Of a DNA stretch of 64,000 bases, positions 1 to 64,000 are shown piece by piece. Origin of the DNA: Brachyhypopomus gauderio (lineage: Eukaryota > Chordata > Actinopteri > Gymnotiformes > Hypopomidae); the NCBI RefSeq assembly GCF_052324685.1, contig NC_135222.1, positions 17,059,873 to 17,123,872 on the forward strand, given 5' to 3'. The stretch's first letter is position 1, and every line of letters starts with the position of its first letter. The notes below the pieces were generated by a model. The model saw only the letters and a list, made by a program, of their open reading frames with translations, made no database searches and had not been told where the DNA came from. The position numbers were made by a program, and so were the translations under genes.

Positions 1-98
1 CCTTGTGTAGGTTAATCAAAACTACGCCATTCCTCTGCCTCTGGGCACTATTATACAGCATGGATGTTCATAGTGTGAGTGTCCATATGGCTGTCTGT

Positions 99-208
<110 letters not shown>

Positions 209-746
209 GATACAGGTGGTGGCCAGCAGAGGGAGCCACTGTCTCCACTGTAAAATGGAGTCCTTACTGGCTTCAGCCATGTAATCTTATGCATGTTACA
301 TAATTCAGGAGGGGGGAGGGTGGGGTTACGCGGCCTTACGAACAAAGTAATTTTTCTTTTCTTTACAGATACCAAATATGTTTCCTACTGTATTCAAAAT
401 GAATCTAAAAGCTTTAACCTGACTTGGTATTCACTGTAGTTTCTAAAGAAGCTGTAGTTTGTTGGTATTTACAACTTTGTATTCAAGCTGATTCCAGTTT
501 AGCTATTACATCAACCTCACGACTCTGAAGTACGGTGGTTTGTTTTATATCGTGAACTTTAATGTACTGCTCCAGTATTCTTTTTTTTTACTGTAAAATC
601 TTCTAGATGTGTCCCCAGACATCTGGTGCATTTTATGACTTTGAATATAGAGTTTGCATTTTAGTATTTATCAAGAGCTATGATTTTTATTAGAGTTTTA
701 GGTTTTTTTATGTAATTGAAATTTCAAAGCACTACAAATCAGTAAG

Positions 747-931
747 GGATTGCGTTAGATCTAAGGTGTTGAGTTAGATCTAAGGGATTGCGTTAGATCT
801 AAGGTGTTGAGTTAGATCTAAGGGATTAAGTTAGATCTAAGGTGTTAAGTTAGATCTAAGGGATTAAGTTAGATCTAAGGTGTTGAGTTAGATCTAAGGG
901 ATTGAGTTAGATCTAAGGGATTGAGTTAGAA
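747..931. repeat. 19-bp minisatellite with a BglII site in each unit
   Basis: About ten near-identical 19-20 bp units built on gttagatctaaggtgttga alternate between a tgttga and a gattga form. Each unit carries agatct. The last unit decays into unique sequence near 930. Nothing suggests a gene. Confidence 0.9.
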
Positions 932-3228
932 CTTCAAGGAAATGTGGACGTTTTTTCAGATTTTTCATATAAGGTTCTTGCTTTGTGTAGTTTCACTCTG
1001 AGGTTCAGTCGTTTTGAAGCAGTAGTGCTGTCTGCCTTCAGTGACACTCTGAGCGCTTTTGCATTATACCTGCAGGGAATATACAACCCAAGAAGTATTT
1101 TCTCAGAGCCCAATGTGTGACTGTGTGAATTGGGGGGTTAACTGAACATGTAGACTGGGAAAACACGGATGAACACATGAGCTTTATTTGCTAATCCAAG
1201 TTGAAATCCAGGGATTTTTTTTTTCTCCAGATTAATTTTCTTTGCTATTCCCAACATTGGTGATGTGTAGGTCACGTGATGGTCATGTGGTTAAGATGTG
1301 GAGGGGGGCGGTGACTTGGTTGGCAAAAAAGACGAATCCGTGTAGTTTGAGTAGACACGGTGTAATTACAGACCGAGGCAGACTGAGCTCATGACATCCT
1401 TTACACAGGATCGAGTGGTGAAGTATGAGGAGTGGGCAGGAAGGGCGCGCTGTGCCTCAGATCGCTCCTCCGAGTCTCACGGTGGGGCAGGAGAGAGGGA
1501 GAATGGCTGTGGAGTAAACTACATGGTGTGTGTTCTGTAGTTTCAGTGCTGTAAAGTTTAAAATGGAGTGCGACCTTTGCCCCTGAGTGGGTGTGGATGT
1601 CAGGGACCTTGGGAGTGGGCACCGTTCATCTGTGCTGGCTGAATACATTACAGAGAGGGCAAAGACCTGAACACGAGTGAAGCTGCAGTCTTAACGCTGA
1701 TGATCTGGAGTATAGTGTGGAGCAATGTCTGCTGGGTTTGGAATGGGACGGAGCATGGCTGTGTAGCGTTATGTAGGGCATGGGTGTGTAGGGTCCAGTG
1801 TAGCTTACAGTGACGGGGGGATGTTGTGCTGTCTGAGTAAAGTGGGTAAGGAGGTTGAAAACGTGCTGGGAAAACAGCCTGAAAGAAAAAAACAACTCAC
1901 TGTACCTGGGAAATATCGAAATGATTCTAAAACTATAACCTCACAAAGAAATATCTGAACTTGATGTGTAACTTGAACAAAAAAATAATAAAATGGTATT
2001 ACCACAGATTATGATATGTGTGAATTTTGATTGAAACACTCTTCTGGTAAAACAGCATACACCTTAAAAAAAAAATCCTCATATACTAGCACACTTACAA
2101 ATTCCTGTAGTTATTTTTCCTTTTGGCCTAGTGCACACTGTTGTACTGTTACTGACAGTCCACCAGAGGTCACAATAAAACACTCCTGTTCGTGTTGTGA
2201 CTGTGAACCTCCATGAATAAGCTAAAGAAATCTGCAACTCGTATTAAAATTGTTTTAAAATTACATCATGTCACATCTGATCAAGGTTCATCAACAGATC
2301 CTGTTGTGGTAACAATGATCACGGTTAACCTTTGTCCTGCTTTAGTCAAAACACTTCTTGAGCTCAAAAGAATGAATTCAGTCCTTCATCTTATGAACAT
2401 GTCCCATGGGGCTGGGCGTGTGTCAGTGCAGTCGAGGACGTGATCAGCTCTCATAGGTAGAGAAGTCATGGCCCAGATGATCCAAATGTGAGAACCCCCT
2501 TCATGGCCAGCACAGAACAGTGAATGGCTGAAATGTCACGCTGACACTTAGCAGTGTCCTATCTGACATGAACACCGAACACGCATCATATAATCATATG
2601 TCATAAAAAACATGTCAGTAATTCCTATGTTTTGGAAATTTGGTCACTTAAAACATTTCTCCTGAACAAATTTAGCATACTGTTATATTTTCTAACAGAT
2701 CCATAAGACTTGTGTACTAGTAGATCATGTCTCTCATGCGTAGTTTGGGCGTACTGAATGTGGCCAGATGTTATTTTCAGCTAACCCTAACCCATGTGAG
2801 GAAACCCCACAGCCTCAGGCCACGTCCGCCAGCGCGGGTCACTTCCTGTGTCACTGCTCTTTCCTGTTTGCATGAAAGTGAAAACAACGCGAGCGGTGGA
2901 CACGAAGACGAGTGTGAGAGTCGGCGTCAGTGTCGCCATGGATCCTCTTTATTAGTTATGAAAATGTTTCATATCACATCTTCAACACGACGCTTAATTC
3001 TCACATTCAAACGTGTGGCACAAGGTCGTAGCAGTAACTGCTGTGATTGTAAAAAATTAAATATAAATTATCTTTATAAAGCATTTTAAATTCTTATTCA
3101 TAAAAATAAGATAAAAAAACAAAACAAATTTTAAACAGTCTCTTAAAGTCACAGGGATTTTCAACCAAAAAAGTAAATGTGACATTGCTGCTCTGCCTTC
3201 ATAAGCATTGCCATCAGGCACAGGAGCG

Positions 3229-3966
3229 GGTGTGTGGGGCAGCAGGTGTGTGGGGCAGCAGGTGGGGTGGGGCAGCGGGTGTGTGGGGCAGCAGGTGGGG
3301 TGGGGCAGCAGGTGGGGTGGGGCAGCGGGTGTGTGGGGCAGCAGGTGGGGTGGGGCAGCGGGTGTGTGGGGCAGCAGGTGGGGTGGGGCAGCAGGTGGGG
3401 TGGGGCAGCGGGTGTGTGGGGCAGCAGGTGGGGTGGGGCAGCAGGTGGGGTGGGGCAGCGGGTGTGTGGGGCAGCAGGTGGGGTGGGGCAGCAGGTGGGG
3501 TGGGGCAGCGGGTGTGTGGGGCAGCAGGTGGGGTGGGGCAGCAGGTGGGGTGGGGCAGCGGGTGTGTGGGGCAGCAGGTGGGGTGGGGCAGCAGGTGGGG
3601 TGGGGCAGCGGGTGTGTGGGGCAGCAGGTGGGGTGGGGCAGCAGGTGGGGTGGGGCAGCGGGTGTGTGGGGCAGCAGGTGGGGTGGGGCAGCAGGTGGGG
3701 TGGGGCAGCGGGTGTGTGGGGCAGCAGGTGGGGTGGGGCAGCAGGTGGGGTGGGGCAGCGGGTGTGTGGGGCAGCAGGTGGGGTGGGGCAGCAGGTGGGG
3801 TGGGGCAGCGGGTGTGTGGGGCAGCAGGTGGGGTGGGGCAGCAGGTGGGGTGGGGCAGCGGGTGTGTGGGGCAGCAGGTGGGGTGGGGCAGCAGGTGGGG
3901 TGGGGCAGCGGGTGTGTGGGGCAGCAGGTGGGGTGGGGCAGCAGGTGGGGTGGGGCAGCAGGTGGG
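3229..3966. repeat. G-rich minisatellite with a 50-bp higher-order unit
   Basis: The array is built from a 17-bp subunit (ggggcagcaggtggggt) and a 16-bp variant (ggggcagcgggtgtgt). The central and right part repeats exactly as 17+17+16 = 50 bp; for example the line at 3361 recurs at 3661, six units later. Because 50 is not a multiple of 3, open frames run through in all phases and give false 250-380 residue proteins. The G runs make G-quadruplexes likely. Confidence 0.95.
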
Positions 3967-4095
3967 ATGTGAGCTTGCACACTGATCCATTGACTTATGA
4001 GAAACAACAATGTCCAACAAAGAGCTTAAATAGAAAGCAAGATTTGAAAAAACTCCATAAGGAAACGAAATAATTTTGTTGTAGTGAGTAGTGGT

Positions 4096-4098
<3 letters not shown>

Positions 4099-4130
<32 letters not shown>

Positions 4131-4190
4131 GTTTAGTGACTAGTGAGTAATGGGTAGTGAGTAGTGGGTAGTGTCTAGTGAGTAGTGACG
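4099..4190. repeat. (TAC)n triplet run followed by a tagtgag-type short repeat
   Basis: About eleven TAC/ACT triplets are followed by degenerate copies of agtgagtagtgggt. This is simple sequence within the probable tm4sf4 3' flank. Confidence 0.85.
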
Positions 4191-4537
4191 CCACCGCAGT
4201 TTTCCTGGTGTTTATTTTCCGGAGCCCTGTCAGAGAAGAGGAAAAGGAAGATGGTTTATTGTTTTGGGTACCTAGAAGATTTTGGCTAATCAAGGTTCTC
4301 CAATAAATTTTACAGTAAAAAATCTCTGATGCTTCCTTTGCCACACATGTGTACTGGAGAATTGAACAGAATGCTGGCTTAGTTAATGTTCCCTTGATGT
4401 TATGATGTTATCGTAATAAGTTAATCATAAACTTGCACTGTCCAATAACTCGGTGGCTCCAAGCTCAGATATCAATAGTAGACTGTTACTGAGTGTTCCC
4501 TTTAACACTGTGTAAATATCACAATGGCCAGGGTAAT

Positions 4538-4578
4538 TTACGAGGAAGTGTTGAGATCCTGCTGAGGTGTGAGCACAC

Positions 4579-4622
<44 letters not shown>

Positions 4623-7600
4623 AGTTCCTACCCCACAACAGCAGTCACCAAAGATGGTCCCAATCAGGCCGTTGATGACCTGGAAGCCACACAACACCAC
4701 CTGCAACAGGCCCATGATCAGGAGCGTGGAGAAGAGTCCGAGATGCCACGAGACGATGCCCTCTGGGGCCTCGCAGACCTCCCACATCGTCTGGTTAGAC
4801 AGGTAGTTGCTGACAACAGGAGAGGACGCAGGGACAGTCCAAGAGAGAGTAGTCAGTGGACATAACACAAACAACACCAGGTTTCATTGTCGTGTCCCTC
4901 AGGAAAGAGGCAGTCTATGTATGAGCTGTATGTGTGTGTAAGTCTTGTAGAATTTTCTAGACAGCAGAAGTCAACCTGATTTATAGTTAGGTTTGGGCAT
5001 TAGGGTTATGTGATAGGGTTGAGTTGGATTAGGTTAGGATTAAGGATTAGGGTTAGGGGTTAGGTTTGTGGTAGGTCATAAGGTTAGGGGTTAGCGTTAA
5101 GGAATCCTAACCCTTGTCTTCCTACAGGACCCTAATGCCTGAGTTACTACAGTAGCCCATCTGTGTTCTGTGTACATCTATGCATATGTTTGGAGGTGGT
5201 AATGTTTGGAGGTACCTACCCATCACTGAATGGGTAAGTAAATGTGCCATTGATCAGACATTTGGGTCCGTGATTGATGGCGACTGCGGACACGATGAAG
5301 GAGTAACCAGCTCCTATAAGCCCCACTCCAGCAAACATCACAGAAAAGAGCATCTGGGAGAAGACGACACGCATGAGACAAAATGAGTAACTGTAGTCAT
5401 TAGTGTACGTCCTGTCTTGGAGTTTGTGTATGTAATAGATGTTTGTGAAAGTTTGTGGCTTTTCTAAATCTTTGCAGTGCCAGAACTGATAAATAATATA
5501 AACTGGATAAAACCCTTTTTGAGGGTTTTTGAGGGAACACTAGTGTGTGGACACAATAGTGTCCGAATACTAGTGTGTGGACACAATAGTGTCCACACAC
5601 TAGTGTTCACTCAATAGTGTCCACACACTAAACACAGCAGTTTGACATCCGGCACACAGTTTTATTACCTTATTTTATAATAATCTGTTTGGAAAAAACA
5701 TATTTGCAAAATAATCACACACACACACACACGCGCACACACACACACACACATGCAAATATATACAGTTATACAGTGCTGCTTGAAAGGAAGGTTTGTG
5801 ATTCTCTTATTTTATCATCACCAGTGTTTGATTTACCTGTTTTGAAGGAACTGTGTGAGTTGCCAGCAGACTATATGACACATGGAACGGCAAAAAGTAA
5901 ATGAACCACTGGTAAAGTCCATTAGGTAAAAGGATAAAGGTGGTGAGAGCCCATCAGTCTGGACAAAGCTACAAGATTCCAGCTCCATCCATCCATTGTA
6001 AGACAAATAATTTACAAATGGAGGTCACTTAGCATCACCACAACTCTACCCAGAAATGGACGGTCATCAAAACTTGCACTAAGAAGCACCAGAAAAATAA
6101 TAATTCAGGTAAAGACCAACACACACATCACCACCGGAGAGTTGGAGACCTCTATGGCAGCATCTGGGATGAATTTACATGAGGCTAATATTAGTAGACA
6201 TAGATTACTAGACTAGATAGAGCACTTGGACAAACCAGAGGCTTTCTAGAAGTTGATTCTCTGGACACATGAGTCAGAAATTTAATTTTTTGGCCACAAT
6301 ATAATAGTGGCTCCAAGACTTTGGAATAATTTTCCAATATTTATAAAGGAATCAGCCACAGTAGATATTTTCATATCTAATTAAAAAGCCTACTTATTCT
6401 CACAGACCTTGAGTCTTGAACGGTTTTTATGCCGTTAGCTGTTTTGGCTGACCTTTGTCATCATGTTCTTTATCTCTGTGTTAAATACTGCCAATGTTTT
6501 TAGGGCTTTTTCAAAATTTCTTTTTATGCATAGTTTTATATTTTATATTTTTTGGTATTTTAGGTATCTGTTATTTTATCTAGTGTTCAGCACTTTGGTT
6601 GGCACTTGATGTATTTTAAATGTGCTATAGGAATAAAGATGACTTGACTTAACAATCACAGGCACCATGTTGGGAGAAGAGTCAACACTGCATATAAAGA
6701 GGAGAACCTACTACCAACAGTGAAACATGGTGGTGGAAATGTAATGGTCTGGGCCTGCTTTTCTGTTTCCGGACCTGGACGACTCCATATTATCCAGGGA
6801 AGTATCAATTCTCAGGCCTTCCTGAGAATCTTCCACAACCTACTAACTAAAAGTTTTCACATACTTTTGCAGTTGGCAGGGAAATTACTTTTGTTGAATA
6901 AGTTTTGTTTTCAGAGTGTCCTTCATTTGGAAGCTCTGCTTTACAAATCAAGATTTAGATGTTCATTTCATAAGATTATTTTCATTTTGTTTAGAAAACA
7001 ATGACCATGTTTGAGTGGATCACAAACTTTCAAGCAGCACTGTTTATATATAATATTTTTGTTCAAAACTGTTAAGGTTGGGGTTAGGGGTTAGGGATTA
7101 AGGTTTGGCTCCTCACCGCACATCTTCTTCCACAGCTTTCATTCCCACAGCATCCACAACAGTCATTGGTCTTCATACCAAGGAAGACCAGCGCGGGGAA
7201 AATCATCTTAACAAAACACACAGACATTCAGCCTTGGTCAGAGCAGGGCTCCTCCCCAGCACCACAAAGATAGTTTTTTATACTTCATGTTTATAGATGT
7301 TTTTACATTTTATGTACCATATTTACTATGTTTTTATTTGGTCAATTATCAATGCCTAAATTCATCATAAAAATAACAATTAATTAGATATACCACGCTC
7401 ATTATATGAACTTATATAAGTTATGTGTATAAAGTTATATGTATAAATCTTATTGAAAATATTTAAAACCACAGTAAAAGCACAATGTTGAAAATTATTT
7501 ATGCAGAAAACCATTCTCTTTCACTCTCAAACAAAATTTCTCAAATTGGTCAGGTCACGTCACTTACCAACACACCAGAGCCCAGGATCCCACCGAAATA

Positions 7601-7741
7601 CCATGCTTCATCAGTGATGTCCTCATTGTTCTTGGCAGGTTTACCCCCCGGGAACAGAAGCAGAATATTACACAGGACAGAAAGAATAGCCAAAGGAATG
7701 AGGGTGATACCCAGACACTTCGCAAAACTCCCAGAACACAT
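4538..7741 (-). CDS. tm4sf4: Transmembrane 4 L6 family member 4-like (TM4SF4)
   Basis: Minus-strand gene. Exons: 7568-7741, 7117-7206, 5220-5353, 4632-4809, and a tentative tiny last exon 4538-4558. Phases agree throughout, giving about 198 residues against 202 for human TM4SF4. Exon 1 opens with MCSG, encodes the first membrane helix and FFPGG-type loop, and ends in GGILGSGVL, which is diagnostic of TM4SF4. Exon 2 gives MIFPALVFLG and the CCGCCGNESCG cysteine cluster of the large loop. Exon 3 gives helix 3 (GAGYSFIVSA) and GPKCL. Exon 4 gives the SW-LGLFS helix 4 and ends GDCCCG. Known family role: tetraspan-like plasma-membrane protein, with TM4SF4 in liver and gut epithelium. The last exon (DLNTSS then stop) rests only on a plausible acceptor. 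Intron 2 holds a Tc1-like element. Confidence 0.88.
4566..4620. repeat. (GT)n microsatellite in the last tm4sf4 intron
   Basis: A GT/CA tract starting about 12 bp past the exon 4 donor of tm4sf4. If the tiny last exon is right, the 73-nt intron is almost entirely this repeat. Confidence 0.9.
4980..5115. repeat. Degenerate TTAGGG-like tract
   Basis: Intronic sequence (tm4sf4 intron 3) rich in gttagggtt variants, resembling a decayed interstitial telomere-type repeat. Similar short tracts lie near 7077-7102, 10475-10545, 29660-29725 and 52410-52500. Confidence 0.6.
5530..5625. repeat. Short repeats of actagtgtgtggacacaa
   Basis: Three to four copies of a motif pairing agtgtgtggacac with its inverted form gtgtccacacac, so the stretch can fold into hairpins. 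It lies in tm4sf4 intron 2. Confidence 0.75.
5774..7042 (+). mobile_element. Degenerate Tc1/mariner-like transposon with a nested LINE tail
   Basis: The ends are a perfect 16-bp inverted repeat, cagtgctgcttgaaag at 5774-5789 and its complement at 7027-7042, and similarity extends into gtttgtgat beyond it. Inside, 6720-6815 encodes KHGGGNVMVWACFS followed by SGPGRLHIIQG, the classic Tc1 transposase segment on the plus strand, and 5900-6110 resembles the N-terminal DNA-binding half. The frame is broken many times. About 6180-6655 is unrelated and looks inserted. The element sits in tm4sf4 intron 2. Confidence 0.85.
6290..6655 (+). mobile_element. 3' end of an L2/Rex-type LINE (or LINE-tailed SINE)
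   Basis: Reads as a decayed reverse-transcriptase C-terminus (LWNNFP... then KAYLFSQTL). A 3' tail follows, ending aaatgtgctataggaataaa and a TTGACTTGA-type terminus, the common end of fish L2-clade elements. It interrupts the Tc1-like element and is therefore younger than it. Confidence 0.65.
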
Positions 7742-7994
7742 GATTCAGTCTTAATCCCAGATCTGTCAAGTCTTTGCCTCAGGTCTGTCCCTCCCGGGTT
7801 CTTTTCCTGGTTCTCACCCTGTTTGGTGTGGGATGTGTGCATGCTTGTGTGAATATATACCGTTGCGGAATGATGTCACTACTTTTGTGTTAGATTTACA
7901 ACGTGTGCTGCACTATGGCAACGATCTGCCTGTTAATGTTCCACCAACTCATCCCTCTAATGGAGCACATTGCTCTGGTTGGTGCTGGTGGGAC

Positions 7995-8500
7995 ACAGAG
8001 CGACGGAGTGCTCAAAGGTTCAGTGATGGTGTAACACACCACAGAGTGCTCTCAGAGGTTCAATGATGATGTAGCACTCCACAGAGTGCTCTCAAAGGTT
8101 TAGTTATGGTTTAACACTCCATAGAGTGCTCTCAAAGGTTCAGTGATGGTGTAACACTCCACAAAGTGCTCTCAAAGGTTCAGTGATGGTGTAACACACC
8201 ACAGAGTGCTCTCAAAGGTTCAGTGATGATGTAGCACTCCACAGAGTGCTCTCAAAGGTTTAGTTATGGTTTAACACTCCATAGAGTGCTCTCAAAGGTT
8301 CAGTGATGGTGTAACACTCCACAAAGTGCTCTCAAAGGTCCAGTGATGGTGTAACACACCACAGAGTGTTCTCAAAGGTTCAGTGATGGTGTGATACACC
8401 ATAGAGTACTCTCAAAGGTTCAGTGATGGTGTAGCACTCCACAGAGTGCTTTCAAATTTTCCGTGATGGTGTAACACTCCACGGAGTGCTCTTGAAGGGC
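7995..8500. repeat. 40-bp minisatellite with 160-bp higher-order repeat
   Basis: About 12 units of a 40-bp sequence containing gagtgctctcaaaggttcag and a tgatggtgtaacac half. The block at about 8040-8160 recurs at about 8200-8320 with matching variants, giving a four-unit higher-order repeat. Confidence 0.9.
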
Positions 8501-8940
8501 TGAGTAGACTGACACACATATCTAATTCTACCGATGTATTGTGGATAAAATGAAGTTTAAATTAGTCAGAATATTTGTTGTGCAAACTGAAAACAATGAG
8601 GTCAAAACTTTTTATCTGACTTTTTATCTGAAAGTAAGATTTTGTTTAGTTAAGTTGGACTGCACATTACTGCATACATACTTTGTACTTTATAGGAGCT
8701 AAAATTAATGCTATACACAGACGATCAGGCCAAACACTCCAAAATTATATGTTTGTTGACAGCCAAGTGAATCTAATAATTTTATTTGCTACATACAGGC
8801 ACAATGTACAATTAGCATTCTTTAACAGGAAAATAGAATTGTAAAGAACACCATATTTCTTGTTATGCTGAATAAAATAATTTTTCATAGGAATGAAATG
8901 GTTTTTTAACATCAATCATTTCAGTGGTGTAATTTCTGCT

Positions 8941-9300
8941 CTACTGCACCACATTAACATGGACCGCTGTATGAATCAGACTGTTTCTGTTGTTGTTGTG
9001 TTGTTGTTGTTGTTGTCCCCTATAAAGTAACAGGTCCATCACTGCTGTGTCCGAGGATCTTTTCAAGCGACTGTACCTATCTTCTCTTCTGATAGGAGGT
9101 AAACAAGCACAAATCACATATCTCTGTGTGCACACCCATGGCCTGTAGGCTTCATGCAAGCGCTCCACCAGGTCTGTAGGTGGATGTCCTAGTGCTGTTT
9201 GCCACACATTACCTCTGTGTACAGGATCATATTGGGGAGGAGGTGTGGCTCCATCTCCATCAGTCCCTGAGCAGCAGACTCTTAGCATTAGCATTAGCAT
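8941..9300 (-). other. Unassigned 119-residue open frame
   Basis: An open frame beginning with MLMLML (from a GCTAAT triplet repeat) and ending with a Gln/Asn-rich stretch over a TTG repeat. The middle (PTDLVERLHEAYRPW and RREDRYSRLKRS) looks protein-like and is not simple sequence. I do not recognise the family. It could be a chance frame, a lone exon or a transposon remnant. Confidence 0.2.
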
Positions 9301-10019
9301 TGCTGTGCTCTGTCCACTCGTCTTAGGACACCGGTTACATTTATGTTCACGTTAGCAGACAGTGGTGGGAGAGAGAAACAATAGTTTTCTATACAGCTAT
9401 ATTATAATAAAATGATAATGCATCAATTACATTTACTACATTACTCTTTAGCATATGACCTCTCTAACTGCTTGTTTTGAATTGAGCTATAGTATATACA
9501 TATGCACTGTATATCTGTATAATCAATGTTTTAGATATGGCCAGTGTGGTCTCTGGGGTGTGGAAATGCTCACATCAGTTTTGGGCTAAGGCTCTAAATA
9601 CAGCTCTTGGTCGGTCATGTTCACTGCCATCTTTGAAAGGCCCCATAAATGTATCGATGTCGTCGGTGTCTGCCTTCTGTTCCTGTTACAAACTTCATGT
9701 ACACAAAGTAGTGTTTTAAATAAAGCTCTCGGTGACCACGGCCACACCCATATATTGGTTATTTTAGGCATATTCATTGTATCCATGGCAACAGTGGTTT
9801 GGCTGCATTCCCAGGGCTGCCAGTGGTCTTGTTTCCATGGTCACGGTTTAACTCACTCCCTCGACTCCCAGCTGTGCTCATATCATTACTCCTCCTCGTT
9901 TGCGCTGATTCTCCTCATATGCAGCCACACTGCAGACGGTCCTGAGGAGCCTCGTTCACCACCCATACTGTGCACCTCCAGCTGTAGTGCTGGCCCAGCT
10001 GTAGGACACCCAGAGCTCC

Positions 10020-10105
10020 CAGTGCGCCCAGTGGCTGGTACCACTGTGGCCCACTGACTGGTACCACTGTGGCCCACTGACTGGTACCACTGTGGCCCAC
10101 TGAAG
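10020..10105. repeat. Three copies of a 23-bp unit ctggtaccactgtggcccactga
   Basis: Three direct copies, the first slightly diverged, in intergenic DNA. Each unit carries the KpnI site ggtacc. Confidence 0.85.
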
Positions 10106-10893
10106 TGGAGTGGAGGGAGATGGAGGGAGTTGTCTGCACACCCCGCCCCCTGAATGTGGGTGGACCAGACCAACCCATCCCTCCCACACAGCTGCTGGGT
10201 GTCCACACCTCACAGGTTAAAGTTTATGTTTACCATATCAGTGGTTTATCAAAAGATGATAGATACAGTTATTTGTTGTGGCAAACCTGAATTCAGATAA
10301 TGAATGCATTTTTCTATGTTCGATTTTTTAACAGCACTGTTTTGTTAAGTGAAGTTAGGTTAACAGGTCTGTTACCTGTGAAACTAAACAAAACAGTTCA
10401 AAACATACCTCTAGACAATACTAGATTCATTGTAACCTTATGAAAGAACATATTAAGATGGGCCACAGTGATCTTCAGAGTTAGAGTTTAGTGTTAGGGT
10501 TTAAGGTTAGGTTTAGGGTTAGGGTTAGGTGTTAGGGTTAGGGTTTGCATTGACAGCCCAACCTCTAATGTTATAGTATTTTAATGTGATAGTCTTTTAA
10601 TATGAGTGTCTTTTTAATGTGATAGTATTTTAATGTACCTACATATACTGTTCCGTCTGTACTAGTTTAATGATTATGATACTCCTCTTAACATGATAGT
10701 CCTAGTTTATACTAGGTTAGGTCAAGTTAGGTGTTAGCCTCAAATATAAATTTTTACTACATATAATATACTTTATCTTCTCAGTTTCTACTTTATACTT
10801 TTATACAGCATATTTTTGAATTGTGTGTGTTGTATTGTCAATGAGAACTTGGCAACATTCTGTCTGCCATGCAACTCAACTAAACCACATTTG

Positions 10894-10894
<1 letters not shown>

Positions 10895-10926
<32 letters not shown>

Positions 10927-11042
10927 CTCAATTTCATTCCCTGGTACCAGGTAGTGTCAGGCACTGTGTTTACTTTAGATTAGGGGTCATTTACACAACG
11001 CTTCTCTTATGCTTTCTCTCTCCGTTCTGTCTCTCTAAGGTA

Positions 11043-11085
<43 letters not shown>
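10895..11085. repeat. (TC)n and (GA)n tracts about 120 bp apart
   Basis: A pyrimidine CT tract at about 10899-10924 and a GA tract at about 11045-11086 on the same strand. They are complementary and could pair in single-stranded DNA or RNA. Confidence 0.9.
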
Positions 11086-11086
<1 letters not shown>

Positions 11087-11739
11087 AGGGAGGGAGAGAG
11101 AGAGACAGACAAAAGTATCATAAACTGCAGACTTTAGACTTTGGTTGGCTGTAGGAAGTGTGTGAGATCATCAGTGTGGGCGTCCTGATAACCTGCATCA
11201 CCAGTATCTGCTTCTATCTCTTTTTCTAAATGATGGAAGTGTATGGAAGTTCCGCACCAAGCTGAAAGTTGGTTATTGGTGTGAGAAATGTGTAGTGTCC
11301 TACAAAATACATCAAAAATACATTTTCATCTATTAAAATCTTACATCATTTGTAGTTTCTGTGTTCTGTGTTATGAATTTACCATTTTTTTTCATTAGTC
11401 CAATGTTTAATCCTCTCTAGTCACTGGGTTGTTTTCCTGCGTTATAATTTGGTTGTTGCTCAGGTGAGTACAGACAGTGGCTGGGCACTGTGTCTCTAAC
11501 CCCCTCATGTAAGCCCCTTCCAGTTTCATGGTATATTGCCAATTGTGCCCTGAAATGTTATAAACAATGGATACTGTAATATGTTGTAAATTGAGTCAAT
11601 GATTCTGTAGTTAATGACTCGGGTTTTATGTAGAAAAACAATAGTTCACCAAAGAAAAACAGCAAGGCCATTAACCTCTCACAGGAAGATTTACAGTCTG
11701 AAGTCAAAGTATTTCATGTAGTCTCACATTCATCTTCCT

Positions 11740-11741
11740 TT

Positions 11742-11773
<32 letters not shown>

Positions 11774-11791
11774 TTTCTTTCTTTCTTTCTT

Positions 11792-11825
<34 letters not shown>
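11740..11825. repeat. (CTTT)n microsatellite
   Basis: About twenty CTTT tetramers with a few interruptions. Confidence 0.93.
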
Positions 11826-13020
11826 CCTCACTGTCACCTGTACTCTTTTTCTCCTCATTGAGTAGAGCTGCTACCCTCTCTGAAGTGTGCTCATGGGAAC
11901 TGCCCTGGGGGTGACTCGCCTGCCGTGTCCCGGGGTGTCACACCGCCCCACACTGAGTTGCATTATGGAAGTCTTCCCACAATGCCGATCTGCATTTCCA
12001 TACTGCTGTCAAGAACTGCTCTCTTTGGATTTGTGCTGTTTTACAAGCTGTTCTGATTAATTCCAGAAATCTAAGCCATGCATAAGACTAGAATCATGCT
12101 TTCATACACTAACTAATCACAAACTGTCCAGTCCCCTGTAAATTAATGTTTGACATCAGTGTACTTACATAAGCAGATATGGGATAAATGTATGTTGGCA
12201 ATTGACTGTGGAAACAAAACATTAAGTATGTGTCATTAGTCTGGTGTGTCTGGGCGGCTGTATAAATAGACTGAACACTAGAAATGTGGACTGATTAAAT
12301 TATATGACAATATGACTGCTCTCCCTAGGTGTTGCTCAACATGTTGGAATTAGGCATGAATCTTCAGCTTTGCGGGTAATCTAAGTTTGCAGGAGAATTT
12401 AACTGGATACACATAGTGGCCGTGCAGTAAACATATTTCCTTTTTATAGTGATTTGTACACACATTAAATGTACACTTGTGAGAAAAATGATAGTGGACC
12501 CTGGAAATGCCCACCTTCCTGAGTGCACTTAAAATGTGATCTTACAATCATTTAGGTAATTGAAATAAATACAGTACTCATTTAAGAAGCAGCATACTGC
12601 AGTTGTTTGAGAGTGTCTTTCGTTTTTTTATCATCCATCTGTCTGTCTGGGGACTGCAGGATCATGTTTTTGGAAGTCATTCCCGCACCTACTACTCATT
12701 CGTGCTGTAAACTCACTCTCAGCCATGTCACATGACATGTCACATGACACTACAGCACGTCTGATGTGAAGAGTGGGAGACTGAATATTTTTTATTATGA
12801 TAACAGGACAGTTCCAGACCTGCTGACTTCAATGTCCTCCTTAAAGAGGTCATTACTCTATAGCGTAATGCAGAAATTTAACCTGTGTGTGTTCCATTTT
12901 ATAAATAAGACTGCATGTATTTGTTATGACTTAAAAGAAAGTAAAAATTTTCATGTCATTTAGGCTCAAATATGAGTAATACAAAAAAAATTTCTTTATA
13001 ATTTACTTTATCATATGTGG

Positions 13021-13999
13021 TAGGGAGAATGGGCACAGTTGCAACGTGTGGCAGTTGCAACACTGCAGATTTATCAAATCAGAAACAACCTAGAGTGTTG
13101 ACAGTCATACTGCACATGTTCAGTTGGACCCTCATTCTTTCTGCAAGATTGCAGCCACTTTTGAACATCTCTTCTGGGTGAACAAAACAGAATTTTTCTC
13201 ATAGTGTCTAATCTGTTTGCATCAAGTATTGGAAAGTTGTGTCATTTTTATCTGCAGACTTTTAAAAGACACAGCTACCATTTGTCAACGCTAATGTGCT
13301 AAGCTATTATAGCTAGTTTTAAGATAGCTGCCAGTGTGGGGACAGTTGCAACATGTTGTTGCAACTGTCCCCACACTGTGTTGCAACTGTCCCTCATGAC
13401 AATAATAATGGAAATTAGATAAAATATAAATTGAACTATTTTATTTGCCTGATCATGAATACATCATGTATATCAATAGCCTGCTCTTTGAAAAAGTCAG
13501 GCTTGGGTGCAATATTTTGCTATTTATATGTTCTGTTTTTTCAGTATGCCACGAGACAGGAAAAGAAAAACAGATAGGGGTGTCTCTCTACACATTCTCA
13601 ATTTACGCCTATGGTACAACAGTTTTTGCAATAGGTTAACAAGGCTGTTTTGCCTTCCCCTGTTTTTATCAAGTCAGTAAACTCATTGAACATGAATAAT
13701 GAATAAAACATGAATAATGATACTTTTGAATGAATAATTACTTTTTTATAAGTGTTACAACTGTCCCTCGGGACTGTTGCAACCGTCCCGTTATATGGGG
13801 ACGGTTGCAACATTTCACTTTCTCCATTATAATGTAATTTACTACAATACAATAATATTTAGACATGTTGAATCAGTATGGCTGGATAGGTGACAGATGT
13901 GGGTTTAATGTATTAAAAAAATTGTCTTTATATTGCAAATGGTCTCTGAGATACTGAAGGAAATACATAAAGTGTTGCAACTGTCCCCACTCTCCCCTA
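13021..13999 (+). mobile_element. Non-autonomous pogo-like DNA transposon (TA-flanked)
   Basis: The left end reads TAGGGAGAATGGGCACAG and the right end, complemented, TAGGGGAGAGTGGGGACAG; both continue with TTGCAAC and both abut TA, the target of pogo/Tc1 superfamily elements. The motif ggggacagttgcaac recurs inside in both orientations (13335-13378 is nearly a perfect palindrome; also 13757-13812). At 13546 an ATG opens MPRDRKRKTDRGV, which resembles the N-terminus of pogo/Tigger-type transposases, and closes after 31 residues. I infer an internally deleted derivative of about 980 bp. Confidence 0.65.
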
Positions 14000-14636
14000 T
14001 TTTACAGTTAAGAACAAGGCTAATGATATGTATGTTTTGTAATATTTTCTGACATTTTTTCCAACTACATTGTTTCGGGAGACTTTTATCTTCTGTGCTA
14101 TTTTAAGACTGACATTTAGACTTCCAGCATCAGTGATTCAGTAAAACAGTGGACATCTATATGGGACATGAATGGCCAATTCATCTGACCATACACGACT
14201 GGGGCAAATCTGAAATATGAAAGTTTCATTCTTGTTTTTCTGTAAATCCAATATGAAGAGAACACTACTGAAAACACAGAAACAAAGAGTATTTTTAATA
14301 TTTTAATATTTTTTTTAAACAATAGAATGTTCTCAATATATAAGCGCAATGGGGATGTATGTTTTGTGAGACATTCTTAAGACGTTTGAGAGGCCAGTAG
14401 AATCCTGAAGCACTTATTGATCGTTCCAGTGAACACAGTCATTGAGTAGAACAGGATGTTTCTTCCTAACATGGTTTTCACTTCCTCTTAGTAACAGACA
14501 TCAAAAGCATTTTACTATTATTTATTCTCATAGAACAATAAATGATACTTTATAGTGCAGTTCTTTATGATTAAACTTTGCTTAGATAAGTGTCATGAAA
14601 AGTGTCATTTTATTACATATTGAGCATACTTTAGCA

Positions 14637-14795
14637 GTGTGTAGGGTGTGTGTGTGTACAGTGTGTGTGTGTGTGTGTGTGAGTGTGTGTAGTGTAGGAT
14701 GTGTGTGTGTAGTGTGTGTGTGTGTGTGTGTGTGCGTGTGTGTAATGTGTGTGTGTGTGTGTGTGTGTGTGTAGTGTGTGTGTGTGTGTGGTGTA
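14637..14795. repeat. Interrupted (GT)n tract with gtgtagt spacers
   Basis: Runs of GT are separated by gtgtagtgt or gtgtaatgt interruptions at irregular intervals. Confidence 0.9.
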
Positions 14796-15954
14796 GTCTG
14801 TGTGCTCACATGACACACTGTGCCTGGGGTCAGTGCAACACCACATTCATCTCGAGCGTGGCTGTTCCACGTTGTTCCTCATCCTCATTAATAGGCTCCT
14901 CTGCCTGATCCGCTATTATGAGCTGAAATCAGCCGTGTTGCTGGCGACAGGCGGCCAGCTGGCCGCTCCCAGCCCAAGTTATATGACTTTATTTTTAGAT
15001 GGAGGGTCCCACCCTGCCACAAGCCACAGAACACAGATGCCAACAGTGATGACTCTGACATAACTATAGTAGGGTTTGTCAGATAAGAGTTTTGTTCAGT
15101 GGTGTGTAGAGTGCTAAATGAATGTCACTTTGTTACTGTTTTGATAAGATAACCCTCCTGATCATGTGTCTTTATACCTTTCACATCTCATGTTCTATTT
15201 GAGTGTGTTACACATCTCAGAGCATCAGTGCATGGCACTGGGCCTTATTTCCATGTGGGCGTTGAAGGTGTTTCCCAGGGCACTAGCCAGATTTAATTCC
15301 CTAAATCCACTTGGATCCACTGATCCACTGGTCAGCAAATCCAGGAATGCCTTGATGTGATTTCCTAGAGGTAGGATGAGTTTCAGAGGGCTACAAAAAT
15401 CAGCCAATAAATGAATTACTAACTCTGTTATTACCTATTCTGTAATCTACATACAATAACTATTTACAATAACTGCATTACTAATTCTGTACTCTATTAC
15501 AATGACTCTATTCTGTACTCTATTACAATGACTCTATTCTGTACTCTATTGGTAATACTGTTGTATCAAAGGTTAATTCAATAGAATTTAAATTGAGCCT
15601 GTTGGAGCAGTAGAACAGGTGCTCAGTTGTCTTTGTACATGAATCTGATGCCATCTATAGTCACAGAGCAGAACTGCCTCAGGGTGCAGGGCTCAAGTCT
15701 TGGTCTGACCCCTGATCAGCACAAAGGCCCTTCCCCCGTAAAATAGACGTTTCAAGCATTTCCCCGGAAAACAGACATTTCAAACCCTTGACCCATAAGA
15801 GATATGTTTAAAACCCTCCCCCCTGAGTTACATTCTCTGTGTGATGCCGTCGTTTCCTGTTGGGGATTGTAGAACAATCACTCAGCCCTTTCCTGCACTC
15901 ACACACACTCACAAGATGAGAGACACTGATTCATATCCCTTACATCCACTGGTT

Positions 15955-16318
15955 GTTTGTGTGTGTGTGTGTGCATATCGGCCTGTGTGCACATTTGTTC
16001 ATGTATGTGTGTGTGTGCGCTAGCATGCATTGCATATCTGACTGTGTACACATTTGTTAATGTAGGCCTATGTGTGTGTGCATGCATGCATTGCATATCT
16101 GTGTGCACATTTGTTCGTGTGTGTGTGTGCGTGCATATCTGTTTGCGTGCATATCTGTTTGCGTGAACATTTATTTGTGTGTGTTGGTGTGTGTGTGTGT
16201 GTTGGTGTGTATGTGTGTGTCTGTGTGTGTGTGTTGGTGTGTGTTGGTGTGTATGTTGGTGTGTGTGTGTGTGTCTGTGTGTGTGTCTGTGTGTGTGTTG
16301 GTGTGTGTGTGTGTTGGT
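15955..16318. repeat. GT-rich imperfect repeat just upstream of tm4sf18
   Basis: Long GT-rich stretch including three copies of a gcatgcattgcatatctg-like unit and then gtgtgttggtgtgt repeats. It ends about 125 bp before the tm4sf18 start codon, so it lies in the proximal promoter or 5' UTR. Confidence 0.85.
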
Positions 16319-16444
16319 GGGGTCTTACAAATCTCGTGCTCCTCCTCCGCTTCCCTCCCTTTCCTTCCTGGAGCCCAGCTGGTGTGGTGTGTGTGGGGAG
16401 CGAGTGTCTATCTCTCTCCTCTTCTCTCCTCTCCTCCTGCGAAG

Positions 16445-18212
16445 ATGTGCTCCCTGCGTAGGGCCAGGTCTCTGGGCTTCGCACTGGTCCCACTGGCCAC
16501 CTGCTGCATAGTGGCCAACCTGCTCCTCTTCTTCCCCGACGGACGGGCCGATTTGGTGAAGACAAACAATCTGAGCAAGTATGTGTGGTTCTTCATGGGG
16601 ATAGGAGGCGGAGGGCTGGCCGTGAGTATGAGCTTTCATTTCTAAGCTCTGTTGCTTATGTTTGAAGCGATTGTGAAATTAAATAGTTTTCATGGTGGAT
16701 GAATCATGTAACGCAGTGTCTCTCTCTGAAATATCGCCATTTCTCATCAATTTAGGGGATTCGAAATGAGGAGATTTAAGTTTAAGTATGTCAAATACAT
16801 TTGAACTTTTACACTAAATAAATAAATAATAATCATGAGAGTAAGTGTGAGACGCTATTTCAAAAGAACATTTTTTTACCCAAAGCATATGTATAAAACA
16901 CCTTTGAGAAAACACTGTTTCAAATGCAGAGTAAACCGATTTGTGCAGAAAAAACTGATTTGTGTGGCAAAGCTAAAGATAATTATTTGACAGCAGAAGC
17001 ATTTCTTATTCCTCTAAGTATGTGTAGGGAAGCACTTGCCCTCTGAACTCAGGGTCAGGGGTGAGCAGTAGGAAACATTGTTGTGTTTAGAATATGACCA
17101 GATAAATGTTCTAGGGTGAGGCTTAGGGAATGAACTTCTCTAGGGTGAGGGCTAGGATCAGATACTTCTGAAGGGTGAGGCTTAGGGACTGAAACCTAGG
17201 GTGAGAGTTATGGTCAGATACTGCTCTAGGGTGAAGGTTAGGATCAGATATGTATCTAGGGTGAGGGTTAGGATCAGATACGTCTCTAGGGTGAGGCTTA
17301 GGGACTGAACTTCTCTAGGGTGAGAGTTATGGTCAGATACTGCTCTAGGGTGAAGGTTAGGATCAGATACATCTCTAGGGTGAGGCTTAGGGACTGAAAC
17401 CTCTCTAGGGTGAGAGTTATGGTCAGATACCGCTCTAGGGTGAAGGTTAGGATCAGATATGTATTTAAGGATAAAGTCTGATATCACTCTTTAATTTTAA
17501 CAATGTGGATGCATGTGTCTGTTATATTTGTGATCTTTTATTTATCAGCAATTGACTCTATGTTGGCAGATCCTGGTCACTGCTGTAAGCTTTCTGAGCC
17601 TGGAACAGTGTGCTAAGACCTGTGGAACAGACACCTGTGCTGTGAGTACAGCTGTCCATCTGCAGGAGTCTCACAGGAGTTTACACAGCACTTCCTGGTG
17701 TATCTTTAAGGATGTGATGTCTTTAAGAAGTTTATTTCTTGTTTTGTCTTTGGTTGTGTGATGATGATGATGATGGTGCAGATGTGTGGCTCCGTGCTAC
17801 CCGCTCTGCTGGGTGTGGCCGGATCTGTGTACTGTTTCATCATCTCTGGTTTGGCCTTGCTGGAGGGTCCGTACTGCTTCACCTCCTCCGGATGGAGGTC
17901 TCCGTTTGAGAACATTGGACCAAAGTAGGGAAGCATGAACGCTCCACCTCGCCCTCCAATTCATCGCGCGATTCACTGTGGCCGCTTAAAGCTCTCCTGC
18001 TTGTTATTCTCAGATACCTGTTTTCCTGGGACACCTGGTCCGAGTGCAGGCAGCCCGTTCACATCGTGGAGTGGAACGTGACGCTCCTGTGCATCCAGCT
18101 GGGTCTCAGCACGCTCGAGTTCCTCATCTGCACCGTCCAGCTCCTCAGCGGGCTGGTGCACGCCGTCTGCCGGCCGTGCTGCTACACGCAGGAATATCGA
18201 TTAAACGGCTGA
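16445..18212 (+). CDS. tm4sf18: Transmembrane 4 L6 family member 18/1-like (TM4SF18)
   Basis: Exons: 16445-16621, 17570-17641, 17782-17924, 18014-18212; phases agree and give 196 residues. Exon 1 (MCSLRRARSLG...) encodes helix 1, FFPDG and the VWFFMGIGGGG segment shared with TM4SF1. Exon 3 encodes helix 3 with LLEGPYC, and exon 4 gives WSECRQPVHIVEWNVTLL and helix 4. HIVEWNV and GPYC point to the TM4SF1/TM4SF18 branch. Position beside cp and opposite tm4sf4 supports tm4sf18. Exon 2 is short (24 codons) and has only CAKTCGTDTC, without the CCGCCG double-cysteine motif seen in tm4sf4 of this window and in human TM4SF1. Known role: L6-type membrane protein linked to endothelial and migratory behaviour. 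Confidence 0.87.
17107..17465. repeat. tm4sf18 intron 1 tandem repeat of ctctagggtgag-led units
   Basis: About a dozen units of roughly 28-30 bp, each beginning ctctagggtgag or ggtgaa and continuing as gcttagggactgaac or gttaggatcagatac. On the transcribed strand many contain AGGGTGAG, a donor-like sequence. Confidence 0.85.
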
Positions 18213-18612
18213 GCTCACGAACCCTCCCCCCACGAAAGCCCGACCACGTTCACTCACCTCCAGTCTGACCAGTGGTGGACACTTTATTATTTAAGACAAG
18301 GAGTTTTAAATGACACACTGCAGATTCTTTGTACAAAGGACTTTGAACAATAGAGAGCAACACAGGAGCTTCCTGTAAAGACATGAACACATCTGTCTCA
18401 TCAGTATTATAAAGGTAGAACATCTAGAAAAACTACTGAGCACTGTCTAGACTGAAATGTGCATTTTCATAAGAAGAAATGTGTTTTTATGAGCTATGTT
18501 TGTTTTTTATAACTGTCAATTTGACAATATTACAACTTATAGTTTGTGGGAAACTAAAGTCTGAATGCTATATAAGACCACCTGTTTTTTTATGTTTGCT
18601 TTGGCTTTGATG

Positions 18613-18618
18613 AATAAA
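18613..18618 (+). promoter_or_regulatory. Polyadenylation signal of tm4sf18
   Basis: AATAAA 400 bp after the stop codon, followed by a T-rich stretch. Confidence 0.7.
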
Positions 18619-18639
18619 TGTTCTGTTTTAAATGTGGCT

Positions 18640-19565
18640 TTTTGCCTACTGAGAAAAACAACCCTATATTCCATAAACCCCTCGGATTATGCAAGATCAA
18701 ATTCCGTAGGATCCTGTGGATTATATGGTGATTAATATCCACAAGGACATCTATAAACTAATTATTATCACAGGACTGCCATTTCTACAAAGCAATTAAA
18801 TCTTTAGTAATGTACCAGTCGTTTAAACTAAACATATCTGACACAATTTACACAATTTTGAATGTTTTACATTTGTAACACAAATATTTTTTTTCAGTAT
18901 GCTGTAGTGACTATAACTGTGTCAGTTACGGAAACATCATTGATTTCTTTGGCCTGTCTCTGCCATCTGAAGCATCATGTCAGTATTATCAGTAGCTGTG
19001 TTGATTTTAGAGGGGGGAGCTGAAGGAGTTTCTGTGTTCTGTCAAACTTATGCAATTCACATGGACTGGAAACTCCAAGACTATGCAACTCTGTAAAATG
19101 TACTCATATATCCACGAAGCTCAGACAGATGAAAATAAAGTAAAATAAAACAATAAATCACAAAGTAAAAAAATTATGTAAATAAAGCTTGCAAGAGACA
19201 ATGTGAATGGCGTTTCCAGTTTGATGCTTTTAGCAGTGTCCAGATAGTTCTCAGTAATGGTACCTTTAGATCACTACTGATACCTCTCCAGCAACTCCCT
19301 GACCAGTTCTGGGTTTATCTGGATTTATCACCAGTACCAAAGTTTCGGTAACAGTGGGTTAGGATCTGAAATCTCACCAAACAACACAGCTACTGATTTT
19401 TTCATTCATCAGTTGTAATATCATCAACAAAACATTTATGATAAGATGGAATTTCCCAAAGCTCGTGAGTTCACCAGGTCTGCTCTGTCAGGTCATTTGC
19501 AATAGCTGAATTGTCCTGGTACCCTTGAACACCAAGTTGCTATTGGCTGGCAAGAGACAGGTTTT
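18640..19565. other. Intergenic region tm4sf18 - cp
   Basis: About 0.9 kb of AT-rich unique sequence without exons; it must contain the cp promoter. No repeat family recognised. Confidence 0.6.
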
Positions 19566-19569
19566 TTCC

Positions 19570-19576
19570 TTTAAAA
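19570..19576 (+). promoter_or_regulatory. Possible TATA-like element of cp
   Basis: TTTAAAA inside cctttaaaagg, 53-59 bp before the cp start codon. A weak match, suggested only by position. Confidence 0.3.
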
Positions 19577-19628
19577 GGAATGAAGCAATCAGTTAGAAAT
19601 CCTGATCTCCAAATTCCAGCAGAGTGAA

Positions 19629-22600
19629 ATGTTTAAGCTACAGAGGTCAGCGGCGGTGCTGCTGTGCTGGGCTGGACTGGTGTCCTGCATCAGGAGGGAA
19701 TATTTCCTAGCAATTAAAGAGGTGCAGTGGGATTATGCACCGAGTGGGAAGAACGTAATCCAGAACAAGACGCTAGCAGAAGATGAGTGAGTGTGTCACT
19801 TTACTCCTGTATTACAGCGGGGAAAAATATACATTATTGTATAGAACCATTTTTAACATTCATGGTCTACGATGTAATTAGTTATACATTGAAAAAACGA
19901 ACTGGATGCTCAAAAATAAATAGTTACACAGTAATACTACTGTATAATACTACTGTATAATACTAATAATACTACTGTATAATACTACTGTAAAATACGA
20001 ATTAGGTTTAAGTTCAAATTGGTTTCAGAACATCTGCCCTTTTTCAGACATCTGAGGACATTTTTGGAGAAGGGTGAGCAAAGGATCGGGCGCGTGTATA
20101 AGAAGGCAGTTTACCTACAGTACACAGACGCCACCTACAGGCAGGAGATAGAAAAACCCAAATGGATGGGCTTTCTGGGCCCCCTCATCAACGCAGAAGA
20201 GGAGGATGTAGTGGTGGTGCATTTGAAGAACATGGCGTCTCGCCCGTACTCTCTCCATCCCCATGGACTCAGTTATAATAAGTCCAACGAAGGTATGCTA
20301 CGTATCAGTCACGTCATTGTGTTGTCTGATCAGAGGACAGGTTCCCCTTCCTGAGTCCTGGTTCCTCTTGAGGTTTCTTTGACCAGGATAAATATAAATC
20401 TGCTTTGTTACAATGTTGCAAAAAATGCTAAATTAATAATCTTTCCTTTGCTTTGTGTTCAACTGCCTACTGTACATATCTATTAATTCTAAATATATAT
20501 ATATATATATATATATGTATATTTAGGCCAATATACATTTTAGTATTAAATGCAAGATATCATATCTGTGTCCATATTGACATATTTTAAAGAATTTCCA
20601 AGATTTGCTGACCATTGCAGGATGTCTCATAAATTCCAGCTGGGTGCTGTAGTGGTGAAGCGTGTGCTGTTTGCGTTCAGGGGCCCTTTACCCAGACAAG
20701 TCAGAAGCTACAGACAAGCTCGACGATGCCGTTGCTCCTGGGAAGACGTACACCTACATCTGGCCTCTTACCTCCTCACACGCACCAGGAAAAGACGATG
20801 GCAACTGTCTAACACGGGTGTACCACTCACACGTCATGGCTCCCAAAGACATCGCCTCAGGACTCATTGGACCGCTGGTCATCTGTAAAAAAGGTATAGT
20901 CAGTATTCGCTTCTGTCAGTATTCTGCCCCTTTCGGAGAACTGAGACTTCTGAAAGAGCTGCTCTGCTCTGCTGCCTTAAACTGAGGACGAGTCACCATG
21001 CCACACTGAATCATCGGTTTTGGCTAATACATACAAATGTGTAGAATAAATAATAATAAATAATAATGGTACCGATGTGATGTGTAATTGCTCAGGCAGT
21101 CTGGATGTGCACGGAGATAAATCAGGTGACTACCTGTACACTCTCATGTTCAGTGTTTCCGATGAAAACCTCAGTTGGTACTTGGATGACAACATCAAAA
21201 CGCACTGCACGGCGCCTACCAAGGTGAAGAAGCATGATGAGGACTTTATGGAGAGCAATAAAATGCACTGTAAGCAGAGCACGTCCACAAACCACGAACT
21301 ATTACACTCACCACTAGTCTGGTATGGCTGCTGATGTTGAGCTGATGTCTGCGCTTTGTGCATCCTTGGCAGCGATTAATGGTTACGTGTTCGGCAACCT
21401 TCCGGATCTGAGCATGTGCATGGGCAACAAGATTCACTGGCACCTGTTTGGCATGGGCAACGAGGTGGATATCCACTCCGCGTTCTTCCACGGTCAGATC
21501 CTGACGGACAAGAGGCATCGCACAGACACGATCAGTCTGTTCCCAGCTACGTTTGTCAACGTAGAGATGGAGGCAGACAACCCTGGCCAGTGGCTCCTGA
21601 GCTGTGTGGTCAACGATCACCTGGAGGGTACGGCTTCTCTCGCACACTAGGCACAACCGAAGCACGATTGATCACTGAAATAGATAAAGCGCTGTTTTGA
21701 TTTACTGATTCATGTGTTGTAATTGTTGCAAAAAGAGCCATTTGCCCTAAAAGTATAAATTGTACTAAATTTGTTTTTTTCTTCATTGTAGCGGGAATGC
21801 AGGCAATTTTTGAGATCAAGAAATGCTTTCCTAATGTTCATAAGGCCAGACCATTTGGTTCAGTGAGAGAGTACTACATTGCAGCGGAGGAGGTTATCTG
21901 GGACTACGGGCCCACACAAGTCAACCAGTACACTGGCATCAAACTGCAGGACGACAGGTAAAGCCATGCCTGCCCTCTCCTGACCAACGGCTACCCTGTG
22001 CTGAGTCTATTCAATTAACGAACCTTCATCTCCTTTTGACGTGACTTTCTCAGTATGGCGGACACGTTCTTTGAAAATCGTGATAACCGCATTGGAGGGA
22101 AATACAAGAAGGCCCAGTATGTGGAATACACAGATGACACGTTCACCAAGCGCAAAGAGAGACTGCCTGAGGAACAGCACCTTGGCATTCTGGGTACGGT
22201 AGTCTCTACATGGCAACTGTACTACCAACCCCACTGTGCACTGCAGTCCACATGGTCTGATTTAATACTTAAATCCTTCATGACTTGACAGTGAGATTTC
22301 TGGACACAACTTTAACCCAAAACATGGAAACTCTCATGGAACAGGGCACAGTAGATCACGGCAGTGACAGTTCTGTGATAGTTTAGTAGCAGTAGCTCCC
22401 AAAGCTCGGCATAACCCACATATGGAGAAAGCACTACAGAGAGTTCTAGTGTGATATCACTAAACATAAGTGTGGGGTTTTACTCGTAGGTCCAGTGATC
22501 AGGGCAGAGGAGGAGGACACCATAAAGGTGACGTTCAGGAATAAAGCCAGCAGACCCTACAGTGTCCAGCCACACGGGGTGCAGTACAACATTGAGATGG

Positions 22601-25600
22601 ACGGCACACTATACCACAATGTTCTGGAGGGTAAAGAAGAAAGAAAAGCCAAGATGATCATGTTTGTGCAATTCAGACATACATATGATATAAACAACAA
22701 CTTCACTGAAGCTTTGGACCATTTTGTTTTCTTGCAGAATCGTACACTGCCAAAAAGCTCAGAGAACTCAATAAAAAACCAAGTAAGTGTTGACTTCTGG
22801 TGATATCGGGGATTTCAAAGCAAAAGGACTAGGCTATGCACAAGCCATGAACCTCGGTTCTGCAGAGGAATCCACACCTACACTCCTTTTGAACATAATA
22901 ATCTTTGAACATACTTATTGACTGCATTTGGAATTTCTATATATGGTGAATAAACTGATCTCAGACCTGTAAATGGAAGATTAAGTGGCAAATCATAATA
23001 ATTAAAATGCCCAAACTAAGAATATATACATATATAAATGTGTAAAATCAGCATTGCTGCCTTTGTGTTTGTAGGAGTTATTGAACCCCTTCCTGCAGCT
23101 CTGGTTCGTCCTGACACCACTTACAAGTATGAGTGGGTGGTGCCCAAGAATGGAGGCCCGAATGAGAAAGACCCCGACTGTCTCACCTACATGTACTACT
23201 CTGCTGTAGACCCTGTGCGAGACACCAACTCTGGGCTAGTTGGACCTCTGCTGATATGTAAACCCAAATCCCTCAAGGGCAGCAAACAAGTATGTCCAAA
23301 GTACAGAGATCAACATTGAGACACAAATCAACATAATTGCATAATGTGTCTACTCAGTTTTGGACTTTTAACTGTTTTTCACGTTTTGCAGAAAAATGTG
23401 GACAAAGAATTCCACATGCTTGCTACAGTTTTTGATGAGAACCAGAGCTGGTATCTGGATGAGAACATTAACAGATTTGCAAAGAAACCAAACTCTGTGA
23501 AGAAAGATGATGAAGACTTTCAGCTGTCAAATAAAATGCACTGTTAGTCCTTTCTTCATGTTTTAGATATGTTGCTGTAACTGTATTTGCTTTATACCAA
23601 AAATCCCAAACAGTTCTTAACAATATTTTTTTTATCTTTCTTCAGCAATCAATGGATATATGTATGGAAATCTCGAAGGCTTGAAGATGTGTAAAGGAGA
23701 CAAGGTTTCCTGGCATCTCTCTGGTTTGGGCTCCGAGGGTGACATCCATGGACTTTACTTTGAAGGCAACAGGTTCCTCTACAGAGGAACCCGCAGAGAC
23801 ACCATAAGCGTCTTTCCCCATGTCTCTCACACCGTTGTCATGGAGCCAGACAGCATGGGTACCCAACCCCTTCCATGCAACTGCATTATCTCACAAAACA
23901 CACACGATCAAGGGACATGCAACACCTGCAGAAGCTGCTGATTATCATCCTAATTAGTTTTGTCCTTTGTAAACCGCAGCTCTTCACTTCTGGAGCACTT
24001 AAGTGTCATATATGAGTAAGCACTTAAGTAAGTCTTGTTGTGGGTGGCTACTACAGGCCAGTTTCAGGTCACGTGTAAGACAGCTGACGACAGCCATGCA
24101 GCTATGAGGGCAAACTACACCGTGGAGAAGTGCAGCTTCTTCAGTCGGCAGTCGGAGATGATGCTCCATCAGAAGAAGTATTACATTGCAGCTGTGGAAG
24201 AGGACTGGGACTACTCCCCTTCTCGCACCTGGGAGGAGCAGATGTTCCACACCCTGAAGGACAGGTGATGCAAGACAGGGACCAAAGAAGCATTTTCAAT
24301 GTTGGGGTCCTACAATGTTGGGGTCACATTTGGTCCTACAATGTTGGGGTCACATTTGGTCCTACAATGAGCACTTGTTCCAGCACTCTCTCTGAGTCAC
24401 TAGCTAGCTCGATTATTCAATAAGGTTCACACAGACACCAAGACACTGTAGACAGATAGCATCAGACTTAGTGGATGTGGTTTTGCGAGGTGCAAGGTTT
24501 CTTAACTGAGACTGTATGAGACTTTAGGCTGTAGTCAGGTTTGGAGCTGAAGACATGCACAAATCCTAGAAAAGTCTGGAAATAGTTATCCTAACACTAA
24601 CATGTTAAACATATTAGCTTCAGGAAAGAGAACTTGAATGTAGTGATGATGAGAACACAGTGAGAACCTTTTACTGATTGTCTGCAGCCCTGGTGAAACA
24701 TTCCTGAAGAAGGGGGGCAAATTTATTGGCTCCAAATACAAGAAGGTTCTGTACAGGGAGTTCACCGATGACACCTTCACCAAGCCAAAGGAAAGGCCTG
24801 CAGACATGGAACACCTGGGAATTATGGGTAAATACCAAACAGACCGATGCCTGGGTAATAATGTGGAGAAGAGATTCTCATACATTGTTCTCAATGAATG
24901 CCACCATTCAGGACCTATGATCCATGGGTATGTGGGAGAGAAGGTTAAGGTGGTGTTTAAGAACATGGCAAAAAGGCCATTCTCCATCCACGCACACGGA
25001 GTGAAGACTGACGTGCCCCTGGTCACTCCCACAGCTCCAGGTATGAGCCGATCATATCTACAGTGATATTACGCCAGGCGGTGTATTGTAGAGTCTATTT
25101 TGTAATTTCTCATAATAAAGCAGCTTGTGTTACTTGCTGGCTACTTTACCTGGCTTGATTCATTTAATGTTCCACCATAACGCATGATATCATGATAACA
25201 TCTAACATTTTCTACAGGACAAACTCAAACATACACCTGGTACATTCCTAAGACAGCTGGACCCACAGAGGAGCAGGAGGAGTGTAACGTTGGAGCGTAT
25301 TACTCCACGGTGGATGTTAACAAGGTCAGCACCATAGCTTTAGGACGCAGCACCACCCAACTCCATCTATATTCTTCCAAGCCCAGTTACTGCATATAGG
25401 ACCAGTATTATTTTAGCTCAGGCACTGCTGCCCTGTTTACTAAAATACTTAACGTCCTCCAACATGTGTTGCTGGTTAAGGATTTGTACAGTGGTCTGAT
25501 CGGTCCACTAGTGATCTGTCGTAAAAGTCTGATGAGGACGCTGGGGCTGAAGAAGGAGATTGAGGAGTTTGCTTTGCTCTTCATGATATTTGATGAGAAC

Positions 25601-27426
25601 CTGTCCTGGTTCCTGGACGACAACATCAAAGCACACGTAAAGAACCCTCCGAGTAATTTAAAGGAAGATGAGGAGTTTATCAAAAGCAACAAAATGCATA
25701 GTAAGGCCAAAACGAACATAATTTTTTTAGTTTTTTGTTTTTATATTGTTGCATAATCCATGTGCATATATATTTTACAGGTATAAATGGCTTGCTATAC
25801 AACAACGTTCAAGGACTGAACATGCAGGTTGGAGACAAGGTGTACTGGTACCTGATGGGGTTGGGGGGAGAGGTAGACCTACACACAGCGCACTTCCACG
25901 GCCACAGCTTTGACTACAAGGTAAAGCCCTGCACAGGACAGCCTCCCTGTGGAGAACCATCTGAGATCCTCTCTCCTCATTATCCATGACCCTCATGAGT
26001 GGCTATGAAGAAGCAACAATCACACACAGGTATCAAACACTGTCTGGTGTGTAACCGTAGGTGAGCGGCAGCCACCGGGCCGACGTGTTCGACCTGTTCC
26101 CCGGAACCTTCCAGACCGTGGTGATGCGTCCACTATACCCAGGATCCTGGCTTCTGCACTGCCATGTGGCTGATCATGTGATGTTTGGCATGGAGACCAC
26201 ATACACAGTAGCAGAGAAAGAGGGTGAGCAGCAACACAGTGGTCACAGACACAGATACACAACACGCCAGGCTACAGCACAGAGGTCACAGATACACCAC
26301 AACACACCAGGCTACAGCACAGAGGTCACAGATACACCACAACACACCAGGCTACAGCACAGAGGTCACAGATACACCACAACACACCAGGCTACAGCAT
26401 AGAGGTCACAGATACACCACAACACACCAGGCTACAGCACAGAGGTCACAGATACACCACAACACACCAGGCTACAGCACAGAGGTCACAGATACACCAC
26501 AACACACCAGGCTACAGCATAGAGGTCACATACACACCACAACACGCCAGGCTACAGCACAGAGGTCACAGATACACCACAACACACCGGTCTACAGCAC
26601 AGAGGTCACAGATACACCACAACACACCAGGCTACAGCATAGAGGTCACATACACACCACAACACACCAGGCTACAGCACAGAGGTCACAGATACACCAC
26701 AACACGCCAGGCTACAGCATAGAGGTCACAGATACACCACAACACACCAGGCTACAGCATAGAGGACACAGATACACCACAACACACCAGGCTACAACAC
26801 AGAGGTCACAGATACACCTCAACACACCAGGCTACAGCACAGAGGTCACAGATACACCACAACACACCAGGCTACAGCACAGAGGTCACAGATACACCAC
26901 AACACGCCAGGCTACAGCATAGAGGTCACAGATACACCACAACACACCAGGCTACAACACAGAGGTCACAGATACACCACAACACACCAGGCTACAACAC
27001 AGAGGTCACAGATACACCACAACACACCAGGCTACAGCAAAAGACACTTTAGTCATGTGTACAAACAGAATCCAGGGAACAATATATTAAGACATACATT
27101 ATAACATACAAAGATTTTAGAAGTTTGTTTACATCCATATACATTAATTTTAATAAGATATTTCTTGATGACAAAGTCTTAAATAATGATAATGCAGCAT
27201 ATATAACAAGGTCTCATCTGCCGAAACAGTGACATGGCATATAATGGTTGAATGATAACATATAACTATATCAGGTGTATAATATATATTTATACTGTGT
27301 AAACAGTACAACAAAGTCTTTAATGGTAACAGTTGTAACTGTAATGATAGATTGGAACACAGTGTAACTAAGAATGTCTCATCTGCAGGAAAGAAAGGAA
27401 TTCTAGGCAAGATTGGGAGAAGATGA
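19629..27426 (+). CDS. cp: Ceruloplasmin (multicopper ferroxidase)
   Basis: Twenty exons: 19629-19786, 20048-20292, 20681-20893, 21096-21269, 21373-21627, 21792-21957, 22054-22193, 22490-22630, 22738-22782, 23075-23289, 23392-23542, 23646-23858, 24057-24264, 24688-24827, 24912-25040, 25218-25324, 25481-25700, 25781-25920, 26061-26223, 27389-27426. Phases close to 1086 residues (human 1065). A signal peptide is followed by six cupredoxin domains. Ligands seen: trinuclear-site HPHG and YHSH in domain 1; [10 protein letters not shown] and LLHCH in domain 6; domain 6 type-1 Cys1054/His1059/Met1064. It oxidises Fe(II) for transferrin loading and carries plasma copper. Odd points: domain 4 has Asp where human His685 sits, and domain 2 has Met where human has Leu329. 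The C-terminus ([11 protein letters not shown]) lies in a separate tiny exon beyond a minisatellite and has no anchor. Confidence 0.95.
24297..24366. repeat. 28-bp repeat in cp intron 13
   Basis: Two and a half to three units of caatgttggggtcacatttg followed by gtccta, starting about 33 nt past the exon 13 donor. Confidence 0.8.
26239..27040. repeat. 40-bp minisatellite in cp intron 19
   Basis: About 20 units of 40 bp (agaggtcacagatacaccac then aacacaccaggctacagcac) with single-base variants. It begins about 16 nt after the exon 19 donor and fills most of the intron before the last exon. The units have no stop in several frames, which produces a false 232-residue frame. Confidence 0.95.
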
Positions 27427-27463
27427 AGGGACATTCAACACCCACCACTCAGCCAGAGCCCTG

Positions 27464-27469
27464 AATAAA
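27464..27469 (+). promoter_or_regulatory. Polyadenylation signal of cp
   Basis: AATAAA 38 bp after the cp stop codon. Confidence 0.75.
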
Positions 27470-28205
27470 GCTCACACTGACTATACAGGAGTAAATGTGT
27501 ACATACACTGTGCTGAATTCACAAAGACATCTGCAGTCCTGTGTTTTCATTCTAAATAAGAGGAAGATGAGGAGTGTTGATGAGCACAGGACCCCTCCAC
27601 CCAAACATGAGCATTCCTACATGATGACGAAGCTATTTCTGCAACTCTGTAAACAAAGTGGGTACCTAGACTGTTTAACATAGACAAAGCTCACCGATGA
27701 TTAAAACATGCCAATACTGTAATAATTTGACACATTTTATGACATTTTTGTGTAATTTAATTAGAAATAACTTCTAAAACATGGAACATATTTAAAACGA
27801 ACTGATGAGTGGTTAACTGCTCGCCATTATATTGTGTTGTGAGATGACCTAAAACACCATAAAGGCAACACCTGATCCAGCCTAACACACACATCAAAAC
27901 ACACACCTAAATCAAGCACCTGATCCAGCCATGTGGAATTAATTAATATTGTCTGCATGCATTAACTGCCGTACCATCTGAAGTTCAGCAAGTCTTATTT
28001 GAGTAGATGTCCGATCAGGCTTTTTTTTTACTCAACCCATTGATATGGCTACACACTTTTGCATAAACTGGTAACAGACCTGTGATCTGATTGGTCAGTG
28101 ATGATCACATTACTGAAAACCCACTTTATGTGTCAAAGCCGCTGAGCTGGTGATTTAGAATAGACATCCTGTAGTGATTGGGACTGGTGTGTTTTGGTGT
28201 CTACA
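27470..28205. other. Convergent intergenic space between cp and hps3
   Basis: Only about 0.74 kb separates the two 3' ends. No exon or known repeat seen. hps3 must terminate here on the minus strand, but no clear AATAAA was found close to its stop. Confidence 0.6.
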
Positions 28206-29970
28206 CTATTCACCCTCTAGCACTATGTGAGCGTACTGGCCGTGTGATTGGCTGTGTGATTGGCCTTGTGATTGGCCGTGTGATTGGCCGTGTGATTGGC
28301 CGTGTGATTGGCCGTGTCTCAGGCAGCACTCCAGAAGATGAGGCAGGAAGAACTGTGAACTTCCATCATCAGGCAGAAGTTCCAGGAACTCTAATGGGCT
28401 CAACTCCATGGCAACCACCTTCACAGTCTCTGTAGCAAAAAACAGTGGACAGAGTCATGTTACATGCCCTCAGGATGCTGTGAGGAGAGCACTGACCACT
28501 TGGTATTATTTCTGTCTAAAACAAGAAAGGAAATTCCCCTAGCGTGTCTCTACAGTAGCACAACCCCCTGTAAACACCACATAACTAACTGGAAGCAGGC
28601 AAAATGAATCACGGCTTATGACCTCAGCTCTGTTCTCTGGGGTACAGCTCATAAAACACACACACACAGAACAACAACAATTACAACAATAAACACGATC
28701 ACCCAGCTACCTTTGAGAGCAGCCAGTAGAACGCCATTCCCGGAGGAAACCCTTATCCTCTCACAGAGCTCCGGAAACAATTTCTGCCACCACAGAGCCT
28801 GCAGAGACAACAGGACAACCACGAAGGCTCCACCATGTATCTCACTACACCAACCTACACCTCTCTCCATCATAAACACTGGCCATATTTTTTAACGTGT
28901 GACACTATAGTTATTGTTTGTGGTTTCAGTTCCACGCTGCTCCCGCTGTGGTTTTCAGCTCTCTGTGGAGAAGTTGGAGTCAGGTGTGGGTTAGGTGGGG
29001 GATGTGTGTGGTGTGCGCGTGGCTCGGTACCAGTGTGTGGCCGTGCAGCTGGTGGTGTGCGTAGGGGATGACGGCCTCGGGACAGCGATCCAGCAGACGC
29101 TGCAGCGAGATGTCGAGCTGGCCCAGCCGGGTGGCACTCAACACGTGCACACTCACACCGCCACCGTCTGTGTCCGGCAGCTGCTTCAGCAGGGGCAGGA
29201 GGGGGGGCACATCCAGCGTGGGGCCACACAGGAGGGACTACAGCAGGGAGGACAGTACAAAGCGTGACCTGTGACCTATGACCTGCGTGGAAGTCTGTAG
29301 TGTTACAGAACTGTCAAATTATAGATCTGTGACCTGTGAGGGAGTCTGTAATGTTCAGACCTGTGAGGGAGTCTGTGGTGTTACAGACCTGTGACCTGTG
29401 AGGGAGTCTGTAGTTTTCAGACCTATGATGTTACAGCTCTGTGATTTTTGAGGGAGTCCTTACCATTCAGACCTGTGACCTGGGAGGGAGTCTGTAATGT
29501 TACAGACCTGTGACCTGGGAGGGAGTCTGTAATGTTACAGACCTGGAGCTTGCGCAGGTCTTCCTGGTGATCTTGGGTAGTGCTGGGGTGAGATGGGGTC
29601 AGGATGTTCACCCACGGGTACAGCTGCCCATAGTGAGAGCACGAGTTCATCTGGAAATGAAAGGGTTAGAGTTAGGGTTCGGTTTAGGTTTAGGGTTAGA
29701 GTTAGGTTTAGTGTTAGAGTTAGCAGCGTGTAGTTCATGTAGTGCCGTGTGTAGCGTGTAGCCCAGCCACTCTCACCAGGTCCTCAGCACTTCTGAGGGC
29801 CACAAGGCCAGCACGTTCTCCGCGTGTGACGCGGTCAATGTACACAGAGGTCAGGCGGGACAGGAGCTCCTGGATAATGGTTCCCTGAGACGAGGCCACC
29901 AGCAGCGCCTCCCAGAAGTCCACAAGCACTTGTAGACTCTGTCTGTCCATACTGTCCTTACCCAGTTCCT

Positions 29971-30056
<86 letters not shown>

Positions 30057-33000
30057 TGAGAATGGAAGAAACCAGAAAAACTATGGTCTGAGAAACGTGT
30101 TTCTCCATGAGACGCCCCCTGGTGGTACCTGGAAGAACAGGTCAGCCTCCTCCAGTTTAACTTTGCTGTTCTCGTGCAGCGCCACCACTGCGGCCACGAG
30201 CAGGCCGTCCTGTGTGTGATGCAGGTGCCGAGCGAACACGGTGGGCGTCACGGCAACACCTCTGCCCTGCAACAGCAGCCTGGGCTCCTCCACAAAGCCG
30301 AAGACCTGCAGCATCTGTCAAAGCAGCGAGTGAAGATGTTGTGACCTGCCTTCCCCGCTTCAACAAACCACACGGATGTTCTGACCCGCTCCAACAAACT
30401 ACTGAACACACAGGTGGACAAAGGGATGTCTGAAGACCCAGCAGACCCACGACTGGCTGCCGGCTGCCCGCTGCCCTCACCTCGGTGTGGCGGTCCATCT
30501 GCTGGTGGTACTGCTGCAGCTGTCCCAGACGCAGGGCCTGGGCAGCCTTGCAGAGTGTGAGGGTGACGGAGGACACCCCCGACACCTCCAGCCGCGACAG
30601 GTGCTCCAGCACGCACGTGGGGTCGGCCTTCGCCATGAACCGGCTGTTCACTACATGTGGGAGCTGCTCAGGCTCTGACTGACTGAAAATATCCAGCATC
30701 GTGTTAGCCGTCTCCTGCACGGGGGCACACACATCCAGCGCCGTGTTAACGTCACCCGCTAACACTGATTTTTAACATTTGTGATTTGATTTACCTCATC
30801 GGTCATTGTTACATATCATCCTGATTCATCTTAATTTATTGAAGAAAAAAAATTGTATTTTTGCACCCCTACGAATGAATGTTACCACTGGCCAAACTCA
30901 TGCTTGGATCTGTGCAAGCGTACGCGAGCCCTTCTGGGGGATTTTAGAGGATCTGGCGCTCACTTCACTCAGCTCTTCCATGGTTTCCTCATAGAGAGAG
31001 TGCTTGAGGAAGAACAGGAAGCCTTTCCCATAGTCGGCCACCTCTGCACTGCGGCCGGTGGGGGTCACGATCCTCTGGATGACCTCAGTCACAGACAGGC
31101 CAGACATCTTGTAGTAGGGCAGGGCCAGGTGACAATCCTGCCTGTCAACCCTAGGAAGAAAAGGCAGTGTTGCCCCCAGAATTAATGTCTTTTGTCAGCA
31201 AAACCTTACAAAATGTATTCAGAAAAAGGACCCTGACATAAATAAAACGTATCTATATGTCATGAACATGTAACGCTTTAATGTGATCATAAGGCTACAG
31301 AACACTTTCAAATGCCATTAACGACTGTTATAAGCCCTTTATAGCTGACACGAAATGTTAAAGCCACATTTTATCTGATATAAAGACGGCTTTAGTAAAT
31401 TTTCATGACAAATTTCATAACATTTTTCATAGGAATATGGTTATGTTATATGCTATTGCGACACCTTATTGCGAGACCAGCTTGGCCTATTAAATACATC
31501 TTAATATTAGCTCGGTCTACTATAACACCTATCTATTGTAATACTTATCTATTATAACTCCTATCTATTGTAACTCCTATCTATTGTAACACCTATCTTT
31601 TGTAACACTAATTAACTGTAAGACGTTAGCTCGGCTGTGGTGGGACGTGGACGTGCCTGCTGAAGCAGTCAGCCAGCTGAGCGCAGCTCTCTCTGAATGC
31701 CTGCTGGAGCAGGTCTCGGTCTGGGGCCTCACGCCCCGTTAGGCCCAGCAGGGCACTCCGTACCAGCAGGTGGGCCTCACTCAGCAGGTGCAGACAGTTC
31801 TGGGACAGCGGGCTGGTCTTCTCATACCGCCTACTGTACTCCACCTGCACAGACCACGGGGGGAAGGGGAAAGTGGAGCAGGTGGGGTTATGGGAGTTCA
31901 GACTAGTCGCTTGTAATGTGAGCTGGACGTTATACTGGCTGCAAAATGTTTAAGTCTAAATAATATTGACATTTGAGTATTGAGATAGATGTTACTGTAC
32001 CATCTCTCTGTAGAGCTGCAGTGTGGACACAGTGCTGATCACATACAGGTTCCATCCATGACCACTGTCACTGACACCCTTGGTCCTGGACATCTTCTTA
32101 GATCTTATTAAAAAAACAAAAGCAGAAGCTCCATAAGGAGTTATGCCTCTTTCCTTCAGCCGTAGGGGTGATTTCCTGGACCTCCAGCTTTGTGGGAAGA
32201 AGATTTGGCACCCTAGACATTCTTTGCTCTGCCAAACTCCCCTGGAGTTCCACTGGGATTTCACTGAGCCCAGTGACCCTCCAGGCTCTTGGTACTCATC
32301 ATGCCCACCAGTGTGAACTCTGGTTAGACACAGCAGTTGGGTCGAGGGGTAAGAACTGCCACATGGGCAAGTGTGAAACGATGACTCCTAGGAGATGTGG
32401 AAAGATTAGTGGATCACGAGGAGTCCAAGTCAGTGTACATCAGACTAGGAACCAGGAAGTTTGAACCTCCAGGACCCACCCCTGCTTCATCTCAGCCCTG
32501 CCAAGCGCACTTGGGTCTCATGGAGTTTGATACACTCCTTTTATGAAGTGCAATCTGCTTGCAAGGTGAAGAGGATTTACTCAAAGGAGCAAGACTCCTG
32601 AAATATGTGGGATCTTCAGTGGCTGCTAAATGACCAATAGGACCATCAAACTCTCCACGATGACCCACGAGAGCTTAATCAACTGCCCGGTTTGGGTCTG
32701 GGCAGCTGGATCTGTGGATCTATAAGCCATTTCCACAAACTGATTAGATTAGCCCAGTCCTGGTGCAGTTGTTGCAAGCACCTGACGGTCCTGGTGCAGT
32801 TGTTAGCTTCTGCACCCAAAACAAATTCACTGAATGAAAATACCATCCATTTACAGGTCGGCTGGATGTTAGATTGTGAGTCCACACACAAGCACGGGTA
32901 TGTTAGCAACATTTTAGAGGATGTTTATAGGACTGGACTCATGTTAGATGGTATACACACAGCCAACTTACAGGAAGGATCTGGATAGGAAGCTCTCCAG

Positions 33001-36000
33001 AGCAGGGTTGGATGATGAATCTACACCTACCGCTAGGAGAATCCCTGTGAGGGCAGAGGGCCCTTTTGAATCGCTACAATACAGAGCAATTGCTGAGGAT
33101 CAAAATACAAGCATAACACAATCATACATTCACGTTCACAGTCATAGACACAACACACTCAAATGAATTATGATCAGCAATAATAACACTAATTGTGAAG
33201 ATAATCTATGTTATGTTAGCAAACTAGCTATGTTGAGAACCTTATGAAGAAAAATTATAATCTACAAATTAACTACTCATATGCACTCATGGGGTTAATA
33301 CTGACAGCAATCTGACAGATTAGCAGTGCACCTGGCCCGACTGAACCACTATTTCAGATGCACCACTACTTTTAGAAATTAGTTTTCAGCTCGCACACTT
33401 GCCCTCATACTCTGCCTTCCCTGCATCTTCTGATGACCTGTTTGGACAATAATTACCAAAATATGGAGTCCATTTTAGACAGGAACGTCCGCAATGTCTG
33501 ATCCAACTGCTTACAAATCATTCATCATAATTGCATTCTGTTTGTGCAAAAATAAACCAAATAAACAAGAGTTGCAGCCTAACCCTGTAAAACCAGTTTA
33601 TGACACACGGTCGGCTAAACGTGGTGTGCTGTCGGTAAGGCCTGCTGCGAGTCAGCTCGTCTCAGGCGTTGTCCTGCTGTGAGTCAGCTCGTCTCAGGCG
33701 TTGTCCTGCTGGGACTTACGTCGTTCTCGCTGCTCCTTGCGTCTCCTCTCTGCCCTCCACGTCGGCGGCTGTGATCAACACGATGTACTTCCCGCTGTGA
33801 CACAGTGACTTCAGACCAATGAAGAGCTGAATACGCAGCGCACACACTTCCATGGTGACGGGGGGACACGCCTGAGGAACGGGGCAGACCGAGCGTCACA
33901 CGCAGCCCCGCCGAGGTGGCCCAGGCTAGGGTTAGGGTCACGCTACTCAACACACGCACAAAGGCTTAGGTGGTCTGCACAAAATGACGGGCAGGTGGTC
34001 TGTACTCTAACCCTTTACCTTCATGGTGGTGTCGATGTAGGGGTCCTCCGCCCGAGCTGCCACCGAACAGCAGCGCACAGAGAAGCACTGCAGAGCATTC
34101 CTGAGAGAAAACAGAGAGTTCAGACTCCCACAGCCTTCCTAACCAAACTACGGACTCGCAGACGGGAAACAAGAGGATTTAGGTACACAGTAAGCAGTAC
34201 AACGTACAACAAATCTGGTGCAAGTTCACAGCAAATCACCAACCACAACATAAAGTGACACTTTTGCTGTTCTGCTCACGTCCCGGAGAGCCGTCGTACC
34301 TGGTGATGACATACAAGAACTGATCGCACAGAGCAGCTTGATGGGCCTTCTCTGGGTACTGGTACGTGGAGATTAGCTCCACGGGGTTCTTCAGGCTGTA
34401 CAGGTAACCAGCACTGGGCATGGAGAAGAAGCAGAAGACACACAGAGGCTCTCTCACGCCTGGATCACTGTCTCCATAACAACCACCTGCGCAAAGGCAG
34501 AAAACAAGACAATGGTGAATGCAGAAGTGATGCTGGATGGGGGGTGGACGAGTGGGCGGAGCGTGGTGGGCGGAGCAATGTGGGCGAAGTATGGTGGGCG
34601 GAGCATGGTACTTGCCAGAAAATACAGGAAGGAGCTGCAACGAATGTAAGCATGTTTCCTCCACACTGCAGCCCTGGAAAAAGTCTGGAGCAAACCTCCT
34701 ACAGACAGGGCCAAAAAAATATTGGACATACTAAAAACACATATTGTTCTATATAAATACAGTACACTGATACAGTTCACATGGTGTGTAGTGTACCTGT
34801 ATAGTACAGTCTCAGTGCTGGGGTGTGTGGTGTACCTGTATAGTACAGTCTCAGTGCTGGGGTGTGTGGTGTACCTGTGTAGTACAGTGTAAGTGCTGGG
34901 GTGTGTAGTGTACCTGTATAGTACTGTCTCAGTGCTGAGGTGTGTACTGTACCTGTAAAGTACAGTCTCAGTGCTGGGGTGTGTAGTGTACCTGTATAGT
35001 ACAGTCTCAGTGCTGGGGTGTGTGGTGTACCTGTGTAGTACAGTCTCAGTGCTGGGGCGTGTAGTGTACCTGTATAGTACAGTCTCAGTGCTGGGGTGTG
35101 TGGTGTACCTGTATAGTACAGTCTCAGTGCTGGGGTGTGTAGTGTACCTGTATAGTACAGTCTCAGTTCTGGGGTGTGTGGTGTACCTGTATAGTACAGT
35201 CTCAGTGCTGGGGTGTGTGATGTACCTGTATAGTACAGTGTAAGTGCTGGGGTGTGTAGTGTACCTGTAAAGTACAGTCTCAGTGCTGGGGTGTGTAGTG
35301 TACCTGTATAGTACAGTCTCAGTGCTGGGGTGTGTGGTGTACCTGTATAGTACAGTGTAAGTGCTGGAGTGTGTAGTGTACCTGTATAGTACAGTCTCAG
35401 TGCTGGGGTGTGTAGTGTACCTGTATAGTACAGTCTCAGTGCTGGGGTGTGTGGTGTACCTGTATAGTACAGTCTCAGTGCTGGGGTGTGTAGTGTACCT
35501 GTATAGTACAGTCTCAGTTCTGGGGTGTGTGGTGTACCTGTATAGTACAGTCTCAGTGCTGGGGTGTGTAGTGTACCTGTATAGTACACTCTCAGTTCTG
35601 GGGTGTGTGGTGTACCTGTATAGTACAGTCTCAGTGCTGGGGTGTGTGATGTACCTGTATAGTACAGTGTAAGTGCTGGGGTGTGTAGTGTACCTGTAAA
35701 GTACAGTCTCAGTGCTGGGGTGTGTAGTGTACCTGTATAGTACAGTCTCAGTGCTGGGGTGTGTGGTGTACCTGTATAGTACAGTGTAAGTGCTGGAGTG
35801 TGTAGTGTACCTGTATAGTACAGTCTCAGTGCTGGGGTGTGTAGTGTACCTGTATAGTACAGTCTCAGTGCTGGGGTGTGTGGTGTACCTGTATAGTACA
35901 GTCTCAGTGCTGGGGTGTGTAGTGTACCTGTATAGTACAGTCTCAGTTCTGGGGTGTGTGGTGTACCTGTATAGTACAGTCTCAGTGCTGGGGTGTGTAG

Positions 36001-37702
36001 TGTACCTGTATAGTACAGTCTCAGTTCTGGGGTGTGTGGTGTACCTGTATAGTACAGTCTCAGTGCTGGGGTGTGTAGTGTACCTGTATAGTACAGTCTC
36101 AGTTCTGGGGTGTGTGATGTACCTGTATAGGACAGTGTAAGTGCTGGGGTGTGTAGTGTACCTGTATAGTACAGTCTCAGTGCTGAGGTGTGTACTGTAC
36201 CTGTAAAGTACAGTCTCAGTGCTGGGGTGTGTAGTGTACCTGTATAGTACAGTCTCAGTGCTGGGATGTGTAGTGTACCTGTATAGTACAGTCTCAGTGC
36301 TGGGATGTGTAGTGTACCTGTATAGTACAGTCTCGGTGCTGGGATGTGTAGTGTACCTGTATAGTACAGTCTCGGTGCTGGGATGTGTAGTGTACCTGTA
36401 TAGTACAGTCTCAGTGCTGGGATGTGTAGTGTACCTGTATAGTACAGTCTCAGTGCTGGGGTGTGTAGTGTACCTGTATAGTACAGTCTCGGTGCTGGGA
36501 TGTGTACTGTACCTGTAAAGTACATAAGTAAGTGTCATGCCTCTGCCTGCCTCTGACTCCACCCACTCTAAAGACACAGAGATGCCACAGTCTTTTGCAT
36601 CATCTCCCAGTAGCTCCAGATGCTTTGGGAACACAAAGAAGTCTTCGGCCTCTTGAGGATTTTCAAGCTCTTTTTTCACATCTGGAAAACATAGTGACAC
36701 AGATACAAGGACATGTAATCATCAAGCATTAATTTCCACACTAATCTACACTAACATCATCGTTGTGGTTGCACAAAGACCAGCATACTTGTATCCTACC
36801 AGCATCAGTGAGGCCAGCTCGGGCTGCTCCAGGGCTGCTGGGTATCTGTGTTTGATCTTCTGGAGATGGACACGTCTTCTCCATGTGCTCCAGCTTCACC
36901 ACCACCACCTCCAGCTCTGTCTGCAAGGCCACGTATCCGGCACAGAAGGCCACGTGTGACACGTTCCAGCTGGGAACGTGGAGGATGACGAGCATTTCGA
37001 AGTCCAGCACAGCCAGCCGCGTGCTCAGCTCCTGCCTCTTCAGGCTGAACACCGCCGAGCTCCTGGAGCAGCCGACCAGCAGGTCTCCCGTCAGGGCGCA
37101 GCACGCCATGCACTGAGGGGGCTCGGACAGTGGCATCTCGATGATCTCCATCTGCTCCTTTGGAGCTCCACGCAGCGACGAGCCGCGCAGGAAGTGTCCG
37201 AGGAGACGCACGCCGATGCGGGTCTTCTCAGAAGCCTGATAGCGCCAGTTGGTGTAGGCCCGGAGGTAGGTGGCGCTGTTTCTCTCCTCAATAGTAACTA
37301 GATAGTCCCCTGGCAGGAGAAAAAAAAAACACATCACAGCTAGTCATAACAAATGAAAGGTGTAGCAAGACTGTTTGAACTGGCTGAATGTATGAGGGGC
37401 AGGACCTCTGTTTGGGCAACAGTTGTGGCACAAAAAAATATTTTTTTTGTAAATACTATTTTTAAAAACAAAAGTTAGTTCTCACCTATTTGACTGTACA
37501 GAATACTACGGACTGCACCCATAGTAGAAAAACGACAGATGAGAGGGCAGCCATCGTCCTGCATCTGGTACGCCTCGATCTTGCATCCTCCGCCCGACAC
37601 CACGAACACGGCACCTCCTCCACAACACACCACACCGGGCTCTTGGGCCGTGGGCACTATGTTCTGGGAAGCGAAGGGGTGGCAGTTGTACACATGAACC
37701 AT
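28206..37702 (-). CDS. hps3: HPS3, BLOC-2 complex subunit
   Basis: Seventeen exons, as in human (minus strand, 5' to 3'): 37486-37702, 36800-37309, 36513-36681, 34616-34698, 34300-34486, 34019-34100, 33720-33871, 32001-32103, 31657-31844, 30964-31150, 30481-30714, 30129-30314, 29777-29968, 29543-29650, 29031-29237, 28711-28798, 28206-28429. Phases close to 1038 residues (human 1004). Matches to human HPS3 include the MV-YN-HPF start, [52 protein letters not shown] and PELC-RI. The human clathrin-box region LLDFE reads VLDFE (residues 173-177). HPS3 with HPS5 and HPS6 forms BLOC-2, which directs cargo to melanosomes and other lysosome-related organelles. Introns 4 and 9 appear to be GC-AG. Exon 3 ends in a large donor-carrying array, and the C-terminus carries a new repeat tail. 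Confidence 0.95.
28232..28325 (-). repeat. Coding 12-bp repeat encoding HGQS at the HPS3 C-terminus
   Basis: Seven copies of a 12-bp unit (cacggccaatca on the coding strand) give [12 protein letters not shown] and variants after the conserved ECCLR, followed by YAHIVLEGE and the stop. Human HPS3 ends shortly after the equivalent of ECC. The unit also carries CCAAT on the coding strand. Confidence 0.88.
29290..29542 (-). repeat. 35-bp repeat starting at the hps3 exon 14 donor
   Basis: On the transcribed strand exon 14 ends CTCCAG, and the intron opens directly into two exact 35-bp copies beginning GTCTGTAACATTACAG and ending GGTCACAG. About five more diverged copies follow. Every junction recreates CACAG|GTCTG, similar to the native donor. 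Confidence 0.85.
29971..30054. repeat. (CA)n microsatellite at the hps3 exon 13 acceptor
   Basis: On the transcribed strand this is (GT)n ending immediately at TGTGTCAG, the exon 13 acceptor (29968 is the first exon base). It therefore replaces the usual polypyrimidine tract by alternating GT. Confidence 0.9.
32104..33719. other. hps3 intron 7 with an unclassified stretch
   Basis: The part from about 32150 to 33070 has balanced base composition and scattered short open frames on both strands, unlike neighbouring AT-rich introns. This may be a decayed element, but I see no ends, motif or family. Confidence 0.3.
33642..33712. repeat. 32-bp duplication next to the hps3 exon 7 donor
   Basis: Two and a bit copies of a unit containing gtcagctcgtctcaggcgtt, ending 7 bp from the exon 7 donor (exon edge 33720). 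Confidence 0.85.
34780..36520 (-). repeat. 39-bp minisatellite amplifying the hps3 exon 3 donor
   Basis: About 44 units of 39 bp. On the transcribed strand each contains CTGTACTATACAG|GTACAC, a copy of the exon 3 boundary CTTTACAG|GTACAG at 36513/36512. The unit equals 13 codons and stays open in the exon 3 frame (repeat peptide [13 protein letters not shown]). Larger periods of 390-429 bp (10-11 units) show block duplication. The array occupies nearly the whole of intron 3, and exon 4 starts at 34698. Confidence 0.95.
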
Positions 37703-38664
37703 GTTTGAGGGTGGAGGCGGACTTCACTACCGCACACACCGACGTCCGCGGGGCATAACGTTACATGTTTAACCTTTCAGTTAGACGCTTAATAAACATC
37801 ACATGCTTTGCCGTCTTGTGATGATCAGGCAAAAAAAATTTTGCATAGCTGTAGAGCTTCACGGCGCCGCCTTTGCGTTAATGCAAACGTAACTTTTTTT
37901 ATTAAACGCTTTAATGAGAAATAACACTAACGCGGTTTAGGTTAGAGATGAAAATTGAAAGCAAATAGTTGCGTCGCTGGATGTCAAACTTCCTGTAGAT
38001 GGGACGTTTCGGGGCGTGGCTCCCAGAGACAGTTCTCTGATTGGTTGGTTCCCCTGTCAATTAAACTAACTTTATTTTATTTAATTACTCGTACTAACTA
38101 CATTACACACAAAAAAGAAACAAACGTACATCCCCAGTGTGCTCGGCTCTTAGTGATTGCTGTTGCTCACATTTAGAGCTCAAAGTATTATTATTTTTAT
38201 TAAAGCGACACCAACGCTACTGTTCACCGAGTCCCGCCCTCGCTCAGTGTTGCCAGATTGGGCAGTTAGTCGCCAAATGGGCGTCATTTTCTTTAGCCGG
38301 GGAATGTGATTTGGCGGATGGACATTTGGGCTGATTTGTCCTAATTGTTGGGCGTTTTTACATGTAAAATCATTATTATTAATGAATCATCTTAAATAAC
38401 GAATAAACATACCTTCGCCCCACACTGAGTTGTCAAAACTTCCATTGTTAATCCTGTTTATTCAGTGATGAGTGACGATTTCACACGCTCCAGTTATCCA
38501 TCATGCTAATCATTTAGCCTCCCGTTTGGCTCTCATAAACCCCAATGAACATACCAAGCAAGCTACTGAAAAGAATCTGGAAAAGTATCTCTGATCATGA
38601 AGCCATAACTCTGCTATCAGAGGATGCAAACTATCACAAACCTTTTTGACCTTTACCAGGATGT

Positions 38665-39220
38665 GAATGGAGCACTGTGTAGTGAGCAGCGTGTAGTGAG
38701 TTCTGTGTAGTGAGCTATGTGTTGAAAGGAGTCTGTAGTGAGCACTGCGTAGTGGGCATTGTGTAGTGAGCTATGTGTTGTGAGGAGTGTGTAAGAGTAC
38801 TGTGAGGTGAGTACTGTGTATTGAGCTCTGTGTTGTGAGCAGTGTGTAGTGAGCAGTGTGTAGTGAGCTCTGTGGAGGGAGCTCTGTGTAGTGAGCAATG
38901 TGTAGTGAGCTTTGTGGAGTGAGCTCTGTGTAGTGACCTCTGTGAAGTGAGCAGTGTGTAGTGGGTACTGTGAGGTGAATACTGTAAATTGAGCTCTGTG
39001 TAGTGAGTTCTGTCTTGTGAACAGTGTGTAGTGAGCTCTGCATTGTGAGCACTGTGTAGTGAGCTCTGTGGAGTGAGCTCTAGAGTGAGCTATATGTTTT
39101 GAGCAGTGTGTGTAGTGAGTACTGTGAGGTGAGCACTGTAGTGAGCACTGTGTAGTGAATGCTGTGTAGTGAGTTCCCCTATGTAGTCAGCACTGTGTAG
39201 TGAGTACTGTAGCGAATGCT
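38665..39220. repeat. Degenerate tandem repeat of agtgagctctgtgt-like units
   Basis: About 28 imperfect units of roughly 19-20 bp with alternating agtgagcactgtgt and agtgagctctgtgt forms. The short minus-strand open frames rich in HYTLLTTQSS are products of this repeat. Confidence 0.85.
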
Positions 39221-39611
39221 GTGCAGCACTGTGCAGACTTTTCCTGTGCACAAGATGGAAAGGAAAAATTATAGTGTCCATGACAACCAGTGTTGCTACA
39301 GATGTAGTTTCAGCACATCAGTGAATGTTATATATGTTGATAACATATATATGTTATATATGTAATATAAAGTAATGTATTGCAGGTTGTGAAGGTAGTG
39401 CAGTTTGGTGGGTTCTGAACAGTTGGCTGCAAACCACTTAAGAAATCTGATTATTTTTTTGCTTATTATCTATTTTGCACTTTAATTATGTGTAGTGTTT
39501 GATATGAGCTAGCTACATTAGAAACACAATTTCTTGAATTCTTAATGTGTTTGCTCTAAATGTTTTATTTAATTGTTTGAATATTTTACTGTTTTACTTA
39601 TACACACAGTA

Positions 39612-39960
39612 TATCACGGTGACAGCTCTGGACCCCTCCTTGTGGGCGTGTCGGTACGTTGTCTGCGTCTAGTTATGTCCATGTTTGTAGTTCCGTGGGT
39701 GTGGGTTGTTTGTGAGCGTGTTCGTGGGCTCTGGTCTCGACTATGCCTTGTCACGTGATCACGAGGTGTAGGGTTCTACACCTATTTAATGTGCGTTCGC
39801 GCAATGTCTCGTGCTCGTCTTTGTCTAAAGCTCGTGCCTTGTGAGTGTTCTGTGTAAGAGTGCTTGCGCTATCCGAGCTGCACTTTATTCGTTGTGCACC
39901 TATAAACGTTGTATGTCTGAAGTTACCCGCTCGTCGTGCCTGCCTCCTCCTACCGTAACA
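39612..39960 (+). mobile_element. Solo LTR fossil (LTR retroelement family A)
   Basis: A roughly 350-bp unit with TG...CA-type ends, alignable along its length with the element at 56434-56772 (opposite strand) and in part with 58007-58183. No internal coding region adjoins it, so it reads as a solo LTR. I cannot assign the superfamily from the LTR alone. Moderately old, judging by visible divergence from its relative. Confidence 0.75.
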
Positions 39961-40157
39961 CAATAGGAATAATGTCATGTTAGCAACGAGGAATTTCATA
40001 CAATTTACCGGATTTAATAAAACAGGGATTAAACAATACAGTGATTAAACAATGCAATATGATACAATATGAATATTTTAATACACAATTAAAATATTGT
40101 ATTTAGGCGACATGCCATATATATTGGATGATTATCTGCAAATAAAAGTTTTAAATC

Positions 40158-40223
<66 letters not shown>
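40158..40223. repeat. (TTA)n microsatellite
   Basis: About 22 TTA triplets just downstream of the first fetuin gene. Confidence 0.95.
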
Positions 40224-40229
<6 letters not shown>

Positions 40230-40271
40230 AATTATTTCTATGACACTTGTTTTTGGGCCTGTACATTTTGC

Positions 40272-41853
40272 TCACTGATCTAATTTTCTTATTCCCACAG
40301 AATGACTTCTGCTCCCAGGGCAGTTATAGGTGGATGGTTGGGCTCTGGAGAAGAATTGATTGTTTTTAGGGGACAGAACACGAACTGTCCCACGGATGTT
40401 TGCACCATCAAGCATCATAGCTCGTACACTGGCCTGGCCATGGTGCTCCTGCGTGTCTTGTTCAGGCTGCAATGCATGATAACACACCATTCATATAACA
40501 CAGCCCTGAGAGTACTTGGCTCATAAAGATTTTATAGTAGAATAATACACTACTAACACATAAAGAAAACATACCAGTTTAAAGAATGAACAGGTGACGT
40601 CTATGTAAGTTTTTGGAATATGCATATTTTCAACATGTGATCCAGTGCAGCTGCCCTTTGTCTTAAGAAAATATGTTTAGTAAACAATGTGCTTAATAGT
40701 TTCTCATTTTATTCTGTTATTTATATAGTTTGCCTTTTACTTACAGATGTTTCATTCTGTGGCAGGCATTCATTTGCACCAGATGTGTTGTTAACACAGT
40801 CTGCCCTCTGTATGGTGAAGTCCACAAAGTATGCTGGACCAACAACCCACTGTCAAATTGAATAGTCATAGGATGTAACTGGAAACGATTCCAATTTTAA
40901 ATGGTTACATTTAACAGAAAGTGATTTTATCAGACCTGCATCTTAGCTCCTGTTATGTTGAGGAGAATAGAGTAATTGGATGGGTTTTCAGTGTTGAATT
41001 TTTTAAGTGAAGCCTGTACAGCTTTTGCTGCGTTGGTGTTGTTTAGGTCCACTGCTACAGGGCAGTCTGGGCATGAGTCCAGTATATCTCTAGGTAACGC
41101 TGGAATAAAGAAAGATTTTTTAAATCAGCATATGTTACATTTTGATCTTGACTTCAAATGGCTATTCAGTGAATTTTGCCTCATTACAGAACCACAACTC
41201 ACCTTGTTGGATGGTGCAACTGTACTTCTGAATATTGCTGGTGTTGTTCTGAATGGAAACAAATATTTCACATTTTCCAAAGACCTAGAAGAAAGAGAGA
41301 CGTCGACACATCAGCATTATAGCAGAACTCTGTTGACAACTCGTGTTTACCTACATGTGTGTGTGTGTGTATTTTTTTTACAAGGCGAACTTACAGGAAC
41401 ATATCCAAAGCCCTTTACTTCACATGACTTCCATTTCCTCCTGCTGATCACATGACACTTTGTCTCCAGAACATCTACGGTCAAATGTAAAAGGTCCCCA
41501 CCTCCCTCCTATGGAGACATAAACAGCTGAGCAAGTCTGCTGACTCCAAATTAAACACTGGTGTCAGATTCCTTCGAATATTTCATTTCAGTATCAGGTT
41601 TTGATCGCTTCACTGCAAGCACACAAGCCCAGAGGGAACTTTATCAACATTATCTCACTTTTGCCACTTTCGTGACATCATACAGCCTGTTCAGTGAGAA
41701 GATGTAGCCGTCTTTCCTGTGAAGATTGAGCTGGTCCAGTGAGTCCTCTGCCACCTTCAACACTGTGGGATCCAGGCAGCCTATTTGCACAGGAGACGTA
41801 GTGACATGCTGAGAGAAAAGAAATATGAGTGACAGTAAGATGATCTCCGGCAT
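40272..41853 (-). CDS. Fetuin-A/AHSG-like protein, copy 1
   Basis: Seven exons: 41659-41853, 41395-41508, 41203-41284, 40936-41099, 40745-40849, 40575-40661, 40272-40466; 313 residues. Signal peptide ([13 protein letters not shown]), then two cystatin-like domains (about residues 20-130 and 131-249) and a 64-residue tail ending with the [10 protein letters not shown] motif that corresponds to CPGRIRH of mammalian fetuin-A. Landmarks: [33 protein letters not shown] (Cys140), KGSCTGSH. An upstream in-frame ATG at 41883 would spoil the signal peptide, so 41853 is preferred. Known family role: liver-secreted plasma glycoprotein binding calcium phosphate and inhibiting some metalloproteases. Divergence from copy 2 is clear although exon structure and phases are identical. 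Confidence 0.9.
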
Positions 41854-41920
41854 TTTCACAAAGCAATCTGTGTAAGTGAGCATTCAGGGATGACTCCACT
41901 CTGACCTTAAGCAGCGTGTT

Positions 41921-41926
41921 CTTATA
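41921..41926 (-). promoter_or_regulatory. Likely TATA box of fetuin copy 1
   Basis: TATAAG on the minus strand, about 70 bp upstream of the chosen start codon at 41853; spacing suits a liver-type TATA promoter with a short 5' UTR. Confidence 0.5.
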
Positions 41927-42119
41927 CCCACACAGTGTTTGGAAAAATGACGTAGCATAAATTTCACGTGTCGCAATTCACTGTTTCATAGGAGAGACTT
42001 AGCTCAACTTTACTTCACACTTTTAGTTTAAGAAAGACTTTGAAAGCAACATCAGTTACATCAGAGGCTCTGCCTTCTCTTGATAATGTCTGCTTGCTCT
42101 TCACATACGAAGTAACAAT

Positions 42120-42330
42120 ATTTATTTTGATTGTTTGACTGCAAACACACCAGACCTGAGGAACATTTATTAGCACTTCATGTGGCATCATACAGTGTGT
42201 TGAGTGAGATGTAACTTTCTTCTTGTGGAGACTGAGGGGTCTTCAGCACAACGGTGTCCATGCACAACATAACCACTACTGCGACACCCTGACGTTATGA
42301 AAGTATAACACAATCTGCATCATTTTCACA
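42120..42330 (-). pseudogene. Relic first exon of an extra fetuin gene
   Basis: On the minus strand the text around 42323 (FVKM, as before the start of copy 1), then a DPTVL-like stretch near 42270, and SYISLNTLYDAT-like sequence near 42190 matches exon 1 of copy 1. The match continues into intron 1: the segment with gttcctcaggtctggtgtgt and tttgcagtcaaac parallels the same place in copy 1. A deletion removes the middle of the exon, stops are present, and the GT donor is lost. No later exons were found, so this is a decayed tandem duplicate. Confidence 0.75.
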
Positions 42331-44735
42331 AATATTTCTGGCAGTTGCGGAGAAGATGCAGATTTGATTGTTAGACAGTAAACTTTAAACACTGAACTTT
42401 GCCCCACTGATAAACAGCAGCAAATGCTTATGCTTATGCAACAGTAGTTAACAGTGATTCTGCAGAGATCAGCACTTGTTTGAGTAGCCAATCATTTAAT
42501 GACAACCACAGTTTTGTGTAAACTTGACACTCGTTTTTGAAGTAATAAATAATAAACAAATTATGAATAATTATAGTAGTAGTATAGTCTTATAGTCTAA
42601 TAATACAATTCTTTGTTGACTTGTGGAATCTGGAAATATGTTTTTCTACAGACTTGTTTGCTTTCAAAGGATTGTTTGAATTGTATTGTTTGTATTCCAC
42701 TTCCCAATCATATTCCTCCACACAGCATGAGAATAATATCATTCTAATTGAATGGCATAATCACTACAACACATTATGAAATTACATGAAATTACACCAG
42801 TTACCATGGAGAGGTAGTGTAGGCTAAAACATTAACTAAAACTCATCTAGAAGTATTGGTACTTCAAGGAAATAAACACCAAACAGTAGCTTGAGGAGTA
42901 AGTACTAAATACCTAAATACTTGAGCAGTGAACAAGTCGAGGCTGTGTGACTCTGGGGATCTGTGAGGAGATAACAGTAAGTGTGTGATTCAGATCTGTA
43001 CATGCTCAGTGCTCAGAGCAATCCACAGAAATGCAATAGCGCCATCTCTTGACTTGCTTTAACATCACATTAAACAAAATGTATTACAAAATGTATTAGA
43101 ATAGTTCTAATATTAACATCAAATATGGTGAGTGACTCTTTTTATTTTAGGTCGTAATAGAGACAGTTCACCATCCCCTACACTGTCCCTTGCTTTGAGA
43201 GACATCTCCAGACTAGGTACTAGGCTCATACAAGGCTAATAAATATTTTACATCCTGTACGGTCTCTGGTCTTACATAAGGAAGTCCTGCGCCCGATATG
43301 TGTAGTGTCTAGCCTGTGTTTGTCCGATTCAGTGCAAATCATCTCTGTTAAGTTTCTGTCACTATTCATGTCTATGTGGGTGGGTGTTTAAAGTTATAAG
43401 TGTTGTTTAAAGTGTTGTTTAGCAAATCCAAAGTTGGGAAGTTGCAGGCTTCAGAGAATGGTGTTGGGTGAGGCCTGTTCACTTCTGGTCTCCAAGACTG
43501 GTGATGAAGTCTGTTCAAGATGTCCGTCTTCTTCTGCTATTTCCAGAACTCCCATGAGAGCTTATGGATCATCTGGTATTGATGTCTGTCTGGACTGTCC
43601 TGACAATAGTATAGATTCCTTCTGCATCCTCTATGGTTCTGTTGCTTGTGTTACAAGACAGTATTCAGGTGTGGTTGTTCTGAGGCGACCACATGGTTTC
43701 ACCTGTCTGTTTCACCTGTTCTTTTTCAGTACCAGTATTCATCCTCTTCTAATTAATTGATGATACTGGACTGCATTTAACATTTCAGTTGGAAAATACG
43801 GAGCCCACGACAATCGCAGGGGTGCACAGAGGTGCACAGAGCACCCATTTTACTCACCGCTATCTGAACATCAAGGCATTTTAGAGCATACATTTATTTA
43901 CTGTTTAGAACATACTAGTTGTCAGTACTTTAGCATTCTGCAATATTAAATTGCTCCCCCATCAAAAGCCTGATAAACTTTATTGTTATTAAGTGAAGGG
44001 AGTGATGGGAGTGATGGGAGTGAAGGGAGTGATGGGAGTGATGGGAGTGAAGGGAGTGAAGGGAGTGAAGGGAGTGATGTGAGTGATGGGAGTGAAGGGA
44101 GTGATGTGAGTGATGGGAGTGATGGGAGTGATGGGAGTGAAGGGAGTGAAGGGAGTGATGGGAGTGATGGGAGTGATGGGAGTGAAGGGAGTGAAGGGAG
44201 TGATGTGAGTGATGGGAGTGAAGGGAGTGAAGGGAGTGAAGGGAGTGATGTGAGTGATGGGAGTGATGGGAGTGATGGGAGTGAAGGGAGTGAAGGGAGT
44301 GATGGGAGTGATGGGAGTGATGGGAGTGAAGGGAGTGATGGGAGTGATGGGAGTGATGGGAGTGAAGGGAGTGAAGGGAGTGATGTGAGTGATGGGAGTG
44401 ATGGGAGTGATGGGAGTGATGGGAGTGAAGGGAGTGATGGGAGTGATGGGAGTGAAGGGAGTGATGGGAGTGATGGGAGTGAAGGGAATGGAAGGAATGT
44501 GCAGACAGGATGTTTGTATTGCCACTACTGTTTGATAATATTTAGGTACATGGAAATGTGTATGAATAAAATTAATTGCTGCTCACTACTTACTGTTATT
44601 AGCTTCTATGTTGTATTAGTTTGGATATCTTATCTGTTTATTTTGCTGTTGCTTGCTGGGATGTAAGAATGAAACCCAGAAAACTGAAAATGTTGCTACT
44701 GTAAATTAAGGGATATTCATGATAAAAGTATGATG
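42331..44735. other. Spacer between fetuin copies 1 and 2
   Basis: AT-rich sequence without recognised exons. It holds an unassigned 108-residue plus-strand open frame (43434-43760) and a 9-bp repeat array (43995-44490). Confidence 0.5.
43995..44490. repeat. 9-bp minisatellite gggagtgat/gggagtgaa
   Basis: About 55 units of 9 bp in which the last base alternates t/a in a non-random-looking order. The unit is a multiple of 3, so a Gly-Ser-Asp/Glu frame runs through; it is not a gene. Confidence 0.95.
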
Positions 44736-44740
44736 CAGTA

Positions 44741-44746
44741 TTTATT
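44741..44746 (-). promoter_or_regulatory. Polyadenylation signal of fetuin copy 2
   Basis: AATAAA on the minus strand 75 bp after the stop codon at 44821. Confidence 0.65.
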
Positions 44747-44820
44747 TATAGTGCTTCTCGACCGTGAAAGCACGTGATATGTGAGAACACGTGACATGTG
44801 AGAACACGTGACGTGTTGCT

Positions 44821-46764
44821 TCACAGTCTCAGTGCTCTGAGTCCTAGAGAATGTCTCTTTATTCCAGGGCAGTTTTTAGCAGCTGCTGGAGCTCTGGGAG
44901 GCAACGGGACGGGTGGAGGTGGGGCCACCAGCACTGATCCAGAGGCCGTGTGGGCGGGTGGAGGTCTTTCAGTCGGTGTCTGGCTGATAGCATCATGGCG
45001 TTCCTCAGGTGTAGTAGTCAGCTGCAGTTCACCAACACCACAGTTACTCCATCACATTCCACCCCAAACTACTTCAAACGTCCATAACCCATATGAGAGG
45101 GGAACTTACTGGTTGTTTATAGATTGAACAGTTGACTTCTATAGGAATTTTGGTCTCAGGGTTGTTGTCATTGGTAATGTGGGATCCAGTACAAAAACCC
45201 TTTGCCTGAAAGAGATGACAGACACGTCCAGATGTGATGTTTTCTGTGGAGTGTGTAAGTATGGTAAGAGAATTAATTGCAGGCATTTATGTATAGATAA
45301 TTTTGTTATACATAATACCCACAGACTCGTCGTCCTTCGGGTGACACTGGGTGAAGTCAACATTAGCCGAGGCTTTAACACAGTCTGTCTCCTGTATGGT
45401 GAACTCCACAAAGTAGGCTGGACCCACCACCCACTGTGGTGATGATAAAGTGAACATGTGAGTGAATGCCCATGTGAAGTGTAAAGATGCTGGAAGGCTG
45501 GGGTGGAGGGCGGGGCTAGAGGGCGTGGCTGAAGCCTACCTGCATACTCGCAGCAGTTATGCTCAGGAGAGTAAAGTAGTTGGGCATGTTTGACTCTTTA
45601 TTGAATTTTTGTAGAGAAAGATTTGCTGTTTCTGCTACAATTGGCTCATTCTGACTCTCTGCTGTTGGGCAGTCTGGACAACTTTCAACTATGGCAACGG
45701 CAGGGACTGAAAGAGAGAATTCCATTTGTTAGTTTAACAAAAAAAACAAACTGCATTTATTAATTAGTGTTATTCACACTACACAACTACAGTTACAGTG
45801 TCACGCTCTAACCACAACTACACAACTACAGTTATGGTGACACTGTGACCACAACTACAGTGTTACACTCTAACCACAGCTACACAACTACAGTTAGTGT
45901 CATGCTCTAACCACAGTTACACAAATACAGTTCGTGTCACGCTCTAACCAAAGATACACAGGTACAGTTCTAACCACAGCTGCACAACTACAGTTATAGT
46001 GTTGCTCTTCACCTTGCTGGATGACACAGTTGAAGTTACGGAGAGTAACATTGGGCTGAATGGTGATGAGTGCCTCACATGTTCCAAAGACCTGATTTAG
46101 ACAGGACATTTAGACAGGAAGTTTAGACAGGACATTTAGACAGGAGATGGTCATGAAGATGGCCAGTTATTTTATGATTTTCATTTACTTTCCAATTTGT
46201 TAAAGTGACCATCCTCCTAAGATGGTTTTTCCTGTGATATAGTATAGATAATTATATTAGCTCTGGTGGTAAACATTGCTGTGTGAGAACTTACAGGAAC
46301 ATCTCCAACACCCTTTACTTCACACGACTTCCATTTCCTTCTGCTGATCACATGACACTTTGTCTCCAAAACATCTATCGTTAGGTAGAGGTTATCAGCT
46401 CCATCCTATAGACAGAACCGTTTAGTCTGCACCCATGGCGTACCACGTCACATATCATAAAATACATTAACTACATTAGGGACCCTTCACATTAATACTT
46501 TTTGTGGACATTGATTTTTTTTACTAATAAAAGATTTCTGCTCAGACCTCATCACAATCTCACCAAACTCACCTTGTCCTCTTGCATGACGTCGTAGACT
46601 CTGTTCAGGGAGAAGATGTAGCCCTGAAGGCGGAGTGCGTTGATCTGGTCCAACACCACTTCAGCTGCCTGCACGACAGACGGCGCCAGGCAACCCGCCG
46701 TGTCCGGGGTCGCGCCGCCCCGCACACACAAACACAGCAGCACCACAACCAAGAACCACACCAT
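44821..46764 (-). CDS. Fetuin-A/AHSG-like protein, copy 2
   Basis: Seven exons: 46573-46764, 46295-46405, 46013-46091, 45540-45706, 45323-45433, 45110-45205, 44821-45021; 318 residues. Signal peptide from [14 protein letters not shown], then two cystatin-like domains. Landmarks: [36 protein letters not shown] (Cys137), [25 protein letters not shown]. The tail is proline-rich and ends [10 protein letters not shown], the fetuin-A C-terminal motif. Exon phases (0,0,1,0,0,0) equal those of the other four genes. An in-frame ATG 25 codons upstream is ignored because it precedes a clean signal peptide. Best guess: ahsg ortholog or co-ortholog with copy 1. Confidence 0.9.
45779..46000. repeat. Tandem repeat in intron 3 of fetuin copy 2
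   Basis: Five to six imperfect units of about 40 bp containing ctctaaccacaactacacaa and ctacagttatagtg. Confidence 0.8.
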
Positions 46765-48112
46765 TTTCCCCAGGAAATCTCCTCCTGACAGATCCAAGCA
46801 CACGAGAGGGTGCAGATCCCTGGACACTTTCTCAGTCACACAGCAAACCGTGAACTTTCCCCTGCACCCATCAGCAAACAGTGGTCTTATCTGTTGTTAA
46901 CCTCTACACTCATTAGCATTTTCAGATGGCCCCTCACCACAGTAACAGGCACAATGCAGCCTCTGTCTCTGTTCAGCCTCCCCTGGCTGCCCGCTTCAGT
47001 TCTCTCTTGTGGTTCCCCACCATCTTCACTGAGCCTGTTCTGCATGTGTGAGCGCATCCTCTGGAATTAGGCAGCACTGCATCGTGGGAACAGTTGGCCC
47101 TCTATAGGAGTGTCCGAGTGTGAGGTGAATTAGAAATGTTGGAGGAGACAGCCTGGTGCAACGACTTGTTTGTACTGCACAGACAAATGTTTTAAAAAAA
47201 TTTAAATGAACATTACCGAACAAAAACAGTCCAAAGACAAATGGGCAAAGGTGACAGACAAAAGCACCTTAACACGTCTCGTAAACACCTCCACACACCT
47301 CGTAAGCACCTCAACACGCCTCATAAACACCTCCACACGCCACATCAGCACCGCCACACGCCATGTTAGCACTTCCACACGCCACGTCAGCACCTCCACA
47401 CGCCATGTTAGCACTTCCAAACGCCACGTCAGCACCTCCACACGCCACGTCAGCACCTCCACACGCCATGTTAGCACCTCCACACGCCATGTTAGCACCT
47501 CCACACGCCATGTTAGCACCTCCAAATGCCACGTCAGCACCTCCACACGCCATGTTAGCACCTCCACACGCCACGTCAGCACCTCCACATGCCATGTTAG
47601 CCTTACTTTTATAATACGCTTATTATTGCTATTATAAATGTATTATTTATATGTATTTGATCATTATTTTATACTTATTATTATTTATAATAAGTATTTT
47701 GTTATTATTGTTAGCCTTTATTCCATATACATGTATTATACATTATCCACATTACAGGGGAACGTTGTGTTGTTAATGACCAGTGTGAGCGTGCAGAGCC
47801 CAGCAAGTCTGCAGCTGCCATGAGTGAAGCTTTAATGGAGAGAGGAAACTGACAACTATAACTGCCCAAAATCACACAATTTAGAGGGCAGCAGAGATCA
47901 AATACTACGAATATGAAACATTAGCTTAGGATGGAGCAGAAATATCAGATTTATTACAGGGATGAGACTGGGGAACAGGTGTGTTTAGGCTTTAGAGGAC
48001 GAGGACCTCTGGTGGACAAGTTGGTGGTTGTCAATGAAACAGTGTCATAAAATGTAATGAGTTGCGAATAGGACAAAGAAAGGAGTAAAGAGTGAATGAA
48101 CTGAAAGCATAC
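46765..48112. other. Spacer between fetuin copy 2 and copy 3
   Basis: Contains the promoter of copy 2 (no clear TATA; a GTTAAC element lies near 46900) and a 21-bp repeat array. No further exon. Confidence 0.5.
47262..47600. repeat. 21-bp minisatellite (cacgccatgttagcacctcca)
   Basis: About 16 units of 21 bp, with atgtta and acgtca variants alternating. Being a multiple of 3 it stays open in several frames, giving repeated HVSTSTR and similar false proteins. Confidence 0.93.
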
Positions 48113-48118
48113 TTTATT
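48113..48118 (-). promoter_or_regulatory. Polyadenylation signal of fetuin copy 3
   Basis: AATAAA on the minus strand 23 bp after the stop codon at 48141. Confidence 0.7.
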
Positions 48119-48140
48119 AGATAAAGAACATTATGAGCTT

Positions 48141-50543
48141 TCACGCAACAGCAGTTTTAAAGACTGGATCCTCAGCAAAGCCGGTGGACTCTGCCGGGCA
48201 CTGGTCTGACTGGGCCGTCGGGAACGGCACAAGGGTGGGCTCCTTTTCCTGGGTGGTCTGTGGGTTGGGGCGGAGTTGTCCAAGGGAAGCGTGTCCTGGA
48301 TCTTGTGCAGGGAGAGCTGGGAGGGTGGCGGCCTGGTCCAGGGCGGGCAGGACGTGGACGCTCCCCTCAGGCCGCTCTGGGTGGCTCTCATGCTGGTGGT
48401 GATGGTGGTGGTGGTGGTGTTCATGCACATGGAGGTGCACGTGCTGGTGCAGGTGGTCCAGGGCTAGCTCGTGGTCGTGTGCGTGAGTCTCACCCTCCCC
48501 ATGACCGTAATTGTGGTGGGAGTGTGTGCCCTTGTCCTGGGTGTGATTGTGGGCTGCTGAGTGGTGTGCATGAACGTGGTCATGTTCCCTGTGTTCATGC
48601 GTGTGATGGGGGCTGGAATTCTCAGAGTGATCGTGCGTGTGTTCCCCCTTGTGGTCATGATCATGCGTGCGGTCATGGGGATGACTTTGGCTGTGTGGGT
48701 GGTCATGTCCTAAAGACATATCACTGACATTAGCATGGCTGTGGTCTCCTCCATGAAAATGCCTCTTCTTTTCCTCCTCTGCAGCCTGAAAGACACGATT
48801 GTTGTAACACTTGTAGTATACACTTGTAGTATACACTTGTAGTATACACTTAAGTATACACTCTGATTTCTTAAATGATTTTCTGTATACCTCAGGTTCA
48901 AAGATTTCACATTCAGCGTTTAGGTGTTCGTTGCCGTTGGCGTAAGAGAGTGAGGATCTGCAGAGGCCTTTGTGCTGAAGAGGAAGCACAGACTCACTGT
49001 CACGTTGCCCTGACGGCTCAACAACTTATAGTCAAATATACACATAACAAACTTCATAAGAACATATACACTACAGAAAAAACTAACAGTCAGTGTTTGA
49101 CTACAGCAGTTATTGCAGCAGTTGACCAAATACATGTCTTAGGGAATCTTATTTCACTTACCGCAAATTCACAGGTCATGATTTTGCACTGTGAAATCTC
49201 TGCTATATCAGTCTTGTTGGAGCACTCTGTCTCCTGGATGGTGAACTCCACATTGTAAAAAGTGACAAACCCCCCCTAGAAGAGAAAGAAAGAAAAAAAC
49301 AAAAGTGTAAGAAAAAGAGAGAGAGACATACAGTGAGAGAGAGAGAGAGGAGTTCAGTTGGAATGCAGTGTCTTTCTTTTTCTTTCGTTCCTCCATCCTT
49401 TATTTCTCGCTCTAACCTGGGACGTAGCTCTTGTGATGTTTAGAGGGATGAAGTAGTTTGCAAACATGCTGTTCTTGTTGAACTTCTCAGTGCCCATCCT
49501 CACAGCCTTGGCCACGTTGGCATTATCCACTGGGATCAGAACGGGGCAGTCAGGGCACACCTGAACGATTTTGGAGGCAGGAACTTCAACAGAAAGCAGA
49601 TATTCAGTTACGGTCTTTCCTTTAATGTGCTTAACACTGAAGGTATCGAAGTTTCCTGTGGTGAATCAGTGTTTTTTTTACCAGGCTTGATTGAACAGCT
49701 GTATCTGTAGAGACGAGAGACTCTGTGAACTTTGTTTATGTAGATCACTCCCCTGCACTGACCGTACACCTGCATTTCACAAGATGCACAGGGAGAAACA
49801 CGGGTTAACAACACTGAAAAAAATAAAGCATTGGCTCAATGTAATAAAATTGAATTAATCAATCACACAAATTTTTTATCATTGAATCAATCCAAAAAAC
49901 TAAATTCATGACTAAATGAATTTAGTTTTTTGGATTGATTCAATGAAAAAAAATTTGTGTGATTGATTAATTCAATTTTATTACATTGAGCCAATGCTTT
50001 ATTTTTTTCAGTGAAGGCACACCGTGCACTGTTAAACTCCTTTATCAAATTTAAATGGACACATTGTAAATTTGACATTGTAAATGGACATTGTAATGGG
50101 TGCATCACCGGGTTTCCGCCAATATCTCTGACTTCACAGTTCCTCCAGTTTTTCTTACTGAGGACATGGCACTTTGTTTCACGAACGTCGATTGTCAGAT
50201 AATACACCACTCCCGTTTCTCCCTAACGATGAAAAAAACAACAAATCAGAAAACAACAAATCAGAACAAATCTGATGATCCGTGATAATTCAGATGTGAG
50301 CTCAAATAAGGAGCGGCGCTCACTCACGTGGCGTGTGTAGTGGACGTTGCTGAGGCGCTCCAGTGCCAGGACGTAGCCGTCCGTGCGGTCCAGGTTGATG
50401 GTATCTACGGCCTGTGCAGCTGCCCCATTTGCTGAAGCATCATGGCAGGAGCCTGCCGTGAGGGCGGGACCCACAGGGTCCACAGGGTCCACAGGGGCCG
50501 CACGCACACTCACCAGCACCAGCGACACCAGCAGCAACAACAT
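48141..50543 (-). CDS. Histidine-rich fetuin-family protein (HRG-like), copy 3
   Basis: Seven exons: 50328-50543, 50109-50222, 49682-49769, 49417-49583, 49162-49275, 48891-48974, 48141-48785; 475 residues. Signal peptide from MLLLLVSLVLVSV, two cystatin-like domains (to about residue 261; CPDCP at Cys149) and a 214-residue last exon. That exon holds about 50 histidines in HxH/HDH patterns and a run of eight His, then a proline/glutamine-rich end. Architecture equals mammalian histidine-rich glycoprotein: two cystatin domains plus a His-rich region that binds Zn, heme and heparin. The repeat is not GHHPH, so orthology to HRG is inferred, not shown. A palindromic MITE lies in intron 2. Confidence 0.88.
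48820..48862. repeat. 15-bp repeat acttgtagtatacac
   Basis: Three to four copies in intron 6 of the copy 3 gene. Confidence 0.8.
49812..50013. mobile_element. Palindromic fold-back MITE, 202 bp
   Basis: A nearly perfect inverted repeat from cactgaaaaaaataaagc to its complement, with arms of about 97 bp around a centre near 49912. It has no coding capacity. This fits a young non-autonomous DNA element of the fish fold-back type. It lies in intron 2 of the copy 3 fetuin gene. Confidence 0.85.
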
Positions 50544-50613
50544 GATAGAGCTGCACTCACTCGCACACACACACACACACATACCCGTGCTCATATGGGA
50601 AGGAGTTCTAAAG

Positions 50614-50621
50614 CTTTTATA
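50614..50621 (-). promoter_or_regulatory. TATA box of fetuin copy 3
   Basis: TATAAAAG on the minus strand 71-78 bp upstream of the start codon at 50543, a close match to consensus. Confidence 0.65.
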
Positions 50622-51443
50622 GTCTCCTATAGTACCCAGAGCCCTCCCAGTTAGTAAACAAGGTCTCCCCTCCTATAGCCCCTAGTAAACAAGGACCCTT
50701 TCTCTTCTGAAAGACCTTTGTGTTCTTATTCAGTGGCAATCAATCACACAACACAATCAGTCACACAACACAATCAGTCACACAACACAATCAGACCTCT
50801 CGGACCTACACCCTACCCTTTGAACCAAGTAGTGTTGGTTTTCAATAATGACTGACTAGGGGTAGGAAGGGCTGTGCATTCCGAAAACTGACTTGTCTTG
50901 TGACTATTTGGATTGTAGCTGTTAATATAAACTTATTTGACATTCTAACACATTTAAACTTAAATTATTCACATTACTTTTTCATTTACATTAAAATTTT
51001 ACTCTTTAATATAGAAAGTATTTTTTGAATGGAAAATGTAATGAGCCACTGTTTTCATTCCTCTGTGAATCTGGTGTGCATCTCTCACACACTCCCTTTA
51101 CCACTGGTGGACATTGGTGGATATTGGTGGACATTGCTTACATCACTCACTTTAGATGTGTGCATTGCATGGGTCTGTACTCAACACTGTATTGCACTGG
51201 GTCTGTACTCAACAATACTGTCACTCCAGTTTCCCAGAAACACTTTTTCTAGAATTTTATCTACAGATTTCTAGAATTTTAGGTGCCTTATACATGAAAG
51301 ATATTTGACATATCTAGGTCATGTGACATATCTAACAGTCATGTGATCAAAAGCTGGCACCTAGAAGTCTGGTGTCTGATGAGTGTAGATGGAAGATAAT
51401 AAAGAGATTAAATCAAACTCAATGGTGATGAACTTAAAGGAGG
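50622..51443. other. Spacer between fetuin copies 3 and 4
   Basis: Unique AT-rich sequence with a three-copy caatcagtcacacaaca repeat at about 50738-50795. No exon recognised. Confidence 0.5.
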
Positions 51444-51449
51444 TTTATT
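51444..51449 (-). promoter_or_regulatory. Polyadenylation signal of fetuin copy 4
   Basis: AATAAA on the minus strand about 80 bp after the stop codon at 51530. Confidence 0.65.
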
Positions 51450-51529
51450 GTATGACAAAATCTCATGATCTGTGTTCTTCTGTACAGCAGAAGAATGAGC
51501 TTTGTTTTATTGGTCATCAGTGTCAGGGG

Positions 51530-52785
51530 TCAACTTTTTTGGCCTCTTCTCATGAAAGCATGTGGGAATGGACATATGGGGTGAATAGAAGGAGGTATTT
51601 TCACAACCCCATGACATTGTGGGAAGGGGAACTCTATTTGTTCACTAGATCCTGGAAGCTCTGGTGTGGGTTCACTGTGTGGTAGATGCTGTTGGGGTGG
51701 GCGGGTGGGTTTTGTGGGATCTTTCTTGTGCTCGTGGTGGTCTCCATGGTGTTTTGGACCTCTGTGGTGTGGATGGTCTGAACGAACAAAACAATGTGAA
51801 TGACCCTCTTCGTGATGATGCTTGTCATGGCCAGAGCCAGCATGGCCTGGACGCTTGTCATGGCCAGAACCAGCATGGTCTGGACGCTTGTCATGGCCAG
51901 AACCAGCATGGTCTGGACGCTTGTCATGGCCAGAACCAGCATGGCCTGGACGCTTGTCATGGCCAGAACCAGCATGGTCTGGACGCTTGTCATGGCCTGG
52001 ATGCTTGTCATGGCCTGGACGCTTGTCATGGCCTGGATGCTTGTCATGGCCAGAACCAGCATGGTCTGGACGCTTGCCATGACCAGAACCAGCATGGTCT
52101 GGATGGTGGTGCCTTGAGTGGTACCAGTGGCCTTTTCGATGTCCACAGTGTCTCCTGAGAAATGGAGCATGGTGATGATGTGTTGTGTTCTGTAAGGAAG
52201 CAGAATAAAGTCACAACACAGCAACAGACCTTATCATGTGTTTAAAAGACGATGCTGCCTACCTGAGCCTCATAAACCTCACAGTCTACAGTCAGATCAT
52301 CATTTCCAAGCCGGGAAGATATGCAGAAGCCATGATGCTGATGTTGGGAGACCAATAAAACTGCATTCACTCATTCACATTAACAAATGTGAATATTGTC
52401 ATATTGTAATGTAGGGTTAGGGTTATAGGTCATATTTGTAATGTAGGGTTAAGATTAGGGGTATAACTCATATTGTAATGTAGGGTTAAGGTAGGGGTAT
52501 AGGTCATATTGTAATGTAGGGATATGTATGGGGAAAATGTAGAGGGCTGGATCTATAAATTCATTACTAATGCAGTGAGCAAACGTGTTTGATATGACAA
52601 GTGTTCTTACAGCTTCTTGGTCACAGAGTGGCTGGCATGCGGTTTTGTCCTCTGTTTTATTTTTGTCTGAACACTCAGTCTCCACTATGGCAAACTCAGC
52701 AAAATAGCTCTGTCCAAACATCATATTGAACTGAAAAGACAATAGAAAACAGTGAATATAAAAATGTCAAACATGGATGAACCTT

Positions 52786-52854
<69 letters not shown>

Positions 52855-53822
52855 GTGTGTATGTGTGTGTGTGTGTGTGTGCGTCTGCTTTTTTTAATGT
52901 TCTGAATGACTTTGCAACTATGGCACAGATCCACATTGTCACTTTGAATCAGACCTGTGAAGTTATTCTTCCCACTTCCAGCAGTTTGAAGTGTGATTTG
53001 TGGTTCGACTCATTGTTGAACTTCTCCAGGGCGACTGTCACACTCTCTAGGCCTTTGGGGTCATGCAGGGGTAGAAGAATGGGGCAGTCGGGGCAGATTC
53101 TGACCAGCTCTGCTACGGAAGCTGGAAACAAAATGTAAAATTATCAGCTTTAAATTAAACTTTGACAATATGGACTAAAGCATATAAAAAAATCTTTGCT
53201 TAGGCTACTGCCTCCATGAACCGGACCCGGATAAGCGGAGGAAAATGGATGGATGGATGGATGGATATAAAAACAGAGATGACCATCACACAGGTGACTT
53301 ACACACCCGGTTGTTACAGGTGTACTCTTACATACCTGGATCTGTGTCACAGGTGTACTTGGGTAGGTGATGTGTGTACCTGGCTCTGTGTCACAGGTGT
53401 ACTTGGGTAGGTAATGTGTGTACCTGGCTCTGTGTCACAGGTGTACTTGGGTAGGTGATGTGTGTACCTGGCTCTGTGTCACAGGTGTACTCTTTGATGC
53501 CTGGCTTAAATTTCCCTCCACAAATTGTCACATTGCACTTTGCTGTTACCTTCTGAAAGGCAGAAGAGTGACATTTGAGCATCCCAAAATTTAAGAAATT
53601 TGAATCAGGGACACTAGCTGTAAAACTTTTATTTTAATAAACAACAACATATCAAATATGTGTCTGGTTGTGTCCGGTTTACCATTTGCCCGATTGGTCT
53701 GAGCTCACATTCGTCAAAAGGTTTAGGGTTCACAATATGGCACTTTGTTTCCTCTAAGGTCAGAGCCATCACAACCTCACAGGGATCCACCTGCAAGAGC
53801 TCTCATCCCGTTAAAATGGCAT

Positions 53823-53900
<78 letters not shown>

Positions 53901-54125
53901 CACATTTGTTTTCTTCTCTGCAGCACTCACCTCCTGAGCTGTGCGGCTGTCCACGTTCACTAGCTTGAACTTGTAGCCATGGTGGTGATGTTCGTTAATG
54001 AAGTGCAGTGCTTCGTTGGTGGCGTTCGTGTCCTGTTCCTGGGGGCAGGTGTAGGACGCAGGAGTGGCCGTGCAGTCTGTAAGTAGCGCCTGCGACAGGG
54101 CCGCCAGCATCAACAGTCCTCTCAT
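51530..54125 (-). CDS. Histidine-repeat fetuin-family protein (HRG-like), copy 4
   Basis: Seven exons: 53931-54125, 53683-53790, 53468-53552, 52955-53121, 52611-52730, 52263-52337, 51530-52189; 469 residues. Signal peptide from MRGLLMLAALSQALL, cystatin domain 1 with NEHHHHGYKF, CPDCP at Cys139, second domain with KFNNESNHKSHFKL, then a 219-residue last exon. This exon has THHHHAP, then a tandem repeat of GHDKRPDHAGS (11 residues, 33 bp) mixed with short GHDKHP units, then HHRGPKHHGDHHEH and a Pro-rich end with two cysteines. The His-Pro-Gly repeat recalls the GHHPH region of HRG, a metal/heparin-binding plasma protein. Exon 3 is followed by tandem copies of its own donor. Confidence 0.88.
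51822..52100 (-). repeat. Coding 33-bp repeat (GHDKRPDHAGS) in copy 4
   Basis: About six full 33-bp units plus four short 15-bp GHDKHP/GHDKRPG units in the open frame of the last exon. Plus-strand frames over it (DACHGQNQHGL) are shadows. Confidence 0.92.
52786..52882. repeat. (GT)n microsatellite in intron 4 of copy 4
   Basis: GT tract with two interruptions, between exons 4 and 5. Confidence 0.95.
53214..53268 (+). mobile_element. 3' tail of a Rex3/RTE-type retroposon
   Basis: The sequence aaccggacccggataagcgg followed by aggaaaatggatggatgg is the familiar (GATG)n-terminated 3' end of fish RTE-clade LINEs and their SINEs; only the tail is present. Confidence 0.6.
53310..53500 (-). repeat. 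44-bp repeat amplifying the exon 3 donor of copy 4
   Basis: Four junctions spaced exactly 44 bp on the transcribed strand: CCAG|GT at 53468, 53424 and 53380, and CCAG|GTATGTAAG at 53336. Each unit repeats the last coding stretch AGTACACCTGTGACACAGAG. The first is used in the model because it keeps the frame; the next two shift it, and the fourth restores phase but includes a stop. Confidence 0.88.
53823..53898. repeat. (CA)n microsatellite in intron 1 of copy 4
   Basis: About 38 CA units, ending some 33 bp past the exon 1 donor. Confidence 0.95.
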
Positions 54126-54182
54126 GGCAGTGGAGTGTCACCCACAACTGGGAGACGAACCCCACCAGCTCACACTCACTCT

Positions 54183-54190
54183 CCTTTATA
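54183..54190 (-). promoter_or_regulatory. TATA box of fetuin copy 4
   Basis: TATAAAGG on the minus strand about 60 bp upstream of the start codon at 54125. Confidence 0.6.
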
Positions 54191-54959
54191 GATTAGAGGG
54201 ATGCACGCAAAAGTAAACAGTTTTATGTCAGCTGCCAATGAAATTGCTAAAACAAACAGATCACAGAGGTCACAGAGGGCACTGCAGAACAGACTGATCC
54301 TAATGCAATCTGCAGAGTGCTCTGCCAGGTTTTTTTTTATAGAATATAATCACCATGTATTTTTAAAATTCCATCTTATAATCCATCTTTTATCTAGAAT
54401 CCCACTGATGTGTTAGAAAGCTACTTTACTAAGAGATTAGGATTAGTAATGTAATTAGTCATTAATGTACCCACCATGTATCTTCAGAGTGCAGTAATTA
54501 ACAAACAAACTCCTGCAGGTGTTCAGGGACTGTGTGGACTAAGCATTACCCAAGGGCTGTGAAACACGACTTACACATTTGATTTGCAAAAGAGCTTTTC
54601 ATTGAATGAAGTTGGTAAAAGATCAATTAACAATGTGAATTATTAACTTGTGTGCCTTGGGGTGGGTAGAAAGGTTAAAAAACATTTAAAAAATAACCTT
54701 AACCCACTGATTGCTTCACAGAGCCAAAAGATAAGATGATCTTGCCCCATACAAAACACCTATATACAAAAACACTTCTATACAAAAAAACTTCTATACA
54801 AAAACACCTCTATACGAAGACCATATAAATGGGAATTTTATATACCTGCATGACTTTGAGTGTTTTGGAATCTTTTCAAAGTGTTTAACCATAATGTCAC
54901 AATATTACAAACAACAGAAGACCTACTATGATTCCTTGGTCACATTAATATACTACAAA

Positions 54960-56282
54960 CCGGACCCCAAAAAAGTTGGGACACTAAACTAATTGTGAAT
55001 AATAACTGAATGCAATGATGTGGAGATGGCAAATGTCAATATTTTATTTGTAATAGAACATAGATGACAGATCAAAAGTTTAATCTGAGTAAATGTAACA
55101 TTTTAAAGGAAAAATATGTTGATTCAAACTTTCACAGTGTCAACAAATCCCAAAAAAGCTGGGACAACTAACAATAAGTGGTTGGATAAAGGAAATTGAG
55201 CATATAACAAAGAGCTGAAAGACCAATTAACACTAATTAGGTCAATTGACAACATGATTGGGTATAAAAAGAGCTCAGAGTGTCAGTGTCTTTCTGAAGC
55301 CAAAATGGTAAGAGGATCACCAATTCCACCAATTCCACCATTGTTGTGCAGCAATACCTGAATGGTGTTACCCTTCATCAACCGGTTATCATCATCAACC
55401 GCGCATAACATCATCAAAAGGAACAATAGGTGTGCGTAAGGGTCAAGGCCGTAAAACTCACTGCACCTCAAACAGGAATGCCACTGTCAAGGAAATAACA
55501 GAATGGGCTCAGGAATACTTCCAGAAAGCATTGAACACAATCCACTGTGCCATCCGCTGTTGCCAGCTGAAACTCTACGGTGCAAAAAGGAAGCCATTTC
55601 TAAGCAAGCTCCACAAGTTCAGACATTTGCACTGGGCCAGGGGTCATATAAAATGGAGTGTGGCAAAATGGAAGACCAATGGTCAAATGAGTCACGATTT
55701 AAAGTTCTTTATGGAGCAATGGGACGCCATGTCATCCGGACCAGAGAGGACAAGGATAACCCAAGTTGTTATCAATGTTCCCTTCAGAAGCCTGCATCAC
55801 TGATGGTATGGGGTTACATGAGTGCTTGTGGCATGGGCAGCTTGCATGTCTGGAAAGGCACCATTAATGCAGAGAACAATGTTCAGGTTGTAGAACAACA
55901 TATGCTCCCATCTAGACGTCATCTCTTTCAGGGAAGACCCTGCATTTTTCAACAAGATAAGACCACATTCAGCAGAAATCACATCATGGCTATGTAGGAG
56001 AAGGATCCGGGTACTGAAATGGCCTGCCTGCAGTCCAGATCTTTCACCTATAGAGAACATTTGGCACATCATATAGAGGAAGGTGTGAAAAAGAAGGCCC
56101 AAGACGATTGAGCAGTTAGAGGCCTGTATTAGACATGAATGGGAGAGCATTCCTATTTCTAAACATGAGAAAATGGTCTCCTCCGTCCCCAGACGTCTGT
56201 TGAGTGTTGTAAGAAGAAGGGGGGATGCCACACAGTGGTAAAAATGGTCTTGTCCCAACTTTTTTGGGATTTGTTGACGCCA
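54960..56282 (+). mobile_element. Tc1-like DNA transposon, inactive
   Basis: Left terminal motif ccccaaaaaagttgggac near 54966, with a second copy gtcaacaaatcccaaaaaag at 55139, repeats in inverted form at 56250-56279 (cccaacttttttgggatttg), the paired IR/DR arrangement of many fish Tc1-like elements. The body encodes recognisable transposase pieces: SLMVWGYMSACGMGSLHVWK, EQHMLPSRRHLFQGRPC and FQQD. Several frameshifts and stops break the frame. The right outer repeat is missing where the triplet microsatellite begins. Confidence 0.85.
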
Positions 56283-56299
56283 TGAAATTATACTATAAA

Positions 56300-56322
56300 T
56301 TATACTATATACTATTATTACA

Positions 56323-56390
<68 letters not shown>

Positions 56391-56826
56391 CACTACTACT
56401 ACTACCATTACTATTATTACTACTACTACTATTTGTAACGTTCTCGAAGGAGGAGGCACGACGAGCGTCGAACGGTGCACATGAAATTTTAATGACGACA
56501 AACAGGTGTAAGCTCCGTGCAGAGGATAAGTACACACTTCTGACACTCACACAGGCACGAAACTTTAGACAAAGACGAGCACAAGACATTGCGCGAACGC
56601 ACATTAAATAGGTGATTGACACATACCCTCGTGATCTCGAGACAAGGCACAGGTGAGACTACGAACATGCTTACAGACAACCCACACCCACGGAAGTACA
56701 AATATGGACACAACGGCACGCAGACGACACAACACGCCCACAGGGAAGGGTCCGGAGCCGTGACCGTGACACTATTACTTCCTTTACTACTTTTACTACT
56801 TCTATTACTACTATTACTCATACAAA

Positions 56827-56858
<32 letters not shown>

Positions 56859-56904
56859 TTACTACTATTACTACTACTACTACTACTACTACTATTACTA
56901 CTAT

Positions 56905-56936
<32 letters not shown>

Positions 56937-57035
56937 TTACTACTACTACTACTACTAGTACTACTACTACTATTACTACTACTACTACTACTACTACTAC
57001 TATTACTACTACTACTACTATTACTATTACTATTA
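56300..57035. repeat. (TTA/CTA)n triplet microsatellite split by an LTR
   Basis: Triplets ATT/ACT run from about 56300 to 56433 and again from 56773 to 57035. The interruption is the solo LTR. Poly-Leu, poly-Ser and poly-Asn frames here are artefacts. Confidence 0.93.
56434..56772 (-). mobile_element. Solo LTR fossil (LTR retroelement family A)
   Basis: About 339 bp with TG...CA ends, the reverse-complement relative of 39612-39960. It is flanked on both sides by ctatt, a 5-bp target duplication, and sits inside a triplet microsatellite. No internal region is present. The intact duplication suggests a fairly recent insertion. Confidence 0.85.
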
Positions 57036-58006
57036 CTCCTATGACTCCTGATCTTGTGCAAAGAAAAGCTGCCACACAACAAAAGTTAAAATCTCTCATC
57101 AATGAAAAAAAAACACCTTCTCAGAAGGTCAACTAAAAAGTATCTCATCTAAAAACAGTACTCTCACAGAGCACTCTTAGCACTCTCACAAAGAACACAC
57201 TCACAGAGCACTCTCAGAGAACACGTTTGTAAAACACTTTCATGTTGCATTATTAGATGGGCTTTACAGCCCTTTTAGAAAGCACTCTCAAACAGCACTT
57301 TATCTTTGTTGGAAACCATTTAGTTCAAATGCATCAAGAAACAGGCGAGTAACCAACAACCGTCATTGTTATAGCATCAGTGGAGGTGAAGTCAGCAGTT
57401 CACACCAGTCACACTAGTCACTGTCTCCATTATCACTGATAACTTGACATGATCTGTGGCTTGGCCTTTTCTGCTTAGTAAACAGGGCCTAATTTCAACA
57501 TCATACCACTCATACAAGTGAAGAATGATTTAAAGCAAATGCAATGAGACAGCACATAATACACAGTATAGGGAGAATACACAAGCATGTTGAAATGATG
57601 ATTAAATTAAATCATATGTGTAAATGACCTTCTGATTTGGAGCTTCCTTCAGGGCTGTGGACACATACATGATCAACTGTCCCCTATTCACAGATTATAC
57701 TGACCAGTGGTAGGAAATAACAGTGGAAAATATATTTGATTTTGATATTTGATTATGGACTACATTTCCATTTTGCAAATGTTCCCGATTATTAAATAAT
57801 GAATTCATGTAGTCACATTTCAAGGGTATTTTATACTACTTCACGAAATCATTTTTTTGTTTAATATTAACTGCTATGACATTTTAAATGTTGCATAAAC
57901 ATTTACAACATTTACAAAAATATAAAAATGCATATACTGTATATGCCAATAATAATACTTTCACCAGAAGTTGGTACCACACCGTGTTTTAATAAAAGCT
58001 ATATAT

Positions 58007-58183
58007 TGTCCTGGATGCTTTGGGCGTGGGTTTGTGTCGTCTACGTCTAGTTATGTCCATATATGTACTTCCGTGGGTGTGGTTCTATGTAGCATTTGCG
58101 CTGTATGTTTCATATGCTAATAAACTTCAGTGTGCAAACCTGCAACTCGTCTCCACATTCTCCAGCCTCTAGCCCACGTTACA
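58007..58183 (+). mobile_element. Short LTR fragment related to family A
   Basis: Starts TGTC and ends CGTTACA as do the two longer relatives, and shares the segment gtctagttatgtccatat with neighbouring sequence. It carries its own AATAAA and is shorter, so it is a diverged relative or reduced copy. Confidence 0.6.
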
Positions 58184-58489
58184 ATCTGAAAGAGACTACA
58201 TATTTAGAAATACAGAGGAACTGCTGCTTAAATGTATCTTTATTTAAAGTATGAACATATTTTAGAGAAAAAAACAGAGCAGGTCTTTTCTCTTGTCCTG
58301 ACACAGTTGAGATTTAGGTGTGTTCCAGATTTGGTTTAGTTAACAATGTTTAATGTTTGAATATACAATACATTGGCATTTAATAAGTTATATATTCTAC
58401 CATTTCTGAATCTATTATTCTTTTCTTTAATTTTCTTATAATTCTATCTGATCTCATAAATAATCAGAATTCCTGTAATTTCAACAAAT

Positions 58490-58495
58490 TTTATT
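58490..58495 (-). promoter_or_regulatory. Polyadenylation signal of fetub
   Basis: AATAAA on the minus strand about 110 bp after the stop at 58604; another lies at 58239-58244. Confidence 0.55.
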
Positions 58496-58603
58496 AAATT
58501 TGAGGCATATAATCTCTTTGAGGATTGTTATATGAGGTGCTGTGTTCATTTCTCCGTGTTTCTGAGGAGGTTTTATGGTGTTTTATGGTGTTTGGATGGA
58601 TGT

Positions 58604-61600
58604 CTACACAGTAGTGTAGCGAGAGACTCCGGGGCAGGAGCGGAACGCTGATGGTGTTCCAGGGAAAATGCTGAGGAATGTGGGGTTAGGTGCATTCTGG
58701 GAATCTCGTGGTGCGTGTCTTTTCTGCCGCAGAGCTGCATAGTGGAAGTCATGCGGAGGTCTGGCGATTCGCACGGACCCAGCCAGCTCTTCTGACGAAG
58801 CAGATTCGTCCTCCTCAGACTCGCTCGACTCACTGGAGGCTGGGGGAGAGGAGGCCTGGGGCAGAGGCAGCTCCGCACCATGGGGAATAACCTGCTGCAC
58901 TGACTCCACCAGCCGTGAGTCCCCCGGGTCCGCATCTTCAAATGTTGGGGTGTGGCCATCAGGAATGAGGGGCGGGGCAGGTGGAGAAGCCTGTCCAGCC
59001 AGCGCTCGTCTGGAAGACCCGATGTGCTACAAGGTAACAACAGAGCAGAGCTGATTGAGCATGTCGTCGCAAAATGGAAGGTAGAGAGTGGAGGGAAGAC
59101 AGTTGTGGTCTTGGGGAAGGACACTGGGACAGAGGTGTTGCTCTGTTAGTTTGGGCTGGGTTGCCCCCTATGCCCCCCCCCCCCGGACAGATGATTCTTG
59201 AGCAACTGCTTTCAGGACTGTTTTAACTCTCTCACCCCATCTGCATCTTATTCACCATCACTTCAGAGCTTGGAAAGTTTTCCTTTCAAGAAAATAAACT
59301 TTACAGAACATGAATTCTTAGTCTGACATGCAAATGAATTTTTATGGTACCTGAGGGTGGAATATTTCACAGGACACCTCAATGCTTGTCTGGTCGCTGG
59401 TGGTGTTGATTACCGCCCCAGTGCAGAAACCGACGGGCTGAAAAAGGACAGCAGCAGACAGGAGGGGTGGGAGGGGTGAGCAGACGGGACAGGGTGAGCA
59501 CAGGGAGGGGTGAGCACAGGGAGGGGGGAGCACAGGGAGGGGTGAGCACAGGGAGGGGTGAGCACAGGGAGGGATGAGCACAGGGAGGGGTGAGCAGACG
59601 GTACAGGGTGAGCACAGGGAGGGGTGAGCACAGGGAGGGGTGAGCACAGGGAGGGGTGAGAGCACAGGGAGGGGTGAGCACAGGGAGGGGTGTGCAGACG
59701 GGACAGGGTGAGCACAGGGAGGGGTGAGCAGAAGGGACAGGGTGAGCACAGGGAGGGGTGAGCACAGGGAGGGGTGACCAGACGGGACAGGGTGAGCACA
59801 GGGAGGGGTGAGCACAGAGAGGGGTGAGCACAGGGAGGGGTGAGCACAGGAGCAACACACAAGCCCTGAAACACAGCTGCACTGGACAACAAGGGACAAC
59901 TTCTGTTTACGAATACAGATTGGTGTTACTGACCCAGTTACTCACAGCCATAACAGTAGCCATAATCCATCCGATACCAAATTGTTCATATACATAAGGC
60001 CAGTCATGAAGAGTCCCGCAGAGTCAGGACTGTGTTCCAGTACTCACCCCTCCTCCGGTTCCTGCTGGTGCACACAGCACCTCCTGGCCCGGTACCAGCG
60101 AGCACTCCTGCACCGTGTACTCTACAAAGATGCCTGGAGCAGGGCTTACCTGAAGAAGACAATACATCGCACAGTTTAACTAGCACTCACCTGAATTACT
60201 CATCTGAACCACTCACCTGAACCACTCATCTAAACCACTCAACTGAATCACTCGCCTGAACCACTCACCTGAATCACTCACTTAAACCACTCCCCTAAAC
60301 CACTCACCTAAACCACTCACCTGAATCACTCACTTAAATCACTCCCCTAAACCACTCCCATAAACCGCTCATCTGAATCACTCACCTAAACCACTCACCT
60401 AAACCACTCATCTGAATCACTCACCTAAACCACTCACCTAAACTACTCACCTAAATCACTCACCTAAGCCACTCACCTAAACCACTCACCTAAATCACTC
60501 ACCTAAACCACTCACCTAAACTACTCACCTAAATCACTCACCTAAGCCACTCACCTAAACCACTCACATGGACAACTCACCTAAACCACTCACCTGATTC
60601 ACTCACCTAAACCACTCACCTGAATCACTCACCTGACCACTTAGTTAGCAATACCACAGCAGCAATGGATATTTTCCCAGCTGTATTTTATAAGTCACAA
60701 ATGTCAAATAAATATAAAATGTAATATAAATGTAGGCAGCAAATGAATTTGGAACATAAAGCCTAATTCAGCCATAACAGTATCCATAATCCATCTAAAA
60801 AACCAGTGAAATTAAATCATGTCATGAAAGGTGCAATCCTGATGCCACTGTTACATGATTACCATGTATGTATATGAAGTTAATGAATTCCAAAGTAATT
60901 AAAAGCAAATGAATTGAATTATTTTCCTATATTGACATAATTATTATGCTGAGTTGGTAATCAGAATTTAATGTATTCTATCATTTGTAAGTTAATAATG
61001 GGGCAGTTGATTGCATGAATATTTCATATATTCACAATATATAATAAGGCTGTGAATCTTGTTGCATGTTGTTATACAGCTAATGGTTTAAACCACTCAC
61101 CTGAAACACTCACCTGGACAACTCACCTAAACTACTCACCTGATCTACTCATCTGGACCACTCACCTGAACCACTCACCTGATCTATTCACCTAAACCAC
61201 TCACCTAAACCACTCACCTGAACTACTCACCTGAACACTCACCTGAACACTCACCTGAACTACTCACCTGAACCACTCACCTGAACCACTCACCTGAATC
61301 ACTCACCTAAACCACTCACCTGAACTACTCACCTGAACCACTCACCTAAACCACTCACCTAAACCACTCACCTGAACTACTCACCTAAACCGCTCACTTG
61401 AACTAGGGCTTTGGACATCAGCTGCTATTTATAAATAACTGTAGTTACATGTGACATTTAATATGTATAGTTTTGGAAAATGTTCTGGAATATTCCAGAT
61501 TTAATTGAACTAAATAGGGCAAGTATGTTGGTTCATCCGTGTGGGACTGTGGGACCATGAGCAGGTTCAGGACAGCACCTGCTGAGAGGCCCTGGTAATG

Positions 61601-63306
61601 GTGGCCAGTGTGAGTCTGCTGGGTAAGGTGCTCTGGTGGTTGTATTTGTGGAGGGTCGTCTTAGCGCCAGACACTGCAGTGTCACTGTCCAAAGGCAACA
61701 GTAGGGGGCAGTCTGGACATGTACTCTGTAACTTTTCAGGAGGATCTAAGAGATACAGACAGAGAAGCCGACTCAACTTTAATATCTCTACTGTATTAAT
61801 TGAGCAGTATGAAATTTAGCTCATGAGTAGACTGTAAGCCTCAGGGAACTGTGTGGTGAAGGAGACCTGGAACAAGAGTGCAGTCATAGCTGTGTAGGTA
61901 GGTGAATCCGTCTGCTGTGTGCAAAATCGTTGTGTTGCAATTCCCAGAGATTTGCTGCAACCAACAATAAAAATCCCCTTTTCCAGATATCAGCAAGAAC
62001 ACGAGTTAGTACTGCATCAAGAGCTTTAACTTTACATTACTGTATTGTTACTGTTACATTTGTGTACTATGTTACATTACTGTGTTGTTACTGCTACATT
62101 AGTGTGTTATTACTATGTTTCACTACTCTGTTATTTTACATTACTGTGTTGTTACTGTTACATTAGTGTGTTATTACTATGTTACACTACTCTGTTATAT
62201 TACATTACTGTGTTGTTACTGTTACATTAGTGTGTTATTACTATGTTACACTACTCTGTTATGTTAGTGTTACGTTACTGTGTTACTGTGTTACATATGC
62301 AAAATGTTATTTTGTTACATTATTGTGTTACATTTCTTTTTAAGTACTTGGAGTCTATCAGTAATACATTAAACTAGATCCAAAAAGCCAAACAGGTAGA
62401 AGCAACCAGTCTGTGATAGTGCAACTGTGCAAACAATAGCATGGGCTTCTCCTACAGCGTGGACCTATCATACAGCACCAACGCTTCAGTGGGTAAAAGT
62501 GTCTCTGGGAGTGAGGAAATTATAACGCATTCATTCTATGAAACTGTTTCTTAAGGTTATGAAATAAACTAATTAATTAACTTAGGTTTGGAGGAGGAGT
62601 TCTGGATAGATTTGAAATATTTTGTGACATGATAAGTTTTAGTCTCAGAAACAGCTCACTGTCTCCATGAACGGCCTTATATCACATCGCTTCCACGATT
62701 TGGGACTGAGGACGTGACACTTGGTCTCTAGAACATCCAGATCAAGATAGTAGACCTTCCCGGCTGGGCCCTGAAATCAGCAAACACACACACTGAACCT
62801 GCAGCCTTCAGACCACGCATTAACATAAGCACATAGCCTGACCTCTACACATAGCCATGAGTTCACAAATCATAAAAATAAACAACTTATACATATCATT
62901 CCATAGCTTGGCATATGAAAAATGTTGATTGTTGTAACAACTGAGAAACACTTGTTGCAAAGATTCAGATGAAGATACGTGGCTAATGAAGCCACGGATG
63001 TCTTCTCTGTTACCTGGCAAGGATGCACATTATACTGTTTCTGCTTGTTTGGTTGTAAATGGTAATTGTAGATCACTCTTAACCACACATGAGAGAACTC
63101 ACCTGAGGATGAACATGAACGTTGTGAACTCTGTTGAGCGCAAACTTGTATCCTATGTGTCGGTCTTTGTTGATGTAGGTCATGGCGAGCTGAGACAGCT
63201 TCTCCACACTCTTGTCATTACAAGGCATCTGTGTCACATGTGTGGCCTCGGCACACACAACACACACAACATGCAGAGCCACAAACACCCAGCTCACTCG
63301 TGGCAT
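58604..63306 (-). CDS. fetub: Fetuin-B
   Basis: Seven exons: 63103-63306, 62660-62770, 61867-61954, 61579-61745, 60048-60149, 59351-59437, 58604-58990; 381 residues, against 382 in human FETUB. Signal peptide from MPRVSWVFVALHVVCVV, cystatin domain 1 with GYKFALNRVHNV and [16 protein letters not shown], linker CPDCPLLLP (Cys144), second domain with FVEYTVQEC and GFCTGAVINTT, and an acidic-serine tail (SSESSESEEDES) ending RSCPGVSRYTTV. In mammals fetuin-B blocks the astacin protease ovastacin, and the CPDCP loop between the domains inserts at the catalytic zinc. Assignment rests on length, tail and linker. The acceptor of exon 7 (58990) was chosen by frame. Introns 4 and 5 carry large tandem arrays. 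Confidence 0.88.
59459..59850. repeat. Minisatellite of ggtgagcacagggaggg in fetub intron 5
   Basis: About 20 units of 16-17 bp with a longer variant containing cagacgggacagggtgagca. Donor-like GGTGAGCA lies on the strand opposite the gene. The 150-185 residue frames across it are false. Confidence 0.93.
60181..60640 (-). repeat. 13-bp donor-like array in fetub intron 4, block 1
   Basis: About 35 units of 13 bp; on the transcribed strand each reads GGTTTAGGTGAGT or GGTTCAGGTGAGT, that is (T/C)AG|GTGAGT. The block begins about 30 bp upstream of the exon 5 acceptor. Confidence 0.93.
61088..61402 (-). repeat. 13-bp donor-like array in fetub intron 4, block 2
   Basis: Same unit as the block at 60181-60640, about 24 copies, richer in the CAG|GTGAGT form. 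It is separated from block 1 by about 450 bp of unique AT-rich DNA. Confidence 0.93.
62030..62300. repeat. Tandem repeat of tgttacattactgtgttgtt units in fetub intron 2
   Basis: Three and a half imperfect units of about 66 bp made of ttacattactgtgttgttac and attagtgtgttattactatg. Confidence 0.85.
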
Positions 63307-64000
63307 TTCTAGCTTCCCTGTTTTTGAACCAGTTTAAGTTAAGCAGCTATTTTCCCCCAAATGCTGTTCTCTACGTGCTTTTATGTTCAGAAACAAACAC
63401 TCAACCTGGACTTTGGTATAGATTAACAAAACATCCACTGCTGAACAGATGCCAAGATCATTCAGGCTATCAGTCACCTAATGCCCATATGCATGTCTTT
63501 AAAAAAGTCTTAAATCTTATACCTACTCCTTGTGCAAAAACCTCCACATCTGTACAGTCAGATTCACAGTACTATTATGTCTAGTTAAACATTTGATCTG
63601 ATCTAAAGGACTGATTGTCTTGTGTGATACATTATTTACCACATGAGGGCGCTACATCTCTCTTGTATGATATCCTGAAGAGATTTGATCAAGAGTTTGG
63701 ACTGATATGTCTCGTGGTATTTCTAACTAAAGACAGGGTATGTGTGTGCAGGGTATGTTTAACCAATTAAACCTACATTTTTATGTATATCATTAATTCG
63801 ATTTAAACTTGAAGAGTAACAAGGTGGAAGTATTTAGGCTGCTCCACCTGTCTGTCCTCTAATTAGACTGGATCAAAACTTATATTAGTATATGTGTCGG
63901 TGTGTGTGTGTTTGTCTTAGTGTTTGTCTGTGTGTGTTCATGGTAGGCAATGTCTGTGTCAGTGAGTGTGTGAATATTTCAGTGTGTGTAAGTGTATTTC
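63307..64000. other. fetub upstream region
   Basis: Promoter side of fetub. No clear TATA box near the start codon. The right edge is GT-rich (63890-64000). No exon seen. Confidence 0.5.

Follow-up and report, generated by a model that had tools for sequence, protein, structure and literature searches.

Intron 3 of the hps3 gene of the fish Brachyhypopomus gauderio begins with a 39-bp tandem array in which each unit repeats the splice donor of exon 3, and all 45 junctions lie in a single phase and in one open reading frame. The array is probably a neutral minisatellite of the exon-intron junction, with the first donor mostly used and low-level isoforms possible that would gain 13 residues per copy. 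This reading, based on the features described below, comes close to a proposal of the first-pass annotation, a donor array of which the first copy alone is used. The sequence analysed (the window) comprises 64,000 nt of contig NC_135222.1. The array holds 45 near-equal donors in the frame of a single exon, from the donor at the exon itself to one placed 98 nt before the acceptor, and constitutes a natural test of tandem 5' splice site choice, and of exon versus intron definition.

The hps3 gene and the position of the array

A gene that looks like hps3, encoding the BLOC-2 subunit HPS3, lies on the minus strand of the window. In a Pfam scan of 10 window pieces, HPS3_N (PF14761) was matched in three and HPS3_C (PF14763) in two, in agreement with the first-pass identification, and the match is contiguous across the exon 3/4 junction. 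We modelled 16 exons by eye, leaving out the stretch from 33720 (the end of the seventh exon) to 32096 (the start of the next modelled exon, for which the acceptor is uncertain). The conceptual exons are stop-free in translation in two blocks of 466 and 495 residues. A search of solved structures with a piece of exon 2 gave no chain match. Outside hps3, the window holds 437 masked open reading frames. The features around intron 3 are as follows.

36513..36681, minus strand: third coding exon of hps3 (exon 3), 169 nt; placed by a Pfam HPS3_N match (240-290) to its last whole codon, by frame and by splice sites; phase 2 end at VLYR
36513..36524, minus strand: 12-nt end of exon 3, TGTACTTTACAG, sharing homology with the unit end (11/12 match to the consensus; TRF boundary at 36524)
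34783..36512, minus strand: 39-bp array within intron 3, 44 full units and a stub; consensus unit of 13 codons in the exon 3 frame, with a donor copy per unit
34616..34698, minus strand: fourth coding exon of hps3 (exon 4), starting G AGG TTT (RFAPD); placed by profile match and gene model

The 3' end of exon 3 reads CTTTACAG|GTACAG. When joined without an insert, exons 3-6 align as a single stretch with positions 240-411 of the HPS3_N profile (239.2 bits). Adding three array units breaks the match into two parts and lowers it to 229.5 bits (9.7 bits less), and its better stretch opens within the last unit, at profile position 285, including the VLYR of that unit. Thus, the family profile has no insert here, as the first-pass annotation had stated for mammalian HPS3, and the coding end of a unit can replace the end of exon 3.

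Anatomy of the array

TRF reports 44.7 copies with 93% matches and 0% indels over 34783-36524. The first-pass annotation had described an in-frame array amplified about 44 times, and the count is borne out: there are 45 AG|GTA junctions between 36513 and 34797, all 44 spacings are exactly 39 nt, and the truncated 45th unit still contains the junction. The nine-base donor site is CAGGTACAC at 39 of the 45 junctions, CAGGTACAG at three and CAGGTACAT at three, and the six intronic bases are GTACAC (39), GTACAG (3) or GTACAT (3). Among the 44 unit ends, as given by unit types and columns, TATACAG occurs 38 times, TTTACAG four times and TACACAG twice. The sequence TATACAG|GTACAC, which had been ascribed to every unit, is therefore the usual form but not the only one.

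The exon 3 reading frame runs through the whole array without a stop and all junctions fall in phase 2, as had been claimed. The single variant that resembles a stop, G23T, is always paired with G25C among the unit types, so that no TAG is formed. When each donor was spliced in silico to exon 4, the product was open in 45 of 45 cases, with VLYRRFAPD in 43 and VLHRRFAPD in two, and the simulated inserts ranged from 0 to 572 residues. The claim that any copy restores the frame thus holds, RRFAPD being kept in all.

Origin and growth of the array

Over its final 12 nt the unit agrees with the end of exon 3 (TGTACTTTACAG) at 11 of 12 positions, which points to tandem duplication across the exon-intron junction. 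The runner-up among 2710 exon 12-mers from the 16 modelled exons matches at 9/12, and neither strand of the window has an 11/12 match to the unit end outside 34783-36524. On these comparisons chance is an unlikely source of the homology, and the array was most likely born by tandem duplication of a junction-spanning segment. From the shared sequence, this segment would have been 39 bp long, with 12 nt of exon 3 and 27 nt of intron 3. As to a dispersed satellite inserted into the intron, no further copy of the unit turned up within the window in a 6-base-seeded search (best 24/39).

Later growth involved duplications of several units at once. There are 17 distinct unit types, with their variants interleaved along the array. 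Of the 33 pairs of units that lie 11 units apart, 12 are identical, and the mean difference at this lag is 1.64, the lowest of lags 1-24 (2.11-2.74 for the others), indicating that blocks of about 11 units were duplicated (an 11-unit higher-order repeat).

Duplications that cross a donor would be tolerated because the upstream-most copy still makes normal mRNA, and for this reason the donor 36513|36512 most likely serves nearly all transcripts, the array being removed within a 1.8-kb intron. As the unit has 13 codons and is stop-free, splicing now and then from one of the next few copies could be tolerated, adding the unit peptide once or a few times.

Choice among the 45 donors

Several copies may instead be used at appreciable, perhaps tissue-dependent levels, as in IFI6; the first-pass annotation had likewise put forward a splice-selectable insert. 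Such a switch would give HPS3 any number of 13-residue inserts from 0 to n between VLYR and RFAPD, in a mix that shifts with the array-length allele. We retain it as a tentative and somewhat unlikely alternative. The preservation of frame and phase in 45 of 45 copies fits it, as does their pairing with U1, which we calculated with duplexfold and the U1 5' end. The donors that differ from the ordinary copies in pairing or position are these.

36507..36515, minus strand: first donor, CAG|GTACAG, probably ancestral; with TA at +7/+8, 10-bp U1 pairing around a bulged C, -9.4 kcal/mol (duplexfold)
36193..36203, minus strand: donor copy 9, which keeps the bulge-register GTACAGTA (U1 duplex calculation)
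34945..34955, minus strand: donor copy 41, which also keeps GTACAGTA (U1 duplex calculation)
34791..34799, minus strand: last (45th) donor copy, 98 nt upstream of the exon 4 acceptor

The first donor, CAG|GUACAGUA, forms 10 bp with U1 and leaves the C at +4 bulged (-9.4 kcal/mol), and copies 9 and 41 pair likewise; the remaining 42 of the 45 copies form 6 bp at -7.1 kcal/mol, a difference that speaks for predominant use of the first donor. Bulge registers are described in a passage of PMC9311317 (citing Roca 2012) as a mode of U1 pairing associated with more alternative 5' splice-site selection. The sequence GTACAGTA also follows the modelled hps3 donor 32001|32000, where the pairing is weaker (-6.4). 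Energies across the 16 modelled hps3 donors run from -4.1 to -10.2 kcal/mol and eight are weaker than -7.1, which makes every array copy, all pairing at -7.1 or better, a credible donor. A GTAC start is also normal in this gene, being found in four of the 15 other modelled donors.

Opening the local structure costs 7.06 kcal/mol at the first donor, 9.54 at copies 9 and 41, and about 3.4-5 at most others. The sum of duplex and opening is about -2.3 at the first donor, -3.7 to -1.1 at the 42 ordinary copies and +0.1 at copies 9 and 41; given its higher opening cost, the first donor thus has no advantage. By a weight matrix the copies are about equal (0.2-1.5 versus 0.28). Position pulls in two ways, as the first donor gives an exon of 169 nt and the last an intron of 98 nt. 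The first donor would be preferred under exon definition, the last under intron definition.

The donor columns -4..+5 are constant in the 44 units and form the longest invariant run (nine columns), a point in favour of the switch. However, this invariance is not significant (P 0.12 for a run of nine; P 0.058 for one variable site in -3..+6), nor is the synonymous excess in the exon frame (6 of 16 distinct variants versus 4.4 expected, P 0.26). The insertion point, moreover, falls within the conserved HPS3_N profile, which also weighs against the switch.

We rejected frame preservation as evidence of coding. Long arrays were defined by a period of at least 9 and at least 10 copies, with overlapping TRF rows merged, and the window has 16 including that of intron 3. 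Eight of the 15 others also have zero indels, five of them with periods not divisible by 3. Counting the intron 3 array, indels are absent from 9/16 and periods are divisible by 3 in 8/16. Two of the three forward frames of the array are open. "In-frame" by itself is weak evidence.

A special RNA structure was likewise rejected, since the exon end with five units gave z +1.1 and 180 of 200 shuffles folded at least equally well. Splicing within the array at the AGs of the units is unlikely, with pyrimidine fractions of 0.47-0.65 versus 0.71-0.76 at the acceptors of exons 3 and 4.

A second donor-anchored repeat intron

A further repeat intron of hps3 also starts at its donor.

29543..29650, minus strand: hps3 exon upstream of the second repeat intron, ending LRKLQ
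29238..29542, minus strand: second donor-anchored repeat intron, 305 nt, with repeats of about 35, 27 and 50 nt

At its donor, the 18 nt of CAG|GTCTGTAACATTACA are repeated perfectly 35 nt downstream. The intron has 13 AG|GT including that of the exon itself, and six of the 13 are AG|GTCTG. Among the 12 downstream copies, eight shift the frame and three of the other four meet a stop, leaving one that is stop-free (63-nt insert). A multi-donor switch would be unworkable for 11 of these 12, a further point against it in intron 3. Being mostly frame-breaking, this intron serves as a natural control, and argues that donor-anchored arrays form in hps3 without a coding purpose. Two such introns in one gene suggest a cheap route of intron growth.

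A more ambitious proposal, which we consider doubtful, treats the array as a working dial for length. The first donors would be preferred under exon definition and the last under intron definition, and array length together with splicing-factor balance would produce HPS3 proteins graded by the number of Thr-rich residues (n x 13) at VLYR|RFAPD, a series that would differ from one individual to another. On a wider scale, donors and not acceptors would nucleate minisatellites in repeat-rich fish genomes, because the first copy stays in use after a donor-crossing duplication. A junction-spanning tandem copy (at least 85% identity) was found at 2/16 hps3 donors versus 0/14 acceptors (Fisher P 0.28). 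Such copies make up a background of 21% of positions if both arrays are counted, falling to 3.6% when the first is left out and to 2.2% when neither is included. Against the 21% that includes both arrays there is no donor excess; at backgrounds of 2-4.7% the binomial P for 2/16 donors is 0.04-0.17, and dropping the arrays from the background favours the reading preferred here. The donor enrichment of junction-spanning repeats is a hint, not a result, and its weakness counts against the preferred reading of the array.

Possible last-copy use and assembly error

We consider it very unlikely that intron definition picks the last copy (34797|34796), which would make the array exonic and HPS3 about 572 residues longer. 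With the acceptor 98 nt beyond this copy, long inserts (up to 572 residues) would be preferred under intron definition; a 98-nt intron approaches the size of the small hps3 introns (118-506 nt in the 13 modelled other than intron 3), and the 44 units are stop-free. However, 572 residues would lie inside a conserved domain, the implied exon of about 1.9 kb compares with 82-510 nt for the other modelled exons, and the lack of a significant synonymous excess counts here as well.

Long near-identical arrays are commonly misassembled, and the copy number is that of the assembly, but a collapsed, inflated or misplaced array is most improbable given 17 unit types, interleaved variants, an exact period and the sequence homology that ties the array to the exon. 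Copy number, more than the presence of the array, is the uncertain part.

Comparison with known systems

The splice-donor minisatellite of human IFI6 was reported by Turri, Cuin and Porter (1995, NAR 23:1854). The hps3 array is of this type in that it extends from the end of the exon into the intron (TRF 34783-36524), has a donor-like site per unit (CAG|GTACA at 45/45), and has a unit length that is a multiple of three and open in the exon frame (39 nt, 45/45). It differs in size (39 bp and 45 donors, versus a 12-bp unit in 26 copies, starting near the end of exon 2, in IFI6). In IFI6 the repeat units act as extra donors and three mRNA species have been reported, whereas the units of hps3 are candidate donors. 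IFI6/6-16 is the direct precedent for the hps3 array.

The first-pass annotation had regarded the idea as new; however, a passage of PMC4526556 presents human IFI6 (G1P3, 6-16) as a published minisatellite that supplies multiple splice donor sites and gives rise to isoforms. This precedent and the second repeat intron in hps3 lower the novelty. The relevant passages of PMC2915984 and PMC2572611 mention the donor minisatellite only by citing Turri, and those of PMC3045353, PMC1971062, PMC12771815, PMC4329672 and PMC2688266 contain nothing on arrays of splice donors. Among the matches listed for the HPS3 literature no title concerns such an array, which is no claim of its absence from print.

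Other systems are related in part. Minisatellites in human segmental-duplication genes have units of about 30 bp on average, and some lie at exon-intron boundaries and alter splicing (PMC2812944); there the boundary repeats are said to form novel introns, whereas in hps3 the junction of an existing intron is itself the repeated segment. Intron gain through tandem duplication of AG/GY proto-splice sites is described in Drosophila (PMC2891723) and potato (PMC4974935). These duplications, like that of hps3, are tandem and contain AG|GT, but hps3 shows growth of an existing intron and no new intron position. In rainbow trout irak3, 15-17 nt of the end of exon 5 are repeated in the adjacent intron (PMC6763605). 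Both teleost genes thus carry repeats of an exon end, at the acceptor side and four times only in irak3, and at the donor in hps3.

Repeats and splice donors of hps3

The hps3 intron at 29238-29542 (-) is the second in this minus-strand gene to be made of repeats that begin at its own splice donor (CAG|GTCTG), and TRF assigns these repeats periods of 27, 35 and 50. A 32-bp repeat of 2.2 copies (33641-33711, -) starts about 8 nt into the intron that follows exon 7, and an AC/GT tract of 41.5 copies (29972-30054) lies 3 nt upstream, on the minus strand, of the hps3 exon at 29968. Across the whole window, tandem-repeat masking by TRF covers 18% of the sequence.

Two of the modelled hps3 introns require GC donors to keep the frame:

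GC donors in the hps3 model
34614-34615 (-), CTG|GCAAGT
31655-31656 (-), CAG|GCACGT

The donor modelled at 32001 (-), ATG|GTACAGTA, has an intron start identical, in the bulge register (U1 pairing around a bulged C), to that of the exon 3 donor.

Other gene pieces and open frames in the window

The Pfam scan of ten window pieces detected two pieces of L6_membrane (TM4SF) genes, at 4425-4883 (-) and 16061-16645 (+), and returned no match for two histidine-rich open frames at 48141-49025 and 51530-52210 (-), the latter of which contains repeats of about 33 bp. By eye, both frames resemble the tails of histidine-rich glycoprotein or kininogen.
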